Source: an uncultured Bacteroidales bacterium (GTDB taxonomy: Bacteria > Bacteroidota > Bacteroidia > Bacteroidales > Bacteroidaceae). From it: a stretch of 64,000 nucleotides of DNA. Made by a program: the position numbers and the translations under genes. Position 1 is the first letter of the stretch, and each line of letters begins with the position of its first letter. The DNA is taken from contig CADCDP010000005.1 in the NCBI GenBank assembly GCA_902800305.1, positions 1 through 64,000 on the forward strand, given 5' to 3'. Of the stretch, positions 1-64,000 are shown one piece after another. The notes beneath the pieces are model-generated. The model did not search any database. It had not been told where the DNA came from and saw only the letters and a list, made by a program, of their open reading frames with translations.

Positions 1-75
1 AGCCGATGGCACAATCAAGTGCTCCTTGCTTTCAAAAAACTTCTTGAAAGACTCACGTATTTCTTTTGCTGTCAT
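1..75 (-). CDS. alaS: Alanyl-tRNA synthetase, N-terminal fragment (cut by window edge)
   Basis: The reverse complement starts with ATG at 75 and reads MTAKEIRESFKKFFESKEH, continuing LIVPSA to the window edge. This is the invariant N-terminus of class II alanyl-tRNA synthetase, which charges tRNA-Ala in the cytoplasm. Only 25 codons are present; the rest lies to the left of the window. A TACCTTTG promoter box lies about 45 bases upstream of the start. Confidence 0.9.
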   Translation of the reverse strand, partial: MTAKEIRESFKKFFESKEHLIVPSA

Positions 76-119
76 CGATTTATTGACTATTTGACAATTA
101 AGTATTTTATTTCAAGGTG

Positions 120-127
120 CAAAGGTA
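120..127 (-). promoter_or_regulatory. -7 box of alaS promoter
   Basis: TACCTTTG on the minus strand matches the Bacteroidota -7 consensus TAnnTTTG and lies about 45 bases upstream of the alaS start. Confidence 0.6.
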
Positions 128-260
128 CGATTAAGTGAGAGAAAAACCAAATTTATTTGAGTTTTTCCGAACGTGAGTACCTAAGGCGAAAGCCAAAGGT
201 ACGAAAATTTTGGATAAGTGAGCGAAAAGAGAGCTTGCTATCTTTTCCGAACGTGAAAAT
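120..260. repeat. Two copies of a promoter-embedded intergenic repeat
   Basis: Two degenerate copies, about 120-178 and 194-258, each begin CAAAGGTACGA, contain AAGTGAGMGAAAA and end TTTTTCCGAACGTGA (the second copy TTTTCCGAACGTGA). A third relative starts with the leuA promoter at 60552 (CAAAGGTAGTGAAAA, AAGTAAGAGAAAAA, TTCTCCGAACACGAA). The 5' end of each copy is itself a minus-strand TACCTTTG-type -7 box. Nothing else is apparent in 76-371 apart from the promoter of the next gene. Confidence 0.5.
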
Positions 261-339
261 TCTACGCACCAAAAGGTTAATATTGAACAGAAAAGCTAGT
301 TTTTATTCAACATTATTTGGTAAAGCGTGTAAATGACTG

Positions 340-347
340 TATCTTTG
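340..347 (+). promoter_or_regulatory. -7 box upstream of the orphan antitoxin
   Basis: TATCTTTG, 24 bases before the ATG at 372. Confidence 0.6.
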
Positions 348-371
348 CAACCATAAAACAGAACATCTATT

Positions 372-668
372 ATGAGTACAGAAACATTATCAGGATTGCG
401 TGACTACCTCTTCAGCACGCTCTCACGTTCCAATATGCTTTGGTTGGCAACACAACTAAAAGAACGTGCAGAGAAAGAAGAGGAACTGAAGCCTTACACG
501 ATAGAGGAACTTCATCAAATGGTAGAAGAAGGACGAAAGCTGATTGCCGAAGGACATTATTATACCAGCGAAGAAGTGTTCAACGAACTCTTTGAGGAGT
601 TCGGGGTTGACGAGAGGAGAGCCAAAGGAACAAGCAAAAGAGGTGAAATGAAGCTATTCTGCGTTTAA
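372..668 (+). CDS. Orphan antitoxin-like small protein
   Basis: A 98-residue acidic helical protein. The N-terminal half (LSRSNMLWLATQLKERAEKE) followed by a second helical unit with E-rich turns resembles the small antitoxins that precede RelE/PIN toxins in Prevotella. It has the same layout (hydrophobic 'LSxSNxxWLA' helix, then a charged helix) as the VapB-like protein at 38444 in this window. No toxin gene follows: the next gene starts 222 bases on and is unrelated. The last 20 residues (from GVDERRAKG) look unlike the rest and may be a frame-disrupted tail. The antitoxin role is inferred from this similarity only. Confidence 0.5.
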   Translation: MSTETLSGLRDYLFSTLSRSNMLWLATQLKERAEKEEELKPYTIEELHQMVEEGRKLIAEGHYYTSEEVFNELFEEFGVDERRAKGTSKRGEMKLFCV

Positions 669-853
669 AGGGAACACCATTATTACATCACAAAAGGTAG
701 TCCGCTATCACAATTAGGATGGCGGGCTTAACGTAATTACGATGAAAGGTGTAAGGTAAATACGGTGAAGGGTGTAGGGATAAGACGTTGAAAATGAAGT
801 GAAAAAGTTAAAAAATAATGAGAGAAATATTTGCATATATCAAATATTTTTCG

Positions 854-861
854 TAACTTTG
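854..861 (+). promoter_or_regulatory. -7 box of the 891-1934 transcription unit
   Basis: TAACTTTG lies 29 bases before the ATG at 891. The unit probably ends at the terminator at 1896-1934. Confidence 0.6.
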
Positions 862-890
862 TAGGGAAATAAGAAAAAACGAATGTCTAT

Positions 891-1403
891 ATGGAAATCA
901 AGTTACACAGGTATTTTGGAGATGACCACATCACGAAGTCGGTGATGGAGGTGTGGATGGAGGGGGAGGACTCTCCGAGGCTGACATGTGAAGCCCGCGA
1001 GTCTGCCTACTGTGATTATAGCGACTCTTTTGCTGGAGCTTCCCACTATTGCCTGCCAGTGGGCAAATGGAAGTTGGAGGTGGGGCACTCCCCCTACTCT
1101 CCCATGGGACTGAGAGTACCCAAATGCCCAGGGCACAGGCAGGTCTATATCGGTCACAGGTGGAGCAAGCAATGTGTGGAGGGGGAGGTGCTGATTGGAG
1201 AGCCAGTGTTCCACTACTACACAGACGAGGACGGGAACCAGGTGGAGTACCCGAAGAAACGGAGGATGGAGAACGGGGAAGAGGTGTTTGCGGAGCTGGA
1301 TGAATTGGTGTATGAAGCGTTCAGACGTGAAGAGGAGTTCTACATCGAGATTGACAATGAAGAAATTATATCAATGGCCAACGATATATTGAGTGAGTGT
1401 TAA
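891..1403 (+). CDS. DUF5675-like protein
   Basis: 170 residues, no signal peptide. Residues about 56-108 (LPVGKWKLEV, then VPKCPGHRQVYIGHRW, then GEVLIGEPV) follow the pattern of DUF5675: IPAGTY, then a VPG...VLIH segment, then a GCILVG-like motif. That family is common next to phage or mobile-element lysis genes and HU-like proteins in Bacteroidota. The C-terminal 60 residues are acidic and not recognised. It is separated by 46 bases from the HU-like gene and probably co-transcribed with it. The family assignment is by pattern only; the function is unknown. Confidence 0.45.
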   Translation: MEIKLHRYFGDDHITKSVMEVWMEGEDSPRLTCEARESAYCDYSDSFAGASHYCLPVGKWKLEVGHSPYSPMGLRVPKCPGHRQVYIGHRWSKQCVEGEVLIGEPVFHYYTDEDGNQVEYPKKRRMENGEEVFAELDELVYEAFRREEEFYIEIDNEEIISMANDILSEC

Positions 1404-1449
1404 AGTTAAAATGAATGTCTAATTTAGTAAAACGAAAGGAGAACAGATT

Positions 1450-1917
1450 ATGGGTTTGCAGTATCGCAAAGGAAAGGTGAAGCTGGGTTATCTGGAGGAG
1501 AAGCCCGAGGTGTACAAGGCCATTCAGTTGACCTATCCGCAGGTGTCGTATGAGCAGCTGGTGGAGGAAATCGCGCAGTCTCGTGGTGTGAACACGAACT
1601 CCACCCGTGCGGTGGTGGATGCGCTTCTCAACCGTCTCGTGCATTATATGGAGATTGGTCACGGGGTTTCACTCGGCACGTTCGGCTCTTTCAAGCCAGT
1701 GTTCACATCCAAGTGTGCCAAGACCTTGGACGAGTGTGATGGCACGACCATCCGCAAGAAGAAGGTTCGCTTCTACCCAGGTGGCAAGTTCGCCAAGATG
1801 CTCAAGGAGCTGACGGTGGAGAATGCCAGCGAGGCGTTGGAATGCCAGCGAGGCGTTGGATGTGGAAGACTGAGGCTGAAGGGTGAAAATGAAAGGTGGA
1901 AGTCACTGGTTGGGTGA
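1450..1917 (+). CDS. HU-like DNA-binding protein with frameshifted C-terminus
   Basis: Residues about 1-125 are a Bacteroidota-type HU-like domain: YRKGKVKLGYLEEKPEVYKA, then SYEQLVEEIAQSRGVN, then HGVSLGTFGSFKPVF. Such proteins bind DNA as dimers and bend it. The expected acidic tail is disturbed: 19 bases (1822-1840) are perfectly duplicated at 1841-1859. Removing one copy restores ...ENASEALDVED followed by a stop at 1871-1873, just before the terminator hairpin. As read here, the frame shifts, adds about 22 basic residues and runs into the terminator. The HU core is intact, so the protein may still bind DNA. Confidence 0.8.
   Translation: MGLQYRKGKVKLGYLEEKPEVYKAIQLTYPQVSYEQLVEEIAQSRGVNTNSTRAVVDALLNRLVHYMEIGHGVSLGTFGSFKPVFTSKCAKTLDECDGTTIRKKKVRFYPGGKFAKMLKELTVENASEALECQRGVGCGRLRLKGENERWKSLVG
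1822..1859 (+). repeat. 19-bp perfect tandem duplication
   Basis: Two abutting copies of AATGCCAGCGAGGCGTTGG (1822-1840 and 1841-1859). Because 19 is not a multiple of 3, the duplication changes the reading frame of the HU-like gene. Confidence 0.95.
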
Positions 1918-1934
1918 CTCCCACTTTTTTTTTT
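1896..1934 (+). terminator. Intrinsic terminator after the HU-like gene
   Basis: GTGGAAGTCA (1896-1905) pairs with TGACTCCCAC (1915-1924) with one mismatch, followed by ten T. The current frameshifted stop codon lies inside the hairpin, which supports the shorter ancestral ORF. Confidence 0.85.
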
Positions 1935-1956
1935 GCAAAAAGCAAGTAGTTTAACC

Positions 1957-1980
1957 ATATTGCATTATTGCATATTGCAT
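1957..1980 (+). repeat. Third, diverged copy of the 22-bp border repeat
   Basis: ATATTGCATTATTGCATATT and four further bases match the right border at 6269-6292 except at two positions. It has the same orientation as the right border. The rest of 1935-2218 is AT-rich sequence with no gene that can be supported. Confidence 0.6.
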
Positions 1981-2127
1981 ATTATTTTTAGGAGACAGGA
2001 AATAGAGGAAAAGAGAGAAAAATAAAGATAAATAATATATAAGTAACTAATTATTAAATATTTATATCTATACTTCCTACATTTCTCCAGTCTTTTTTCT
2101 TTCTTCCTTCTTTGTATAAAAATGAAC

Positions 2128-2149
2128 GCAATATGCAATTTTGCAATAT
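2128..2149 (-). repeat. Left inverted repeat of the prim-pol module
   Basis: This 22-base segment is the perfect reverse complement of 6269-6290. The flanking seven bases outward also match at five positions. The two copies enclose exactly the three genes 2219-6264. Confidence 0.8.
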
Positions 2150-2186
2150 TATTCATTTTTGATTTGTATTTTTAAAAGAAAATCCG

Positions 2187-2194
2187 TACCTTTG
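2187..2194 (+). promoter_or_regulatory. -7 box of the 2219 gene
   Basis: TACCTTTG, 24 bases before the ATG at 2219 and just inside the left inverted repeat. Confidence 0.6.
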
Positions 2195-2218
2195 CGGCAA
2201 TTTTAAATTTTTAGGATT

Positions 2219-3349
2219 ATGGACTATACAAAATTTCCAAGACAACTTATTTACAGGGATAGAACTGACATGAACGAGTTTGATGTAGAGAAAACTGGCA
2301 CCAGTGATGGTTGGTTTCTCGATAATCTTAAAAAACGCCCTTTCATACTGAAGACAGAAAAAGCAGCAGACTATGCATTGAGAATTTTCAATGATGCACA
2401 TTATATCTGCACATTGTTCTTTTTGCAAGACCATGAAGAACTTTATTTCGCTAAATACCTCAGTATTGCTGCCCATGATGAGGATGATGAGATATGGACT
2501 CAACATGGTATGCCTGCCACTATGGCGTTGGTTTACAATTTAATGCTCCCTCATTCACGCGAATTTGGTGAAAAAGAATATAAAAACCCTTACGAAAAAT
2601 TCAGAAAATATATTTGGCGTCACTTTTGGAGTGATGAAAAAAGTGCATTGGACGAGAATGACGATTTTTTTGACCTCGTTCAAGACACTCTTTATCCGAA
2701 CACTTCGGGGTACGAGTTTGAACCTATCTCAATATATGATATAATTAAAAAAGTCCCAGCACAAATAATTGCTGAGGGAATTGACTATGTCCGTGGCGAT
2801 ATTATTGGGCGAGTGGAACCAGTACTTTTATTAAAATTGTACCGTAAACTAAAAACAGCAGATAATGAAAATGACACAATAAGAGATGCCATCACTGCTA
2901 CAGAAGGTGCAATGCGCGACTTTGGCCTTACTGTTCCTGGTGATACAGATACTCTGATAGAAGATGAGGAGAAAGGTTTTGAAATCATTCTTCTGAAAAA
3001 AAGGGTTAAAGAATTGGAGCAAGAAGTGGAGGAACAGAAAGAATTTAAGGAGAGACAACAAAATCGTCATGGCATCAATAAACATCTTGTTGCTGTTCTT
3101 GGGCAAAAACTGGCTCCGAAACTTGGTATCACTGTCAGTAACAAAAAGAATTTGGCTCCTGTATTAAGTCAGTTATTCGGATGGGGGGAAAGAAAATTGG
3201 AGCAAGAAATGTCTCAACCCATAAAAAATGAAGACGAATTGGCTCTTGCCAATATTTTTGGACCTTTATCCCCTGAATTAGCCAGATATATTTATCCACG
3301 CTGGGAGGACAATTCCACCTCTAACAGCGAAGTCCCCCCTACAGCATAA
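2219..3349 (+). CDS. Unknown protein of the inverted-repeat module
   Basis: 376 residues, soluble, no signal peptide; the family is not recognised. Visible parts are a mixed N-terminal domain to about residue 230, a charged coiled-coil segment at about 248-285 (ILLKKRVKELEQEVEEQKEF), and a C-terminal helical segment with VSNKKNLAPVLSQLFGWG. It has its own promoter and is the first gene inside the inverted repeats. The last codons (SEVPPTA) are encoded within the first of four 22-bp-spaced AGTCCCCC repeats, so the stop codon and the repeat array overlap. A DNA-binding role at those repeats is possible from this position but nothing in the protein proves it. Confidence 0.75.
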   Translation: MDYTKFPRQLIYRDRTDMNEFDVEKTGTSDGWFLDNLKKRPFILKTEKAADYALRIFNDAHYICTLFFLQDHEELYFAKYLSIAAHDEDDEIWTQHGMPATMALVYNLMLPHSREFGEKEYKNPYEKFRKYIWRHFWSDEKSALDENDDFFDLVQDTLYPNTSGYEFEPISIYDIIKKVPAQIIAEGIDYVRGDIIGRVEPVLLLKLYRKLKTADNENDTIRDAITATEGAMRDFGLTVPGDTDTLIEDEEKGFEIILLKKRVKELEQEVEEQKEFKERQQNRHGINKHLVAVLGQKLAPKLGITVSNKKNLAPVLSQLFGWGERKLEQEMSQPIKNEDELALANIFGPLSPELARYIYPRWEDNSTSNSEVPPTA

Positions 3350-3418
3350 TCAAGTCCCCCCCACAGTTTTTTCGAGTCCCCCCCTTCACTCACCCAAGTC
3401 CCCCTAAAAACCCGTTCT
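3331..3418 (+). repeat. Four iteron-like 22-bp repeats
   Basis: AGTCCCCC starts at 3331, 3353, 3375 and 3397, exactly 22 bases apart, so every copy faces the same side of the helix. The sequence between the cores is variable. An inverted copy (AGGGGGACT) follows at 3422-3430. The array sits between the 376-residue gene and the prim-pol-like gene. Confidence 0.8.
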
Positions 3419-3440
3419 TTTAGGGGGACTTTGTTTGTCT
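3396..3440 (+). terminator. Intrinsic terminator made from the last iteron and its inverted copy
   Basis: AAGTCCCCCTAAAA (3396-3409) pairs perfectly with TTTTAGGGGGACTT (3418-3431), loop ACCCGTTC, then a T-rich run. It should end transcription of the 376-residue gene. Confidence 0.8.
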
Positions 3441-3469
3441 AACATATTGGTTATTAAATATATAATTCG

Positions 3470-3512
3470 TAACTTTGCATCGCATTTCAGAAATGAATGC
3501 GATGTTTTTTTT
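3470..3512 (+). promoter_or_regulatory. Promoter followed at once by a hairpin and T-run (possible attenuator)
   Basis: The -7 box TAACTTTG (3470-3477) is followed by CATCGCATT (3478-3486), a 9-base loop, AATGCGATG (3496-3504) and eight T (3505-3512). The hairpin would form at the very 5' end of the transcript of the prim-pol/DUF3987 operon. It is either an early attenuator, an RNA-stabilising 5' hairpin, or a dyad operator overlapping the start site. Confidence 0.5.
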
Positions 3513-3534
3513 AAAAAATTAAAATTTATATTAT

Positions 3535-4287
3535 ATGGTAAAAAATTATTTATTTTCATTTCAAGAGAATCAGTTCTGGGGTTCATGCAAGCCATGCACA
3601 CTCCAAGAGTTCAACAACATTGTGGACAGCGCAGTGGTCAAGTGGAAAATTGACATGCGCCAGCAAGTGGAGGCAGCCATTGAAGAGGGAAAGCCTTTGG
3701 ATGAGTGGACTGGACTGCATGAGTTCAAACAGTTCTGCAAGAAGCGTGAGAGTGAGAAACGGGGAGACCTGTTCACCCAACTCACAACAGAAAAAAAATT
3801 GCTGCAATGGATGCAGTCATTGAAGGAGTCCCTTCCCTGCTTCATCTTTGGGGTGTCAGAGTTTGAGTTGGTGACTTACATCGACAAACAGGGTTGTGAG
3901 CAGACCAAACGCCGCAGGAAGATGCAAGGCATCAAGAGGCTGAGCGGACTCTTCATGTGGGATGGCGACCACCTGCCCTTTGACCCTCGGAGTGTGTATG
4001 AAAGAACATTGAGACCCGACTTCCCTTGGAAGGTGGTATTGGCTCACAAAACCTCTTCGGGGCAAGGGTTGAGATTAGTGTGTGAAGTGCGTCCAGAGCT
4101 GGGCAACATTGCCGACAACCAGATTGAACTCTCACGTGAACTGGGACTGCTTGGAGTGCGTGGAACCACAGGAAAACCTGTGACTGATGACTCTTGCATC
4201 GACCCCACCAGAATCAGTTACGCACCCCGCAGAGAGGACATATATTATATAGATGAAAAAAGATTGTTTAACTCAAATATATTTTGA
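3535..4287 (+). CDS. VirE N-terminal (BT4734-like) prim-pol-type protein
   Basis: 250 residues. The order of motifs fits the BT4734-like/VirE-N family, which is related to archaeo-eukaryotic primases: MWDGDH (residues 141-146, the hDhD acidic pair), HKTSSGQGLRLV (171-182, equivalent of the s-x-H loop), and CIDPTRISYAP (221-231). The canonical His of the middle motif is not obvious. The N-terminal 130 residues are helical and family-specific. It is followed after 9 bases by the DUF3987 gene; this pair is the usual replication-type cassette of Bacteroidota mobile elements. No relaxase, integrase or transposase is present nearby. Confidence 0.7.
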   Translation: MVKNYLFSFQENQFWGSCKPCTLQEFNNIVDSAVVKWKIDMRQQVEAAIEEGKPLDEWTGLHEFKQFCKKRESEKRGDLFTQLTTEKKLLQWMQSLKESLPCFIFGVSEFELVTYIDKQGCEQTKRRRKMQGIKRLSGLFMWDGDHLPFDPRSVYERTLRPDFPWKVVLAHKTSSGQGLRLVCEVRPELGNIADNQIELSRELGLLGVRGTTGKPVTDDSCIDPTRISYAPRREDIYYIDEKRLFNSNIF

Positions 4288-4296
4288 TTTAGTATA

Positions 4297-6264
4297 ATGA
4301 ATTCAGTAATTGAAAATTTCAACGAGAAATATCTCGCTGAGTATCAGAAGGGAGAGGGACATTGTAATCCCACAAACCCCAATCATTCTTTCGACACCGC
4401 AGAAACAGGTGTCAAGTGTTTAACCTCTCCAGCACAAAATAGGATGTTGGAGAAAAATGAAGCCAAAGAAATGGCAAGTACTTTATTACCAGACCCCGTG
4501 ATGGTGTTTGGACACCCTGTGGTGGACTTTATCCACGTGATGCTACCCAATGGGGCACCTGATGGCAGTCGTCACAAGACAGCACTGAAACTGGCCAATG
4601 ACCTGATGATTCTGCTCGATGGCAATGAAAAACAAGTGTCAGACATTCTCTTCTCCCTGCCATGGGTGCAAGATGTGGTGGCAGAAAGAGGAGCAGATGA
4701 AATTGACAAGATTGTAGAAGCGGCCAAAAAGCTACTTCAAAAGCGTGAGGCTGAAAATCTAACCTATCCACAGCCCTCAAAGGAGATGAAACATGCCATT
4801 GAGCAAGTTGTTGGCAGGAAGTACACCCTACTGACCAAAGGTGTTTCCAATCTAAGAATGAGCGATGACAACATTTTTCACACCTTACTCCGCATAGGAA
4901 AGGAATTGGAGAAGTTATCTGTACACTATCCACTGCTGAAACTGCTTTGTTTCCGCATGGACCGCAAATACTACCCAGCAGCATTCTTTGTTGGAGGTGG
5001 TTTTGCCATGACCCTTATGACCCGTTGTTGGTATCAGTTTTGGCCAAAGCCAGGAAAAAAGTTCAGGCTGAATAGCCTTGTGCTCCTCATTGGCAGAATG
5101 GGAGGAGGCAAGCAGATTGCCGTTGACCTCTACCGCATCATGATGAAGCCCATCAAGGATGCTGATGCCCCACAAATCGCATCCCTCAACAAGTGGAATC
5201 AAGAAAGAGAACAGAATGGCGGTGGAGGCAAAAATAAGACTCCAAGACCTACTGGCATCCTTCGGTCTCTACCTTCTGAAACCTCTACAGCAGCACTTCG
5301 TGAGGCGGAAGCCAATGCCAAGGAGGTCATCGATGGCGAGGAGTGGCCATTACACGTGAGCATCTTCGACTCTGAACTACAAAACACGCTACATCAGATG
5401 AAGAAGAGTCACATGGATGCCTTGCTGACCTATTGGCTGAAGAGTTTCCATTCAGAGCCTCATGGAGCTTACCTGAAGACTTCCTCTGCTCCTGTGGGTG
5501 AAAGTGACGTACACTTCAATGCGGTCTATACAGGCACTGAAGATGCACTCAAGAAGCTTAACACAGAGAGCAATTTCGTGAATGGCTTGAATTCGCGTTT
5601 TACTGCTGTGCCAAATGCTGACAGCAATTTTGAAATGATGAAAGTTTTTGATTACGATGCTGCTGCCAAACAACATGAGGCAGAACTACTTGACTGGTGC
5701 TACAAACTCGACTCCTGCAAAGGCAACATCCCCTGTCCCCCCATTAGTAAGGCACTGAAGGATTGGACAAAAAGGCGTATGGATGATGCAGATGAAAACC
5801 AAGACCTTGCAGAAGAAGACCTCATCAAGCGTCCCTGCTGGCACGCCATCAACTTTTCCCTACCCTTTATCGTCACCAGACATTGGGACCAGATGGTGAA
5901 GGACACAGATGGTCGCTGGATATGTGGCCCTGAATTCATGGTGGACAAGACAGATGTGAAGTTGGCAATTCTCATCGCTAATGCACAGTTAGCCTTCCAA
6001 GAACACTTCTTCAAAGCAGTGGGTGAGAAGCATTACGACAATCTGGCCATAGAAAAGGCATCTAATGTAAATCACCAACCCAAAACTCGCCTGGCATTTA
6101 TGAGACTACCTGATATCTTCACCAGCGCAGATATTGACAAAGCCTATGGTTATGAAGGCAATAGAGGCAACATCTATAGCCGCATAAAGCGCTTGAAAGA
6201 CGATGGACTGATACAGAAGATTCGCACAGGGGAAGGTAAAGGGAAGTATCGCAAGTTGGCATAA
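4297..6264 (+). CDS. DUF3987 helicase-like replication protein
   Basis: 655 residues. The central part fits DUF3987, a P-loop ATPase family found behind VirE-N proteins. The nucleotide-binding loop at residues 266-273 reads GRMGGGKQ, so the usual Ser/Thr after Lys is Gln, and a glycine-rich patch (NGGGGKNKTPRP) follows. The C-terminal 60 residues (FTSADIDKAYGYEGNRGNIY, then LKDDGLIQK) look like a winged helix. It is translationally close to the prim-pol gene and probably cooperates with it in replication or primer synthesis for a mobile element. The altered Walker A residue makes ATPase activity uncertain. Confidence 0.7.
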   Translation: MNSVIENFNEKYLAEYQKGEGHCNPTNPNHSFDTAETGVKCLTSPAQNRMLEKNEAKEMASTLLPDPVMVFGHPVVDFIHVMLPNGAPDGSRHKTALKLANDLMILLDGNEKQVSDILFSLPWVQDVVAERGADEIDKIVEAAKKLLQKREAENLTYPQPSKEMKHAIEQVVGRKYTLLTKGVSNLRMSDDNIFHTLLRIGKELEKLSVHYPLLKLLCFRMDRKYYPAAFFVGGGFAMTLMTRCWYQFWPKPGKKFRLNSLVLLIGRMGGGKQIAVDLYRIMMKPIKDADAPQIASLNKWNQEREQNGGGGKNKTPRPTGILRSLPSETSTAALREAEANAKEVIDGEEWPLHVSIFDSELQNTLHQMKKSHMDALLTYWLKSFHSEPHGAYLKTSSAPVGESDVHFNAVYTGTEDALKKLNTESNFVNGLNSRFTAVPNADSNFEMMKVFDYDAAAKQHEAELLDWCYKLDSCKGNIPCPPISKALKDWTKRRMDDADENQDLAEEDLIKRPCWHAINFSLPFIVTRHWDQMVKDTDGRWICGPEFMVDKTDVKLAILIANAQLAFQEHFFKAVGEKHYDNLAIEKASNVNHQPKTRLAFMRLPDIFTSADIDKAYGYEGNRGNIYSRIKRLKDDGLIQKIRTGEGKGKYRKLA

Positions 6265-6268
6265 ACCT

Positions 6269-6290
6269 ATATTGCAAAATTGCATATTGC
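6269..6290 (+). repeat. Right inverted repeat of the prim-pol module
   Basis: Perfect inverted copy of 2128-2149, starting four bases after the DUF3987 stop codon. Confidence 0.8.
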
Positions 6291-6321
6291 ATTCGTTTTT
6301 TGAAAAAACAAAACAAAGAAA

Positions 6322-6354
6322 CACCCGTGGCATAGTGCTCATGGGTGCTTCTTT
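6322..6354 (+). terminator. Terminator after the DUF3987 gene
   Basis: CACCCGTGGCA (6322-6332) pairs with TGCTCATGGGTG (6336-6347), with two G-T pairs and one bulge, then CTTCTTT. Confidence 0.7.
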
Positions 6355-6427
6355 ACTTAAAACAAAAAATCCCCACAACTCTCAAAAGAATTGCGAGGAA
6401 AATGTCATTATTGAAGCCTTTGCTGTA

Positions 6428-8104
6428 TTATTCTTCCACTATGTTTTTGAAATATCCCCAATAACCTTTTTTATATGCACTATAAGAACCACTGGGAACA
6501 TACAAAGTAGCCGTTTTACATGTATTATCAGAGAAAGAATTGTAAGAACTCTCTGGAGGTGTTGTTCCTAAACAATGTATTGAGGTCAAGTCACTACAAT
6601 TATAGAAAGCCCTTTCGCCTATGGATGTGATGCTGCTGGGGATGATGACAGAGGTCAAGCCTTTGCAACGAGAGAAAGCATAATAGCCAATGGATGTGAC
6701 ACTGTTGGGGATGGTTGTGTTCTTGCATCCTAGCACTAATTGATTGGATGATGTTTTGATTATGGCATTGCAATTATCCCGTGAGTCATATTTCGGATTA
6801 TCAGATGCGACCGTGATGACGGTCAGGCTACTACAATAAGAGAAAACTTCTACGCCAATGGATGTAACGCTGCTGGAGATGGACACAGAGGTCAGGGCAC
6901 TACAGTTGTGGAATGCATTATTGCCAATGGTTTTGACGCTGTTTCCGAACGCAATAACTTTAAGAGTAGTGATACTCATAAACCAATAGTCACCTATTTT
7001 AGTACAATCTATTTCCAACTTTTCTAAATTGTTGCAGCCAGAGAAAGCCCCTTCGCCTATGGATGTGACGCTGTTGGGGATGCTAACGGTGGTCAGGCTA
7101 CTACAGCCATAAAATGCATAGGAGCCAATGGATGTAACACTGTTGGGGATAGTCGTGTTTTTGCAACCTTGTATCAAAGTGTTGCTTGCTGTCTCGATGA
7201 TAGCATTACAATTATCACGAGAATCGTATTTTGTGTTGCCGCTCTCCACCTTAATGGAGGTCAAACCACTACAGCTAGAGAAAGCAAACTGGCCAATAGT
7301 TGTGACGCCGTCAGGGATGTCCACGGCTGTCAGGCCGCTACACCCAGAGAAAGCATAATCGCCAATGTATGTGACGCCGTCAGGGATGTCCACGGCGGTT
7401 AGGCCGCTACACCCAGAGAAAGCAAACTGGCCAATAGTTGTGACGCCGTCAGGGATGTCCACGGCTGTCAGGCCGCTACAGCCATCAAAAACACCATGGC
7501 CAATAGTTGTGACGCCGTCAGGGATGTCCACGGCTGTCAGGCCGATGCAGCCTTCGAAAGCCCTATAGTCAATGGATGTGACGCTGTTGGGGATGATGAC
7601 AGAGGTCAGGGCACTACAGTCTTTGAAAGCCCTATAGCCAATGGATGTGACGCTGTTGGGGATGATGACAGAGGTCAGGGCACTACAGTCTTTGAAAGCA
7701 TCATTGCCTATCTTCAGCACTTCATAAGTGTTCCCCTTATACGTGATGCGGGCAACTATATTGGCTGCACCTTTGAAGCCAACCTTGTCGTAGTCAGAGA
7801 CAACGAGATGCCCCTCCTCAACCGTATACTTGATATAGTCTATATAGAAGTTCTTGTCGTCAATAGCAGAGAAAATGCTGCCATTAGAAGTGGTGCCATC
7901 TTCATTTACTATAACGTGAATATCAGCAACAGATGGATTAGGGGCAGGGTCTGAATTAGTGTTGGTATTAGTATTAGTATTGGTATTAGTATTGGTGCCA
8001 CCACTACCTCCAGAACCTCCATCATCATCTTTGCTACAAGAAAACAATAATGACAGAGCCACAACTGCGAGCATCATCATGCTCAAAAATTTAATCTTTT
8101 TCAT
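6428..8104 (-). CDS. BspA-like leucine-rich-repeat surface lipoprotein
   Basis: 558 residues. A lipoprotein signal ends LLFSC with Cys23 as the lipid site. SKDDDGG follows, the acidic stretch that in Bacteroidota routes lipoproteins to the cell surface. A low-complexity TNTNTN linker (about residues 37-52) precedes a short beta domain. Then come about a dozen LRR_5 repeats of the type IPNSVTSIGxxAFxxCSxLT (about 135-530), with two inserted KYDSRDNCNAII segments. Such proteins usually bind host or polysaccharide ligands. The leader contains a structured RNA candidate (8140-8296). Neighbouring repeats are nearly identical at DNA level, which favours copy-number change. Confidence 0.9.
   Translation of the reverse strand: MKKIKFLSMMMLAVVALSLLFSCSKDDDGGSGGSGGTNTNTNTNTNTNTNSDPAPNPSVADIHVIVNEDGTTSNGSIFSAIDDKNFYIDYIKYTVEEGHLVVSDYDKVGFKGAANIVARITYKGNTYEVLKIGNDAFKDCSALTSVIIPNSVTSIGYRAFKDCSALTSVIIPNSVTSIDYRAFEGCIGLTAVDIPDGVTTIGHGVFDGCSGLTAVDIPDGVTTIGQFAFSGCSGLTAVDIPDGVTYIGDYAFSGCSGLTAVDIPDGVTTIGQFAFSSCSGLTSIKVESGNTKYDSRDNCNAIIETASNTLIQGCKNTTIPNSVTSIGSYAFYGCSSLTTVSIPNSVTSIGEGAFSGCNNLEKLEIDCTKIGDYWFMSITTLKVIAFGNSVKTIGNNAFHNCSALTSVSISSSVTSIGVEVFSYCSSLTVITVASDNPKYDSRDNCNAIIKTSSNQLVLGCKNTTIPNSVTSIGYYAFSRCKGLTSVIIPSSITSIGERAFYNCSDLTSIHCLGTTPPESSYNSFSDNTCKTATLYVPSGSYSAYKKGYWGYFKNIVEE
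7952..7998 (-). repeat. Simple Thr-Asn repeat tract
   Basis: Alternating ATTAGT/ATTGGT hexamers encode the Thr-Asn linker of the LRR lipoprotein. Length changes in steps of six keep the frame. Confidence 0.7.
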
Positions 8105-8139
8105 AATCGCTTAAGTTTTATTGATTGTTTAAAATGCAC

Positions 8140-8296
8140 AAAAAGAAAACGTGGACAATTTACTTCGTCTACGTATTTGGCGGTATTGGGGATAACCTTG
8201 TAATCTTAAACGAGTAAAAGCCCACGCCATCTGGCGTGAACTATCTACTTTTCGTTCTTAATTACGTTTTGTCTAATTCCCCAATTATCCAAATAC
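8140..8296 (-). ncRNA. Structured leader (copy 1 of a three-copy candidate regulatory RNA)
   Basis: Nested pairings: P1 GTATTTGG (8173-8180) with CCAAATAC (8289-8296); P2 ATTGGGGA (8185-8192) with TCCCCAAT (8278-8285); P3 TAAT/AACGA with TCGTT/ATTA; P4 CACGCC (8223-8228) with GGCGTG (8233-8238). In the minus-strand transcript a competing terminator can form: CGTGGGC (8226-8220) with GTCCACG (8156-8150) and TTTAC with GTAAA, followed by TTTTCTTTTT. The rest of 8105-8581 holds the promoter at 8404 and nothing else recognised. Confidence 0.6.
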
Positions 8297-8403
8297 AAGA
8301 ATCCCAAAGTGGATGTTCATCCTATATGTCCTTTTATCATTTTATTCTTTCCTTATACCATAGGCATGAGGGTTTATGTTCTACAATATGAGTTGTTCGT
8401 TTG

Positions 8404-8411
8404 CAAAAGTA
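8404..8411 (-). promoter_or_regulatory. -7 box of the LRR lipoprotein gene
   Basis: TACTTTTG on the minus strand, about 300 bases upstream of the start; the long leader contains the structured RNA. Confidence 0.45.
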
Positions 8412-8581
8412 GTAATTATTTTCAATACACGCATCATCTTTCCCCATTTTTTTGTGCATTACTTTGAATTTATTCAAATTGCCTTGCGAGGCTGCGTGGG
8501 TCAACCTTACAAGGCAATGGGGATTGGGGAATGTGCATGGCTGCACATCGTGGTGATATAAAGCTAAGTGATGAGGCGTAG

Positions 8582-9628
8582 TTACCCTTCTCGGAAGAAG
8601 TCGAGCATCTCGAAGATTTCCTCTTTGGTGGCGGTCTGGTTGATGCGGATGTCACCAATGTCACCAAGGAGGGTGAAGTTGATGATGCCAGCGGTGTTCT
8701 TCTTGTCGTGGGTCATGTACTGGTGAAGTTCCTCGTAGTCATCGCAGGTGATGGGGAGCGTGCCATAGTTCTCTTTGATGAATCGGACAGTCTGGCGCAT
8801 CTTGTCGGTGGGGAAGCCTGTCTTGATGCAGGAGAGGTAGAGTTCGCAGATGAGTCCCCAAGCCACAGCATAACCGTGGAGGACAGGATGACGGGAGAGT
8901 GCCCAGCTCTCGAAGGCGTGACCTGCTGTGTGGCCGAGGTTGAGTGCCTTACGGATGCCATGTTCCAAAGGGTCTTCTTCTACAATGCGTTCCTTGATGG
9001 CGACACTGGTGCCAACCATCTGACCGAGATGTGGGTAATCGACGTTGTCTAAGTCGAAGTTGAGCAGTTCAGCAAAGTTCTGGTCGTTGGAAATGAGTCC
9101 GTGTTTCAGCATCTCGGCATAGCCTGAAAGGATGTTTTCGTGGTCGAGTGTCTTCAGAAATTCTGTGTCGAGTATCACGGTGTCGGGTGCATTGAACACA
9201 CCAATCTCGTTCTTCAAGCCGTTGAAGTTGATGCCTGTCTTACCGCCGACGCTGGCATCCACCATCGAGAGCAAAGTGGTGGGCACGTTGATGTAGGGGA
9301 TGCCACGCTTGAAGGTGCTGGCAGCAAAGCCTCCGAGGTCGGTCACCATGCCTCCTCCGAGATTGACCATGAGTGAGTGGCGAGTGCCTCCGCCGTTGCT
9401 CAGTTCTGACCACACATGGGATAGTGTGTCGAGTGTCTTGTGGGTGTCGGTGGCTCCAATGACAATCCGTGTGGCATTCTGTATGTGGGGAATGTCCATC
9501 ACGAGGGGGAGGCACAGTTGGAATGTGGTCTCGTCGGCGAGGAGGAAGAGTTTGTCGTGTTTCACTCTGCCGATGGCTTCGGCCAGTGTCTGTTGGATGT
9601 TGGTGGAAATGATTACTTGATTTGCCAT
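8582..9628 (-). CDS. aroB: 3-dehydroquinate synthase
   Basis: 348 residues, full family length. AroB converts DAHP to 3-dehydroquinate in the shikimate pathway using NAD and a divalent metal. Visible signatures are LGGGMVTDLGGFAASTFKRG (NAD-binding glycine-rich loop and following helix), PTTLLSMVDASVGGKTGIN (substrate-binding segment), and the metal ligands in GYAEMLKHG, GHTAGHAFE and HGYAVAWG. The start lies four bases after the stop of the Cthe_2159-like gene, so the two are probably co-transcribed from the promoter at 11435. Confidence 0.97.
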   Translation of the reverse strand: MANQVIISTNIQQTLAEAIGRVKHDKLFLLADETTFQLCLPLVMDIPHIQNATRIVIGATDTHKTLDTLSHVWSELSNGGGTRHSLMVNLGGGMVTDLGGFAASTFKRGIPYINVPTTLLSMVDASVGGKTGINFNGLKNEIGVFNAPDTVILDTEFLKTLDHENILSGYAEMLKHGLISNDQNFAELLNFDLDNVDYPHLGQMVGTSVAIKERIVEEDPLEHGIRKALNLGHTAGHAFESWALSRHPVLHGYAVAWGLICELYLSCIKTGFPTDKMRQTVRFIKENYGTLPITCDDYEELHQYMTHDKKNTAGIINFTLLGDIGDIRINQTATKEEIFEMLDFFREG

Positions 9629-9632
9629 GTGT

Positions 9633-11252
9633 TTATCTTACAATTGTGAAGTTTTCATTCAGTGTGAAAGTTCTCTCGTAACCCTTTGTCTTGACAGTAT
9701 AGGTGTTTCCAGTCTTGAACTGAGGACTGCTGATGATGCTGGAACTGCGCTTGAGGGAGAACGGCACGGTGATGGTGTCGATGAGTTTCTCTGTGCTATC
9801 GTACACGAAGACAGGCTCATCTTGAACAATGTCGATGCCAATGAGAAGGGCAGTCGCTTGTTTGGCCAGTTCGTTGGTAGGCACGGATGGCATTTCGCCC
9901 ATGCCTGCACCAACGGAGAAGACACGTCCGCCTGAAATCTCAATGGGGGAGAAGTCGCAATCGAGTCCTTCTTCTGGGGCACCCACTTGGCTCCATGCGT
10001 AAACGGTGCCACCTGTGATGATGATGGCTGGGTCGTTGTTCTGGTTCTGTCCTCCGCCTCCGAAGAAACCACCGAAGCCTCCAGCAAAGAAGTCCATGAG
10101 GTTGGCATCCACAGCATCGTTGTTGGTGCTGCGAGCTATCACATCGGCTCCGTTGAACTCGATGCGTGCGTTGGCATTGATGGCATCATCCACAGCCATG
10201 ACATTCACTTTGCCACCATTCAGCAGCACACCTTCCTTGCCTTCGATGCCTTCAGCACCTGGCGACGACGTGGTGACGGTGACTGTGCCACTGTTGACAA
10301 TGACCTTCTTCTGCGACTTGATGCCTTTCGTCGTTCCGTTGTATTTGTGCTTGCCGAAGGGCATACCACCCTCTTCTCCATCTCCCATCGGGGGGGCACC
10401 AAAGCCTCCCATGGGAAAACCTCCGAAACCACCTTGTCGGGTGCTGTCATTTCTCTCAAGAGGATTTCCGAAGCCGCCCATCATGGGAAAACCTCCGAAA
10501 CCACCTTGTCGGGTGCTGTCGTTTCTTTCAAGAGGATTCCCGAAGCCGCCCATCATGGGGAAGCCGCCTCCATTCTGCATCATCTCTTCAAAGTTCTTCC
10601 GCATCTCCTCAAATCGTGCTTTGTCTTCCTCGGAGATGTTGTCGAAACTGAAAGGAGGCATTCCACCACCTCCTCCAAAAGGATTGGCTTTTTCACCGAG
10701 GTTGTTGCCTGTCGTTTCCACGTTGAGGGTCAGATCCTCAATGGTGATGTCATCTTTCGAACGGATGCCCTTGCAACCGTCTCCTTTAGCCAACACATTG
10801 AGTACACCTTTGCCTGACAGCCTCACCTTGTCTTTCGCCCAGATGACCGCTGCCTTGTGGTTGGCGGTGTCGTTGCAAGCCGCGATGCACAGGATGTTCT
10901 CCGTGCCATCCACAGCTACCAACTCCACTTTCTTCTTGTTCTTCAGCCAGAGAGGCGCACCCTCTTGACTGGTGAGGTTCAGATGGTCGAGTTTCACTTT
11001 TGCCTTGCCATCGGTTTTCAGGATGAGTTGACCGTCGTCGCTCTTGCCAGTGAGGCGCACCGTCAGTTTGTGTGCCTGATAGGTGCTGACGATGTTGACG
11101 TGTGTACCCTCCACACTCACACTCACGCTGTCTTTCACTTCTTGTTTCACCGTAGCCTTCTTGCCGTTGAACTTCACAGTCACATCGGCTGCATGGCAGA
11201 TGTCGCAGAAAAAAAGGGAACTGGCCAATGCCAGAATCAGTTGAATCTTCAT
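9633..11252 (-). CDS. Secreted Cthe_2159-like (DUF4353) beta-helix protein
   Basis: About 539 residues from the start at 11252 (MKIQLILALASSLFFCDICHA, signal peptide); an ATG at 11273 would add seven residues. It has repeated beta-strand units of the DUF4353/Cthe_2159 type, such as GKGVLNVLAKGDGCKGIRSK and SSPGAEGIEGKEGVLLNGG. Family members are calcium-binding beta-helices reported to bind carbohydrates. A Gly/Phe/Met-rich insert in the middle contains a 24-residue unit (FPMMGGFGNPLERNDSTRQ plus GGFGG) repeated twice in tandem, 72 bases at DNA level. Four bases separate it from aroB. Confidence 0.8.
   Translation of the reverse strand: MKIQLILALASSLFFCDICHAADVTVKFNGKKATVKQEVKDSVSVSVEGTHVNIVSTYQAHKLTVRLTGKSDDGQLILKTDGKAKVKLDHLNLTSQEGAPLWLKNKKKVELVAVDGTENILCIAACNDTANHKAAVIWAKDKVRLSGKGVLNVLAKGDGCKGIRSKDDITIEDLTLNVETTGNNLGEKANPFGGGGGMPPFSFDNISEEDKARFEEMRKNFEEMMQNGGGFPMMGGFGNPLERNDSTRQGGFGGFPMMGGFGNPLERNDSTRQGGFGGFPMGGFGAPPMGDGEEGGMPFGKHKYNGTTKGIKSQKKVIVNSGTVTVTTSSPGAEGIEGKEGVLLNGGKVNVMAVDDAINANARIEFNGADVIARSTNNDAVDANLMDFFAGGFGGFFGGGGQNQNNDPAIIITGGTVYAWSQVGAPEEGLDCDFSPIEISGGRVFSVGAGMGEMPSVPTNELAKQATALLIGIDIVQDEPVFVYDSTEKLIDTITVPFSLKRSSSIISSPQFKTGNTYTVKTKGYERTFTLNENFTIVR
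10424..10569 (-). repeat. 72-bp tandem duplication in the Gly-rich insert
   Basis: Two copies of a 72-base unit coding FPMMGGFGNPLERNDSTRQ plus GGFGG, differing at a few synonymous sites. The frame is kept. Confidence 0.8.
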
Positions 11253-11434
11253 GTTTTTTATTCCGTTTATCATTCTTTAATTATTGTTTCCGTCCTTTTA
11301 GACGTTCCTCGCACCAAAAGGTTTACTCAAACTCATCCACATTCCTATCCTTGTTGATGCAGGAACGCCTGTTCGCCACTTCCTTTTGTGCAGGGTTTGT
11401 TGATGTATAAGTCTCATTCCACGATTATTTTCTA

Positions 11435-11442
11435 CAAATGTA
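11435..11442 (-). promoter_or_regulatory. -7 box of the Cthe_2159-like/aroB unit
   Basis: TACATTTG on the minus strand, about 180 bases upstream of the start. The leader holds a direct repeat TTGTTGATG (11351 and 11398) and no gene. Confidence 0.45.
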
Positions 11443-11507
11443 CACAAAAAAATCGTAATCCGTTATAGTCAGGAGTGAAACCAATACATTTTCTCTCTTC
11501 CATACGC

Positions 11508-12290
11508 TTACATCATTGCTATTGAATAATCATCGTGTCCAATGAGACCATTCTTCCAAAGTTTGTACAAATGCTTCTTGAAGTTTCCTGCATTCCTGCA
11601 ATGCAAGATTTTGTCTATGACATCTTTCTCAAAGTCCACCTTCTTAATTCCTAAAGCCGTCCTAATGAAATTGCCATCTTTTGTCTGAGCATCAATAGCC
11701 TCTTGTAGTTCATCTTCATATCGCTCTCTATGAGCCACCTCATACATCATTAATATATAGTGAGCAAGAGCATCACTGGCCACAAATACAATACCATCTT
11801 TCTGAATCTCGAATTGACCAGCCTTAAAACCAACCTCATTCAACGGATCTTTGCAATTCACCAAATAAGGGGGATTGTTGAAACCCACCAATCGCCCAAA
11901 ACTATGCTGCAATTTATCAGATGCTCTGTCATAACAGAATGCCACACTGTCACCATAACTCATCCAGTGCCCATCTTCCCAAACAGCCACAATCGTGGCA
12001 AACGAGCCTTCATCATAGAACTTATTCAAGAGCATTCCACCTTCAACTTTTGCCAGTTCTTCACATTCATTATAGAACGGCTCCCAAATGCCATCTATCC
12101 ATTTATCAAAAGTCTGATAATCTGTGATAGGTTCATCAGGCAGATGCTCCACCAAATACTTAGACCACATATCCGCAAACACTCCTCCACCACCAGCACC
12201 ATCCGAAACGGCAATCCATTTCTGAGTAGCCTTGACGGCATCTTCATTCACGAAGCCTTCTTCAAATTTATGTATAGATAACGCAATCAT
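11508..12290 (-). CDS. PP2C-family Ser/Thr protein phosphatase
   Basis: 260 residues. PP2C signatures in order: NEDAV (residues 16-20), KWIAVSDGAGGGGVFADMWS (metal-binding Asp of the sDGxGG motif), EGSFATIVAVW, SYGDSVAFCYD, VFVASDALAHYI, and DDYSIAMM at the C-terminus, the last metal site. These enzymes remove phosphate from Ser/Thr with two metals. The start overlaps the stop of the DarT-VWA gene by four bases (ATGA), so it is translationally coupled. Two kinases lie upstream in the same island, so it is likely the opposing activity of a phospho-switch. It is the last gene of the unit. Confidence 0.85.
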   Translation of the reverse strand: MIALSIHKFEEGFVNEDAVKATQKWIAVSDGAGGGGVFADMWSKYLVEHLPDEPITDYQTFDKWIDGIWEPFYNECEELAKVEGGMLLNKFYDEGSFATIVAVWEDGHWMSYGDSVAFCYDRASDKLQHSFGRLVGFNNPPYLVNCKDPLNEVGFKAGQFEIQKDGIVFVASDALAHYILMMYEVAHRERYEDELQEAIDAQTKDGNFIRTALGIKKVDFEKDVIDKILHCRNAGNFKKHLYKLWKNGLIGHDDYSIAMM

Positions 12291-13738
12291 TGATTTTGAC
12301 TGATATTAGTGGGTGTTCCAATGTCCATCAATTGAATCAGAGTTGAAAGGTCTGTATTCGTGGCCATTGCAACATGTCTTGCGTTCTCTGCATCGCCACG
12401 CAAATCCCCTATAGGAAGATTGTATCTTGAAGGCAACAGGCTCGACATGTCATAAAGTAATTCGGAGTCTTTGTCACCTTTAAGTTCCGTCTTGCTTACG
12501 GGTAATAATATCTGCTCTTGGTTGTCTGGAGTGACATGTATATTCCAGATAAGCACATTGCCATCATTGGTAAACAATGCTTTTAGTTCATTTGCCAATT
12601 GTATGTTCACCTCTCGAGGATTGACTATTCCATTGAAGGCGCCATCTGTAATATTAATAATGGTAGGAGGATAGCAGTCTTTCTCATGATGTTCTTTCAT
12701 CCATTTGTCAAGAAGTTCTTTGGCCATCATAAACGCTTTGTGCGCCCTTGTGTATTTGCCTACTGCAACAGGTTCGACCCATTGAACCTTTTCCACTTCC
12801 TTCAATTCTACGCCCTTACGCGTCCGTTTTTCCTCTTTAACAGTAATTTTTTTGAAAGGATTGTTTTTTAATTCTTCTGGCGACACAAAATCTCGACCTG
12901 CCAGAATTCCTTTCCAACCATAGTTGGCATCATCACCATAACCGATAACTGCAATATCATAGTAATGTTTTACATCGTTAAGTTTAATACAACGTAAAAC
13001 AAGATTATTGATTTGATCGTTCACGATTCTGGCTACAGCATCTGCCAGTGTAATAAACTCGCCTCGATAATTTAGCTTACGACTCATCGAGATTGACTGG
13101 TCTATCATGAAGATAAATGCCGTAGGCGTATTTCTTGTTATCTGTGCAGTATATGGATTCTTGATTTGCAATTCCTTGGGTTTGGATGGAATAGGAATAC
13201 CAAAGTTGCCAATATTCTTGATATACTCCAATGGGATGAAGTTCTTCACCAGCACTTCTGCCTGAAAGAACACCTGTTCTTCCTCAGGCAAATCAAAATG
13301 CTTACGGGCTTTCACAGCCTGGAAATGAATCTTCTTGAAATCATCCAAAGTTCCACCCACATTCATTCCATTCTTGGCTGCATTCCTGTCTGCATACTGA
13401 GTGTCTTCACCGTATATCACATCCAAATCTATTTCCAAGACAACGGGATTGGAGATGCGTCCATCTTTCATCGCCACATACATCATTGGGTGTTCTTTGG
13501 TAAAACTCACACGCACATACTTCTGCAAACCATATCCTCTATCTATCTGATGTGACGCATCGCTACCACCAGGCCTTGACACTGCAAGCCCCTTTTCCAC
13601 ACAATCTCCCCAAGAATACAAACCACCATTTCTGATAATGGAAGCCAAATTCTCTCTATCCGTAAAGTGATACAACTTCGTGATACCATTCTGGTCAAGC
13701 ACAGCTTTGAACTCCTGCCAATTACTCTTCTTTTCCAT
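12287..13738 (-). CDS. DarT-like ADP-ribosyltransferase fused to a VWA domain
   Basis: 483 residues. Residues about 18-178 look like a DarT domain: KLYHFTDRENLASIIRNGGL (His24 in the Y-H-x-T motif), YVRVSFTKEHPMMYVAMKDG, VVLEIDL, YADRNAAKNG, and FFQAEVLVKNFIPLEYIKNI with Glu161 in the position of the catalytic Glu (the rQAEfLV motif). DarT enzymes ADP-ribosylate DNA bases. Residues about 205-430 are a von Willebrand A domain with an intact metal site DQSIS (213-217) and a later TDG motif. VWA domains of this type bind partners in TerY-like systems. The NADAR-like gene precedes it by 12 bases. This fusion is unusual; guanine or thymine specificity cannot be told from sequence. Confidence 0.7.
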   Translation of the reverse strand: MEKKSNWQEFKAVLDQNGITKLYHFTDRENLASIIRNGGLYSWGDCVEKGLAVSRPGGSDASHQIDRGYGLQKYVRVSFTKEHPMMYVAMKDGRISNPVVLEIDLDVIYGEDTQYADRNAAKNGMNVGGTLDDFKKIHFQAVKARKHFDLPEEEQVFFQAEVLVKNFIPLEYIKNIGNFGIPIPSKPKELQIKNPYTAQITRNTPTAFIFMIDQSISMSRKLNYRGEFITLADAVARIVNDQINNLVLRCIKLNDVKHYYDIAVIGYGDDANYGWKGILAGRDFVSPEELKNNPFKKITVKEEKRTRKGVELKEVEKVQWVEPVAVGKYTRAHKAFMMAKELLDKWMKEHHEKDCYPPTIINITDGAFNGIVNPREVNIQLANELKALFTNDGNVLIWNIHVTPDNQEQILLPVSKTELKGDKDSELLYDMSSLLPSRYNLPIGDLRGDAENARHVAMATNTDLSTLIQLMDIGTPTNISQNQ

Positions 13739-13750
13739 AATAACACCTCT

Positions 13751-14356
13751 TTATTCTTTAAACAAATCCAATTGTAAATTATTGTCCTCTTTCTTTTCTT
13801 TTTCTTCTCCGTATGGATAAGTACCTTCCACGTATGCCTTGATAAGTGAAGCATGAGACAAAGGTTTCTTCGCATTCTCCACATCAGCATTTGTATCATA
13901 ATCCAGCAGCACGATGGTCTTCGTCTTGCTTGCCTCACGCAATCTGTCAATGATGTATGCCACTTTGTTTTCCAGCACCCACTTGTAAGTAGGAATATAA
14001 ATTTGTTTTCTTGCCTCTATATATCCCAACAATTCTGTACCATGCACACCTTTCCGATGTCCCAATGGTTTTCCAAAACGACGAACCGTCCGTTTTATAT
14101 TCTTCATCGTGTCGTTCTGGAATATCTGTACATCCACATCGCAACTTTCAAAAACCTTCAATCCCTGCCAGATGGCTTCTACACATGTTGCGGTATAACC
14201 ATCGCTAAAAGGCACAGGAATACCACCATGAGGATAGAATGGGCTCAGTTTCACCAGTCCATCCTTTGCTCCACTTGTCACATCCGCCAGTATCGCATCT
14301 GGATATTTCTTCAGGATTGTCTCTGGCTTCTTACGTTTTGATTCAATTATAATCAT
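13751..14356 (-). CDS. NADAR-like (DUF6939-type) putative antitoxin
   Basis: 201 residues, no signal. The segment LSPFYPHGGIPVPFSDGYTA followed by TCVEAIWQGLKVFE (residues 38-70) matches the NADAR pattern S-x-F-x-P...G...SVEHYxQxxKF, with Glu60 and Gln64 in the conserved positions. The remainder (RTVRRFGKPLGHRKGVHG, then VLLDYDTNADVE, then KPLSHASLIKAY) agrees with a Bacteroidota/phage family I recall as DUF6939. NADAR proteins hydrolyse ADP-ribose from guanine and act as antitoxins to DarT1. Its location directly before the DarT-like gene supports that role. The name is from memory and the NADAR link is inference from motif spacing. Confidence 0.55.
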   Translation of the reverse strand: MIIIESKRKKPETILKKYPDAILADVTSGAKDGLVKLSPFYPHGGIPVPFSDGYTATCVEAIWQGLKVFESCDVDVQIFQNDTMKNIKRTVRRFGKPLGHRKGVHGTELLGYIEARKQIYIPTYKWVLENKVAYIIDRLREASKTKTIVLLDYDTNADVENAKKPLSHASLIKAYVEGTYPYGEEKEKKEDNNLQLDLFKE

Positions 14357-14568
14357 TTTTTCTTATTCATTATTACCCATTCACCATCTTTGCGTCCACC
14401 TTTGCGTCCAAGAACGCCTATCTTCTTAAGTATAGCAATGTCTCTTTCTATGGTTCTAACATTCATTGTATTCTTTTCCGACATCTTTTCCGACATCTTT
14501 TCCGACATCTTTTCCGACATCTTTTCCGACATTGCTTTTGCGGATATCTTTGAGTCAACGGATATCAT
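14353..14568 (-). CDS. Winged-helix protein with MSEK repeats, detached tail of the AlbA_2 ATPase
   Basis: 71 residues. Residues 13-32 are five MSEK units encoded by five 12-base repeats (14473-14532), followed by a winged-helix segment VRTIERDIAILKKIGVLGRK and GGRKDGEW. In many AlbA_2/COG2865 proteins exactly this part (SEK-type repeat linker plus winged helix) is the C-terminus of the same chain. Here it is in the -1 frame and its ATG overlaps the stop of the upstream gene (ATGA), so it is either made by re-initiation as a separate subunit or is the result of a frameshift. It also overlaps the NADAR-like start by four bases. Confidence 0.7.
   Translation of the reverse strand: MISVDSKISAKAMSEKMSEKMSEKMSEKMSEKNTMNVRTIERDIAILKKIGVLGRKGGRKDGEWVIMNKKK
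14473..14532 (-). repeat. Five 12-bp tandem repeats (MSEK)
   Basis: Five perfect CTTTTCCGACAT units on the plus strand, in frame; copy-number change would alter linker length without a frameshift. Confidence 0.9.
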
Positions 14569-15728
14569 TTTGAGAATCTCTGATTACGATCCTTTACAAA
14601 ATTATTCACATTATTTCTTTGGAATGTTACTCTGACTCCACCCTCCACATCTTCTATCTTAGGCATGGGCAGTCCCGCTTTCTCAAATCCATCTTGAATC
14701 TTTTTGTACCCACGACCCCATGATTCAATAAAGCCGGCTTTGAAAAAAGTATAGGCTATATTTTTATTTCTTGGGTGCGAAGAATGGCGTCTCAACAATG
14801 CTTCTGGTGTCAAATCCCCAGGAAGGCTTCCCTCATTCCAAACTTCCACATAGTCATCCCATACTCTCATCTGTATGGGTGCTCCCATATAGTCCTTATG
14901 AGCGATAGCATTATATAGAATCTCTCGAAGAGCATCTTCTGGAACCTCCAACTTCTCTATACGTTGCATGCCTTCATAATGTATGGGAGATGTGAAGTAC
15001 TTCGTTTTCAAGATTTCAACCACCCGATCTGTCATCTGCAAAATATTGCCTTCTACTACATCCTGCGTAACAAGGTCTGCTTCGTCCTTTCTGAAACGTC
15101 CAATCTTGAACTCCACACAAGTGAAATAGCGTTGAGGTTTCTTAGCAAAAAGGAGTAACGCAGCACTTTTCAGTTTTCCATCTTCGCCAATTAAGTTCAG
15201 ATTTTCCAATACAGATAGTGTCGAAGCATTAGCCTCATCCTCATCAATACGCCCTGCCTTTATCCCTTTACGTAGGAAATAGTCTATGGCACTACGATCC
15301 AAGTCATCAAGTGTAGCATGTTCATTTGTGATGTCATCCCACGAACGCCCCATCTTTTTCAAGACGAACTGCTGAAGAGCTGGCCCACGAAGTTCCTGCA
15401 TGGTACTGCCAGAGCGATAGTAGTACTTTCCTTTGTAGTTGATAGGAATATTGCTGGGTTCTATCACCACTTCGATATACTCCAATCCATCTAATTCATG
15501 GAGGTTCACATCCACAACGATGCCCATTGTGGTGACAATCTTATTGGGAATATCCTCCATCAGCCTATCTACATGGTCAAGACCAACCACTTCATGGTCA
15601 TCATCCACGCCAAAGTACATCACAGCCCCTTGCGCATTTGCAAAGCCGCAAATCCACTCTAAGTATTTGTCATGCCAACTGCGCTTATATTCCACGTTTT
15701 GGCATTCTCTTGCTTTTATCTTTCCCAT
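14565..15728 (-). CDS. AlbA_2 domain/GHKL-type ATP-binding protein
   Basis: 387 residues. An N-terminal AlbA_2 (Schlafen-type) domain at about 9-125 (ECQNVEYKRSWHDKYLEWIC, then FANAQGAVMYFGVDDD) is followed by a GHKL-like ATPase: ALREILYNAIAHKDYMGAPI (N-box, Asn273), VEVWNEGSLPGDLT (G1 box), and a later GRGYKKI. Family members act as transcription regulators or as parts of defence loci. The usual SEK-repeat/winged-helix tail is missing from this chain and is encoded separately at 14568 (four-base overlap). A promoter lies 24 bases upstream, so this gene opens the second transcription unit of the island. Confidence 0.8.
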   Translation of the reverse strand: MGKIKARECQNVEYKRSWHDKYLEWICGFANAQGAVMYFGVDDDHEVVGLDHVDRLMEDIPNKIVTTMGIVVDVNLHELDGLEYIEVVIEPSNIPINYKGKYYYRSGSTMQELRGPALQQFVLKKMGRSWDDITNEHATLDDLDRSAIDYFLRKGIKAGRIDEDEANASTLSVLENLNLIGEDGKLKSAALLLFAKKPQRYFTCVEFKIGRFRKDEADLVTQDVVEGNILQMTDRVVEILKTKYFTSPIHYEGMQRIEKLEVPEDALREILYNAIAHKDYMGAPIQMRVWDDYVEVWNEGSLPGDLTPEALLRRHSSHPRNKNIAYTFFKAGFIESWGRGYKKIQDGFEKAGLPMPKIEDVEGGVRVTFQRNNVNNFVKDRNQRFSK

Positions 15729-15751
15729 ATATATATATTCATTTTTGTATT

Positions 15752-15759
15752 CAAAGATA
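15752..15759 (-). promoter_or_regulatory. -7 box of the AlbA_2 to PP2C unit
   Basis: TATCTTTG on the minus strand, 24 bases before the start at 15728; a TTTG lies about 21 bases further upstream, a plausible -33 element. Confidence 0.65.
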
Positions 15760-15777
15760 CGAATTATTAGTCAGCAA

Positions 15778-17181
15778 TCACAAATAGAATTTTGATGTAA
15801 GAACCATGCGTTCTGCTTCATTATACTCGTCCTCCAAATGCACCAAATCGTCGGGGAAAAACATCCACGAATAATAACTTGTCGCCAACCCCAAATGTTG
15901 TTCTGCTGCTAATTTAAAAAGTTTTTCAGCCTTTTTGTGGTCTCTTGTGACTCCTACGCCGTTTTTATGGCAGATCCCAAGATTAAATAAAGCTAAAGAA
16001 AAATTTTTTCTTGCTGCTTTACGAAAACATAAGAATGCTTTGGTTGCATCCTTTTCAACATGAAGCCCATAAGCATACATATACCCAAGTCCGTTTTCTC
16101 CTAATGCACTTCCACAGACCTTTCCTGCTACACCCTCCATCGGTATTCCTTGCGAACGACCTGTTTTAGCTAAATTATAGAATATGTTATAGGCTTCCTC
16201 ATATTTCTTTTCCTCCACATATTTTGTTCCTTTCACATATGAAGAAATTATTGTCTGTATATCTTCTTTCTGAACTTTCGTTATATTGAGCAATCTATAA
16301 GATAATAAGGATAAATCATTCTTGGCACAAGCAATAATGAAAATACCATACAAAATACAGAAATCTTTATCATACATCAAAGACTGTAGAGCAGAGATGC
16401 ATGGACTAGTATTTATATTTTGGAAATCATGCTCCGTAAACAGCAAATTGTCATTCCTTCCAAAATTTGTCCATAGTGAAGGATTTAATGCGATTGCTTT
16501 TAATGACAATAAAATAGACGCAATAGGGAAATCATCGATGTGTTCATCAAAAACATCCTCTGTTCGATATGGATGACGAAAGCCAGAGCTTCCCAACTCA
16601 CGTGCTTTCTGCCCCTTCATTGCAGGGACAAACATTCCATCATAATCAACAAGCACAAGGATGCCATCCTCTCTAATTAGAATATTATCTAACTTCAAAT
16701 CGCCATGAGCAAATGATTGAGTTAACAGCCATGCGGCAAGTTTGCCGAACTGATAAGCAAGTATATCTAATGCATATTGATTATTGATGTTTTCTTTTAT
16801 ATAGACATCAAGAGTTACACCCTCCACCCAATCCATCAACAATACAGGGAACTCCTCTTCATCAGAGCTTTTTGTATCCACAAATAATTCGTTCTCCAAA
16901 TATTTAATTGGAGTCAAATAATTGGAAGAGACAAATTCCAACTCATCCGAAATCAGTTTGTAGCTTTCAGCACGTCCTTCCTGTTCCTTCGTAAAACACT
17001 TAACAGCATAAAGTTTGCCATCTCGTTCATCTTTCATCTTAAACACCACAGCAAAACCGCCATTCGACATCACGGGCTGTCCCATGTTGTCTAACACAGG
17101 ACGCAGATAACTTAATTCATCAAAGTTATCTTCTGCTGATTTGATGGACTCTATATATTCTGATATTAATGGGTAATTCAT
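15778..17181 (-). CDS. Ser/Thr protein kinase with Sel1 repeats
   Basis: 467 residues, no membrane segment. The kinase domain (about 30-245) has GGFAVVFK (41-48, glycine-rich loop), AVKCF with Lys61, HGDLKLDN (159-166, catalytic loop) and DYDG (179-182, DFG equivalent). The C-terminal half carries Sel1-like repeats such as GYMYAYGLHVEKDATKAFLC and GICHKNGVGVTRDHKKAEKL, which usually mediate protein contacts. It is a close paralogue of the kinase at 18038-20011, the first 35 residues being nearly identical. It is separated by six bases from the upstream frameshifted gene. Confidence 0.85.
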   Translation of the reverse strand: MNYPLISEYIESIKSAEDNFDELSYLRPVLDNMGQPVMSNGGFAVVFKMKDERDGKLYAVKCFTKEQEGRAESYKLISDELEFVSSNYLTPIKYLENELFVDTKSSDEEEFPVLLMDWVEGVTLDVYIKENINNQYALDILAYQFGKLAAWLLTQSFAHGDLKLDNILIREDGILVLVDYDGMFVPAMKGQKARELGSSGFRHPYRTEDVFDEHIDDFPIASILLSLKAIALNPSLWTNFGRNDNLLFTEHDFQNINTSPCISALQSLMYDKDFCILYGIFIIACAKNDLSLLSYRLLNITKVQKEDIQTIISSYVKGTKYVEEKKYEEAYNIFYNLAKTGRSQGIPMEGVAGKVCGSALGENGLGYMYAYGLHVEKDATKAFLCFRKAARKNFSLALFNLGICHKNGVGVTRDHKKAEKLFKLAAEQHLGLATSYYSWMFFPDDLVHLEDEYNEAERMVLTSKFYL

Positions 17182-17187
17182 AATTCT

Positions 17188-18038
17188 TCAAATTAATAAT
17201 GTTCTATCTTTTTTAATAAGAGACCTCACAAATTCGGAAAGATGATTAATGTTAAAATCTGGCTGATTTATCATATTGGTACCTGAGTGCCAAGCTTCAT
17301 TCCACATTTTTTCCTTGTCCATGGGGAACGTATTTAAAATAGCTCCTATCATTTTATCTGCAATGGGAATACTTTCATACATAACTCCTTTTATTTGTTT
17401 TATATCATTTACAGGAAAATTACTTAAGCAGAGTCCATGAGCAAATTGAGGTAAATAATGCTGATAATAATTTGCCATATTATCGTTAAATCCTATTTGC
17501 TTGTATATCATTCCATACTTCAACGGGGTTGGATTTTGTAAAGATTCATATTTCCAATTTGCATGTTTAATGATTTTTTCAACATTCTCATCCTTTTGTT
17601 CTGAATAAGGATGGGACTGAAGTTGATGTTTCAATTGTATTATGATTGTATTACAAACTTTTTCATACTGTTGTACATCGCCTTCTTTTTCCATAATTCC
17701 TTCAACAACATGTTGTTTATAGGTTTTATAACCGTCCAAAGCATATAGATAATGCCTAAACATTATTTCGTTTTCATCATCTCTTTGATAAATAAAACAA
17801 TATGTTGCCACGTTATCTAAAATACCACGCAATACACATCGAACAGACACCCATCTTGACTCTCATTTGTAAACATCTCAAGAGTATGAAACATACGTAC
17901 TATCTTCTGGATTATAACCGTTCTATAATGGCCAGTATTCTCCAAAGAACTCTCCGTATACTTCCGAGAAAGATACTCTGAAAAGAAATCCATCAATGTT
18001 AGATAGAACTTAAATATTGTATAGTTTGCTTTAATCAT
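17188..18038 (-). pseudogene. Helical protein (DUF5677-like), frameshifted
   Basis: Two overlapping reading frames together make one protein of about 283 residues. The first (start 18038, MIKANYTIFKFYLTLMDFF onward) ends ...NESQDGCLF. The second continues ...SVRCVLRGILDNVATYCFIY to 17188. Adding one base near 17852 would give the natural join NESQ-x-WVSVRCVLRG. The long hydrophobic-helical pattern recalls DUF5677-type proteins, but this is weak. The ATG overlaps the stop of the kinase gene by one base (TAATG), so it belongs to that unit. It could be a real one-base deletion, a sequencing error, or a rarely corrected frame. Confidence 0.55.
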
Positions 18039-20011
18039 TATATATCTATTTCTTTAACACTCACCCTACTTGATATATATTTTCTTGCCCATTCTATCCT
18101 GCCTTTTGATACAAGAATCTGCATAGAATAACCATGCGGAAAGTCCTCGTAATAACAATTATCAAATGCATCTTTCCCTATATACCTGATATTGTCATGA
18201 ATGTAGAGTTGCCTAAATGGACAGCCATAAAAAGCATGCTGCCCAATATGAGTTACTTCATGTGGAATCTGAAAAGACAAATCTTGAGAAAGACAACAAA
18301 TTACGAATCTTTTACCTTGTGTATATATAGTCTTGTTTTCCAATTCAAATAAATATGCATTATTATGAATAGTCAAAAATCTATCATATAAAAAAGGATT
18401 AACACCGAGGTTTAAAACAGTTGATGGTATAGTTATCGATCTAAGCGACATACACCAAGAAAACGCAAAACTACCAATAGATATAAGACCGTCAGGTAAT
18501 TCTATTTCTTGAAGTCTCTCACAGTTACTAAAGGCACATTGTCCGATAGTTTTTATACTATCTGACATCTTAATCTTTTCTAATAATGGGCAACCTTGAA
18601 ATGCATAATCTCCAATAATTTTTATAGTAGAAGATAATTTCACATATTTTAATCCTCTTCCAGCAAAAGCGTAATTTCCAATTGTTTCGACTCCTTCGGG
18701 AATGACAAAAAAATCTCTCTTATATCCATAATAGCCAATTAAATGTCTCCTGTCAGCAGAATAAAAAGCATCATCCACTAATCTAAAATTCCAAGAATTA
18801 CAAATTACACTGACACCACAAAATGCAAAAGGATTTTGTCCAATGTATTTGACACTCTGTGGTATTGTTATTTGCTCTAAATGATTCCAACCAGATCCAT
18901 CCGACCAGTAACTACCCGAAAAAGCTCGATCACAAATGATTTCTGTTCCTGCATGTATTTCATATGGTTCAAACATTCCGCCACCTCTTATAAGTTTTTT
19001 CCCATCCTTACTATATCTTACACCTTTTTCATCTTCTATCCACGCTTCATTATTATTTTCATAGACTCTTGTGTAGCTGAACATATTTGAAAACTTGCGC
19101 TCGGAACACAAATCATTTAATGTCGATTTAACACCTTGACTAGCCCTAGAATGTGTTATTAAAGACATAAAGATAGAATATGTTAAAGCAAAATCTTTTA
19201 TGGATAACAAATATAATAATGTAGGCATAATCGGAGCTTGAGATATATCACGATAATCGCTTTCTGACAACAACAATCTATGAGATTCTCCGTATTCTTC
19301 AAGTAATAAAGGGCTAACAGATATTGCTTTTAACGAAAGAAGTATAGATACTAAAGGGAAGTCATCTATATGCTCATCGAAATCATCCTCTGTTCTCAAA
19401 GGATGGCGAAAATCGGGACTGCCCAATTCACGAGCTTTCTGTCCCTTCATCGCTGGCACATACATTCCATCATAATCGACAAGGACAAGAGTGCCATCTT
19501 CACGAACAAGGATATTATCTGGTTTCAAATCACCATGTGCGAAAGGTTGAGGGATCAACCACTGTGCCAACAGACTGAAACGATATGCCAACATTTCAAG
19601 GGCATATTGGTCATCAAGATTCTCACGTAGGTACTTGTCAAGTGTGATGCCCTCTACCCAATCCATCAGCAAAACAGGGAACTCCGTCTCATCCGTTTGG
19701 CTGCTATCCACAAACAGCTCCTTATCAATATAACGGAACGACACCAAGTAAGGCGACGCTACATCCTTCAATTCCTCTTCAATCAGTCGATAACTTTCAG
19801 CCCTTCCCTCTTGGTCACGATGGAAACAACGAACAGCATACAACTTTCCATCCCTTTCATTCCTCATCTTGAACACCACAGCAAAATTCCCACTCGACAT
19901 TACAGGCTGTCCATCTGCATCCAACACTGGTCGCAGATAACTCAGTTCCTCAAAGTTATCCTCCGCCATCTTAATAGCCTCCACATATTCTGATATTAAT
20001 GGATAATTCAT
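18038..20011 (-). CDS. Kinase-like protein with BspA-type leucine-rich repeats
   Basis: 657 residues from MNYPLISEYVEAIK at 20011. This start is chosen because the paralogous kinase begins identically and because a -7 box lies at 20033-20040; the longer upstream frame would overlap that promoter. The kinase domain has SGNFAVVFK (40-48), HGDLKPDN (159-166) and DYDG (179-182). The beta-3 lysine, Lys61 in the paralogue, is Arg here (AVRCF), so catalysis may be impaired or altered. The C-terminal half (about 370-640) contains LRR_5 repeats of the surface-protein type (FVIPEGVETIGNYAFAGRGL) although no signal peptide is present. Confidence 0.85.
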   Translation of the reverse strand: MNYPLISEYVEAIKMAEDNFEELSYLRPVLDADGQPVMSSGNFAVVFKMRNERDGKLYAVRCFHRDQEGRAESYRLIEEELKDVASPYLVSFRYIDKELFVDSSQTDETEFPVLLMDWVEGITLDKYLRENLDDQYALEMLAYRFSLLAQWLIPQPFAHGDLKPDNILVREDGTLVLVDYDGMYVPAMKGQKARELGSPDFRHPLRTEDDFDEHIDDFPLVSILLSLKAISVSPLLLEEYGESHRLLLSESDYRDISQAPIMPTLLYLLSIKDFALTYSIFMSLITHSRASQGVKSTLNDLCSERKFSNMFSYTRVYENNNEAWIEDEKGVRYSKDGKKLIRGGGMFEPYEIHAGTEIICDRAFSGSYWSDGSGWNHLEQITIPQSVKYIGQNPFAFCGVSVICNSWNFRLVDDAFYSADRRHLIGYYGYKRDFFVIPEGVETIGNYAFAGRGLKYVKLSSTIKIIGDYAFQGCPLLEKIKMSDSIKTIGQCAFSNCERLQEIELPDGLISIGSFAFSWCMSLRSITIPSTVLNLGVNPFLYDRFLTIHNNAYLFELENKTIYTQGKRFVICCLSQDLSFQIPHEVTHIGQHAFYGCPFRQLYIHDNIRYIGKDAFDNCYYEDFPHGYSMQILVSKGRIEWARKYISSRVSVKEIDI

Positions 20012-20032
20012 AGTGCATAAAAGATTGGTATG

Positions 20033-20040
20033 CAAATGTA
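20033..20040 (-). promoter_or_regulatory. -7 box of the kinase unit
   Basis: TACATTTG on the minus strand, 22 bases before the start at 20011. Confidence 0.6.
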
Positions 20041-20421
20041 CAATAAATATTTCAATTTTTAATCTGTTCACCAAGAAAAAATACATTTCCACAAGCCTTG
20101 TGAAAGGAGAATGAAGAAAGACTGGTAATATTTGCTGGCGAATGGATGGTTAAACATATTGTAGTAGCGCAGTAACAACTCTAATAATGCAATTAGAACT
20201 TGGTTTACATAAGGGTGTGTTCTGTATCCACTTTGAAGTATGTGGCATATCCTCATTTGAATGTCTTGCGTGTCCACTTGGGTGTCATGCTGGGATTAAC
20301 AATATTTTCAAACTTTGAAAAATATTTTTGAAAGTTGCAGAATTTTTTTTGAAAGTTTGAAATTTTATTTTGAAAGTTGCAAAATATTGTAAACATCCTT
20401 GTTTATTTAAAATAGATGCGC

Positions 20422-20429
20422 TACCTTTG
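20422..20429 (+). promoter_or_regulatory. -7 box of the HU-like/msrC unit
   Basis: TACCTTTG; transcription would start just before palindromic array A. Confidence 0.6.
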
Positions 20430-20437
20430 CAGTTGTA

Positions 20438-20525
20438 GAGACGAAAAACGTTTCGCGATGGAGACGAAATGTGTTTCGTGGTGGATACGAAATGTGTTTC
20501 GTGGCAGTTGCGAAACAAAGTGGGG
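20438..20525 (+). repeat. Palindromic array A (23-bp units) in the HU leader
   Basis: Three 23-base units (20438-20460, 20461-20483, 20484-20506) and a partial fourth. Each contains ACGAAA-nnnn-TTTCGT or a close variant, a 6-bp hairpin. The array lies in the 5' untranslated region of the HU-like gene. Confidence 0.8.
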
Positions 20526-20546
20526 AGTGATAACATTTATTCTTTA

Positions 20547-21179
20547 ATGAAGATGATGGAATATATTATGGAAGAGATGCCAGACATTCATAAGACTGGC
20601 GAAAAAAAGTATTATCCGAAAGTGAAGCATGCTCGGCGCATCTCTCACAACACGATTGTGAATTTGTTTAGGGATGTGTCAACGATGAGCCGCAGTTCGA
20701 TTGAGGGGGTGATGAAAGAGTTGCCGGAGGTGCTGAACATGTATCTGTCACAGGGACATTCGGTGAAGATAGAAGGTTTTGGCACGTTCGATGTGATTTT
20801 GGGGCGGTTGACGGAAAAGGAGATGGCGAATAAGAAGAAGAGATGGAAGGTGCATGCGAACATGAGTGGGGTCTATATCAAGAAAATCAACTTCTTGCCT
20901 GACTCAGAATGGATGTTAAAGTTGCGTGGCTCAACGGATTTGTGTCATGGGAAGAACCTCAAGGAGCAGTTTGGCATGACGTTGACGGAGGAAGACCGCC
21001 GAGAGATTGCGATGGAGTGTATCAAGAAGAAGGGGAGTATGAGTGTAAGGGATTATATGCTTCGGACGGGAACGGAACGTGTGACGGCGGAACGGGATTT
21101 GAAGAGGTTCTGTGAGGATGCGGAGAGTGGCATCCGCTGTGTGGTTGAAGGGGATAATAAGGTGTATGTGAAAGGTTGA
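20547..21179 (+). CDS. HU-like DNA-binding protein with C-terminal extension
   Basis: 210 residues from the ATG at 20547 (MKMMEYIMEEMPDIHKTGEK); the upstream part of the frame is the palindromic leader. Residues about 10-110 are an HU-like domain with SIEGVMKELPEVLNMYLSQG and HSVKIEGFGTFDV. The C-terminal part (about 140-210, LTEEDRREIAMECIKKKGSM, then LRTGTERVTAERDLKRFC) looks like a helix-turn-helix extension typical of larger Bacteroidota HU relatives. It probably binds DNA and could bind its own palindromic leader. msrC follows after 27 bases. Confidence 0.8.
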   Translation: MKMMEYIMEEMPDIHKTGEKKYYPKVKHARRISHNTIVNLFRDVSTMSRSSIEGVMKELPEVLNMYLSQGHSVKIEGFGTFDVILGRLTEKEMANKKKRWKVHANMSGVYIKKINFLPDSEWMLKLRGSTDLCHGKNLKEQFGMTLTEEDRREIAMECIKKKGSMSVRDYMLRTGTERVTAERDLKRFCEDAESGIRCVVEGDNKVYVKG

Positions 21180-21206
21180 AGAATGGGGTAGCTTGAAGTT
21201 TGGACA

Positions 21207-21713
21207 ATGGCAGAAGAGTTAAGAATCAATGGTGGCTCGAAGGAAGAGAAGTACAGAGAGCTGATGCCGCAGGTGAAGGCTGTGGTGGAAGGTGAGACGG
21301 ACAGGATTGCGAACATGGCGAATGTGGCAAGTATGCTGCATGAGACGTTTGGATTCTGGTGGACAGGTTTTTATAGGGTAAGCCCCCCTACCCCTGAAGG
21401 GGAACTTGTGCTTGGCCCCTTCCAAGGTCCATTGGCTTGTACGCGCATCAAGAAAGGAAAAGGTGTGTGTGGAACGGCTTGGGAACGGGGTGAGACGGTG
21501 ATTGTGCCAGATGTGGATGCCTTTCCCGGACATATCGCATGTTCGAGTTTGAGCAGGAGCGAGATTGTGGTGCCTGTGTGGGAGAATGGGATGGTGGTGG
21601 CGGTGTTGGACATCGACAGCAAGGAGTTGGGCACGTTCGATGAGGTGGACAAAAAATACTTGGAGGAAATCGTGAGTTATTTTATCTCTAAACCCTCGCT
21701 CCATCATCGCTGA
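21207..21713 (+). CDS. msrC: Free methionine-(R)-sulfoxide reductase (GAF domain)
   Basis: 168 residues, the normal length for fRMsr. The enzyme reduces free Met-R-sulfoxide using cysteines in a GAF fold. Signatures: GPFQGPLACTRIKKGKGVCG (contains two of the catalytic/resolving Cys), VPDVDAFPGHIACSSLSRSE (third Cys), and VVAVLDIDSKELGTFDE. A short insert SPPTPEG before ELVLGPFQGP sits in a CCCCTGAAGGGG palindrome and may be the trace of a palindromic element. The last residues (SKPSLHHR) read into a hairpin (CCCTCGC...GCGAGGG, 21702-21724), suggesting an altered end. Confidence 0.9.
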   Translation: MAEELRINGGSKEEKYRELMPQVKAVVEGETDRIANMANVASMLHETFGFWWTGFYRVSPPTPEGELVLGPFQGPLACTRIKKGKGVCGTAWERGETVIVPDVDAFPGHIACSSLSRSEIVVPVWENGMVVAVLDIDSKELGTFDEVDKKYLEEIVSYFISKPSLHHR

Positions 21714-21772
21714 CAGGGCGAGGGGTGTGTACACTCTTTTGTTTAACTGATCTTTAATTACTAACACGTGTT

Positions 21773-23824
21773 TTATTGGAGGCGGAAGGTGACGGGAATG
21801 ACGTATTTCATCCTTACCTGTTTACCTCGTTGTTTTGCTGGCTCCCATTTGGGCATGAGCTTCACGACGCGTATGGCTTCGTCTTCGAGAAGTTTTGTGC
21901 ATGTCTGTAATTCCTCTGGAGTAGCTGTGACCTCAATGCCTTCTCTGATTTTCGCTGCTGTGACTGTTATCATATCGGAGAGTGTGATGCCATTCGTGTT
22001 GGTGGCCTTGTTTTCGAGCACTTTGAAGCTGCTGAGTGAGCCGTCTTTCTCGACGATGAACTGTAGGATGATGCGCGACTGAATGCCATTTTCGACGGCT
22101 TCCTTGGGATAGCGGAGGTTGCGGGAGAGGAATTCCATCATGGCTCCTTGTCCGCCCGGGTACTTGGCAGGGTCTTCGCATACATCGAAGAGAGGATCTT
22201 CGTCTTCATAGACAGTCTTTCCTTCCACGACGACTTTCTTCACGGTCTTTCCGTTGATGGTGACGGTGCCATCCTCATGTTGCTCTACACCTGGCAGTTT
22301 GGCAAGCACGGTGTCTTTAGGAAGTGCTGCGAATTTCTTGATTTCGATGCAGATGACACCGTTCTTAGCTTTATCTCCCCATCGTTCAATGGCGGCAGCG
22401 GAGTTGGGTTGATAGACATAGACAGCTGCAATGTCTTCCTTGCTCTTGATGTTGAGCAGTTTGAGCATGTCGTCATCTTCAAATACGTTGACTTCCTTGC
22501 CGAGTTTGGAAACATCGACTTCGACAATCTTGCCATCTACGATGAAGAGAGGTTCCTTGCCGTCTTTGTTGATGGAAACCTTGTACGTTGTGAAGCAGAT
22601 GATGCCCTTTTTGTCTTTGTAGTTGTACTTGGCCGTTCCGTTTGGTGTTTTGAGCAGAGAGAAGGATTCGAATGAGTTGTAGTTTCTTACTTCCTCCTCG
22701 GTGGCGGGGCGGTCATCGATGAAGATGTATTCATAGGTGCAGTTGAAGTCCTTGTCGCAGTCGGCAGGCTCCCCTTTGTGGTCGAAACCAACGATTCTGC
22801 CGTATTGGTCTCTCACAGGATGGATAGTGAAGGGAGTCTTGTCGTCGGTGCTCATGGCCTCAACCGTTTCTGCCGTTGTTGTGAGGACTTTCTCTTTCAC
22901 CTCGTTGAAGGTAGGCACTTCCTTCTTCTCTAAGGTTGTCACCATGTCTTCTATGGGGTCGGTCTCGGTAGGTGTGGCGAAGGCATTGATGGTCAATGCC
23001 ACCACGGGGATGGCGCAGAGTGCTTTGAGCATTCCCCATTTGGTCTTTGGTTTCTGGTACATCATAAGGATACGTTTTTTGAGTGAGCCGTGATTCAGAT
23101 TGTTGGTGAAAGGCTGCAGACGGTCGCCGACTACCTTTATCACGAGAAGTTGTTGATATGTTTTTGCATCGATGCCTTGGTTGATGACTGCCTGGTCTGC
23201 CTCATATTCATGCACGGCCTTGAGGTCGCGGCTGAGGAACCAGATGAAGGGGTTGAACCATTGGAGGGTTTTTACGCACTGGAGCAACAGGAGGTCGTAG
23301 GTGTGACCCAGGCGGATGTGCTCCTGCTCGTGGGTGAGGATATATGGACGGCTCGTCTCGTAGTCTTTCACGCTCATGACGATGAAACGGAAGATGCTGA
23401 ACGGGGGCACGTCGCAGCTGTGCAGGATGATGGTGTTGCCGCGCGAGTCGGTGTGACGGATGCCGTTGCGCATGAAGCGGATGAGGGAGACGGCTTGCAC
23501 GAGGGTGATGATGATGAGGGTGGCGACTCCTGCCAGATATAGCCACGTGAGTGCTTGCATCCACGTGATGCTTTGTGTGTGCTGTGCCGTGACGATGATG
23601 GGCGTGGTGTCCTGCTCGATGTAGGTCTGCATCAGGTGGACTTCTTCGTTTAGTGCCGTGGGATGGGAGGTGGTGAAGTGGAACAGCGGCATGACGAGCG
23701 ACACGAGCATGATGCCCACCAGCATGAAGCGGTTGAACCGATGGAAGGTTTCTTTGCTGAGGAAGACGAAGAAACAGCTGTATAGGAGTGCCAGTGTGAT
23801 GGCTGATTTGATGACGTACAACAT
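21773..23824 (-). CDS. BlaR1-like M56 membrane peptidase with TonB-like C-terminal domain
   Basis: 683 residues. There are several N-terminal membrane segments (about 5-25, 33-50, 95-115), then the M56 zinc site HEQEH (165-169) with the third ligand near EYEAD (206-210), and another membrane segment near residue 280. A long periplasmic part follows. The last 130 residues have a TonB_C pattern, starting YPGGQGAMMEFLSRNLRYPK and ending MPKWEPAKQRGKQVRMKYVI. In BlaR1-BlaI systems the peptidase senses a signal and relieves the repressor; in Bacteroidota these pairs are widespread and not limited to beta-lactams. The repressor gene lies upstream, 56 bases away. Confidence 0.85.
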   Translation of the reverse strand: MLYVIKSAITLALLYSCFFVFLSKETFHRFNRFMLVGIMLVSLVMPLFHFTTSHPTALNEEVHLMQTYIEQDTTPIIVTAQHTQSITWMQALTWLYLAGVATLIIITLVQAVSLIRFMRNGIRHTDSRGNTIILHSCDVPPFSIFRFIVMSVKDYETSRPYILTHEQEHIRLGHTYDLLLLQCVKTLQWFNPFIWFLSRDLKAVHEYEADQAVINQGIDAKTYQQLLVIKVVGDRLQPFTNNLNHGSLKKRILMMYQKPKTKWGMLKALCAIPVVALTINAFATPTETDPIEDMVTTLEKKEVPTFNEVKEKVLTTTAETVEAMSTDDKTPFTIHPVRDQYGRIVGFDHKGEPADCDKDFNCTYEYIFIDDRPATEEEVRNYNSFESFSLLKTPNGTAKYNYKDKKGIICFTTYKVSINKDGKEPLFIVDGKIVEVDVSKLGKEVNVFEDDDMLKLLNIKSKEDIAAVYVYQPNSAAAIERWGDKAKNGVICIEIKKFAALPKDTVLAKLPGVEQHEDGTVTINGKTVKKVVVEGKTVYEDEDPLFDVCEDPAKYPGGQGAMMEFLSRNLRYPKEAVENGIQSRIILQFIVEKDGSLSSFKVLENKATNTNGITLSDMITVTAAKIREGIEVTATPEELQTCTKLLEDEAIRVVKLMPKWEPAKQRGKQVRMKYVIPVTFRLQ

Positions 23825-23880
23825 AATAGTGATTTACAATTTGACAATGTACAATTTACATTTTATTTAGTAATTTGACA

Positions 23881-24267
23881 TTATTTATTTTTAATGAGTT
23901 CTACGATTTCTGCAAGGTCTTCGTCCGACACTTCTTCCTGTTTGGCGAAGAAGGAGAGCATGGACTTCAGCGAGCCAGCGAAGAAAGTGGTCTTCACTTC
24001 CTTCATCACGCGGTTGGTGTATGCCTCGCGACTGATGAGCGGTGTGAACACGAAGGTTTTGCCGCCTCCTTCCTGCTTGCGCGACTGGATGAAGCCTTTG
24101 TTCGTCAGAATCTTCAGAAACGTAGCGATGGTGGAGTAAGCGGGTTTCGGCTCAGGGTACTGCTCAATGATTTCGTGAGTGGTCATACCCTCCCCTTTGT
24201 CCCAAAGCACGTTCATGATGTCCATTTCGGCTTTGGTGAGTGTTCTTTCTTCGTTGTGCTGTTTCAT
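23881..24267 (-). CDS. BlaI/MecI-family transcriptional repressor
   Basis: 128 residues from MKQHNEERTLTKAEM at 24267; an upstream in-frame ATG would place the promoter inside the gene. The winged-helix body reads KAEMDIMNVLWDKGEGMTTH, then YSTIATFLKILTNKGFIQSR, as in BlaI/MecI/CopY regulators, with a C-terminal dimerisation helix set. It probably represses its own operon through the dyads at 24271-24286 and 24304-24319 and is inactivated after signalling by the M56 peptidase downstream. Confidence 0.9.
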   Translation of the reverse strand: MKQHNEERTLTKAEMDIMNVLWDKGEGMTTHEIIEQYPEPKPAYSTIATFLKILTNKGFIQSRKQEGGGKTFVFTPLISREAYTNRVMKEVKTTFFAGSLKSMLSFFAKQEEVSDEDLAEIVELIKNK

Positions 24268-24270
24268 CTT

Positions 24271-24319
24271 ATCTAAAGTTTTAGTTTTACGGTTGCAAAG
24301 GTAATCTAAACTTTTAGAT
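24271..24319 (-). promoter_or_regulatory. Promoter flanked by two BlaI-type operators
   Basis: The -7 box TACCTTTG is at 24296-24303 (minus). ATCTAAACTTTTAGAT (24304-24319) is a perfect 7-bp dyad with a 2-base spacer, and ATCTAAAGTTTTAGTT (24271-24286) is a near copy. The two sites bracket the -7 box, the placement expected for repression. Confidence 0.65.
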
Positions 24320-24461
24320 AATATCAAATAAAAAGCAAGAAAAATGAATGTCAAACGAAAAGTTTAACCTTTTTTGTTAGATATTGGAGCACTTTTATTA
24401 GATATTAAGATTTGATAGGAGAAGGAACACGAAAAAAGAAGGTTATAGAAAGTGAAAAAGT

Positions 24462-24549
24462 AAAAGTGAAAAGTGAAAAATTTGCTACCGCACTAGTACG
24501 CTAACTGTTGGCGGCTGATGCGGTAGCAAATTTTTCACTTTTCACTTTT
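24462..24549. repeat. Long inverted repeat with simple-repeat arms
   Basis: A 31-base arm (24462-24492) is perfectly repeated inverted at 24519-24549 with a 26-base loop. The arms are made of AAAAGTG words plus AATTTGCTACCGCA. It lies between the htpX stop and the blaI promoter. No gene is present in 24320-24576. Confidence 0.85.
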
Positions 24550-24576
24550 CACTTTTACTTTTACTTTTACCTTCCA

Positions 24577-25581
24577 TCAAAATTGTTCCAGTATTCTAAT
24601 TCTCTCTTCAGTGCTTGGATGGGTACTGAAGAGAGATTGGAGGTTGTCGAAGAAACTTTGTTTGAGCTTCTTCGGATGGATGATGTAAAGTTGGGCAATG
24701 TCCTCGCGGTCGATGTGTCCGAGTCCTGGACGGGAAGAAATCTTACGGAGGGCAGAGGCGAGGGCACGAGGATTGCGTGTCAGTTCGGCACCGCCTGCAT
24801 CAGCCATGAACTCACGTTTGCGAGAGATGGCAAAGCGTGTGAGTAAGGTGAGGAAGTAGGCGATAGCAGCACAGATGATGGCAGCAATAACGACCACGAT
24901 GACAGCCACACCCCCATTGCCTTTGCTGTTCGAACGGCGTGACGAACTGAAGCCTCCCCAGAGGAAGGCACGGAGTATGCCACGGGTGAGCAAGGTGAGC
25001 AGGGTGGAGAGAATGCCGACAAAGACAATGCTGATAATGAGCACCTTGGTGTCTCGGTTGCGGATGTGGGTCAGTTCGTGCGCAATCACACCCTCCAATT
25101 CGGCATCGTCCAGATAGTCGATGATGCCACGTGTCAGCGTCACCGTGTACGATTTCTTGTTAATGCCCGATGCAAAGGCGTTCAGTTGTGGGTCATCGAT
25201 GATGTTTACCTTCGGCATAGGCATACCGCAGCTCATGCAGAGGTTCTCCACGAGATTGTACACACGTGGATTCTCTCTGCGTTCCAGCGGCTTGGCTCCT
25301 GTGGCATGTTGAATCATCTGGGCATTGAACGTGTAAGCGATGGCGAGCCAGATGCCCACAATGATGACAGCCCACGGTGCCCAGCCGAGCCACGTCTTGT
25401 TGATGATGTCGTAGTCGAGGTAAAGCTGTTCGTTGCCATACATGTCGTAGGCGCTTTGGAGACCGAACACACAGCAGAACACCCACAGCATTCCGAGGAT
25501 AATGCACGGGAACATCAGGAGCAGCACCATGCTGTTCCAGTTGTTCCGTGCGATTTGAGTTTGTATGCCGACGTACTGCAT
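24577..25581 (-). CDS. htpX: HtpX-like M48 zinc metalloprotease
   Basis: 334 residues. Membrane segments at about 17-42 and 68-88, then the M48 site HELTH (168-172) within LEGVIAHELTHIRNRD. Two further membrane segments (about 183-205 and 225-245) and a conserved FMADAGGAELTRNP bearing the third zinc ligand follow. HtpX proteases degrade damaged membrane proteins. It is paired with lemA (eight bases), the common Bacteroidota arrangement. Confidence 0.92.
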   Translation of the reverse strand: MQYVGIQTQIARNNWNSMVLLLMFPCIILGMLWVFCCVFGLQSAYDMYGNEQLYLDYDIINKTWLGWAPWAVIIVGIWLAIAYTFNAQMIQHATGAKPLERRENPRVYNLVENLCMSCGMPMPKVNIIDDPQLNAFASGINKKSYTVTLTRGIIDYLDDAELEGVIAHELTHIRNRDTKVLIISIVFVGILSTLLTLLTRGILRAFLWGGFSSSRRSNSKGNGGVAVIVVVIAAIICAAIAYFLTLLTRFAISRKREFMADAGGAELTRNPRALASALRKISSRPGLGHIDREDIAQLYIIHPKKLKQSFFDNLQSLFSTHPSTEERIRILEQF

Positions 25582-25589
25582 TCGGGCTT

Positions 25590-26153
25590 TTAAAACTTAA
25601 TTTCAGGTGCTTTCTCCACGGCGGCACGCTGTGAAGCCTCAATCTCGTACATGGCCTCTTTGTGGAAGCCGAACATGCCAGCAAGGATGTTGTTGGGGAA
25701 AGTCTGCACAGCGTTGTTCAACTCGCGAGTGGCAGAGTTGAAGAAGCGACGCACAGCAGCCAACTTGTTCTCAATGTCCGAAAGTTCCCCCTGCAACTGC
25801 ATGAAGTTCTGGTTTGCCTTCAGATCGGGATAAGCCTCCACCTGCACCTTCAGTCCTGCCAGAGCCGAAGTGAGTTGCTGGTCAGCCTTGATTTTGTCGT
25901 CGATGCTGGTGGCACTCATGGCAGCAGAACGTGCGGCGGTGATAGATTCGAGCAACCCTTTCTCGTGTTCGGCATAGCCCTTCACGGTAGCGACGAGTTG
26001 AGGAACAAGGTCGTAGCGTTGCTTCAACTGTACATCGATGTCAGCGAAAGCGTTCTCACGATTGTTGCGAAGTTTCACAAGGTTGTTGTAGATTCCGATA
26101 ACGAAAACAACAAGCACGGCGATAACCGCAATGATGATGAATGTAATACTCAT
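25590..26153 (-). CDS. lemA: LemA family protein
   Basis: 187 residues, normal length. An N-terminal membrane anchor (SITFIIIAVIAVLVVFVIGI) is followed by the LemA helical bundle: YNNLVKLRNNRENAFADIDV, QRYDLVPQLVATVKGY, and FNSATRELNNAVQTFPNNIL. LemA proteins sit in the membrane facing the periplasm, with unknown biochemistry, and occur next to M48 proteases as here. Confidence 0.95.
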   Translation of the reverse strand: MSITFIIIAVIAVLVVFVIGIYNNLVKLRNNRENAFADIDVQLKQRYDLVPQLVATVKGYAEHEKGLLESITAARSAAMSATSIDDKIKADQQLTSALAGLKVQVEAYPDLKANQNFMQLQGELSDIENKLAAVRRFFNSATRELNNAVQTFPNNILAGMFGFHKEAMYEIEASQRAAVEKAPEIKF

Positions 26154-26225
26154 AGTTGTTGATAATTTAATAGTTTAGTAGAATATAGTTATGAATATAA
26201 TCCTCAGGCAAGTCAAGATGCACCT

Positions 26226-28226
26226 TCACTTCACGATGACAAATCCTCCTTGGTCGGCCATCGTCACGCTAACAGCTTTGGGGTTGCTGACCTTCAGCTC
26301 AGACTTCTGAGGTTCGCGGTCTTTGAGGTTGTCGCTGTAGAGGGTGACGCGGTCACCCTTGGTGAGCATGGGGAGATTGAGTTTGAGGGTGAGGGGGGCA
26401 CCTGTAGCGTTGTTGCCAGCGATGTACCATGTGTCGGCATGGCGACGGGCGAGGACGCAGTACTTGCCTGGATAACCATCGAGGAAGAGGGTCTCGTCCC
26501 ATGTGGTGGGCACTTGACGGAGGAAGTCCATGCTGACGGCTGGTGCTGGGGCACCTTCCTCGGTGGGCTTCATGTCTTTCGTTGCCTCTGTGGGGAGATT
26601 TTCGGGGGTGATGGCAAAGTTCTGGATGGGGTTCTGGAAGAGGATGCACGTGGCGAGTTCGTGGCAATCGGTGGTCCTGCGGATGTTGCCACCCTTGTTG
26701 CCCTTGCGGATGTGGCGATTCATGAAGCAGCCTCCGAACTCCATGCAGCCGATGGTGTTGCGGATGAAGGGGTGTGTGGCGGCATCTTTAGCTTCTTTGT
26801 CAGCCGCACCTTGGGAGAAGTAGATGTTCTCGGAGGCCAGCACCGCCTCGCTACCCACATAGTTGGGGTACATACGTTCCCAACCACGAGGGATAGTACA
26901 ACCGTGGAAGATGACCATGATGCCGTAGTCGTCAGCATCGGAGAGGATGGCTTCATAGAGGCGCATGGTCTCCTGCTTGTCGCCGCCGAAGAAATCGACT
27001 TTGATGCCTTTCACGCCCATGAGGTTCATCCAGCGCATGTACTGCTTGCGCACGATGGGGTCGCTCATGATGTTGATGGGGCCTTGCTCGATGTCGTTCC
27101 ACCAACCGCTGGAGCTGTACCAAAGGAACACGTCAACACCCTGGCTCTGGGCATACTTCACCAATTGCTCCATCTTCTCTACGCCGATGTTGGTGTCCCA
27201 CCAGTTGTCGATGAGCACATACTTGAAGCCCATGTCCTTGGCTAACTGGATGTACTTCACTTGGTCATCGTAGTTGATGGAGTTATCCTGCCAAACTATC
27301 CAGCTCCATGTGCCTTTGCCATATTCATAATGATGGGGACTGTCATAACGGGGGGTGACGTAATCCCAGGGGATAGTGGTCTCCACGATGGGCTTCAGCG
27401 AAGTGCCCACGGTGATGGTGCGCCAAGGGGTTGCACCTGGCAAGGCAAAAGCTGGCTCCACAGTACCGTTGCCACCATTCTCTTCTGCCATCGGGAACTC
27501 CACGGTGTAGAGTCCGTCACCCTTCATGTCGGAGAGGCGAGAGGCACAATAGCGAGAATCGACACCTGTTTCAGAAACCAAAGCCCATGCGTCTCCGATG
27601 TGGAAGAGGCATGGGAAGGTGTAGCCGTGTCCATAGCCACTCTTCTTGTTCATCGGTTCGTCATAGCCGTAACCCTCTTCGTAGCTGGGTTTCGTACCCT
27701 TCCAGCCAATCATGGCATCCGACTGAGGGGTGAGGAAAGTGGTGGTTTGACTGGGGAAGTCGAAACCTGTTGCCTCCTTCATGATGCGGATGGAGAACTT
27801 CTTTTCGTTCTGACGGCTGGGATGGTTGGGGATGACGTAGCGGAACGCCACATCATTGTTGGAGACACGGAAATCCACGTCGAAGGGCATCCCCTTGTCA
27901 TTCTTCAGCGTCACCACCAGTTGGTTGGCATCAACATGGACATGGCTGAATTTCGAGCGCGTGAGGTCATAGTTGAACTCCAAATGGTTTTCCTTCTTTC
28001 CGTCGAACGTGATGCCCTGCGAGAAGTCGCCGTGGTCGGCCACAAAGCCGAGGGGACTTTCATCAAGCACCTGCTTGTCGTCGTACTTCACTTCGTAGAT
28101 GGGCTTTCCAGCCTTCACATCCACATTCACTTTCAGTCGTCCGTCAGGACTGGCCACACTGGCCACCTGTGCCGACATGCTCATCGATGCCAGCATCAGG
28201 GATAGGAACAAAATCTGTTTCTTCAT
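26226..28226 (-). CDS. Glycoside hydrolase family 97 (alpha-glucosidase/alpha-galactosidase)
   Basis: 666 residues with signal peptide (MKKQILFLSLMLASMSMSAQ). N-terminal beta-sandwich to about 270 (SPLGFVADHGDFSQ), central barrel with KYVLIDNWWD (336-344) and GIKVDFFGGDKQ (407-418), and C-terminal beta domain. The Asp at about 411 in KVDFF is where retaining, galactosidase-type GH97 enzymes have their nucleophile. Inverting SusB-type enzymes use Glu elsewhere, so a retaining alpha-galactosidase is favoured. It is exported to the periplasm. The nrnA gene ends four bases upstream, so they share a transcript. Confidence 0.9.
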   Translation of the reverse strand: MKKQILFLSLMLASMSMSAQVASVASPDGRLKVNVDVKAGKPIYEVKYDDKQVLDESPLGFVADHGDFSQGITFDGKKENHLEFNYDLTRSKFSHVHVDANQLVVTLKNDKGMPFDVDFRVSNNDVAFRYVIPNHPSRQNEKKFSIRIMKEATGFDFPSQTTTFLTPQSDAMIGWKGTKPSYEEGYGYDEPMNKKSGYGHGYTFPCLFHIGDAWALVSETGVDSRYCASRLSDMKGDGLYTVEFPMAEENGGNGTVEPAFALPGATPWRTITVGTSLKPIVETTIPWDYVTPRYDSPHHYEYGKGTWSWIVWQDNSINYDDQVKYIQLAKDMGFKYVLIDNWWDTNIGVEKMEQLVKYAQSQGVDVFLWYSSSGWWNDIEQGPINIMSDPIVRKQYMRWMNLMGVKGIKVDFFGGDKQETMRLYEAILSDADDYGIMVIFHGCTIPRGWERMYPNYVGSEAVLASENIYFSQGAADKEAKDAATHPFIRNTIGCMEFGGCFMNRHIRKGNKGGNIRRTTDCHELATCILFQNPIQNFAITPENLPTEATKDMKPTEEGAPAPAVSMDFLRQVPTTWDETLFLDGYPGKYCVLARRHADTWYIAGNNATGAPLTLKLNLPMLTKGDRVTLYSDNLKDREPQKSELKVSNPKAVSVTMADQGGFVIVK

Positions 28227-28230
28227 ATTC

Positions 28231-29313
28231 TTATTGGTTTTGGTTTTCCTTCATCTCTTCCGCAGAAGGCTCTGGAGCGTCCGCAAGCCGTTCCCGCCAA
28301 ACCTCCAATGCCTTCATGGTTATCTCGATGGCTTCTTCCATCGTACACTCCAACGTGCCACCAGCCGCATTCTTGTGACCACCGCCGTTGAAGAACTGCT
28401 CGCAGAATTCGTTGCAGGGCAAATCATCTACGGAACGGGTGGAAACTCGGATGAGCGGTCGCTCGGTGTCTTCACGAAGGGCGATGCTCAGTTTGTGCTT
28501 CTTGATTTGCAACGGCATGTTCACCACTCCCTCCATGTCGCCCTTCATGTAGTGGAACTGTGCCAGTTCCTCCTTCCTAATGGCGAAAAGCGAGGCGTGG
28601 AGGTCGGGAAAGACCTGCAATTTCTCGTAGAGCACATAACCGATGAACTTGAGTCGGTCAGCCGAATAGTTGTTCTGGATGTTGCGGTTAATCTTATCCT
28701 TGTCGATGCCCCTTCTCAGCAACTCGCTGATGATGACGAAGATGTCGGGGTCGTTGCTGTTGAAGGAGAAGAAACCTGTGTCGGTTGCCATGCCAGCGTA
28801 GAGGTCTTCGGCAGCCGAAAAAGTGATGTTCTTCGTTTCGCCCATGGCATCCAGCAGACGAAACAGCAGTTCGCTGGTGCTGCTCAGTTCAGGATGCGAG
28901 ATGATGTGTCCGAACTGCTTGCGGTCGGGGTCAAGGTGGTGGTCGATGAGCAGTCGCTTGCAGTGCATCCGTCCCACCGCAACGCCGAGGTCGTCGATGC
29001 GGCGCATATCGTTGAAGTCGAGACAGCAGATGAGGTCGGCCATCTTCAACGCTGTGTAGGAAGCAGCCTTCTGACGCTCAAACATCAGAATCTTATCGGC
29101 ATCCTTCATCCAATGCAGGAAGTCGGGGAAATAGTTCGGCACGACGACCGTCACCTGCTTCCCCTTCCGTTTCAGATACTCATATAACGCCAGCGACGAC
29201 CCGATTGCATCGCCGTCGGGAGACGTGTGACACACCACCACCACGTTCCGGCACTCTTCAAAGTCTTTCTTCGCTATCGCCACCTCTTGCGGCGTAATCA
29301 CTCTTTTCAACAT
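28231..29313 (-). CDS. nrnA: DHH/DHHA1 phosphoesterase, NrnA-type nanoRNase/pAp phosphatase
   Basis: 360 residues. DHH motifs: CHTSPDGDAIGSSLALYEYL (motif with DGDA), CCLDFND, LLIDHHLDPD (the DHH triad), and ATDTGFFSFNSNDPDI. The DHHA1 part has the RNA-binding signature NGGGHKNAAGG near the C-terminus. NrnA degrades 2-5-mer RNA and can dephosphorylate pAp. A promoter box lies 26 bases upstream. Confidence 0.92.
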   Translation of the reverse strand: MLKRVITPQEVAIAKKDFEECRNVVVVCHTSPDGDAIGSSLALYEYLKRKGKQVTVVVPNYFPDFLHWMKDADKILMFERQKAASYTALKMADLICCLDFNDMRRIDDLGVAVGRMHCKRLLIDHHLDPDRKQFGHIISHPELSSTSELLFRLLDAMGETKNITFSAAEDLYAGMATDTGFFSFNSNDPDIFVIISELLRRGIDKDKINRNIQNNYSADRLKFIGYVLYEKLQVFPDLHASLFAIRKEELAQFHYMKGDMEGVVNMPLQIKKHKLSIALREDTERPLIRVSTRSVDDLPCNEFCEQFFNGGGHKNAAGGTLECTMEEAIEITMKALEVWRERLADAPEPSAEEMKENQNQ

Positions 29314-29338
29314 GTCAGCTTATTTCTGTTTTACGCCT

Positions 29339-29346
29339 CAAAGATA
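29339..29346 (-). promoter_or_regulatory. -7 box of nrnA-GH97
   Basis: TATCTTTG on the minus strand, 26 bases before the nrnA start. Confidence 0.6.
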
Positions 29347-29410
29347 CGACCTTTTTCTGAGATATACACAAAAAAGAGGCTAAAAACACGTATGTTAGAA
29401 AATAAATGTG

Positions 29411-29418
29411 TAACTTTG
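29411..29418 (+). promoter_or_regulatory. -7 box of the coiled-coil/rpe/comEC unit
   Basis: TAACTTTG, 22 bases before the ATG at 29440; it rules out the longer open frame starting at 29227. Confidence 0.7.
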
Positions 29419-29439
29419 CGACCATATTGCGACGTTATT

Positions 29440-30351
29440 ATGGAAGAACAAACAGAAACAGGCATCCGAAAAAACTACACAGGGCTTATCGTCTTGGGCA
29501 TCCTCGTGGCACTCATTGCCATCGCAGCAGCCGTGCTCAGCTACCACTTCCTCTACGCCAAACCACTCTTGCAGGAAAACGAAGAGTTGAAGGAGTTGGC
29601 TGAACTGGAGAAGCAGGAGATGGAGAACCAGTACAAGGAATTTGACATACAATACGAGATGCTGCAAAGCCAGCTGAGCAACGACAGCCTCATTGCACAG
29701 ATAGAGAACGAACGCCGTCACACCCAACAACTGCTCGAAGAACTGGAGCGCACGAAAGCCACCGATGCCGCCGAAATCAAGCGTCTGAAAGCTGAGATTG
29801 CCTCGCTGAGGGAGGTGCTACGGAACTACATCATGCAGGTGGATTCGCTCAACCGCATCAACCAGTCGCTCAACGAGGAGAACACGCAGATGAAGGAACA
29901 AATCAGCGTGGCCAACACCCAAATCTCCGACCTATCCACCGAGCGCAACCAACTGAAAGACAAGGTGAGCATCGCCGCCCAACTCGATGCCACAGGTTTC
30001 TGGGTGACTCCGAAGAACAAGAAGAGCAAGGACACCCAGAAGGTGAAGGAAGTGAAGAAACTCGCCTTCGGGTTCACCATCGTAAAGAATGTGACCGCAC
30101 AAAACGGACAGCGCATAATCTATGCCCGCATCCTCAAGCCCGACAACTCCGTGATGGGCAAGAAGGGCACATTCGCCTACGAGAACACCCAACTCGAATA
30201 CACCGAAAAGAAATATGTTGACTACACAGGCGAAGAAGAGAAGGTGACCATGTACAGCGACGTGACCGAATACCTCGAAGCTGGCACCTACCAACTCTTC
30301 ATCTTCTGCGACGACCAAATGATAGGACAAACAAGTTTTACACTGAAATGA
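29440..30351 (+). CDS. Membrane-anchored coiled-coil protein of unknown function
   Basis: 303 residues from MEEQTETGIRKNYTG. One membrane segment at about 16-40 (LIVLGILVALIAIAAAVLSY), a long coiled coil (about 45-190, rich in Glu/Leu heptads), and a C-terminal beta domain (about 225-303, with FGFTIVKNVTAQNGQRIIYA and YTGEEEKVTMYSDV). The family is widespread in Bacteroidota next to rpe but has no assigned role that I know. It overlaps rpe by four bases (ATGA). Confidence 0.8.
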   Translation: MEEQTETGIRKNYTGLIVLGILVALIAIAAAVLSYHFLYAKPLLQENEELKELAELEKQEMENQYKEFDIQYEMLQSQLSNDSLIAQIENERRHTQQLLEELERTKATDAAEIKRLKAEIASLREVLRNYIMQVDSLNRINQSLNEENTQMKEQISVANTQISDLSTERNQLKDKVSIAAQLDATGFWVTPKNKKSKDTQKVKEVKKLAFGFTIVKNVTAQNGQRIIYARILKPDNSVMGKKGTFAYENTQLEYTEKKYVDYTGEEEKVTMYSDVTEYLEAGTYQLFIFCDDQMIGQTSFTLK

Positions 30352-30995
30352 CCAAAGTATCTCCCTCCCTCTTGGCAGCTGACTTTGCCAACCTGACCAA
30401 GGACATTGACATGATTAACCGAAGCGAAGCCGACTGGCTCCACCTCGACGTGATGGACGGCGTGTTTGTGCCGAACATCAGTTTTGGTTTCCCCGTGCTC
30501 GAAGCCGTGGCGAAGATTTGCAAGAAGCCCCTCGACGTGCATCTGATGATTGTTGACCCAGGCAAGTTCACCGAGCAAGTGAAAGCCCTCGGAGCCTACA
30601 TGATGAACGTACACTATGAGGCTTGCACCCACCTCCACCGCACCATCCAGCAGATACACGCCGCTGGCATGAAGGCAGGCGTGACGCTCAATCCCCACAC
30701 CCCTGTCTGTGTGCTCGAAGACATCATCCAAGACGTGGACATGGTGCTCCTGATGACCGTCAACCCAGGCTTTGGCGGGCAGAAATTCATCGAGCATTCC
30801 ATCGACAAAGTGCGTCGCCTCCGAGCACTCATCCAGCAAACAGGCAGCCACGCCCTCATCGAAGTGGATGGCGGTGTGAACGGCGACACTGGCCATCGTC
30901 TCGTCCAAGCAGGAGTTGATGTGCTCGTCGCTGGCAGCTACGTGTTCGGAGCAGCACAACCCGAAGAACGCATCAAAGAACTGAAGAGCCTCTGA
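30348..30995 (+). CDS. rpe: Ribulose-phosphate 3-epimerase
   Basis: 215 residues, full length. TIM barrel signatures: VSPSLLAADFANL, WLHLDVMDGVFVPNISFG (metal ligands His/Asp), LDVHLMIVDP, VLLMTVNPGFGGQKFI (phosphate grip), and EVDGGVNGDTG. The enzyme interconverts ribulose-5-P and xylulose-5-P in the pentose phosphate pathway. It overlaps the upstream gene by four bases and comEC by one. Confidence 0.97.
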   Translation: MTKVSPSLLAADFANLTKDIDMINRSEADWLHLDVMDGVFVPNISFGFPVLEAVAKICKKPLDVHLMIVDPGKFTEQVKALGAYMMNVHYEACTHLHRTIQQIHAAGMKAGVTLNPHTPVCVLEDIIQDVDMVLLMTVNPGFGGQKFIEHSIDKVRRLRALIQQTGSHALIEVDGGVNGDTGHRLVQAGVDVLVAGSYVFGAAQPEERIKELKSL

Positions 30996-32581
30996 TGTTT
31001 TGGCAGAACTACCCCCTTATTCGCCTCATCATTCCCTTCACCTTGGGCATGATTGGGGCGAATTTGTTCATGAGCCACATGAACATGGTGGTGCTGTTCA
31101 TCCTTTGTTGCGTCGTTCTCTCCTTCTCGTTCTTCATCATTAAAACCTCCGACACTTACAAGGACGGCAAGTTCGGCATGGTGGCGATGCTACTGTTCTT
31201 CCTTATCGGCATGACGCTCTACACGGGCAAGCATCAACGCACCGTCCGAGGCATCCCCTCCGACACCACTTTCTGCTGTGGCATCCTCACCGAGCCGCCC
31301 ACCAAGAAAGCACATTCGTGGGCGTTCAACTTAAAGCAAGAGAATGGCACACACATTATATTATATGTAGGAAAAGACCCTCTCTGTCCTTCGGACATCT
31401 CCCCCATAATGGGGAGAACCATCCGGGATGTTAGAAACAAGCCGCATGGTTTCTCCCTCCCCATTACGGGGGAGGGATGGGGAGAGGGTCTCTCTATTGG
31501 TGACACCATCTTTGCCAACATCCGTCATCTCTCCCCCACCCACCTCTGTGAGAACGACACCTTCCGTACCTACAACACCTATCTCTTCCATCAAGGCATC
31601 TGTGCCACCGCCTACACACCTCCCAACCAATGGTGGGTGCTGCCTTGTCAAAACCGACGGAACATCCTCACTTCCGCCAAAGCCTTGCAAGAGCAACTCC
31701 ACAACATTTACGATGACCACGGCATTCAAGGCGAAGCCGGCAGCATCGTCGAAGCCATGACCATCGGACGCAAGACCGACCTCTCAAAGGACACTCGCAA
31801 CACCTACGCCAACGCTGGCATCAGCCACATTCTTGCCCTCTCAGGCTTCCACGTCGGCATCATCCTCTTGATGATACAAGTTTTCTTCTTCAAGAATGTG
31901 CTGCCCCTCCGCTGGCAATGGGTCAGAAACTTGTTCATCATCGCCACCCTATGGTGTTATGCCCTTCTCACAGGCATGTCACCCTCGCTCGTCCGTGCCA
32001 CCACCATGTTCACCATTCTCTTGTTCTGCCAATCGTTTACCCGCGAATTGGTGTCCATCAACTCCTGCGCACTCGCTTTCTTCATCATGCTGTGCATCAA
32101 TCCCTTCTATCTCAATGATGTTGGTTTCCAACTTTCCTTCGTGTCCGTTGCCGCCATCGGCCTTTTTAGTCAACACATCCTCACGTCGTGTCCATCCCAC
32201 CACAACATCGTCCGTTTTCTCTGGAGTATCATCTTTATCACCCTCATCTGCACCCTCTTCACCACCCCACTTGTGGCTTACCACTTCGGACGTATTCCAC
32301 TCTTCTCCATCCTCAGCAATCTTTCCCTCACCCTCTTCGTCTATCTCCTCCTTTGGGCAAGCATCCTTTGGTGGCTCTTCCTGTGGTGTGACCCCATCAA
32401 CAGCCTCCTCACCGACCTGCTCAACTGGACAGCCACCACCATGAACACCCTCACCGAACGCCTCGCCTCCATCCCCTTCGCCACCATCGAATGGCATCCC
32501 AACGTCCTCACCACCCTCCTTTGCTACGTGGCACTCCTCTCTCTCACCTACTTCATCACTCATCCCAAACCCAAACGATGA
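30995..32581 (+). CDS. comEC: ComEC/Rec2-type DNA uptake channel protein with in-frame palindromic insert
   Basis: 528 residues, many membrane helices, and the Competence family core GISHILALSGFHVGIILLMI. The protein lacks the C-terminal metallo-beta-lactamase domain of long ComEC forms, as usual in Bacteroidota. ComEC moves single-stranded DNA across the inner membrane. Residues about 128-166 (with SPIMGRT and HGFSLPITGEGWGEGL) are foreign: they are encoded by a 116-bp palindromic element (31376-31491) sitting between YVGKD and SIGDTI, and the frame stays open. The last 12 codons are duplicated at 39191-39229. Confidence 0.85.
   Translation: MFWQNYPLIRLIIPFTLGMIGANLFMSHMNMVVLFILCCVVLSFSFFIIKTSDTYKDGKFGMVAMLLFFLIGMTLYTGKHQRTVRGIPSDTTFCCGILTEPPTKKAHSWAFNLKQENGTHIILYVGKDPLCPSDISPIMGRTIRDVRNKPHGFSLPITGEGWGEGLSIGDTIFANIRHLSPTHLCENDTFRTYNTYLFHQGICATAYTPPNQWWVLPCQNRRNILTSAKALQEQLHNIYDDHGIQGEAGSIVEAMTIGRKTDLSKDTRNTYANAGISHILALSGFHVGIILLMIQVFFFKNVLPLRWQWVRNLFIIATLWCYALLTGMSPSLVRATTMFTILLFCQSFTRELVSINSCALAFFIMLCINPFYLNDVGFQLSFVSVAAIGLFSQHILTSCPSHHNIVRFLWSIIFITLICTLFTTPLVAYHFGRIPLFSILSNLSLTLFVYLLLWASILWWLFLWCDPINSLLTDLLNWTATTMNTLTERLASIPFATIEWHPNVLTTLLCYVALLSLTYFITHPKPKR
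31376..31491 (+). mobile_element. Palindromic element, inverted pair, in frame within comEC
   Basis: Begins AGACCCTCTC and ends GAGAGGGTCT. It consists of two half-units facing each other; each has a CTCCCCCATAATGGGGAG-type hairpin followed by ACCATCCGG or ACCATGCGGCTTGTTT. Relatives are at 42392, 47070, 58286 and 58777. Confidence 0.75.
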
Positions 32582-32649
32582 CCGAGAAGTCACCTTCAAA
32601 ACGGTGTGAGTCACACCGCCACCCTCGGTCTGAGTCACACCGCCACTAC
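32544..32649 (+). repeat. 106-bp direct repeat, left copy (comEC 3' end plus array B)
   Basis: Matches 39191-39296 without gaps at 98 of 106 positions. It includes the last 12 codons and stop of comEC and the start of palindromic array B. Confidence 0.85.
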
Positions 32650-32666
32650 CGGTGTGACTCAGACCG
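32602..32666. repeat. Palindromic array B (24-bp period)
   Basis: CGGTGTGAGTCACACCG at 32602, CGGTCTGAGTCACACCG at 32626 and CGGTGTGACTCAGACCG at 32650, exactly 24 apart. The first is a perfect 8-bp palindrome; units two and three are exact inverted copies of each other. The array lies between the convergent comEC and helicase genes and may act as their terminator. Confidence 0.8.
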
Positions 32667-32675
32667 TCTTTGGGG

Positions 32676-35600
32676 TTACGAGCGTAGGTGTTTGGATGTG
32701 CCGAATTCCTTCTCTATGAGTTCCTCCATCCGTCCTGCTTTGGCGTATGGTACTGTGTCCACCTGTCGGAAATTGCTTTGTGCGGGCTGTAACGTGGGGT
32801 CGAATCCGAGGATGTAGCGTGTGGCGATGCGATAGATGATTTCCGTCGGAGCAAATCCATAGACCTGATGTCTGAGGATGTGCAGGATACGTTCGTGTCC
32901 ATCGGGTATCTGACGACACATCTCGGCATTGTTGTACAGACGACGCACAATCTCGGTGATGTAAAGACCTGACTTCATGTAGAGGTCGGCAAAAGTCTTC
33001 TGAGGGTCTTCGAAGATATGAGGATTCTCTTCCTCCAACAAATCCACCATCTTCTTCACCACCCATTTAGGCGTGAAGATTTGGTTGGTCTTCTGTGGAG
33101 GGATGTAGTCGAAGATGTCCTCATCTTGCGATTCGTCGAAATAGTCGGCCAATGCTTCTCGTTTCTGACGGAAGAACTCTATGGAGTCATCAAACACCAC
33201 CTCGTCGAACAGGTCACCATCGAAATGTTTTTGTTCCCCGTCCTCGGTGTAGTCGCCTCCGTCGCGAAGGAAACGGAACTCTTCCAGTGTGATGCTGGTC
33301 ACTTCCTCAAAGACTGACGGAGTGACTATCTGGTCAAAGTTGCTGAGTCGCAACGTTCCGTCATCGTATGCCATGATGAAGCTCGGAATGGTGCGGGAGA
33401 ATCCACGCAGGTGGGCACGCACTTCCTCCTCGATGTCGTTTCTCTTCTTGTTGGCACGGTCGGTTTCTATACGTTCTATCACTTCGCGCGGCTTTTCTTT
33501 AACCACTTCCTCTATCTGTTTTTTCATGGAACTGGTCAGGTCATTCATAGCTTGCTCCATCTCCTGACGGAAAGCTTCGTCTGCGGCTTTGACAGCATTT
33601 TCTGTGTTGGCCTCTTTCAAAGCTTCCTGCCGCCTTACTTCTGCAATGCGAGCCTGCTGTTCATAGTCGCCACGAATCTTCTCCACCTTCTGCCGCACAT
33701 CTTTAGCCGTTTCTTTGGCGAGTCGTTCAGCTTGTTTCTGTGTAAGTCCGTAATTGTCAGCCGCTGGCTTGATGATGCTTGTCTCGATGGTCTTGGAAAT
33801 ACCGGCTTCAATCTTGTCTATTCCTTTCATCACACCAGCTGCTGATTTATCTTCATGAGCCATGTTTGAACATTCTTCCTGTAGATGCTCAAAGCTCCCA
33901 TACACCTTGTCGCCAAACACGTTCTGTTCCTGACCGATGATGATGTCTTCCGGCACTTGAGTGTTGCCTTCGTCGTCCACTTCTACATCTGATGCTCCGT
34001 CCAGTGTGGCGTTGGTTTTGCGACCTCTGTCCTCGTGAGCCTTGTCCAGTTTGCCAAGAATGTCCTGAACCACACTTGGAGCACCGAAGATGTTGGCGAT
34101 GTTCTTGAACAGAAAGTTGCTGAGGAACCCGCGGCTAACCACTTCCTGAGCCTTGATGCTGCGAGGAATGGACAGCACTTTCCTTGCATCCAGTTCCACC
34201 ATCTTACCCTCTTCATCTTCTGCAATGACTGGGAAGAAGTTGAGCAGCCTGCGGATGTTCTCCTCTCTGCTGGCAGGGGTGCCTCCGTCAGCAGCCGTCT
34301 CTATTTTGAGGTTGTTGGCAAAATCGTCGAAGATGACCAATGTGCGGGCAGGGTCGAAGTCGAACACATAGGCATTCTCCTTGCGGTAGCGTTGCCCGTC
34401 GCGTGTGATGTCGCAGGGGTTCTGGGCACGGAAAGCTGCCTGCATATAGAGCGAAGGACTCTTCATGTTGCTCAGCATAAGCACACCGCTCCATTCTGGG
34501 ATGGTCACACCCGTCGTAAGTTGCCCCACGCTCAGGGTGATGGTTCGTGGGTGGTTGGCTATGGCCTCCTTCACTTTTTTGTATGAACTGAGTGTTTCGG
34601 CTTCTTCGCTGAGCCGACCGTCACCAGCAGCCAGCACCACTTCGTAATCATTAAAGCCCGAACCTTCCTCCTGCAGCAATCGCGCCAGAGCTTTGGCACT
34701 CTCCACACGATTCAGCAACCATAGCGTATGAGCCAGTTCGGTGCGCAGTTCTTCGGTGGAATACGGAAACTTCTCCTGAGTCGATAATGCACGGAGAAAC
34801 TTCCTTACGTCCTGCTCATAGACGAAACTTCCGTTCTCTGTCTTGAAGAATTCGTTCAAGTCAAAAGCATATTCTGCGTTCTCTTCGCCATCATCCAACA
34901 GGATTCCCTTCTTCACCTTGTCGCGCACAATGTCGCTCATCCTGTAGGTGAAGAGGTTCAGTCGGGGCATGTCTGCGTATGGATTGCGGTCCACGCTGTC
35001 CCATGCCTCCTTCGCCTCTTGTTCCTCGGCATAGCTCCAGTTGAAAATCTGCTCCTTGCCGAAAGCACCTCCAGCAATCGCTTTGAAGGGTGTGCCTGAA
35101 AGGTGGAGGGTGAAGTCACGCTTGATGTTGTCGAAAGCACGGTCTGTACGCAGAGTATCTACCCCCTCGTGTGCCTCGTCGATAACGAGCAAATCCCAAT
35201 GCAGCAGCTTAATCCATTCCAGCTTGTTGTAGTTGCCTCCGAAATAGACAGAGCCTTTCAGCCCCTGAAGACTTTCAAAACAAATCTGCCCGTCGAACGT
35301 GTCTCGGTTGCCTGGAGCACAAATCCATTTGACAAACTGGTCGTGGTTCATCACATCGGGGAGGTCACGCATGGCATCGTTGTCACTCACAAACCGAAAG
35401 CCCGTCTGCCACCCGATGTAACGCGCATAGTCCTCATACCACGAGTTAGCGATGCTGGGACGGTTGGTCACAATCAGCACGTTGAGTGGCTTGTTCCCCT
35501 TCATGCGCCGAATCAGCTCGTAGGTGGTGAGTGTTTTGCCAAAGCGAGGTTTGGCATTCCAGAGGAACTTGCGCTTGTCGGCATCGTGGGTGTCCGTCTT

Positions 35601-36035
35601 GCGCATGTAGTCGAGTGTCATCTGCACAGCCTCTTCCTGCTTGTCGCGCAACATGTAGGTAGAGCCGACCATCATCTTGGGGTATTTTCGGGAAGCAAAT
35701 TCCTGAAAGAACATGAGCGACTGCGGGCCGTCTATCTTGAACCACTCCGTCTTGGGATTTCGCTCCACTTTTTTTCTGCGTTCCAGAAAGTCGTGGAAGT
35801 CGTGGTCACGGAAATACTCGCCGCTGCCGTCCTTGAACATGGCGTTGTCCTGCCACATCAGTTCAAAGTCTATCCATGCGGTATGCACCTGCTGGTTGAT
35901 GCGTCGCTCCACACCCTTTTTCGTCTCACCAATCTTCGTCCAACCGTCGTGCTTGGGATAGCCAGGAGTCTGATACGCATATATCATCGGCACGATGTGC
36001 CGGTAACTGCTGATACGGGTCTTGTCTTCCATCAT
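32676..36035 (-). CDS. Restriction helicase with GIY-YIG-like N-terminus and vestigial methylase motif
   Basis: 1119 residues. The N-terminus (about 15-50, MIYAYQTPGY, GWTKIGETKKGVERRI) resembles a T5orf172/GIY-YIG nuclease domain. A superfamily 2 helicase follows: KPRFGKTLTTYE (162-172, Walker A), VIDEAHE (284-290, DEAH box), HLSGTPFKAI (311-320). A charged coiled-coil region (about 720-860) leads to a C-terminal segment NQIFTPKWVVKKMVDLLEEE and DLYMKSGLYITE. This mimics motif X and motif I of N6-adenine methylases but without an NPPY motif. It overlaps the true methylase gene by four bases. It is the likely restriction/translocation subunit of a two-gene R-M system; cleavage by the N-terminal domain is inferred. 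Confidence 0.75.
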   Translation of the reverse strand: MMEDKTRISSYRHIVPMIYAYQTPGYPKHDGWTKIGETKKGVERRINQQVHTAWIDFELMWQDNAMFKDGSGEYFRDHDFHDFLERRKKVERNPKTEWFKIDGPQSLMFFQEFASRKYPKMMVGSTYMLRDKQEEAVQMTLDYMRKTDTHDADKRKFLWNAKPRFGKTLTTYELIRRMKGNKPLNVLIVTNRPSIANSWYEDYARYIGWQTGFRFVSDNDAMRDLPDVMNHDQFVKWICAPGNRDTFDGQICFESLQGLKGSVYFGGNYNKLEWIKLLHWDLLVIDEAHEGVDTLRTDRAFDNIKRDFTLHLSGTPFKAIAGGAFGKEQIFNWSYAEEQEAKEAWDSVDRNPYADMPRLNLFTYRMSDIVRDKVKKGILLDDGEENAEYAFDLNEFFKTENGSFVYEQDVRKFLRALSTQEKFPYSTEELRTELAHTLWLLNRVESAKALARLLQEEGSGFNDYEVVLAAGDGRLSEEAETLSSYKKVKEAIANHPRTITLSVGQLTTGVTIPEWSGVLMLSNMKSPSLYMQAAFRAQNPCDITRDGQRYRKENAYVFDFDPARTLVIFDDFANNLKIETAADGGTPASREENIRRLLNFFPVIAEDEEGKMVELDARKVLSIPRSIKAQEVVSRGFLSNFLFKNIANIFGAPSVVQDILGKLDKAHEDRGRKTNATLDGASDVEVDDEGNTQVPEDIIIGQEQNVFGDKVYGSFEHLQEECSNMAHEDKSAAGVMKGIDKIEAGISKTIETSIIKPAADNYGLTQKQAERLAKETAKDVRQKVEKIRGDYEQQARIAEVRRQEALKEANTENAVKAADEAFRQEMEQAMNDLTSSMKKQIEEVVKEKPREVIERIETDRANKKRNDIEEEVRAHLRGFSRTIPSFIMAYDDGTLRLSNFDQIVTPSVFEEVTSITLEEFRFLRDGGDYTEDGEQKHFDGDLFDEVVFDDSIEFFRQKREALADYFDESQDEDIFDYIPPQKTNQIFTPKWVVKKMVDLLEEENPHIFEDPQKTFADLYMKSGLYITEIVRRLYNNAEMCRQIPDGHERILHILRHQVYGFAPTEIIYRIATRYILGFDPTLQPAQSNFRQVDTVPYAKAGRMEELIEKEFGTSKHLRS

Positions 36036-37921
36036 GCCATCTCCTTTACTTTAGTCCGAATGAAATTCCGCTCCTGTTCGTCCAAGCCATACTTGTCGAA
36101 AAGTTGTTCGTCTATCTCTGCGATGGATTTGCTCCAGTCGATGTCGGAGGATGGGGTGAAGTCTTGAAGGGGAACGTACTTCCAACGCTCTGGGGGATTA
36201 TCTTGTGTTCCTTTTAATATACCAAGAAGAGCACGAACAAATCGCGTTTTGATATATTTCAGTATTGCTTCTGCTTCTTTTGCTGTTTTAACAGCACCAA
36301 TACCGATAAAAGATTGGGTATAGCCAACATTCGGAGATGCAACTATGGGAGAACTCAAAGTCTCCCCAAATTCTCCATTACCATTTACTTTGGGCACAAG
36401 GACTTTGTAGGAGGTGAAATTTGATGCTTCAATAATATAGTCACGCCTTATCCATGCATAAACCCTTTTTAAATTCAACAAACCATATATTTGTGCATAC
36501 TCATGAGAATCGTTTGGTCTCTCAAGATAAAACGCTGTATTTATTAAATTGTCTATGGCATTGGTTCTTAAATCAAATGATGTGCCAGCCTTTGCAACAA
36601 GGCTTGGTTGCTCTTTCTTAAATGTCTCAGAGAATTTATAGGGTACAGCTCCAACCATGATATGAGGAAGGAATTTGTTTTCTCTTTCTTTGATTGTTAC
36701 TTTGTCCTTAATAGAACGAAGTTCTTCAAATGGTACAAAGACTTCTATTGGTTCAAACTGCTTACTGGTGTCATGATATGAAATTGACACTCCTCCTTTT
36801 AGTATCACGTTAGGAAAAACTTCAGAAGCATCTTGATTGTAATAAATCACTTTGAAGTGTGAATCCTGAAGCATCTTTTTGTTCCAAGCTTTAGGTGTTT
36901 GGCCTGCATTAAATAAGAATCTGGCAGGAGTGATAAACATGGCCTTGTCTGCATTTTTATAGGACTCATCCATGAATGAATTGTAAATGGGATTGCTTCT
37001 CTCATTGCCTTCCACGTCCTCCTGATACGGTGGATTTCCAATAATAACATCGAATTTCATAATATTCTGATTTTTGATTTTTCGGGTTTTGATATCGATT
37101 ACTTTAATGGTTTCTTCTTTCTGCCAATCCTTAATGATGCAAAAAGGTGGGGGTGCCTCGGCTGGGGCTTCGTCGAAGAAAGAGAGTTGAGTCTGCTGCG
37201 GTTCCTCCTTTTTCTCTCGCGGAGTGCTGTAGCTGAGTCCGTCCATTTGCCAAAGGTTCCAAGAGATGATTTCGGCAAAGTCTTGCATCAACGTGATGTC
37301 GGGTGCGGAACCAAAACGTTCCCCATAGTAGTCAACGAACGTGTAGAGCAGGTTTTCACGTGCCAACAGAAGATTGTCGCCCTGCCACTCATAGCCGTAG
37401 GTGGTTTGGAATGCCAGTCGCACCTGTCCGAGCCAGTCCTCATCGCTCAACTGCTGTTCGTTCACCATACGCAGTTTCCTGTCAAGCACCCCAACACGCT
37501 CACCGATGGCTATAGACTCACCCGTCGTGGCATCATAGCGTGATACAAGAAAAGGAGCCTCACCACAAGTGAGTTCCATACAAAGTGTGCTGACATCTAT
37601 ATCCACATAATCCACCATCATCTCTACCACCCGTGATGGTGTGAACACCTCTGCCATGTCCTTGACTCTATCCGTCTGCTCTTCCTTCGACTTGAGCACA
37701 CGCGGCCTGATGACCATTCCTCGCTCGCCAGTAATCAGATCTGGCAGAATCTCCGAATGGTAGTCGTACATACTTCCAAGCGACTCATAGTCATGGGTCG
37801 CCCACACGATGTTCTTGCCTGTGGTGTGGTCGCGCAGCAGGGTGTCAAGCACCTCTGCCGACAACTCACGCAGGTCATTCTCCCTGATATCCACAGAGAG
37901 GCCAGTTTCATTGTTTGGCAT
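36032..37921 (-). CDS. Eco57I-type N6-adenine DNA methyltransferase
   Basis: 629 residues. AEVFTPSRVVEMM (90-102, motif X), CMELTCGEAPFL (114-125, motif I variant) and IIGNPPYQ (293-300, catalytic motif IV) identify an N6-adenine methylase of the Eco57I group. The last third with YKVLVPKVNGNGEFGETLSS looks like a target recognition region. It protects host DNA against the helicase subunit encoded downstream (four-base overlap). The 5' leader holds copy 2 of the structured RNA candidate. Base composition of the middle (about 36250-37080) is visibly more AT-rich than the flanks, suggesting a swapped recognition segment. Confidence 0.85.
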   Translation of the reverse strand: MPNNETGLSVDIRENDLRELSAEVLDTLLRDHTTGKNIVWATHDYESLGSMYDYHSEILPDLITGERGMVIRPRVLKSKEEQTDRVKDMAEVFTPSRVVEMMVDYVDIDVSTLCMELTCGEAPFLVSRYDATTGESIAIGERVGVLDRKLRMVNEQQLSDEDWLGQVRLAFQTTYGYEWQGDNLLLARENLLYTFVDYYGERFGSAPDITLMQDFAEIISWNLWQMDGLSYSTPREKKEEPQQTQLSFFDEAPAEAPPPFCIIKDWQKEETIKVIDIKTRKIKNQNIMKFDVIIGNPPYQEDVEGNERSNPIYNSFMDESYKNADKAMFITPARFLFNAGQTPKAWNKKMLQDSHFKVIYYNQDASEVFPNVILKGGVSISYHDTSKQFEPIEVFVPFEELRSIKDKVTIKERENKFLPHIMVGAVPYKFSETFKKEQPSLVAKAGTSFDLRTNAIDNLINTAFYLERPNDSHEYAQIYGLLNLKRVYAWIRRDYIIEASNFTSYKVLVPKVNGNGEFGETLSSPIVASPNVGYTQSFIGIGAVKTAKEAEAILKYIKTRFVRALLGILKGTQDNPPERWKYVPLQDFTPSSDIDWSKSIAEIDEQLFDKYGLDEQERNFIRTKVKEMA

Positions 37922-37996
37922 TCCTTGCGCTTATGACTTTGGACAAAAGCACTTATCGGATTCTTTGGGCTTATCTACGACAAGACCTCCACACAC

Positions 37997-38141
37997 AAAA
38001 GAAGCGTGTCCGCTCCTTATCGTATGTAGAGGCCCTGAGATTGCCCAGATGAATGATAAGTGACGTCCACGCCATAGGCGCGAACAATCACAATTATCGT
38101 AATTCATCTCGGAGTCAGAAATTTCTCAGGTTTCTACATAC
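37997..38141 (-). ncRNA. Structured leader (copy 2 of the candidate regulatory RNA)
   Basis: P1 GTATGTAGA (38022-38030) with TCTACATAC (38133-38141); P2 CTGAGA (38035-38040) with TCTCAG (38124-38129); P3 AGATGAAT (38047-38054) with ATTCATCT (38102-38109) and GATAA (38055-38059) with TTATC (38094-38098); P4 CGCC/GGCG at 38070-38080. In the minus transcript CTTATC (38060-38055) can instead pair with GATAAG (38021-38016) and GGCGTG (38073-38068) with CACGCT (38008-38003), followed by TCTTTT. It lies 76-220 bases upstream of the methyltransferase start. Confidence 0.6.
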
Positions 38142-38443
38142 TCCTAATAACTGCTATTGTCGTTATTATTACCAATAAGGGGCTGCGTCCCTGCACTCAG
38201 GGTGCGCAACTCAATTGCAAAGTAAATACTTTTCCCTCTTCCAACCAAACTTTTCCCAAGTTTTTTGAAGAAGGATATGAAGAAAGAAAGGATTGGGAGC
38301 GGTTTTTGTGTAGTGGGGAGGTGAGAATGGTGGAACACATGATACTCACTCAGCTCAGGCTATTTCCATATTTTTATGTTTTTTTTTGTTTGTTTCAATT
38401 ATTTGTTGTTAATTTGCAACGAATTTATAAAATCATATCGAGT
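38142..38443. other. Intergenic region upstream of vapB
   Basis: Apart from CCCTGCACTCAGGG (38190-38203) and a weak minus-strand TTACTTTG box at 38215-38222, possibly the methyltransferase promoter, no gene or clear signal is visible. TTAATTTG near 38410 may be the vapB -7 box. Confidence 0.35.
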
Positions 38444-38710
38444 ATGAATACAACCCTTTCACTTGAGAGCATTCTCCACATGCTGAGTGGCTTGAGCCTA
38501 AGCAATAGGAAATGGTTGGCTGAACACTTGGTCGAGCCAGAGGAACTTGAACGCAGCGAACAGCGCAAAAGCGATGAAAAATGGCTTCGCGAACTTCAGG
38601 CATTGCATTATGAAGGTGAGCTGTCGGCAGAAGAGAAAAAACGTGTTTTGCGAGAAAGTCGTCATTATGGAGGTCGTGAAATAAGATACAATTTTGTAGA
38701 TGAAGACTAA
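38444..38710 (+). CDS. VapB-like antitoxin
   Basis: 88 residues from MNTTLSLESILHMLSGLSLS. It has a short helical N-terminus, a charged linker and a C-terminus (RHYGGREIRYNFVDED) suited to wrap a PIN toxin. It overlaps the PIN gene by 11 bases, the usual coupling in toxin-antitoxin pairs. No clear DNA-binding motif can be named. The antitoxin role rests on position and general form. Confidence 0.7.
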   Translation: MNTTLSLESILHMLSGLSLSNRKWLAEHLVEPEELERSEQRKSDEKWLRELQALHYEGELSAEEKKRVLRESRHYGGREIRYNFVDED

Positions 38711-39122
38711 GCAATATATCTTGGACACGAATACGCTTATCGAATTCAATGCAGGTACTCCCTCCGTTATTCAACATGTTTTGACGGTAGGGTGTGAACA
38801 ATGCTGCATGTCTGTCATCTCCTTGCACGAACTTTATTATGGTGCTTATTATGCCAAAGCAATCAAAGAAGAATACTTTGAAAAGGAAATGAAGATGATT
38901 CACAAATTGCTTGAAAAGTTTGCAGTTATCAATCTTCCGAAGAGTTCCGACGCTTATGCCATGATTAAAAACTCCTTGAGAGAAAAAGGGCAACTTATAG
39001 ATGAATTTGATATGGTTATCGCAGGACAAGCAATCGGCGAACAACTGACCGTTGTTACCGACAATCTTAAACATTTCGAGCGGATACCTGGACTGAAAGT
39101 TGAGAACTGGATGGAGAGATAA
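38700..39122 (+). CDS. VapC-type PIN-domain ribonuclease toxin
   Basis: 140 residues. PIN-domain acidic residues are in place: YILDTNTLIEF (first Asp), VISLHELYYGAYYA (Glu), LIDEFDMVIAGQAI (Asp) and LTVVTDNLKHFERIPGL (Asp). VapC toxins cut tRNA or rRNA and are held inactive by the antitoxin encoded just upstream. The pair lies inside the 106-bp direct repeats together with the R-M genes, consistent with a stability module for that island. Confidence 0.88.
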   Translation: MKTKQYILDTNTLIEFNAGTPSVIQHVLTVGCEQCCMSVISLHELYYGAYYAKAIKEEYFEKEMKMIHKLLEKFAVINLPKSSDAYAMIKNSLREKGQLIDEFDMVIAGQAIGEQLTVVTDNLKHFERIPGLKVENWMER

Positions 39123-39190
39123 TTCGTTCTGTTTCATACTCCTAATTCCTCCATCTTTCTTCTTATAGCATAACAACAAACACATCTATC

Positions 39191-39296
39191 TCACCTACTT
39201 TGTCACTCATTCCAAACCCAAACGATGAGCGAGAAGTCACCTCCAAAACGGTGTGAGTCACACCGACACCATCGGTCTGACTCACACCGCCACTAC
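39191..39296 (+). repeat. 106-bp direct repeat, right copy
   Basis: Gap-free copy of 32544-32649 with eight substitutions. It still encodes LTYFVTHSKPKR and a stop, i.e. the last codons of comEC, although no comEC gene is here. Array-B units follow, the first of them identical. Confidence 0.85.
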
Positions 39297-39362
39297 TACC
39301 GCTAACACACCCATACAATTATATATAAGAAGAGCGTGTTCTCCTTCTTTATCGATGATAAG

Positions 39363-41672
39363 TTATAGGCTCTTCAGCTTCACAGCCCCCTTCATCGACG
39401 TGCCTTTCACTTCCACCTCGATAGAGCCAGCTTTGGGTGTGGTGCGCACGACGACGATGGCACGGCCTTTCCACGTTGTGACACAGGCAGAAGTGGAGGG
39501 TTCTCGGTCTTTCAAATCGGCTGAAGCGGCAGCCATCAGGATGCCTTGACCTGCGACATTGACCGTACAAGGAATAGCTGCATCGGGCACCACACGACCT
39601 TCCTTGTCAAGCACCTCTACAACGATGAAAGCCAAGTCTTGTCCACCAGCCTTTATCCGAGTGCGGTCGGGCGTGAGACGCAACTGAGCGGGTGCGCCAG
39701 CTGTGGCGAGCGTGGTGGCATCACCTTCGGAGGTGACGGCTCGGAGAGTGCCAGCTTCGTAGGGGAGAGTGAAGACAGCTTTCCACTGGGTGGAGCGGCT
39801 GACGGACTTCTTTTCAATCAAGCGGTCGTTGAGGTAGAGGCTCACTTCGGGGGCTTTGGTGTAAACTTCCACCTCGATGGGTTTGCCTTCCCAACCCGTC
39901 CATGTCCACGACTCCCAAGTAGGCCACACGCTCCACATGGTCGTCTTGATTTCGCCGACGTAGCCATTAGGCTCTTTCACCGCCATGTAGAGACCTTTGG
40001 GGCTGTTCCAAAGCAGGTCACGGTAGTGGCTGATGGGCTTGCGCCAACCTGTCACATCGACATCGCCACAGGGTGCTCCGTGCCAATCGGGCTGTCCACC
40101 TTCTATCCATGACTCACCCTCACGTTCACCCTTGTAGTAATTGCGACCGATGCCCGACTCGCCCAGATAGTCGAGTCCTGTCCAAACGATGTCGCCCACC
40201 ACGTAGGGGAAGTCGTTCGTAATGGTCCAGTTCTGGAAGGCATCACGCGGATAGCTCTCCGTCTGCCAGATAACACGCTTGGGGTCACGCTCGTGGTCGG
40301 AGGCATGTTTGAATATCATGTAGTTGTAGCCCACCACATCGAGCACTTCAGCATGGGGGTCGTAGATTTCCCAGTCGCGGTCCCAGGCACAGAGGGCTTC
40401 GGTCACAGGGCGTGTCTTGTCCTTCTCGTGAATGGCTGCCTTCATCTGACGAGCAGTATAGACCACACGGATGTCCTTGCGCTCGATGACCTCGTTGCCG
40501 ATGCTCCACGAGATGACGCAGGGGTGATTCCTGTCGCGCATCACCATCGCATGGATGTCCTCACGGTAGCAGGAGTCGATGACGGTGGAGTAGTCGTAAG
40601 GATTCTTCTGGGTGCGCCAACCGTCGAAAGCTTCGTCGATGACCAGCATACCCAACGAGTCGCAAGCATCGAGGAAAGCACGGGTGCTGGGGTTGTGGGA
40701 CGTGCGGATGAGGTTGAAACCCGCCTCCTTCATCAGCTTCACCTTACGAATCTCGGCTGCATCGAAAGCCATCGCACCCAGTACACCGTCGTCGTGATGC
40801 ACACACGCACCATTGATAAGCACCTTCTTTCCGTTGAGCACAAAACCGTTCTCAGCATCGAAGGAGAAGGTGCGAATGCCAAAGGGAACAGTGAGTTGAG
40901 AAGCCAAGGGGCCTTGTTCGGAGTAGAGTTCCACGATGGCTTCATACAAATGTGGGGCATCGGGTGACCATAGCTTGGGGTTTTTAACGGCGTAGGAGAA
41001 CTCCACAGTTTGGCTTTCGCCAGCCTTCAGGACCACAGATTTCTGCTGCAAATGGTCAATGGAAACCACCGCTTTCTGGTCTTTGTCGCTCTCGTTCTGC
41101 ACCGTCACCTCCACCTTCACAACAGCCTCTTGTTCCGTCACCTTGGGCGTGGTGATAAAGACACCATTCTCGGCAATGTGCAGCGATGGCATCGTCTGCA
41201 ACCACACATGGCGGTAGATGCCAGAGCCTGAGTACCAACGGCAGTTAGGCTGTTGGGAGTTGTCCACCTGCACCACCACTTCGTTCTCGCCCTTCTTCAG
41301 CAGATAGGGTGTGATGTCAACGGTGAAGGGGGTGTAGCCGTAGGCATGTTGTCCTGCCTTCTGTCCGTTGACCAGCACGGTGGCATGTTGATAGACACCC
41401 TCGAAGAGGAGTTTCACCACCTCACCTTTAGGAGTCTTGAAGCGTTTGCGATACTCGCCTTTGCCGGCTTGGAACCAACCACCACCCGTGCCCGTCACAC
41501 CTGTGGCGGGGTCAGGAGCTGTGTAGATGTCCCAGTCGTGGGGGAGGTCAACACGGATGGTCTTGCCATTCTGCGTGAACTGCCAATCGGCATCAAAAAG
41601 GGTCTGCTGCTGAGCAAAGGCACTACAAGAGAGGAAAAGGATGAGTGCCCCTAAAAAGAGTTTTAGTTTCAT
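39363..41672 (-). CDS. Glycoside hydrolase family 2 (beta-galactosidase-like)
   Basis: 769 residues with signal peptide (MKLKLFLGALILFLSCSAFA). GH2 order: jelly-roll sugar-binding domain (HDWD, then RKRFKTPKGEVVKLLFEGVY), immunoglobulin-like domain (about 165-265), barrel with INGACVHHDDGVLGAMAF, SWSIGNEVIE (Glu394, acid/base) and IWQTES (Glu472, nucleophile), then C-terminal beta domains. It is exported and removes terminal beta-linked sugars, most likely galactose. The GT2 gene is 50 bases upstream, possibly the same transcript. Confidence 0.92.
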   Translation of the reverse strand: MKLKLFLGALILFLSCSAFAQQQTLFDADWQFTQNGKTIRVDLPHDWDIYTAPDPATGVTGTGGGWFQAGKGEYRKRFKTPKGEVVKLLFEGVYQHATVLVNGQKAGQHAYGYTPFTVDITPYLLKKGENEVVVQVDNSQQPNCRWYSGSGIYRHVWLQTMPSLHIAENGVFITTPKVTEQEAVVKVEVTVQNESDKDQKAVVSIDHLQQKSVVLKAGESQTVEFSYAVKNPKLWSPDAPHLYEAIVELYSEQGPLASQLTVPFGIRTFSFDAENGFVLNGKKVLINGACVHHDDGVLGAMAFDAAEIRKVKLMKEAGFNLIRTSHNPSTRAFLDACDSLGMLVIDEAFDGWRTQKNPYDYSTVIDSCYREDIHAMVMRDRNHPCVISWSIGNEVIERKDIRVVYTARQMKAAIHEKDKTRPVTEALCAWDRDWEIYDPHAEVLDVVGYNYMIFKHASDHERDPKRVIWQTESYPRDAFQNWTITNDFPYVVGDIVWTGLDYLGESGIGRNYYKGEREGESWIEGGQPDWHGAPCGDVDVTGWRKPISHYRDLLWNSPKGLYMAVKEPNGYVGEIKTTMWSVWPTWESWTWTGWEGKPIEVEVYTKAPEVSLYLNDRLIEKKSVSRSTQWKAVFTLPYEAGTLRAVTSEGDATTLATAGAPAQLRLTPDRTRIKAGGQDLAFIVVEVLDKEGRVVPDAAIPCTVNVAGQGILMAAASADLKDREPSTSACVTTWKGRAIVVVRTTPKAGSIEVEVKGTSMKGAVKLKSL

Positions 41673-41722
41673 AATGGAAATGATTTGTTAGAATTTAAAA
41701 TTGGGTTGATTTCAAAAAAGAT

Positions 41723-42856
41723 TTAATGCTTTGCTGGAGGTATGAGTGCGCTGAACGTTTTCTTCCCCTTCACGTAATACTGCCAAAGCAGGGAGAACTG
41801 CACCCGTTCGGGCACTCGCTCATTCGTACGGAGTTGCTGGATGTGGCGACGGTCTTTGTCGAAGTCGGGACGCATCTTGTGGAAGGAACGACGAGCCTTG
41901 AAGACAGCGGTGCAGTTCTTGAGGTCGCCCTTCAGGAAGAATTGGAAGGCAGCAAGATAGTCGAGGATGCAACGCACACGCATGACACTCCCCAGTTCGC
42001 TGTCGGGCAGGTTCTTGTAGAGCATCAAGAGGTTGTTGCGGAAGTTGAGGAAAGTCTTGCGAGGATTGCCTTGATGAAGTGTGGCTCCCCCCAGATGGTA
42101 GGCACGGCTCTCGGCAATGCAGACGATGGACTTACCCATCGTGCGGAGTCGCCAACAAAGGTCAATCTCCTCCATGTGGGCAAAGAAACGGCTATCCAAT
42201 CCCCCACTCGCCCGCCAGTCGGAAGCACGTACCATCAGCGCGGCTCCCGTACCCCACAACAGCGGTACGGTCTCGTCATACTGCCCCTTGTCCTGCTCCA
42301 CCGTGTCCATCACACGCCCCCGACAGAAGGGGTAGCCATACTTGTCGAGAAAGCCACCAGCAGCACCGGCGTATTCGAAAGACTCAGACCCAGACCCCTT
42401 TCCCGTTTCCCCTAGAGGAGAAAGGCTGTTACCTGGCTCGCCTGTTTCTTCATTGGCAAGGATACCACTCCCTCCCTGTAGGGAGGGCGGGGGGAGGGTC
42501 TTTAACAATTTCGGTTGGCAAGCCCCACACTCTGGATGTTCGTCCATGTACTTGATGAGAGGTGCATCCCAATCCTTTTGCCGTATCTCCACATCGGAAT
42601 TGAGCAGGAGATAATACGCATAGTCGGGCAACTGTGCCAACGCCCTGTTGTACCCCTCCGCAAAACCGAAGTTCTGCTCCAGCACCACGACGGGGACATC
42701 AGGAAACTCATTCAAAAGCATCTGCACACTCCCGTCGGTCGAAGCGTTATCCGCCACAATCACTTCGCCCACGCTGTTCTCCAACACCGAGGGCAAATAC
42801 TGGCGCATCATCTCCGCACCGTTCCAGTTCAATATGACTATCGCAAGTTTCTTCAT
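41723..42856 (-). CDS. Family 2 glycosyltransferase with in-frame palindromic insert
   Basis: 377 residues. GT-A fold signatures: VILNWNGAEMM (7-17), VADNASTDGSVQML (34-47), LLLNSDVEI (83-91, metal-binding DxD position) and GTGAALMVRASDW. It resembles rhamnosyltransferase-like GT2 enzymes of surface polysaccharide synthesis and acts on the cytoplasmic side. Residues about 119-158 (TLPPPSLQGGSG, then NSLSPLGETGKGS) are a foreign in-frame insert encoded by a palindromic element at 42392-42501 between ACQPKLLK and ESFEYAGAAGGF. The leader is about 300 bases long. Confidence 0.88.
   Translation of the reverse strand: MKKLAIVILNWNGAEMMRQYLPSVLENSVGEVIVADNASTDGSVQMLLNEFPDVPVVVLEQNFGFAEGYNRALAQLPDYAYYLLLNSDVEIRQKDWDAPLIKYMDEHPECGACQPKLLKTLPPPSLQGGSGILANEETGEPGNSLSPLGETGKGSGSESFEYAGAAGGFLDKYGYPFCRGRVMDTVEQDKGQYDETVPLLWGTGAALMVRASDWRASGGLDSRFFAHMEEIDLCWRLRTMGKSIVCIAESRAYHLGGATLHQGNPRKTFLNFRNNLLMLYKNLPDSELGSVMRVRCILDYLAAFQFFLKGDLKNCTAVFKARRSFHKMRPDFDKDRRHIQQLRTNERVPERVQFSLLWQYYVKGKKTFSALIPPAKH
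42392..42501 (-). mobile_element. Palindromic element, in frame within the GT2 gene
   Basis: Begins AGACCCC and ends AGGGTCT on the plus strand. It contains GCCCTCCCTACAGGGAGGG and TTTCTCCTCTAGGGGAAACG hairpin parts on the coding strand. It is a diverged relative of the comEC element. Confidence 0.6.
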
Positions 42857-43156
42857 CGAGTCAATAGGCTTACACCAAGAATCTGGTCTTATTTTTTCGA
42901 CCTTAATCTTTATATTTTAATTTAAGTTTCGGCAGTTTCACTTCTTGGGTGTTGTTTTTAAGGCTTTCGCGAAAGCCACTCCTTAACTCCTCAACTCCTT
43001 AGCCTTAAAAATATCCGTCCTTAGAATTGCTCTCTGTGGAGATTTTTTGTCTAAGGAGTAAAGGAGTAAAGGAGTTTTGGCGGCTTGTACGCCGAGTCCT
43101 CCATAACCACTTGAAATCTCAACTTCCGAAAGTTGAGTATTTTAACCTTTTTGCTG
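42857..43156 (-). other. Leader of the GT2 gene with inverted repeats
   Basis: Contains the perfect palindrome GGCTTTCGCGAAAGCC (42962-42977), a 25-base inverted repeat (42978-43002 and 43051-43075, 22 of 25 pairs) made of ACTCCTT words, and CTCAACTT/AAGTTGAG (43118-43137). No gene. Confidence 0.55.
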
Positions 43157-43164
43157 CAAAGGTA
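43157..43164 (-). promoter_or_regulatory. -7 box upstream of the GT2 leader
   Basis: TACCTTTG on the minus strand, 300 bases before the GT2 start. Confidence 0.5.
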
Positions 43165-43274
43165 ACACTTTTTATTTACATACCCAAATAAAGCCGAAAA
43201 ACAAGTTCCATCACATAAAAAGAGGCTCGCCAGTCCTCACGTCTGTACTACAGAACGAGTACTCCAGTACTTGC

Positions 43275-43320
43275 TCGTCAGGACTGCAATCCTCCTTCGA
43301 AAGGATTGCAGTCCTGACGA
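43275..43320. repeat. Perfect 19-bp inverted repeat
   Basis: A 19-base arm (43275-43293, TCGTCAGGACTGCAATCCT) is repeated inverted at 43302-43320, loop CCTTCGAA. Related words (AGGACT, AATCCT) recur at 43231-43240 and 43323-43337. No gene in 43165-43408. Confidence 0.9.
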
Positions 43321-43408
43321 AGGAGGACTCCAATCCTGTCAAACCAAGAATATGGTGTTACCGAATGAACACTAAAGTATTCACAAAGAAGTATTTAAGT
43401 ATTTACCC

Positions 43409-43864
43409 TCATTCTGTCCAGTTGATACGGAACTCGTATCTGTCAAAATCAAGGTTATCGGGCACTCCGGCATGTCGCAAGGCAGTCCGCACCTTTTCCT
43501 GTTCCACGGGTGGCAAAGACCTCTTGCCGCTCCTACGCTCATAGTAAGGGTTACGTCCCCAACATGCCTGCAAATAAAAGCTGAATGCTGCATATTGGCG
43601 TGGCTTCATTTCCTCCTGCATGTTGGTGAATCCCACTGCATAGCGGTCAAACTTCTGTTCACGGAAAAACTCACAATCCTCTCCACCCCTCACGGCTTCA
43701 GGATTATACACATGCAGCACCAGTTCATCCGCTGGCACCATCGTCCGCACGATATGGTGCAGACACCGTCCCGCCAACGGGCAATCAGCATTCAAACACA
43801 GGGCAAAGTTGCCCGGTACATCAGAAAGTTGAAAGGTAGGAACTATAGTTTCATTCATAGTCAT
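43409..43864 (-). CDS. DUF6078-like small protein
   Basis: 151 residues, no signal. The N-terminal part has a Cys pattern LCLNADCPLAGRCLHH (about 22-37). The middle reads GGEDCEFFREQKFDRYAVGF, and the C-terminus RRSGKRSLPPVEQEKVRTAL looks DNA- or RNA-binding in charge. I associate this pattern with Bacteroidota DUF6078, function unknown. It has its own promoter 26 bases upstream. Confidence 0.6.
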   Translation of the reverse strand: MTMNETIVPTFQLSDVPGNFALCLNADCPLAGRCLHHIVRTMVPADELVLHVYNPEAVRGGEDCEFFREQKFDRYAVGFTNMQEEMKPRQYAAFSFYLQACWGRNPYYERRSGKRSLPPVEQEKVRTALRHAGVPDNLDFDRYEFRINWTE

Positions 43865-43889
43865 TAATTGTTTAATCTTTTCCTTTTTG

Positions 43890-43897
43890 CAAAGTTA
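43890..43897 (-). promoter_or_regulatory. -7 box of the DUF6078-like gene
   Basis: TAACTTTG on the minus strand, 26 bases before the start. Confidence 0.6.
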
Positions 43898-43982
43898 AGG
43901 CAAATCTGAAAAAAAACAAACAATCAGATTCCTTTTCCACCCATTTTCCCCTCTTTTCTTTGATTTATTGATGTGAAAAACG

Positions 43983-43990
43983 TAACTTTG
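43983..43990 (+). promoter_or_regulatory. -7 box of the 44007 gene
   Basis: TAACTTTG; with an ATG at 43998 only seven bases downstream the leader would be almost absent, so the ATG at 44007 is preferred. Confidence 0.6.
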
Positions 43991-44006
43991 TCACAAAATG
44001 AGAATC

Positions 44007-44288
44007 ATGGGAAAGAAGAATGAAACAGATAAGGTGAAGTTGAGCGCCTTCCCTGAGGAGGTGGACAAGGATGGCTTGATGTGGTATGGCGAAATGTCGT
44101 ACGAAATGCAGATGGCTGTGCTGTTGCATTACCTGCATGCTGACAAGAAAAATCTGTCAGCAGAGGAGAGGGTGGAAATTATTTATGCGGTGAGGGAGTT
44201 CTTGACAAAGAAAAAATACAGACAGAAGGATGGAGAGGAAATGACAGACCACATGGAATATATGTTTAATCGCAATTCAACAGTATAA
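44007..44288 (+). CDS. Small acidic protein, unrecognised
   Basis: 93 residues from MGKKNETDKVKLSAFPEE, an alternative start at 43998 adding three. Helical, with YEMQMAVLLHYLHADKKNLS and a basic KKKYRQKDGEE stretch. It is followed after three bases by a truncated HNH nuclease fragment, so both may be remnants of one mobile cassette. No function can be given. Confidence 0.55.
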   Translation: MGKKNETDKVKLSAFPEEVDKDGLMWYGEMSYEMQMAVLLHYLHADKKNLSAEERVEIIYAVREFLTKKKYRQKDGEEMTDHMEYMFNRNSTV

Positions 44289-44291
44289 GAT

Positions 44292-44420
44292 ATGGCAAGG
44301 GCAAACTTATGGACACGTGAACAGCTAATAATGGCACTAAATGTGTATTTCAAAATACCATTCAAAGATGCAAAGGAGCGTCACCCTCTTATCCAGAAAT
44401 ATGCCCCACTAATCCATTAG
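44292..44420 (+). pseudogene. Truncated HNH endonuclease (N-terminal 42 residues)
   Basis: Reads MARANLWTREQLIMALNVYF, then KIPFKDAKERHPLIQKYAPL and a stop. This is the N-terminal helical part of the common Bacteroidota HNH nucleases (WTREE...AFNLYxKIPF...HPxIxKYAxLIGRTPSA). The catalytic HNH domain is missing and nothing downstream continues it. Confidence 0.6.
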
Positions 44421-44785
44421 ATGCTCTTCAACCCCATCCACTGCGGCAGCTTACTTTTTCAACGGCAAGAGTGTGTAGTCACACAAATATCTTATCTGAC
44501 AAATATCATCTACAATAATGAAATACAAATTTGAAGTAACACAAACCATCTACATAAAAAATAGAGGTTATGACCAGTGTCGAAAACGAGGCCTACGACA
44601 AGATTGACGAGATTTTTTTGAAATACCTCTTTCTTGCCGTTTCGGGGGCTTTGAGACTATATGTTGTCTAACATTGGGCAAAAAAATAGTAAAACTTGTC
44701 AAACATAAAGAAATTTTCAGTATCTTTGCCATCGTAGAACAATTATATGTCTTCGGACGCACGTACATTTATTTGTTAAAACAAC
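44421..44785. other. Intergenic region
   Basis: No gene supported. A -7 box TATCTTTG at 44721-44728 serves the short secreted-peptide ORF or the GH3 gene behind it. Confidence 0.5.
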
Positions 44786-44956
44786 ATGAAGACATCTAAA
44801 CTATTCACATTGCTTGCAGCACTGATATACACCACGACAGCCTGGGCACAGACCACCACGGAGCTGACGCTTGGTTCACCTCCGACGGGAGCAAGTTCAA
44901 CGAAAAGTTTTCACGCGCAGGCGTATATTAATAATGATAAGAAAATAGTAATTTAA
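44786..44956 (+). CDS. Short ORF with signal peptide, probable remnant of a secreted protein
   Basis: 56 residues beginning MKTSKLFTLLAALIYTTTAW-AQ, a clear signal peptide, then a 34-residue Thr/Ser-rich stretch ending at a stop. It lies downstream of a good promoter (44721) and ends 12 bases before the GH3 lipoprotein. It may be the leftover 5' end of a larger secreted protein, now working as a leader ORF for the GH3 gene. Confidence 0.45.
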   Translation: MKTSKLFTLLAALIYTTTAWAQTTTELTLGSPPTGASSTKSFHAQAYINNDKKIVI

Positions 44957-44968
44957 TAATATAAACGT

Positions 44969-46138
44969 ATGAATAAAAAATTATGGATGCTGATCGCCAT
45001 CCTGACTTGCGGTCTTGTACAAACATCGTGCTCAAGCGATGATGATGATGTAACGCCACCAGCGGACGAGGTGGAAGTGCTGTTGCAGAAGATGACGCTG
45101 CGCGAAAAGGTGGGACAGCTCTTTTATGTCCGTCTGGAGTCGCTCGACCCCACGATAGAATGGACTACCTATTCCGACCTTGCGAATATCAAGACTCAGG
45201 AGCTGACAGAGAACATGAAGCGTGTGAACGAGCAGTATCCCGTAGGCGGTATCATCCTGTATGCTTGGAACATTGAGGACGAGGCACAATTGGCTCGTAT
45301 CATTCCGCAGGTACGTTCATTGAACGGCCATCCGCTGCTCTGCATTGACGAGGAGGGAGGCAAGGTGGCACGCATTGCCAACAATCCGAACTTCGATGTC
45401 GAGAAGTATGAGTCGATGGCTGCTATCGGTGCCACTGGCGACCCACAGAACGCCTACGAATGCGGCAACACCATCGGCTCTTATCTGAAGCGCTACGACT
45501 TTGACATCGACTTCGCTCCTGTGGCCGACGTGAATACTAATTCTGAGAATATCGTCATCGGTCCCCGTGCCTTCAGCGATGATCCTGCCGTAGCTGCACT
45601 GATGGTGACCAGCTATCTGCAAGGTCTGAAGGATGCGGGCATCACAGGCTGTATCAAGCATTTCCCCGGCCACGGTGACACTACGGCCGACACGCACACG
45701 GGTTACGTACAGTCGCTGAAGACTTGGGAGGAGATGAAGGTCTGCGAGATGGTGACCTTCCGTGCAGGCATCCAGTGGGGCTGTCAGCTCATCATGACAG
45801 CCCACATCGCTGTGCCTAATGTCACTGGTTCTACCATCCCCTCAACGCTGTCGTCTATCGTCCTGCAAGACAAGCTGCGCGGCGAGTTGGGCTATCAGAA
45901 CATCATCGTCACCGACGGCATGGAGATGGGAGCAATCACCCAGCACTACACCAGTGCCGAGGCGGCTGTGGGCAGCATACAGGCAGGTGTGGACATCGTG
46001 CTTGGCCCTCGCGACTTCGTCGAGGCCTTCGATGCCGTTATCGCTGCTGTGAACAACGGCACCATTAGCGAGGAACGCATCAACCAGAGCGTACGACGCA
46101 TCCTGAAACTCAGATTAATGAGGGGCATCGAGGGATAA
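44969..46138 (+). CDS. Glycoside hydrolase family 3 lipoprotein (NagZ-like beta-N-acetylhexosaminidase)
   Basis: 389 residues. Lipoprotein signal ending LVQTSC (Cys21) followed by SSDDDD, so surface exposure is likely. Catalytic domain: MTLREKVGQLF (42-52), LLCIDEEGGKVARI (123-136), CIKHFPGHGDT (228-238, the NagZ-type His/Asp loop) and IIVTDGMEMGAI (312-323, nucleophile Asp316). The one-domain form with KHFPGHGDT is typical of beta-N-acetylhexosaminidases that act on peptidoglycan or glycan GlcNAc. The lipid anchor is unusual for a recycling NagZ and suggests a periplasmic or surface role. Confidence 0.9.
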   Translation: MNKKLWMLIAILTCGLVQTSCSSDDDDVTPPADEVEVLLQKMTLREKVGQLFYVRLESLDPTIEWTTYSDLANIKTQELTENMKRVNEQYPVGGIILYAWNIEDEAQLARIIPQVRSLNGHPLLCIDEEGGKVARIANNPNFDVEKYESMAAIGATGDPQNAYECGNTIGSYLKRYDFDIDFAPVADVNTNSENIVIGPRAFSDDPAVAALMVTSYLQGLKDAGITGCIKHFPGHGDTTADTHTGYVQSLKTWEEMKVCEMVTFRAGIQWGCQLIMTAHIAVPNVTGSTIPSTLSSIVLQDKLRGELGYQNIIVTDGMEMGAITQHYTSAEAAVGSIQAGVDIVLGPRDFVEAFDAVIAAVNNGTISEERINQSVRRILKLRLMRGIEG

Positions 46139-46160
46139 GGTGACAAGACGAATCACGTCT

Positions 46161-47525
46161 TTAAGCAACGATTTCGCCCATTAACGCATCTTCCTCTTTG
46201 TTGAATCCGCCAAGTGCCACCTGCACGATTTGGTTGTCGAGGTCGGGACGGTTCGGCACTTCCACGCGGATATAGTTATCGGTAAAACCGTTCATAAAGG
46301 GCTTTCGGGAGGAGGCGTGTTCGAGCAGTACGGGACGTGTGGTGCCGATGAAACGCTGATAGAAGTCGTGAGTCTTCTGTGCCGAAAGTGCGAGGACACG
46401 CTGACTGCGTTCGTGCTTTTCCTGCGACGTGACTATATGGGGAATCTCCAAAGCCTTCGTACCAGCACGCTCAGAATAAGAAAAGACGTGATACTGAGAC
46501 ACATCAACGCTCTGCATGAAGTCGTAGGCACGTTCGAAGTATTCAACTGTCTCACCACGTGTACCGACAATGACATCCACACCAATGAACGCATCAGGCA
46601 TCATGGTGTGGATTCTTTCTATCTTATGGCGAAAGAGTGCCGTATCATACTTGCGGTGCATGAGCCTCAATACCTCGTCGCATCCGCTCTGCAAGGGAAT
46701 GTGGAAATGCGGCATGAAGGCTCTCGATTGGGCACAATACTCGATGATCTCATCGGTCAGCAAGTTCGGTTCGATGCTGGAGATACGGTAACGTTCGATG
46801 TTCTCCACCCCATCAAGTGCCTTCACGAGGTCGAAGAAAGACTCTCCTGTGGAGCGTCCGAAATCACCGATGTTCACACCCGTGATGACGATTTCCCTAC
46901 CCCCTTCCTGTGCCACTTGCCGAGCCTGTTCCACCAAAGACTCGATGCTGCCATTCCGACTCCGCCCACGTGCCATCGGGATGGTACAATAGGTGCAGAA
47001 GTAGTTGCAACCGTCCTGCACTTTCAGAAAATAACGGGTTCTGTCGCCACGCGAACAAGCAGGGGAAAAAGACCCTCTCCCCGACCCTCCCCCATAATGG
47101 GGAGGGAAGCCCCCTCCCCGACCCTCCCCTCTATGGGAGGGAGACCATCCGGTTTGTTGGGTCATTCCTTCGAGTATCATGGGGATGATGTTCCCTTTCT
47201 GCTCATTTCCCAGCACTAAATCCACTCCATCCGTCTCGGTAATCTCCTGCGGCTTCAACTGCGCATAACAACCTGTGACCACCACAAACGCCCCCGGATG
47301 CGACTTCACCAATCGGTGTATCGCCTGTCGGCACTTATGGTCTGCCACTTCCGTCACGCTACACGTGTTCACCACCACAATATCAGCCACCTCTCCTTTC
47401 GCCACCTTCTTCACCCCATAACGTGTCAACTCCTGCGCCACGGTGCTCGTCTCGGCAAAGTTCAATTTACAGCCCAATGTGAAATACGCTGCTTTCTTAC
47501 CCTGCAATATGCTCGAATCAATCAT
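46161..47525 (-). CDS. mtaB: tRNA N6-threonylcarbamoyladenosine (t6A37) methylthiotransferase with in-frame palindromic insert
   Basis: 454 residues. N-terminal UPF0004 cluster cysteines Cys19 (TLGCKLNFAET), Cys55 (NTCSVT) and Cys86 (TGCYAQ); radical SAM cysteines in QDGCNYFCTYCTIPMARG (173, 177, 180); C-terminal TRAM part. MtaB makes ms2t6A37 in tRNA. Residues about 124-158 (WSPSHRGEGRGGGFPPHYGG, then SGRGSF) are an insert encoded by a palindromic element at 47070-47163, immediately before DRTRYFLKVQDGC; the frame stays open. Divergent from the porin gene. Confidence 0.93.
   Translation of the reverse strand: MIDSSILQGKKAAYFTLGCKLNFAETSTVAQELTRYGVKKVAKGEVADIVVVNTCSVTEVADHKCRQAIHRLVKSHPGAFVVVTGCYAQLKPQEITETDGVDLVLGNEQKGNIIPMILEGMTQQTGWSPSHRGEGRGGGFPPHYGGGSGRGSFSPACSRGDRTRYFLKVQDGCNYFCTYCTIPMARGRSRNGSIESLVEQARQVAQEGGREIVITGVNIGDFGRSTGESFFDLVKALDGVENIERYRISSIEPNLLTDEIIEYCAQSRAFMPHFHIPLQSGCDEVLRLMHRKYDTALFRHKIERIHTMMPDAFIGVDVIVGTRGETVEYFERAYDFMQSVDVSQYHVFSYSERAGTKALEIPHIVTSQEKHERSQRVLALSAQKTHDFYQRFIGTTRPVLLEHASSRKPFMNGFTDNYIRVEVPNRPDLDNQIVQVALGGFNKEEDALMGEIVA
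47070..47163 (+). mobile_element. Palindromic element, in frame within mtaB
   Basis: Begins AGACCCTCTCCCC, contains CCTCCCCCATAATGGGGAGG, then a partially repeated second hairpin (CCTCCCCTCTATGGGAGGG) and ends GAGACCATCCGGTTTGTT. Read in a different frame from the comEC copy. Confidence 0.75.
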
Positions 47526-47543
47526 CTTTTTTAGTTTTGCTTA

Positions 47544-47602
47544 CAAAGTTAAACATTTTATTACATTTCTTTTGGCAGAATGACAAGGAAAGTGTAACTT
47601 TG
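47544..47602. promoter_or_regulatory. Divergent promoters of mtaB and the porin gene
   Basis: TAACTTTG on the minus strand (47544-47551) for mtaB and TAACTTTG on the plus strand (47595-47602) for the porin-symporter pair. Confidence 0.65.
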
Positions 47603-47640
47603 CCTAAAATTTTGATAGAAAAACAATACAAAACAAGATT

Positions 47641-48774
47641 ATGCGAATCAAAGTTACTTCTATTTTGGCTATGCTGCTGTGCCTGTCGAGCATTGGTAGC
47701 ATGAATGCACAGCCTCCACAGGGACAGCAAGAGAAGTTGCCCGACTGGACAAAAGACCTGGCAAAGCGTGTCCAAGTTGATGCCTACGCACAGGGTGGTT
47801 TCACTTATCAGCACACGGGTGGCTTGGACGACAACGACCAACTCAATAAGCGTGACTACAACACGTTCGAGATGAAGCGCGTCTTTCTCGTGGTTGCAGC
47901 CCCTATCACTGACCGTTGGTTTGCCATGTTCATGCACGACTTCAATGGAGGTGTGGTGCATGAGTATTGGACGAGTTACCGCTTTACCAACAACAAGGCT
48001 TTCAGTGCAAGAATAGGTCAGTTTAAGCATGCCTACACCATCGAGAACAACATGTCGCCCACCGAGTTGGAGGCCATCGACGTTTGTTCTGAGGGTGTCA
48101 CCTATTTGGCTGGTTGTGGCAGCGACCGCTTGATGGGCACACAGTATGGTCGTGACCTCGGTTTGGAGTTCTCCGGTGAATCGAACAACGGTAAGTTTGC
48201 TTATAAGGCTGCCATTATGAACGGTCAAGGCATCAACAAGAAAGACGGTAACAGCGAGAAGGACTTCATCGGTCATCTGGAATTCCGTCCCACCAAGGAA
48301 CTGTGCATCGTCGCCACAGGGCAGATTGGTCGCGGTCATGCTGTTGACCGTTCGTCTTACATCAACAACATCATGCCTGGAGAAGACTACAAACGTAACC
48401 GTTGGTCGGCTGGTTTCCAGTACAAGTCCCAATCCTCTCACCTCAGTCTCCGCAGTGAATATCTGGAAGGTCGCGACGGTGATGTAACCAGCCGTGGTGT
48501 CTATGCGACGGGGGTCGTACCAATTGTTCCCAAACTCGATTTCGTGGGTTCATACGACTTCTTCAACTACAACGTGAAGGCAGACATGGATCAGCACAAG
48601 GTCATCGCAGGTCTCCAGTACTGGTTCTACAAGCGTTGCCGTTTCCAGTTGCAGTATGTGTATAAGAGTGCATCGCTCCAAGACCGGATGATGCCAGGTG
48701 GTGCTGTAGGTAAGGTTTTCACCCACAATGCTAACCACGCCATCATGTGCCAAATGCAGATAAGACTTAAGTAA
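47641..48774 (+). CDS. Porin O/P-type outer-membrane channel
   Basis: 377 residues with signal peptide (MRIKVTSILAMLLCLSSIGS-MNAQ). The rest alternates short polar/aromatic strands as in 16-strand porins, for example VDAYAQGGFTYQHTG, YDFFNYNVKADMDQHKVIAG and a C-terminal QMQIRLK strand. The pattern fits the phosphate-selective porin O/P family common in Bacteroidota. The symporter starts two bases after the stop, so the two probably move the same solute across outer and inner membranes. Confidence 0.8.
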   Translation: MRIKVTSILAMLLCLSSIGSMNAQPPQGQQEKLPDWTKDLAKRVQVDAYAQGGFTYQHTGGLDDNDQLNKRDYNTFEMKRVFLVVAAPITDRWFAMFMHDFNGGVVHEYWTSYRFTNNKAFSARIGQFKHAYTIENNMSPTELEAIDVCSEGVTYLAGCGSDRLMGTQYGRDLGLEFSGESNNGKFAYKAAIMNGQGINKKDGNSEKDFIGHLEFRPTKELCIVATGQIGRGHAVDRSSYINNIMPGEDYKRNRWSAGFQYKSQSSHLSLRSEYLEGRDGDVTSRGVYATGVVPIVPKLDFVGSYDFFNYNVKADMDQHKVIAGLQYWFYKRCRFQLQYVYKSASLQDRMMPGGAVGKVFTHNANHAIMCQMQIRLK

Positions 48775-48775
48775 T

Positions 48776-50332
48776 ATGCTGATAAAAATTCTTCTCACCG
48801 TCATCTTCTTGGCTGTGACGGTCTATGTGGGCATCTACTCCCGTAAACAAGCCAAGAACGTGGATGGTTTCGTGTTGGGCGGTCGCTCAGTGGGGCCTTG
48901 GCTCTCAGCTTTTGCCTTCGGTACCAGTTACTTTTCCGCCGTCGTATTTGTCGGCTATGCAGGTCAGTTCGGATGGAAGTATGGTCTTGCCAGTTCATGG
49001 ATTGGTGTCGGAAACGCCATCATCGGTTCACTCCTTGCATGGATTATCTTGGGTCGTCGCACCAAACTGATGACTCAGCACATCCACTCTCGCACCATGC
49101 CCGATTTCTTCGGCACCCGATTCTCCAATCAAGGCTTACGCATCGCCGCTTCCATCATCGCCTTCGTGTTCCTCATCCCCTACACAGCAGGTGTGTATAG
49201 CGGCATCTCTAAGCTCTTCGACATGGGCTTCGGCATTCCCTACGAGTATTGTATCATCCTCATGGCCTGCCTCACCGCCATCTACGTCATTCTCGGTGGC
49301 TATAAGGCTACAGCCATCAACGACTTCATCCAGGGTATCGTCATGCTCGGAGGTATCATCGCTGTCATCGCCGTTGTGCTTAACAGTCAGGGCGGTTTGG
49401 TGGAAGCCTTCAACAAAATGAAGGAAATGGCACCCACGGCACACGACCTCGAAAGTCCACTCTACAAAGACTTTCAGCCAGGCGACTTCGCCTCTTGGTT
49501 CGGTCCCAATGTGGCAAGCCTCATCGGTGTGGTAGTGCTCACATCACTCGGCACATGGGGACTTCCCCAGATGGTCGGTAAATTCTATTCCATCACCGAT
49601 GAGAGCGCCATCAAACGTGGCACCATCATCTCCACCATCTTCGCCTTCATCGTGGCAGGTGGCTGCTACTTCCTCGGTGGTTTCGGTCGTCTCTTTGGCG
49701 AACCTGTCTGGAACGAAGCACGTCACAACTACAAGTTCGATGACATCATCCCCACCATGCTCGACACAGCGGTCAACTCCGACTTGCTCATCGGTCTTGT
49801 GATGGTGTTGGTGCTTTCGGCCTCGATGTCCACCCTGGCCTCTCTTGTGCTGACCTCTTCTTCCACAATGACTCTCGACCTCATCTACCGCGATAAGCGT
49901 GCCACTGCCGACGAGGTGAAAAGTGGCGAGATTGACGACGAAGTGGCAGAGAAGATTGAGCGTCGCAAGGTAGTCATCATGCGTGTCCTCATCGTCTTCT
50001 TCATCGTCATCTCCGTGCTTATAGCCCTCAATCCACCCACCTTCATCGCCCAACTCATGGGCATCAGTTGGGGTGCTTTGGCTGGTGCTTTCCTGGCTCC
50101 CTTCCTCTTGGGACTCTACTGGCGTGGCGTGACAACCGCCTCCGTCTGGGCATGCTTCATCTGGGGTGTCGGCTTCACTGTGGTCAACATGCTCATGGGC
50201 AACCCCATCAACCCCATCGACTGCGGAGCCATCGCCATGGTCGGCGGCTTCCCCGTCGTCCTGCTCGTCAGCCTCTTCACAAAGAAGTTGCCACAAGCAA
50301 AGTTGGATAGCATTTGGAAGTGCTATAAATAG
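48776..50332 (+). CDS. Sodium:solute symporter (SSS family)
   Basis: 518 residues, about 13 membrane helices. The family signature region (VYVGIYSRKQAKNVDGFVLG, FGTSYFSAVVFVGYAGQFGW, YVILGGYKATAINDFIQGIV) matches SSS transporters that couple Na+ to uptake of organic acids, sugars or vitamins. The substrate cannot be read from sequence; the panF/monocarboxylate branch is plausible. Directly behind the porin gene. Confidence 0.88.
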   Translation: MLIKILLTVIFLAVTVYVGIYSRKQAKNVDGFVLGGRSVGPWLSAFAFGTSYFSAVVFVGYAGQFGWKYGLASSWIGVGNAIIGSLLAWIILGRRTKLMTQHIHSRTMPDFFGTRFSNQGLRIAASIIAFVFLIPYTAGVYSGISKLFDMGFGIPYEYCIILMACLTAIYVILGGYKATAINDFIQGIVMLGGIIAVIAVVLNSQGGLVEAFNKMKEMAPTAHDLESPLYKDFQPGDFASWFGPNVASLIGVVVLTSLGTWGLPQMVGKFYSITDESAIKRGTIISTIFAFIVAGGCYFLGGFGRLFGEPVWNEARHNYKFDDIIPTMLDTAVNSDLLIGLVMVLVLSASMSTLASLVLTSSSTMTLDLIYRDKRATADEVKSGEIDDEVAEKIERRKVVIMRVLIVFFIVISVLIALNPPTFIAQLMGISWGALAGAFLAPFLLGLYWRGVTTASVWACFIWGVGFTVVNMLMGNPINPIDCGAIAMVGGFPVVLLVSLFTKKLPQAKLDSIWKCYK

Positions 50333-50356
50333 GTATGGAGACACTTCCAAGAAGTA

Positions 50357-50460
50357 ATAAAAACAAGTAAATATAGAAGAATGTAGATTACACAGGCCTC
50401 CCCATGAAGTCGCTGCTTCATGGGGAGGCCTGTGTAATCTACTTTTGTTCATTATTCGTG
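50357..50460 (+). terminator. Bidirectional terminator, copy 1 of a duplicated 104-bp segment
   Basis: A perfect 27-bp stem (50383-50409 with 50416-50442, loop TCGCTG) within a segment that recurs at 51664-51768 with one indel and about 15 substitutions. Placed between the symporter (plus) and the DUF3791 gene (minus). Confidence 0.85.
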
Positions 50461-50538
50461 GGCTATAGAAATGTAGTCGAGGGAGATGCTCATACGCTGA
50501 ATCAGTTTATGTCTGTCAGTCTCTTACATTTTGGTATT

Positions 50539-50769
50539 TTACCTCCCTTCCGCTTTCTTCAACTCGCTTTCAAGGAAACTATAGACGTAGCCTGAGCTTT
50601 GGAAGTAGAGGCCGGTCTTGGGGTCGCTAAGCTTCTCGAAGAGGCGCGAGGTATAGACGGCATCGAAGGCTTGCTGCATCGTGAGACCGCACTCGTCCAT
50701 CAGACGGGCGATGAGGTCCTTTACGATTTCCTCCTTCATGTTTTGGAATTCTGCCTGCGATACGTTCAT
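50539..50769 (-). CDS. DUF3791 protein (second copy of the set)
   Basis: 76 residues, all helical: IVKDLIARLMDECGLTMQQA, FDAVYTSRLFEKLSDPKTGL, YFQSSGYVYSFLESEL. This is the C-terminal DUF3791 pattern. It overlaps the DUF3990 gene by four bases. It is likely part of the antitoxin side of a DUF3791-DUF3990-DUF3791 operon. Confidence 0.75.
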   Translation of the reverse strand: MNVSQAEFQNMKEEIVKDLIARLMDECGLTMQQAFDAVYTSRLFEKLSDPKTGLYFQSSGYVYSFLESELKKAEGR

Positions 50770-51236
50770 AGCTTTTGAAGTTTGTCAATAGCCCGCTGGG
50801 TGCAGAAGGCGTATTGGAAGGTGATGCCTTTGATGTACTGGATGCGGCGAAGGAACTCGTCGAAGGTGATGTAGCCCTGCTTATAGCGGACAATCTGCGC
50901 ACCGACACGGTCGTTGGCAATGGGGCCATAGACGATGTCGTAGTCGTGAAGCGTCCGTCCGTGCGGCTCAATGCGGTGGTCGTAAACAAAGTGCGCCCAC
51001 TCCTCGGTGTATGCCTCGAAGCGCTTGTAACGGAACTCTTGGAAGAGCGCCTCGTCGAACTCATAGACGTTGACCACCGGCTCGGTCTCCTCGAACTCGG
51101 CACGAAACTGAGCCATCTCCAATGCCTGCTGACGGTCGTCGGAGAGGTAGAAGGCGCGTCCAAAGTCTTTGTTGGGCTTCGACAAGGCAAGGTCAATTTT
51201 CTCGATGTCGATGGTAGAGCCGTGATAGAGCCTCAT
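50766..51236 (-). CDS. DUF3990 protein, ADP-ribosyltransferase-like toxin candidate
   Basis: 156 residues. RLYHGSTIDIEKID (2-15) and KDFGRAFYLSDDRQQALEMA (23-42) follow the DUF3990 pattern. These correspond to the H-x-S and Y elements of the ART fold; DIVYGPIANDRVG (about 99-111) is another family hallmark. DUF3990 is regarded as ART-like and is almost always next to DUF3791 genes, which suggests a toxin-antitoxin set. It overlaps both neighbours by four bases. Toxicity and target are not shown by sequence. Confidence 0.75.
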   Translation of the reverse strand: MRLYHGSTIDIEKIDLALSKPNKDFGRAFYLSDDRQQALEMAQFRAEFEETEPVVNVYEFDEALFQEFRYKRFEAYTEEWAHFVYDHRIEPHGRTLHDYDIVYGPIANDRVGAQIVRYKQGYITFDEFLRRIQYIKGITFQYAFCTQRAIDKLQKL

Positions 51237-51454
51237 AGCGTGCCTCCTTTCTTCTGGCAGTAGGCTTGCAATGTCTGGAGATTCTCTTCGAGCGAAAGCG
51301 TGTGCATAATGCCGTAGTGCTTCTCGCAGAAAGCCAGCGCACCGTAGCGGCTGAGGTAGCGGTAGGCCTCGGCCTCACTGATCTTGCTCTGAGCAGCAAA
51401 GGCCGCCACGAGCAGGACGAGGTATTCTATCTTGTTGAGAATGGATATTGCCAT
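51233..51454 (-). CDS. DUF3791 protein (first gene of the set)
   Basis: 73 residues from MAISILNKIEYLVLLV; the upstream ATG at 51478 lies in the -7 box and is rejected. Helical, with SEAEAYRYLSRYGALAFCEKH and the YGIMHTLSLEEN pattern of DUF3791. First gene of the operon, overlapping DUF3990 by four bases. Putative antitoxin. Confidence 0.75.
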   Translation of the reverse strand: MAISILNKIEYLVLLVAAFAAQSKISEAEAYRYLSRYGALAFCEKHYGIMHTLSLEENLQTLQAYCQKKGGTL

Positions 51455-51475
51455 GACTTTTATCTTTTTCGCCCA

Positions 51476-51483
51476 CAAATTTA
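51476..51483 (-). promoter_or_regulatory. -7 box of the DUF3791-DUF3990-DUF3791 operon
   Basis: TAAATTTG on the minus strand, 22 bases before the start at 51454. Confidence 0.6.
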
Positions 51484-51663
51484 CGAATTCTTTTTCATTT
51501 ACTGTCCGCTTTCACCGTTAAAGATGCAAAAAGCGTGCGAGAAAAGCACGAGTTATTATTTTTTTTCGTAACATTGCACTAGAAAATCTCGAAAAGACAT
51601 GTACGAAAGAAAGATTCCCTTCGACTTCGCTGTTAAACCCTAATTGGTCATTAGAGATTTGGG

Positions 51664-51768
51664 ATAAAAACAAACAAATATAGAAGAATATAGCATCACA
51701 CAGGCCTCCCCATGAAGTCGTTGCTTCATGGGGAGGCCTGTGTTTTTTACTATTGTTCATCATTCGTG
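51664..51768 (-). terminator. Bidirectional terminator, copy 2 of the duplicated segment
   Basis: A perfect 20-bp stem (51698-51717 with 51724-51743, loop TCGTTG) and a T-run at 51743-51748. Ends the outer-membrane barrel gene from the right. The rest of 51484-51663 contains no gene. Confidence 0.85.
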
Positions 51769-51786
51769 ATGCTATTCACGGTGAAA

Positions 51787-54681
51787 TCAGAATTTCACCA
51801 AAAGGTGTCCCATATAATAACTTGGAACATTGTTAAGCCATACTTCTGTCTTGGAAATACCATCAAACAATTCGTATCTCGTTTCCACTCCATGAAGAAT
51901 ATCGTATGCATCAAACATCACCTCTATATTCTTCTTACGAGTAAAAGAATAGGAAAGAGAGGCGTTCCAAATGAAATCATTGCTATTCATGGCAGGGTCG
52001 GCATAGCCACGTCGGCTTGTCATCATGGCATCGGTGGAAATACTCATTCCGAATGGAGTGGTATAGACGATATTCACACCATAATTGAACTTCACCCTGT
52101 TCAGTTGATTAAAGCTACTCAGATTTCCCGTCGAATATCTCCAGTCGATTCTACTTTTCAAAGATGTAGAAAACTTACCTAATGAATATGTCAACGATAA
52201 ACGTTCATCCATTTTCCAGGTATTTACCTTACTCAGGATATCAGACTCCCAATCTTGTGCCATCGCATATCCGACATCACGGATATAGGAAAGCGTCGTC
52301 CATGAACTCACATAGAAATGTTTTGCCTTATCCACATCCCTATAAAGTCTATACGACACATCAGCACGCCAGTTGCCATTCACATTCATGGACACATAAT
52401 GATACACACCATTGTTTGCATCATATACAGTCTTTGTGACGATGTCATTTCTCTTCATCTCAACATGACCCGTCACATACATATTTTGATTGATAGGCTT
52501 CTTGTGCGCAACAAATCTCAAATCAAGATGGTAAGAACAAGTACCCTTCAAGGCATCATTCTTATAGTAAACAAAGGTTGGGTCAGAAGTGTCAACTTCT
52601 CCTACAAGCATTGAGAAAATCGGCAGTGAAGATTCACACCCTATATTAAAAGAAAATGTCTTGTCTGAATGATTCCAGACATGTTCATATTTGTAATTGG
52701 CATCAAACAACCACTTTGAACGCACAGCAATAGTATCTAACAAATACCCGTGATAAGTCAACTTGTCATGTTTATTATGAAAGCTAAATGACAAGTCATT
52801 CTCGTCAGACACATCTCCTTTTTTCACGTATTTGTAGAACGACAAGTTCCCTTTATAATCTCGACTAAGAAGACGGTAGCGATAAGAATTGCTATAATCA
52901 GATGCGAGCATGAGGGAATCGTCTGTAGAAGGCAAACTTTCATGTCCATGTCCTTCTATCTCATTCCATCCATTATTCAGCCAATCCAAGCGATAGTTAT
53001 AATTTTGCCTATTTCTATAACTCTGGTTATATGACAATGAGGGCTTGCAAGTCCAACCATTCAAGACAATGCTATATGTCATCATGGCATGATAGACATA
53101 ATCCTTTTGTTCCTTATCCACATATAGGTTACGATTATCATCAGCTTTGCCTGTTGATGTCTCTTTGTTGATATGATGAAACACTTCATTCGGTTTCTTA
53201 CGAGTATAATGACCATCCATCGCAAAAGAGATGTTGTCGCCATTTTTCAGTTTTCTCAAATAATCCATATTAGCCAATAAAGTCAAGCCCCTATATTTTT
53301 CAATATAGTCATTTATCGTTCGATAGGTAATATGTTTGTTCATTTGAGAGATTGTTGGTGAAGCCATAATAGAATTAAGCACATCACCGACAGAACCCAT
53401 CAGACTTGGGTCATCATCCATCGTTGCACCATTAGCACGATAGGCATCTTTATGATTATTATAGTCGAGTTTCAAATAAGATGAAAACCTGTATGGCTTA
53501 AAAGGATGTTGCATCTTGAATGTATTAGCCACATTCAGATTAACATTCTTTCTCAATACACTATTTTTAGATAGACTATAGTTGCTGGCATCACTCAGAT
53601 ATTTGCGTGTAAATCCAAATGTCTTTTCATCATTATCTTGTATCAGCAATGAAGATTCCAAATTTTCAGAAAAACGCTTTTCCTTATCATTCAACAGATA
53701 GGAAACATGAATGTCTTTCCTCTCAATGACTCCGTCAGAATTAGCACCATCATCCCATATTCCATCTTCGCCAGGACGACGAAAATCATTGATGTTATTA
53801 ACGTTGCCAAAAGCTGTCAAGCGAGAATGGTTGGTGATGTTCATTAAGAATAATCGTCCCAAGTATCTGTCTTTTGTTCCTCCAGCCCCCTCAGCATTGC
53901 CAAACATACGACCCATATATTCCTTTTTCATCTGTACATTCATGACATAATCCTTCTTTTCCATATCCTTGCCAGCCCATGTGCTCTTTTCGGTCGATTT
54001 CTCAAAAACACGAATATCCTTTACCACATAATACGGTAAATTATCAAGCAAGACCTTATTGTTTCCCTTATAGAATGAATCTCCATTCAACATCAGTTCA
54101 TCTATTTTCCGCCCATTGACAAAGATTTCGCCTTTTGCATTTATCTCCGTGTTAGGTAATTGTTTGATTAACGTACTGAGCATGCTTCCATCAGGAACAT
54201 TGAAAGCGTCCGCATTAAAGACAATGGTATCACCTTTATGTGTCAATCTAACCTTTGTGGCCTTAACAACAACTTCACCCAATGCCATTTCCTTATCAAC
54301 CATCATCTTGTCTTTACGCTTCATATAGTGCCAAGGAGCATCAAAGTAGTTATTGCGTGCTATACGATTTATCTTGTAGTTTACGTACTCCGTCACAAAA
54401 TCATCATGCTCTGCCTTAATGATGTAACTTCCAGGCTCCCGTGGAATACGAAAACGATAGGTTGCATCATTTCCTTTATTTTCAGTTAGCGTACTATCAA
54501 GCACAATACTGTCGCTATTCATGAGAATTATCTTTGCACTCACTCCTGCCTTGGTGAAAGAATCGAGCACATGTCCCCAAAGTGAAATTGTTTTGATGTC
54601 CTTTTTCTGTGCACATAGAATATTTGTGCCACAAAACAGAACACAAAATATCATAAACCTAAAAGTATTCTTGAATATCAT
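51787..54681 (-). CDS. Large outer-membrane beta-barrel protein (TonB-receptor-like, CarboxypepD-like N-terminus)
   Basis: 964 residues with signal peptide (FMIFCVLFCGTNILCAQ). Residues about 30-110 form a carboxypeptidase-regulatory-like beta domain (SLWGHVLDSFTKAGVSAKII). A plug-like part follows (LGEVVVKATKVRLTHKGDTI, FNVPDGSMLSTLIKQLPNTE, IFVNGRKI), then a long barrel domain rich in aromatic strands to the C-terminus (SYYMGHLLVKF). This fits the outer membrane beta-barrel/TonB-dependent receptor relatives of Bacteroidota that lack a SusD partner. A 290-base leader holds copy 3 of the structured RNA candidate. Confidence 0.85.
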   Translation of the reverse strand: MIFKNTFRFMIFCVLFCGTNILCAQKKDIKTISLWGHVLDSFTKAGVSAKIILMNSDSIVLDSTLTENKGNDATYRFRIPREPGSYIIKAEHDDFVTEYVNYKINRIARNNYFDAPWHYMKRKDKMMVDKEMALGEVVVKATKVRLTHKGDTIVFNADAFNVPDGSMLSTLIKQLPNTEINAKGEIFVNGRKIDELMLNGDSFYKGNNKVLLDNLPYYVVKDIRVFEKSTEKSTWAGKDMEKKDYVMNVQMKKEYMGRMFGNAEGAGGTKDRYLGRLFLMNITNHSRLTAFGNVNNINDFRRPGEDGIWDDGANSDGVIERKDIHVSYLLNDKEKRFSENLESSLLIQDNDEKTFGFTRKYLSDASNYSLSKNSVLRKNVNLNVANTFKMQHPFKPYRFSSYLKLDYNNHKDAYRANGATMDDDPSLMGSVGDVLNSIMASPTISQMNKHITYRTINDYIEKYRGLTLLANMDYLRKLKNGDNISFAMDGHYTRKKPNEVFHHINKETSTGKADDNRNLYVDKEQKDYVYHAMMTYSIVLNGWTCKPSLSYNQSYRNRQNYNYRLDWLNNGWNEIEGHGHESLPSTDDSLMLASDYSNSYRYRLLSRDYKGNLSFYKYVKKGDVSDENDLSFSFHNKHDKLTYHGYLLDTIAVRSKWLFDANYKYEHVWNHSDKTFSFNIGCESSLPIFSMLVGEVDTSDPTFVYYKNDALKGTCSYHLDLRFVAHKKPINQNMYVTGHVEMKRNDIVTKTVYDANNGVYHYVSMNVNGNWRADVSYRLYRDVDKAKHFYVSSWTTLSYIRDVGYAMAQDWESDILSKVNTWKMDERLSLTYSLGKFSTSLKSRIDWRYSTGNLSSFNQLNRVKFNYGVNIVYTTPFGMSISTDAMMTSRRGYADPAMNSNDFIWNASLSYSFTRKKNIEVMFDAYDILHGVETRYELFDGISKTEVWLNNVPSYYMGHLLVKF

Positions 54682-54790
54682 ATTTTTGTCACCTTTCTCA
54701 ATTTGTTTTCTTGTGTAACGTTGTTTTTAAATTGGAAGTTATTTGTACTATATTCTTCCACTACAACATCGTCTACAAAACTTTCTTGAC

Positions 54791-54933
54791 AAAAAAAGCG
54801 CAGACTTCCGTCATACGCTACTCAGGCCTACCACAGCCCACAATTCTCTATGAGGAAATCCGCACTAAGCGCGGACTCCACGAGAATTGTGTTTATTGCT
54901 CTTTACTTGTCGAAGTGGTAGTTCGGAGTAGCG
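54791..54933 (-). ncRNA. Structured leader (copy 3 of the candidate regulatory RNA)
   Basis: P1 CGCTACTC (54816-54823) with GAGTAGCG (54926-54933); P2 CTACCAC (54828-54834) with GTGGTAG (54915-54921); P3 CACAATTCTC (54839-54848) with GAGAATTGTG (54882-54891); P4 TCCGC (54859-54863) with GCGGA (54871-54875). In the minus transcript AGTGCGGATTTCC (54866-54854) can instead pair over 13 positions with GGAAGTCTGCGCT (54809-54797), followed by six more T: a terminator that excludes P4. Lies 110-250 bases before the barrel gene. Confidence 0.65.
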
Positions 54934-54973
54934 ATTGAGCATATAGAATGTTTTGTTCCGAAGAACACAGGGC

Positions 54974-54981
54974 AAATTTAA
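54974..54981 (-). promoter_or_regulatory. -7 box of the outer-membrane barrel gene
   Basis: TAAATTTG on the minus strand; transcription would begin about 35 bases before P1 of the structured leader. Confidence 0.5.
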
Positions 54982-55054
54982 TGCTTTTATACGGCAATCC
55001 CAAATATTTGGGGAGAAAAAGTGGGGGAAAAGAGTAAATAAAGGGAAAAAGTAG

Positions 55055-55062
55055 TAACTTTG
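55055..55062 (+). promoter_or_regulatory. -7 box of the DUF4298 gene
   Basis: TAACTTTG; the leader that follows contains palindromic array E. Confidence 0.6.
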
Positions 55063-55096
55063 TAGTGAATTTGATGGAAAAACTTGTAGGTCCGCT

Positions 55097-55146
55097 TAAG
55101 TCCTATAAGACATATAAGTCCTATAAGTCTTATAGGACCTATAGGA
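55097..55146 (+). repeat. Palindromic array E in the DUF4298 leader
   Basis: AAGTCCTATAAG units recur with an 18-base period, and GTCCTATAAG-T-CTTATAGGAC (55118-55138) is a perfect 10-bp inverted repeat. Confidence 0.75.
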
Positions 55147-55176
55147 AACCAATCTCTTTAAAAAAAGGAAAGACTC

Positions 55177-55476
55177 ATGGAACAAATGGAACGTATCAAA
55201 CAAATGGAACGATGCCTCGAACAGGCATCGGTGGCAGTGATGGAACTGTCGGCTGCGTTGGAGAAGTATGCGGCAGCTCGGAAGGCCATCAAATCGTTGG
55301 AAGGCTATCTGGGTAGCGAAGAGTGGAAACAGGACTTTGAAGCGGAGGAGGCGGGACAGTTGCCGAAGGACATGAAGCGTGGGGTGCTGTCAGAGGATGG
55401 CATCTGGAACGTGCTGGAGGATGGTCGTCAACTGGAGGCGAGGATGCTGGAAGTGGTGGCAGAACGGATAAGATGA
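55177..55476 (+). CDS. DUF4298 protein
   Basis: 99 residues. The N-terminus ERIKQMERCLEQASVAVMEL, the centre LEGYLGSEEWKQDFEAEEAG and LPKDMKRGVLSEDGIWNVLE give the DUF4298 pattern (YYxSxxWxxDxExDExGxLPxxLKRGVLSEDxIxxLL). Soluble helical protein of unknown function. Overlaps the open frame leading to the cytidylate-kinase-like gene, which has its own promoter. Confidence 0.85.
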   Translation: MEQMERIKQMERCLEQASVAVMELSAALEKYAAARKAIKSLEGYLGSEEWKQDFEAEEAGQLPKDMKRGVLSEDGIWNVLEDGRQLEARMLEVVAERIR

Positions 55477-55516
55477 AAAAAAAGGACAAAGATTTTTCCA
55501 TTTCAAAAAAAGTGTG

Positions 55517-55524
55517 TACCTTTG
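55517..55524 (+). promoter_or_regulatory. -7 box of the cytidylate-kinase-like gene
   Basis: TACCTTTG, 35 bases before the ATG at 55560; it excludes the longer open frame from 55473. Confidence 0.65.
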
Positions 55525-55559
55525 CACGCATCCGAGAACTAAACAAAAATCATCAAAAT

Positions 55560-56201
55560 ATGAACAAGAACGAGAAATTTGTTATCACCATCAACCGTGA
55601 GTTGGGTAGCGGTGGTCGCACCGTGGGTGAGAAATTGGCTGCCAAACTGGGTGTGCAGTTCTACGACAAGGCACTCATCATGGCTTTGGAAGAGAAGTAC
55701 AACCTCACCGTAGAGGAAATCGAGAATCTGAAAGGACGCAACCACAGCTGGTGGGCTGAGTTTGCCCGCAGTTTCTTTCTGGCTGAAAAGGCGAAGACGA
55801 TGTACTACAACGATATATCGGCACTCGATGAGCCTGATGTGCTAACAACGGACGAGATGTTTGAGACGGAGAAGAAAATCCTGACGGACATTGCCGAAGA
55901 TGAGTCGTGTGTCATTGCGGGTCGTCTGGGATTCCATGTGTTCCGTGAGCATCCCAACCATCTGAGCATTCTGATTCAGTCGCCGATGGAACAGCGCATT
56001 GAGCGTGTGATGAGGAAGCAGTATCTGACATACGAAAATGCCGTGAAGGTCATCAAGAAGGTGGACAAGATGCGTGAAAACTACGTGAAAAAATATGCTC
56101 AGACATCACGCTACGACACGCGCAACTATGACCTTGTCATCTCCACGGCGGGACACACGGAAGATGAGGTGGTGGATTTGATTATGCAATACATTCAATA
56201 A
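55560..56201 (+). CDS. Cytidylate-kinase-like P-loop protein
   Basis: 213 residues from MNKNEKFVITINRELGSGGR. The nucleotide loop GSGGRTVGEKLAAKLG (16-31) and VIAGRLGFHVFREHPNHLSI place it in the cytidylate kinase-like family, which differs from canonical Cmk by the GSGGR loop. The C-terminus YDTRNYDLVISTAGHTEDEV is typical of the family. Exact substrate unknown. Ends at a strong terminator. Confidence 0.85.
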   Translation: MNKNEKFVITINRELGSGGRTVGEKLAAKLGVQFYDKALIMALEEKYNLTVEEIENLKGRNHSWWAEFARSFFLAEKAKTMYYNDISALDEPDVLTTDEMFETEKKILTDIAEDESCVIAGRLGFHVFREHPNHLSILIQSPMEQRIERVMRKQYLTYENAVKVIKKVDKMRENYVKKYAQTSRYDTRNYDLVISTAGHTEDEVVDLIMQYIQ

Positions 56202-56223
56202 GCTCCACACGTTTGTATCAACA

Positions 56224-56268
56224 AAAGAAGAGGCATGTAGTTCGATGAGAACTACATGCCTCTTCTTT
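56224..56268. terminator. Bidirectional terminator between the kinase-like gene and leuD
   Basis: A 20-base arm (56224-56243) pairs perfectly with 56249-56268, loop GATGA; A-run on the left and T-run on the right serve both strands. Confidence 0.9.
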
Positions 56269-56280
56269 TTGGTGTGTCGC

Positions 56281-56898
56281 CTATTTTGTCTCTTCGTATG
56301 CCTCTATCTTACCTTTGTTGGCAAGCAAGAAATCGATGTCGTCGTAGGCATTCATCAGGCAGTACTTCTTATAAGAGTTGATGTCGAAGTGCTCAGAGTT
56401 GCCTGTAGCGAGATTCGTCACCGTCTGGTTGGGCACGTCCACCTTCACCTCTGTCTGAGGATTGGCCTTGATGCTGTCGAAAAGTTCCTGTTGGAACTCC
56501 TTGCTGACGATGACGGGCAGCACGAAACAGTTGAGGAGGTTGTTGCGGTGAATGTCGGCAAAGGAGCTGGAGATGACGACACGAACGCCATAGCCCGCAA
56601 TCGCCCATGCGGCATGTTCACGGCTGGAACCAGAACCCCAGTTCTGACCACCTACGATAATCTCATGCACGCCCTTGCGAGGTGCTTCTGCATATTCGGG
56701 TTGATTCATCACGAAGTCTGCCACAGGATTTCCCTCAGCATCGAAACGGAGGTCGTGCATGAAGGCATCACCGAAGAACTTGGGGTCACGCGTGGTGCTT
56801 GCCAAGTAACGGGCAGGGATGATGAGGTCGGTATTGCAGTTGTCAATCTGAATAGGAATGCAGGTTGACTGAATGATGTCAAATTTTTCTTTAGCCAT
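56281..56898 (-). CDS. leuD: 3-isopropylmalate dehydratase, small subunit
   Basis: 205 residues. Swivel domain signatures: DNCNTDLIIPARYL, GGQNWGSGSSREHAAWAIAG and SSSFADIHRNNLLNCFVLPV. With LeuC it isomerises 2- to 3-isopropylmalate in leucine synthesis. Four bases separate it from leuC. Confidence 0.97.
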   Translation of the reverse strand: MAKEKFDIIQSTCIPIQIDNCNTDLIIPARYLASTTRDPKFFGDAFMHDLRFDAEGNPVADFVMNQPEYAEAPRKGVHEIIVGGQNWGSGSSREHAAWAIAGYGVRVVISSSFADIHRNNLLNCFVLPVIVSKEFQQELFDSIKANPQTEVKVDVPNQTVTNLATGNSEHFDINSYKKYCLMNAYDDIDFLLANKGKIEAYEETK

Positions 56899-56902
56899 AA
56901 TC

Positions 56903-58375
56903 TTACAACTTTCTTGGGTCAGTTACTACTCCTGTGATTGCTGATGCTGCCACAACGAGAGGCGAGGCAAGGATGGTGCGGGCACCAGGACCTTGACGAC
57001 CTACGAAGTTGCGGTTGCTGGTAGAGATGGCGAGCTTGCCTGCTGGCACCTTGTCGGGATTCATCGCAAGACATGCTGAACAAGAAGGAAGACGGAGTTC
57101 GAAGCCTGCCTCTTCCAGAATCTTGTCGATGCCCTCGTCGATGATTTGCTGACGCACGAGCCAGGAACCAGGAACGAGCCAAGCCACCACGTTGTCAGCC
57201 TTCTTCTTACCCTTCACCACAGAGGCAAATGCACGGAAGTCTTCGATGCGACCATTGGTGCAAGCACCGAGGAAACAGTAATCCACAGGCACACCTTCCA
57301 ACTTCTGACCAGGTTCGAACTGCATGTATTCGAGCATCGAGAGGAACTGGCTCTTGTCAGCCTCTGGAATTTCGTCGAGTGTTGGGATGCACTCGTCAAT
57401 CGCAATACCAGCACCAGGATTCGTGCCGTAGGTGATGCGAGGAGCGATGTCCTCAGCACGATAAGTCACCTCCTTGTCGAACACGGCATCTTCGTCAGAG
57501 TAGAGCTTCTTCCACTCTTCCACAGCCTTGTCCCAATCCTCACCCTTCGGTGCATATTCACGACCTTTCAGATAAGCGAAAGTGGTCTCATCGGGGGCAA
57601 TCAGACCTGCACGGCTACCCATCTCGATGGAGAGGTTAGAGAGCGTCAAACGTCCCTCCATGCTCATGTTGCGAATCGCAGAACCTGCATATTCTACCGC
57701 ATACCCCGTCGCGCCCGAAGTGGTCAGTTGAGCCATGATGTAGAGTGCCACATCCTTCGCAGTCGTACCCTTTGGCAGCGTACCCTCGATGTTGATGCGC
57801 ATGGTCTTAGGCTTGCTCTGGAGGATGCATTGTGAAGCCAACACCTGAGCCACTTCACTCGTGCCGATACCCATGGCGATAGCACCCACAGCACCATGCG
57901 TACTGGTGTGGGAGTCACCACAGACAATCGTCATACCTGGCAACGAGAGCGCCTTCTCTGGACCTACCACATGGATGATTCCATTGTCCTTCGTACCCAT
58001 TGCGAAGTGCTTGATGCCAAACTCGGCACAGTTCTTAGCGAGCGTCTCCACCTGCTTTCTGCCCACAGGGTCGTTGATGACCTCCTGCTGGTCAGAAGGG
58101 GTATTGTGGTCGGGCATTGCCACCACATGATCAGGGCGGAACACCCCGATGTTCTTATCTCTCAACGTGTCGAACGCCTGCGGACTCGTCACCTCGTGCG
58201 CATACAAGCGGTCGATGTAGAGTTGTGTGGGACCATCCTCCACGTTCTGCACGACGTGGGCATCCCAAATCTTATCAAATAAAGTAGACCCTCTCCGCCC
58301 TACGGGCACCTCCCCCGTAATGGGGAGGGAGCCATTCGGATTGTTTGTCGTCTTGTTTTGTTCCATGTTATTCAA
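56903..58375 (-). CDS. leuC: 3-isopropylmalate dehydratase, large subunit, with palindromic insert at the N-terminus
   Basis: 490 residues. Aconitase-type iron-sulfur enzyme: [36 protein letters not shown] (first cluster Cys), and [13 protein letters not shown] (other two Cys). The normal start of LeuC is [13 protein letters not shown]. Here about 29 resid­ues precede it, with [18 protein letters not shown] encoded by a palindromic half-unit at 58286-58345, so the element has supplied or displaced the start. The preceding DUF559 gene overlaps by eight bases. The catalytic part is complete. Confidence 0.95.
58286..58345 (+). mobile_element. Palindromic half-unit in the leuC 5' end
   Basis: AGACCCTCTCC, an 11-base GCCCTACGGGC hairpin, CTCCCCCGTAATGGGGAG and GCCATTCGGATTGTTT. 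Encodes SLPITGE, the same frame as the right half of the comEC copy. Confidence 0.75.
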
Positions 58376-58757
58376 TTTTTTCTTTTATTCTTGCAATTAC
58401 GTTCTCTATTTCATTCAAGACCTCCTCATTGGTGAATCTCAGGATTGAAAACCCCATCTGTTCTATCAACACAGTTCTTATTCGGTCTTCTTCCATCTGA
58501 GCATCAATAAAATGATACCCCCCATCCACCTCTATAATGAGATTCTTCTCCAAGCAAGCGAAATCTGCGATATAATCATAAATGACATGCTGCCTTCTGA
58601 ACTTAACTCCCAAATCCTCACCTTTCAACTGCTGCCAAAGAAAGGATTCCGCCATTGTGGGATTCTTGCGATTCTTCTTTGCGAACTCCTTCAGTAATTC
58701 ATACCTGTCGGGACTTGCCGTGCAGAAAAATCGTGGAGGCACATACCCATCTTCCAT
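58368..58757 (-). CDS. DUF559 (Vsr-like) endonuclease-domain protein
   Basis: 129 residues. [20 protein letters not shown] and [20 protein letters not shown] (39-66), then [20 protein letters not shown] (75-94) with the Asp/Glu-x-Asp/Gly-H pattern of the DUF559/Vsr-like nuclease fold, then [17 protein letters not shown]559 genes often stand alone inside unrelated operons; here it splits leuA from leuC and is flanked on both sides by copies of the palindromic element. The nuclease activity is a family inference. Confidence 0.88.
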
Positions 58758-58776
58758 CCTGCTTCCCTGTTATGAA

Positions 58777-58832
58777 TCACCCCGCATGGTCTCCCCTCCC
58801 CATTATGGGGGAGGGGTTGGGGGTGAGGGTCT
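58777..58832 (+). mobile_element. Palindromic half-unit between DUF559 gene and leuA
   Basis: CACCCCGCATGGTCTCCCCT, CTCCCCATTATGGGGGAG, GGTGAGGGTCTA. The plus-strand translation contains the peptide SPLPIMGEGLGVR. Its end provides the TAG stop codon of leuA. Confidence 0.75.
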
Positions 58833-60330
58833 ATCTAAATTTATTGATTGCGTCAATATATGCCTCGACGGATGCGGTGACGATGTCGGTGTTGGCACCA
58901 AAACCATAGTAAAGGTGACCGTTGTACTCCACCTGCATGTGCACCTTACCCATATCGTCAGAACCCTTCGAGATGGCTTGGATAGTGAACTCCTTCAGGG
59001 TCATCTTGCGCTTGATGATGCACTTGAGGGCGTTGATGGCAGCATCCACAGGACCATTGCCCGATGCAGCAGCCTCGAAGTGTTCGTTGGCCACCTGCAA
59101 ACCGATAGATGCCACAGAACGCACACCCTTACCGGTCGTCACTTGCAGATAGTCAAGCTTCACGTTGTGAGCAGCACTACGCTCTGCACCAGCCAGCACG
59201 AGGATATCGTCATCCGTCACATCCTTCTTCTTGTCAGCAAGTTTCAGGAAGTCTTCGTAAATCTTGTCAAGTTTCTCGCCTTCGACATCCACACCATTCA
59301 CGTGCAGACGATGCTTCAAGGCTGCACGACCGCTACGAGCTGTCAGTACGATAGCGTTATCGTCGATACCAACATCTTTGGGGTCCATGATTTCGTAGGT
59401 TGAAGCATTCTTCAGCACACCATCCTGATGGATGCCACTCGAATGGGCAAACGCATTCTTACCCACAATCGCCTTGTTCGGCTGTACAGGCATATTCATC
59501 AACGAGCTGACCATACGGCTTGTCGGATAAATCTTCGTCGTGTTGATGTTCGTCTCGATGCCCAAGTCGGGGTGGGTCTTGAAAATCATTGCCACCTCTT
59601 CCAAAGAAGTATTACCAGCACGTTCACCGATACCGTTGATGGTCACCTCCACCTGACGAGCACCAGCCAACACGCCAGCTACGGTGTTGGCAGTCGCCAT
59701 ACCGAGGTCATTGTGGCAGTGAGTCGAGAGGATGGACTTGCCAGCAGCAAAGGCATCCACGTGCTCATACAGATACTTGATTTTCTCGTGATACTCGTTC
59801 GGCACACGGAAGCCCGTCGTGTCGGGGATGTTACAAACCGTAGCACCAGCCTTCGTCACAGCGTCAATCACACGAGCCAGATACTCGTTGTCCGTGCGAC
59901 CAGCATCCTCAGCGTAGAACTCCACATCCTCCACGTACTTCTTGGCATACCTCACGGCAGCTGCGGCACGTTCGATGATTTCCTCTGGCGTTGAGTTAAA
60001 TTTGTACTTGATGTGTGTGGGCGACGTACCGATACCCGTGTGGATACGCTTGTGCTTCGCATACTGCAATGCCTCAGCAGCCACATCGATGTCCTTCTCC
60101 ACTGCACGAGTCAACGCACAGATGGTCGGCCAAGTGACAGCCTTCGAAATCTCTACCACACTGTTAAAGTCGCCAGGGCTGGAGATAGGGAAACCAGCCT
60201 CGATGACATCCACGCCCAACGCTTCCAACTGCTTAGCCACCTGAATCTTCTCAACGGTGTTGAGCTGACATCCAGGCACCTGCTCGCCATCGCGCAGCGT
60301 CGTGTCAAAAATAAATAATCTATCTGCCAT
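58831..60330 (-). CDS. leuA: 2-isopropylmalate synthase
   Basis: 499 residues. [20 protein letters not shown] (metal and substrate site), [20 protein letters not shown] (His-x-His metal ligands), [20 protein letters not shown], and the C-terminal regulatory domain to YIDAINKFR. It condenses acetyl-CoA with 2-oxoisovalerate, the first step of leucine synthesis. Expression should be governed by the leucine attenuator upstream. The stop codon comes from the palindromic element at 58777-58832. Confidence 0.97.
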
Positions 60331-60376
60331 TGTTATGTTAGTTTTTATCTCTCACAGCGATGAGTACAGGCACCTG

Positions 60377-60417
60377 CATATAAAAGTAAAACCTTCCCCA
60401 CAGCTGTGAGAAAGGTT
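60377..60417 (-). terminator. Leucine attenuator terminator
   Basis: In the transcript AACCTTTCTCAC (60417-60406) pairs with GTGGGGAAGGTT (60401-60390) around a tetraloop, 12 pairs including two G-U, followed by TTACTTTTATAT. Confidence 0.85.
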
Positions 60418-60490
60418 AAACATTATTCCTATGCCTTTATGCTTGATAGCACACGCACACCTTTCTCACCTCCGACTCTGTAAGTCGAAG
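60406..60490 (-). promoter_or_regulatory. Pause and antiterminator pairings of the leu leader
   Basis: CTTCGACT (60490-60483) pairs with AGTCGGAG (60477-60470) to make the pause hairpin. GTGAGAAAGGT (60469-60459) is perfectly complementary over 11 bases to ACCTTTCTCAC (60416-60406), the 5' arm of the terminator, giving the antiterminator. Confidence 0.75.
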
Positions 60491-60532
60491 TCCGAGAAGG
60501 TTCAGTAGTGCGATGTTGCTATAATTTGCCAT
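60437..60532 (-). CDS. Leucine-rich leader peptide of the leu operon
   Basis: A 31-codon ORF, MANYSN followed by IALLNLLGLRL and an unrelated tail, with six Leu codons (CTA, CTG, CTT, CTC, CTT, CTT) among nine consecutive codons (codons 9-17). It starts about 20 bases after the -7 box and its Leu run lies just before and inside the pause hairpin. Low charged tRNA-Leu would stall the ribosome there and favour the antiterminator. Confidence 0.8.
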   Translation of the reverse strand: MANYSNIALLNLLGLRLTESEVRKVCVCYQA

Positions 60533-60551
60533 AATTCTGAATTATCGGCTG

Positions 60552-60559
60552 CAAAGGTA
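60552..60559 (-). promoter_or_regulatory. -7 box of the leu operon
   Basis: TACCTTTG on the minus strand, 20 bases before the leader peptide; part of the promoter-embedded repeat seen at 120-260. Confidence 0.65.
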
Positions 60560-60775
60560 GTGAAAATTTTGATGAAGTAAGAGAAAAAGTGGCAATTATT
60601 TTCTCCGAACACGAAAAAAACTCACGAACATCTATTCTTCTGCATCTATTTTTGTGTTGTGCTCCCGTAATCAAGACTTTGCAAACAAATATTCCACCTC
60701 TTTCTGGGTTGTGCCGTAACCACCTGTGACTCTACCCCACTACCGCTTCCCCCTCTACGCGTATGCTAAAAGCAA

Positions 60776-60855
60776 TCGCAACCTACGATTGTACTATCGA
60801 AGGTTGCGATGATACTATCGAAGCTTACGATTGTACTATCGAAGCTTACGATCGG
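60776..60855. repeat. Palindromic array D (21-bp units)
   Basis: CGATTGTACTATCGAAGGTTG (60786), CGATGATACTATCGAAGCTT (60807) and CGATTGTACTATCGAAGCTT (60828) recur exactly every 21 bases; TCGCAACCT/AGGTTGCGA (60777 and 60800) is a perfect 9-bp inverted repeat. The rest of 60616-61045 shows no gene. Confidence 0.75.
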
Positions 60856-61045
60856 AAGTGTATTTCTTGAATAGGGGTATCCCTTGGGAATTCATCCCTA
60901 CAATTCTATTTCAAGTACAAAGATACAACATTTCTGAGACTTTTGCAAGTCTTTCAGGAGGGATTGAGTGATTTTGGGGGATTTATTTTCGTTGTCTGAC
61001 AAGAAAAAGCGAGACAGAAAGTGATGTGATTCAGATTTTTTTCAC

Positions 61046-61053
61046 TAACTTTG
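61046..61053 (+). promoter_or_regulatory. -7 box of the GH43 gene
   Basis: TAACTTTG, 24 bases before the ATG at 61078. Confidence 0.65.
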
Positions 61054-61077
61054 TCGCGACAATCAATACTCATCAAT

Positions 61078-62790
61078 ATGAACACATCTATCAAAACTCT
61101 CATTGTAGCGACTTGTTGCACGGCTTTAGCGACTTCCTGCACCAACAAAACTACCGAAATGGCACAAACTGAACTCACTACCGTGGGCAACCCTTACATG
61201 CCTCTCTGGGAACACATTCCCGATGGAGAACCCTACGTGTTTGAAGACCCCGACCAACCGGGCAAGTATCGAGTGTATGTATATGGTTCGCACGACAACA
61301 TCGTCACCAACTACTGCGGACGTGACCAAGTGGTGTGGTCAGCCTCTGTAGATAGCCTCAACAACTGGCGCTACGATGGTGTCATCCTCGTGGTGGACAA
61401 GAACGCCAAGGGTGAGCCTTTCGACTCAGCAGGAACGGCAGACGTACTCTTTGCTCCTGACGTGACGATGGCCACTGATGCCAACGGCAAGAAGACCTAC
61501 TACCTCTTCCCCAACGACCAGACAGGTTTCCGCAACGGACTGATTGCTAAGAGTGACCGTCCTGACGGCCCCTTCGAGGTGTGCAATTGGAATGCGGAGA
61601 ATCCGAATCAAGTGAACGGTGTGTTGCAGTTCGACCCAGCCGTATTTGTCGATGACGATGGGCATGTGTATGGCTATTGGGGCTTCGAACGTTCCTATGC
61701 AGCCGAGTTCGACCCCACCACAATGGCTACCGTGAAGCCTGGCACCGAAATCGTGGAGGACATGATTTCTGGACGCTATCAGGAGGGTAAGTTCCGCTTC
61801 TTCGAGGCTTCATCCATCCGCAAGATTAAGGACAAGTACGTCTTCATCTACAGCCGCTTCACTGAGGAAGGTGAGTTTGGTCTTCCCATGTCGAACTACA
61901 CATTGGCCTACGCCTACAGCGATAACCCACTGGGGCCTTGGACGTATGGCGGCACCATCATCGACGGCCGCGGTCGTGAAAAGGACGAGCAAGGCAACGT
62001 GATTGCATCGGCCACCCCCGATGGCAACACACATGGTAGTATCTGCGAGATTAACGGGAAGTGGTATGTGTTCTATCACCGTCAGACAGGCACGGATGAG
62101 TATGCCCGCCAAGCCATGGTGGCTCCCATCGAGGTGAAGGTGGAAGAGGGAAAAGGTGGAAAAGTGGAAATCTCTGAAGGAGAATACACCTCCGAGGGCT
62201 TTGCGCTGAATGGCCTCAACCCTTTGGAACGCCATTCTGCTGGCATCGCTTGCTGGTACACGGGTCCCAAACCTGCCACCCATGAGTGGCCGAACAACAC
62301 GTTCTATGGTTCGTATGTGGCGGCTGGTTATGGCTATGCCACGCAAGCTGAAAACGACCAAGTGAAGGATGCCACTGCCACCTGGGAACCGAAAGAAAAA
62401 TACGAGCATCCATACGACTTGCGCTACAACACCAACGACGTGGTGAACAACACCGATGGCAGCATTGTCGGCTACAAGTACTTCAATTTCACCGGCACTT
62501 ATGGCAATGGGCTGTTCAAGGGACGGAACGATGCGAAACTGTTGCTGAACCTCACGCCACTGGGTGTGGATGGCACGATTGAGGTACGGGCTGATCGTCC
62601 TTGGGCTTCGCAAGGAATGCTATTAGGCACCATCGAACTGAAGGCCGACATGCCGCAACAGCCGACAGAACTGAGTGTCACGTTGCCCGACCTCGACAAG
62701 CTCGAATACAAGCGTGCTATCTTCTTCGTATTTAAGTCTGAGACAAAAGAGAAGTCGCTCTGCACCCTCCACGACTTCGTGTTTGAATAG
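61078..62790 (+). CDS. Glycoside hydrolase family 43 lipoprotein
   Basis: 570 residues from MNTSIKTLIVATCCTALATS-C (lipobox Cys21). Five-bladed propeller with the three acidic residues in likely positions: VFEDPDQPGKYRVYVYGSHD (base), LQFDPAVFVDDDGHVYGYWG, and FRFFEASSIRKIKDKYVFIY (acid Glu), plus NTHGSICEINGKWYVFYHRQ. A C-terminal beta-sandwich of about 170 residues looks like a carbohydrate-binding module. GH43 enzymes cut arabinose, xylose or galactose linkages in plant polymers; the exact target is not clear. No acidic export motif follows the Cys. Confidence 0.88.
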   Translation: MNTSIKTLIVATCCTALATSCTNKTTEMAQTELTTVGNPYMPLWEHIPDGEPYVFEDPDQPGKYRVYVYGSHDNIVTNYCGRDQVVWSASVDSLNNWRYDGVILVVDKNAKGEPFDSAGTADVLFAPDVTMATDANGKKTYYLFPNDQTGFRNGLIAKSDRPDGPFEVCNWNAENPNQVNGVLQFDPAVFVDDDGHVYGYWGFERSYAAEFDPTTMATVKPGTEIVEDMISGRYQEGKFRFFEASSIRKIKDKYVFIYSRFTEEGEFGLPMSNYTLAYAYSDNPLGPWTYGGTIIDGRGREKDEQGNVIASATPDGNTHGSICEINGKWYVFYHRQTGTDEYARQAMVAPIEVKVEEGKGGKVEISEGEYTSEGFALNGLNPLERHSAGIACWYTGPKPATHEWPNNTFYGSYVAAGYGYATQAENDQVKDATATWEPKEKYEHPYDLRYNTNDVVNNTDGSIVGYKYFNFTGTYGNGLFKGRNDAKLLLNLTPLGVDGTIEVRADRPWASQGMLLGTIELKADMPQQPTELSVTLPDLDKLEYKRAIFFVFKSETKEKSLCTLHDFVFE

Positions 62791-62816
62791 TTGTTTCTTA
62801 CACCTATATATATTAT

Positions 62817-62856
62817 AATAAGTGGTGGCAAGCCGATTGGCTTGCCACCACTTATT
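62817..62856. terminator. Bidirectional terminator between GH43 and queC
   Basis: A perfect 18-bp stem (62817-62834 with 62839-62856, loop GATT). The right arm overlaps the queC stop codon. Confidence 0.88.
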
Positions 62857-63502
62857 CGTAAGGCGTTGTGTCCACGATGCCCGCCTCCATCAAAGCCTCC
62901 TTCCGCTCGATGCAGGTGCCACAGCGTCCGCAATGCTTCTCCCCACCCTTGTAGCACGACCACGTCTCACTGTAGTCGATGCCGAGTGACTTGCCCCGAC
63001 GAGCAATGTCACTCTTCGTCAGGTGGGTGTAAGGTGCATGGATGGTCACCTTCGTGTCCGTGCCTTGTGTCATGGCCTCACTCATCGAGCGGATGAACTC
63101 AGGACGACAGTCGGGGTAGATGGTGTGGTCGCCCCCATGATTGGCTATCATCACCTGCGTCAAGCCTCGGCTTTCGGCGATGCCACAAGCGATGGAGAGC
63201 ATGATGCCGTTGCGGAAAGGCACCACGGTGGATGCCATGTTCTCGGCATCGTAATGTCCTTCCGGGATGGCTTCTGCCCCTTCGAGCAGCGACGACTTAA
63301 AGTACTGGTGCATAAAGTCGAGTGGAATGGTGATGTGAGGGATGCCCAACCGTTCGCAGTGCATCCTCGCCAGCGGAATCTCCTTGGCGTTGTGGTTGCT
63401 CCCGTAGTCGAATGAAATGCCGAGCACAATCTCCTCTTGGTAGTCGTAAAGCATGGTCACCGAATCCATGCCCCCCGAAACGATAATGACTGAATCTTTC
63501 AT
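62852..63502 (-). CDS. queC: 7-cyano-7-deazaguanine synthase
   Basis: 216 residues. PP-loop VIIVSGGMDSVTMLYDY (5-21), AIACG-type helix near VVPFRNGIMLSIACGIAESR, GGDHTIYPDCRPEFIRSM, and the zinc-binding tail SCYKGGEKHCGRCGTCIERK. QueC converts CDG to preQ0 for queuosine. The family-typical Cys residues are all present. No other queuosine genes are in the window. Confidence 0.96.
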   Translation of the reverse strand: MKDSVIIVSGGMDSVTMLYDYQEEIVLGISFDYGSNHNAKEIPLARMHCERLGIPHITIPLDFMHQYFKSSLLEGAEAIPEGHYDAENMASTVVPFRNGIMLSIACGIAESRGLTQVMIANHGGDHTIYPDCRPEFIRSMSEAMTQGTDTKVTIHAPYTHLTKSDIARRGKSLGIDYSETWSCYKGGEKHCGRCGTCIERKEALMEAGIVDTTPYE

Positions 63503-63512
63503 TTTCTTTTTG

Positions 63513-63613
63513 TAAAGTTTATAGTTTAAAGGTTAAAGTTTAAAGAGGCTAACGCGGTGTTTGTAAACGAGCCGCATGGTCTTTAAACTTTAAACTCTAA
63601 CCTTTAAACTTTA
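63513..63613. repeat. Long inverted repeat with simple-repeat arms
   Basis: A 33-base arm (63513-63545) matches the inverse of 63581-63613 at 29 positions; arms are TTTAAAC/CTTTAAA words. The loop contains GAGCCGCATGGTCTTTAAAC, the same box as in the comEC palindromic element (AAGCCGCATGGTTTCTCC). Lies between queC and the GH30-like gene. Confidence 0.75.
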
Positions 63614-63620
63614 TTTTATT

Positions 63621-64000
63621 TTATTTTATTAAATATGTAGTAACCGACCGTGCTGGCAACACCGCCTTCTTCAACTTCACTTGCCCCACGTTCTTGAGAC
63701 TCTCACCCTCGATGTCGGAAGTGCGGTAGGCCGTAGCCGTCTTCAGTCCTTTCCCTTCGATGCGGATGGGACGATCCTTCTTTCCGTAGTTGATGGCCAC
63801 CACAGCTGTCGAGCCATCGACATTCCTGTAGGCAGAGAGCATCAGCCCATCCACCTCCATCTCACCCTCCACATCGAGACGCACAGCACCAGGACGGACG
63901 AAGCGAGAGAAATTGCCCAGTGTCCACATCAACTTCGAGTCACGCACCATGTTCGTCCGCACCATTCCACGCCCCTGTCCACGACGGCCACCCGTCCTTT
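63621..64000 (-). CDS. C-terminal part of a GH30-like glycoside hydrolase (cut by window edge)
   Basis: About 125 residues, open at the right edge of the window; the frame continues upstream of the internal Met at 63965 (TGGRRGQGRGMVRTNMVRDS). KLMWTLGNFSRFVRPGAVRL followed by a beta-sandwich (AVVAINYGKKDRPIRIEGKG, ending LPARSVTTYLIK) is the characteristic end of GH30 enzymes, where the last strands pack against the barrel. The catalytic part lies outside the window, so substrate is unknown (beta-glucan/xylan types are common). Confidence 0.75.
   Translation of the reverse strand, partial: RTGGRRGQGRGMVRTNMVRDSKLMWTLGNFSRFVRPGAVRLDVEGEMEVDGLMLSAYRNVDGSTAVVAINYGKKDRPIRIEGKGLKTATAYRTSDIEGESLKNVGQVKLKKAVLPARSVTTYLIK

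What the first reader, a model, noticed from the sequence alone, without database searches (positions are those of the whole stretch)
11508..20011. Combined kinase / phosphatase / VWA / ADP-ribosyltransferase island
Two transcription units with overlapping or nearly touching genes: LRR-kinase, frameshifted helical gene, Sel1-kinase; then AlbA_2-GHKL, winged helix, NADAR-like, DarT-VWA, PP2C. The VWA + PP2C + kinase set recalls TerY-P triads; the DarT + NADAR set recalls DNA ADP-ribosylation toxin-antitoxin pairs. Their fusion in one locus suggests a toxin whose release is controlled by protein phosphorylation, possibly an anti-phage system. I know no described system with this full gene set.
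Basis: partly seen in the sequence, partly recalled or inferred. Interest (0 to 1): 0.88.

Follow-up and report, generated by a model that had tools for sequence, protein, structure and literature searches.

The report
DNA-marking toxin wired to kinase switch
In gut and rumen Bacteroidales, a toxin predicted to tag DNA is physically joined to a known anti-phage protein-phosphorylation switch and sits beside its likely antidote and several kinases with different sensor tails, so the locus offers a concrete output for a signalling triad whose target has been unknown.

Summary
All genes at 11508-20011 are on the minus strand. The conserved core is DUF6939 - (DarT fused to a TerY-type VWA) - PP2C, preceded by one or more Ser/Thr kinases. 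DUF6939 and PP2C flank the fusion in every assessable one of 33 non-redundant loci (32/32 each). Upstream kinases carry variable tails (LRR, Sel1, WG repeats). DUF6939 has the NADAR fold and lies beside a DarT1-like enzyme; catalytic residues of the core enzymes are conserved. The 'winged helix' gene is the frameshifted tail of the AlbA_2-GHKL gene. The helical, AlbA_2 and second-kinase genes are exchangeable accessories. The island is low in GC and mobile: related genomes have an empty site, and some carry the locus elsewhere. Three comparisons argue that DarT-DUF6939 is a unit: a relative lacks both but keeps kinase-VWA-PP2C; another fuses DarT to a PP2C-like domain; Bacteroides and Parabacteroides carry DarT-DUF6939 beside ZorA/ZorB-like genes. 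Best explanation: a TerY-P anti-phage switch whose output is a DarT1 toxin, with kinases as inputs, PP2C as reset and NADAR as antidote. The architecture is shown; the phospho-control is inferred. I found no description of the combination in the papers searched. It is a new variant joining two known systems.

The parts
18038..20011 (-). Ser/Thr kinase with BspA-type LRR tail (657 aa)
   Evidence: Pfam Pkinase + LRR_5; PADLOC STK_OB 5.4e-54 over the kinase domain only; HGDLKPDN and DYDG motifs
17188..18036 (-). Helical protein gene broken by one frameshift (two ORF pieces); accessory, function unknown
   Evidence: intact 283-aa copy in L022; no Pfam family above its cut-off and no PADLOC family
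15778..17181 (-). Ser/Thr kinase with Sel1-repeat tail (467 aa)
   Evidence: Pfam Pkinase + Sel1; PADLOC STK_OB 1.4e-52; HGDLKLDN and DYDG motifs
15752..15784 (-). Bacteroidota-type promoter match TTTG-N21-TATCTTTG, 24 bases before the AlbA_2 start codon
   Evidence: 12 sites in the window, 0.92 expected
14565..15728 (-). SLFN AlbA_2 + HATPase_c_4 protein (accessory slot)
   Evidence: present in only some relatives
14353..14568 (-).
13751..14356 (-). DUF6939 protein with NADAR fold (201 aa), likely antidote
   Evidence: PF22075 E 7.2e-78; model pLDDT 86.5; G. lovleyi NADAR 8bat is the only significant Foldseek hit and has Z 10.4
12287..13738 (-). DarT ADP-ribosyltransferase domain (aa ~20-198) fused to TerY-type VWA (aa ~195-476)
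   Evidence: PF14487 3.9e-37; TerY 7.2e-47; E. coli C7 DarT1 best PDB sequence match; VWA Z up to 18.6; DarT structures among top Foldseek hits
11508..12290 (-). PP2C-type phosphatase, 4-bp overlap with DarT-VWA
   Evidence: PADLOC PP2C 1.4e-8; invariant D30-G31, G113-D114-S115 and D173 across 23 homologues; overlap conserved

Best explanation
It is a TerY-P phosphorylation triad whose output is a DarT1-class toxin, most likely an anti-phage (abortive or growth-arrest) system. One or more Ser/Thr kinases, each with a different tail (LRR, Sel1, WG repeats), sense infection or stress. They phosphorylate the VWA platform or proteins bound to it, and the co-translated PP2C reverses this. The phosphorylation state decides whether the DarT domain fused to the VWA is held inactive or released. 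Active DarT transfers ADP-ribose from NAD+ to guanines of single-stranded DNA and blocks replication. The DUF6939 protein, translated just before the toxin, removes low-level marks and so sets a threshold and allows recovery. Shown here: gene architecture, co-conservation, folds, conservation of catalytic residues, mobility. Inferred: the phospho-switch, its direction, guanine as the target, phage as the trigger.
For: DUF6939 and PP2C flank DarT-VWA in all assessable loci, with a stereotyped gap of about 12 bp and a 4-bp overlap. A kinase with intact HGD and DYDG motifs lies upstream in 23 of 24 loci with about 4 kb or more of upstream sequence. The triad matches PADLOC TerY / STK_OB / PP2C. 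TerY-P modules are reported as anti-phage systems (PMC11090510, citing Gao 2020; PMC10889362). DarT is closest by sequence to DarT1 (8baq). Residues aligned with DarT1 H17, T19, M71, N104 and E152 are conserved (residue roles); N104 is the residue that positions guanine. DUF6939 has the NADAR fold, is fused to a Pfam NADAR domain in L055, and keeps residues placed like the NADAR antitoxin E88, K95, K115 and D171 (E60, K67, K88, D152). L057 lacks DarT and DUF6939 together while keeping kinase, VWA and PP2C. In L056 DarT is fused to a PP2C-like domain beside DUF6939, TerY and PP2C. The stand-alone pair lies beside ZorA/ZorB-like genes.
Against: No functional data. No phosphosite, direction of control or trigger is identified. 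The kinases lack the OB fold or zinc ribbon of described TerY-P. The position equivalent to DarT1 R52 is ambiguous, and the window has H63 where most relatives have R. The DarT part of the structural model is of modest confidence (about 45-87 pLDDT by block). The antidote could act by binding rather than hydrolysis.
Confidence: 0.6

Rival explanations
1. The DarT-DUF6939 pair is an ordinary toxin-antitoxin addiction module that became joined to a TerY-P triad; the phosphorylation genes work separately and do not control the toxin.
For: Stand-alone DarT-DUF6939 pairs exist without a triad (L038-L040, L058, L072, L076).
Against: In the main clade DarT is fused in one polypeptide to the VWA, in L056 to a PP2C-like domain, and the PP2C gene overlaps the fusion by 4 bp in nearly all loci. 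Chance linkage would not keep this order across genera.
Confidence: 0.17
2. The DarT domain no longer acts as a toxin; it is a regulatory or binding domain of the triad, and the real effector is one of the accessory proteins (AlbA_2-GHKL, YhcG nuclease, kinase tails).
For: Accessory genes with nuclease or nucleic-acid-binding domains occupy a variable slot beside DUF6939.
Against: Catalytic residues of DarT and NADAR are conserved in alignments of 23-24 relatives. The accessory genes vary or are absent while DarT-DUF6939 persists. DarT and DUF6939 are missing together in L057.
Confidence: 0.1
3. The locus controls the host's own growth or stress response (for example stalling replication) rather than phage infection; the kinases sense internal cues.
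For: DarT controls stationary-phase growth and adaptation in M. tuberculosis (abstract of PMC12170906); Sel1 and LRR tails have no proven phage ligand.
Against: Sporadic, mobile, low-GC island with empty sites, diversifying sensor tails, and homology of the triad to tested anti-phage TerY-P.
Confidence: 0.13

Closest known systems
TerY-P triad (TerY VWA + PP2C + STK with OB fold or zinc ribbon), reported anti-phage
   Same: TerY-type VWA, PP2C and STK_OB-type kinase domain in one gene cluster
   Different: VWA is fused to a DarT toxin, a DUF6939/NADAR antidote is added, kinases are multiple and carry LRR/Sel1/WG tails instead of the OB fold or zinc ribbon
DarTG1 (DarT1-NADAR) toxin-antitoxin, guanine ADP-ribosylation
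   Same: DarT1-like ART next to a NADAR-fold protein, guanine-positioning Asn conserved
   Different: Antidote belongs to DUF6939 (PF22075) rather than PF22397; toxin is tethered to a phosphorylation triad
Actinobacterial kinase + PP2C + stand-alone vWA genes linked to GAP1-N2 GTPase conflict systems (PMC7159879)
   Same: Same three signalling parts used in a conflict system
   Different: No DarT or NADAR described there, different core; phylum and associated genes differ
Zorya (ZorA/ZorB motor)
   Same: Bacteroides and Parabacteroides place the related DarT-DUF6939 pair beside ZorA/ZorB-like genes
   Different: The window locus has no ZorAB; those loci have no TerY, PP2C or kinase next to the pair

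Membership tests
TerY-P | TerY-type VWA protein | tested here: met
   PADLOC TerY 7.2e-47 on aa 195-476; D213/S215/S217, T330 and D365 invariant
TerY-P | PP2C phosphatase | tested here: met
   PADLOC PP2C 1.4e-8, no Pfam hit; conserved Asp motifs in 23 homologues
TerY-P | Ser/Thr kinase of the STK_OB type | tested here: met
   kinase domains match STK_OB at about 1e-52 or better; HGD and DYDG motifs intact
TerY-P | OB fold or zinc ribbon C-terminal to the kinase | tested here: not met
   STK_OB matches only profile positions 1-274 of 562; tails are LRR_5 or Sel1, so this is filed as a variant
TerY-P | Anti-phage activity | not testable with these tools
   needs phage challenge
DarTG1 | DarT1-class ART with E152, N104 and M71 equivalents | tested here: met
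   8baq best PDB match; E161, N119, M85 invariant in 24 rows, residue roles from PMC11543638
DarTG1 | R52 / D54 equivalents | tested here: inconclusive
   alignment ambiguous in the NAD-binding loop; window has H63 where most relatives have R
DarTG1 | NADAR-fold antitoxin gene next to darT | tested here: met
   8bat Foldseek E 9.5e-4, Z 10.4; YbiA Z 8.1; next row 3.7; adjacent in relatives
DarTG1 | Guanine ADP-ribosylation and its reversal | not testable with these tools
   biochemistry required
Zorya | ZorA/ZorB motor genes | tested here: not met
   none among the genes of the window locus; present only in the related stand-alone DarT-DUF6939 loci

The most novel reading that the evidence does not exclude
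DarT-DUF6939 is an exchangeable toxin-antidote cartridge that bacteria plug into different infection-sensing front ends: TerY-P kinase arrays by fusion to the VWA or to a PP2C-like domain, and a Zorya-like ZorAB motor. In the kinase version, the array of kinases with different tails is a growing repertoire of inputs feeding one toxin.
Probability: 0.4. Interest if true: 0.82.

Novelty: new variant of a known kind. Interest (0 to 1): 0.68.

Why it matters
TerY-P triads protect against phages, but the papers read here do not say what the phosphorylation switch controls. Here the likely output is written into the same polypeptide and comes with its antidote, so the question becomes testable by measuring DNA ADP-ribosylation in kinase and phosphatase mutants. 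It would be an ADP-ribosylation toxin governed by reversible protein phosphorylation. It also gives DUF6939 a fold and a likely role.

Tried and rejected
Search for the fusion in sequenced phages gave no match; in viral contigs, none encoding a relative; plasmids carry only DarT-like or VWA-like parts, no full fusion. A conserved promoter between kinases and DUF6939 was not found in most loci. Sequence profile search of the PDB with DUF6939 found nothing useful; only structure showed the NADAR relation. PP2C gave no PDB or Pfam match. VIA second look at the DarT-VWA model listed only VWA rows because that domain fills the list; Foldseek showed the DarT matches. Literature searches for DarT with TerY-P, VWA with PP2C and ADP-ribosyltransferase, and DUF6939 found no description of this combination; 'ZorA' with 'DarT' returned only unrelated text in the rows listed. 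The original TerY-P paper (Anantharaman 2012) is not held, so a mention there cannot be excluded.

Full report
Observation. The window lies in a 3.67-Mb Bacteroidales genome of 70 contigs; its nearest named relatives are rumen Prevotella MAGs. Between 11508 and 20011 all genes lie on the minus strand with gaps of at most about 50 bp. In order of transcription: LRR-tailed kinase, a helical gene, Sel1-tailed kinase, AlbA_2-GHKL, DUF6939, DarT-VWA, PP2C. Pfam and PADLOC confirm the domains; the VWA, PP2C and kinase domains are those of the TerY-P triad. GC of the stretch is 38% against 48% in the flanks.

Corrections. The 'winged helix' is the C-terminal tail of the AlbA_2 protein, put out of frame here; L022, L026 and L027 carry the tail in frame. 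The helical gene is frameshifted; an intact relative exists in L022. The second transcription unit is backed by an exact Bacteroidota promoter match at 15784-15752, but this site belongs to the AlbA_2 cassette (also in L026) and is not general.

Co-conservation. Searches of genome collections and whole genomes gave 33 non-redundant loci with the DarT-VWA fusion that I examined (the window, L013-L037, L042, L004, L061, L060, L051-L053), from Prevotella-like rumen MAGs, Prevotella sp. P3-122, Parabacteroides distasonis and other Bacteroidales. PP2C follows in all 32 whose contig continues. DUF6939 precedes in all 32 whose contig reaches upstream (in L017 and L023 a YhcG nuclease gene lies between; in L033 the adjacent copy is damaged but a near-full copy lies upstream). 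The DarT-VWA/PP2C junction is a 4-bp overlap in most, and the DUF6939/DarT gap is usually about 12 bp. Of 24 loci with about 4 kb or more upstream, 23 have at least one kinase with intact HGD and DYDG motifs, up to four per locus, with LRR, Sel1, WG or unassigned tails. Among 395 genomes spread over the phylum, TerY-like VWA alone is common among the hits but the full fusion appears only in the window's own genome; in the window's family the full fusion is sporadic.

Folds and residues. The DUF6939 model (pLDDT 86.5) has one significant PDB hit, the Geobacter lovleyi NADAR antitoxin 8bat; Z 10.4, with YbiA at 8.1 and the next row at 3.7. In L055 a DUF6939 domain is fused to a Pfam NADAR domain and also hits the DarT1-associated NADAR model weakly. 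By spacing, E60, K67, K88 and D152 sit where E88, K95, K115 and D171 lie in the E. coli C7 antitoxin; this mapping is mine. DarT is closest by sequence to E. coli C7 DarT1. H24, T26, M85, N119 and E161 are invariant and align with H17, T19, M71, N104 and E152; E161 faces the alanine of the crystallised E152A mutant. N104 positions guanine in DarT1, so guanine is the predicted target. The R52 equivalent is unclear. VWA metal-site residues and PP2C Asp residues are invariant.

Three natural comparisons tie toxin, antidote and switch together. L057 keeps kinase, VWA and PP2C (VWA 71-73% identical to the fused ones) but lacks both DarT and DUF6939, with no remnant found. L056 has DarT fused behind a PP2C-like domain, then DUF6939, a separate TerY VWA and PP2C. 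Bacteroides xylanisolvens, B. bouchesdurhonensis, a P. distasonis plasmid and a relative in the window's genus (L058) have DarT-DUF6939 followed by ZorA/ZorB-like genes; on the plasmid a site-specific integrase lies within 9 kb.

Mobility. In G010, G011 and G033 aroB and the GAF gene are about 2 kb apart, while 11.6 kb separate them in the window; G011 carries its own locus on another contig. Fragments starting at codon 1 of DUF6939 (9 to 190 codons) lie upstream of the full gene in L023, L027, L028, L030, L033 and L053, as expected if kinases and accessories were repeatedly inserted at the DUF6939 boundary.

Mechanism and status. Kinases as sensors, VWA as the phosphorylated platform, PP2C as reset, DarT as output and DUF6939 as antidote is the simplest reading. 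Architecture, folds and conservation are computed here; phospho-control, direction, target base and phage trigger are inferred. TerY-P is reported as anti-phage in the literature and DarT1-NADAR as a toxin-antitoxin pair. I found no paper joining them, within an open-access library. The locus fails one described feature of TerY-P (OB fold or zinc ribbon on the kinase), so it is a new variant combining two known kinds.

Noticed in passing
L038 9284-13403, L040 9722-13403, L058 7520-11338, L072 8284-12406: DarT-DUF6939 pair directly followed by ZorA/ZorB-like genes (ZorB1 E 1.4e-17) in Bacteroides, a Parabacteroides plasmid with an integrase nearby, and one relative of the window genus: a possible Zorya-like system with a DarT effector.
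   Followed up: partly
L056 2614-4131: DarT fused to the C-terminus of a PP2C-like domain, beside DUF6939, TerY and PP2C.
   Followed up: partly
L055 7814-9070: DUF6939 fused to a Pfam NADAR domain in one 418-aa protein, with no DarT found nearby.
   Followed up: no
L074 8410-8952, L075 8619-9161: Lone DUF6939 gene; in L075 its neighbours match phage families of nicotinamide phosphoribosyltransferase, adenylosuccinate synthetase-like and Sir2 proteins: an NAD-related cluster without DarT.
   Followed up: partly
L015 12242-13489 and 12 other loci: Gene directly downstream of PP2C with an unassigned N-terminal domain (phrog_2072) and DUF1810 (PF08837), missing from the window; a candidate further part of the system.
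   Followed up: partly
L023 6912-7109, L027 2934-3056, L028 7195-7311, L030 7452-7478, L033 7231-7800, L053 6311-6430: Fragments that start at codon 1 of DUF6939 upstream of the full gene: apparent scars of cassette insertion into the kinase array.
   Followed up: partly
L057 1-1407: In the locus lacking DarT and DUF6939 the kinase tail resembles a double-stranded RNA-binding motif by eye (no Pfam hit at E 0.1).
   Followed up: no
window 14472-14533: Tandem 12-bp repeats (ATGTCGGAAAAG, about five copies) in the tail of the AlbA_2 gene; in L021 the reading frame of the relative also ends at these repeats.
   Followed up: no
window 20469-21179: HU-like DNA-binding gene beside the island belongs to a family with up to six matches per genome in the genus.
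   Followed up: no
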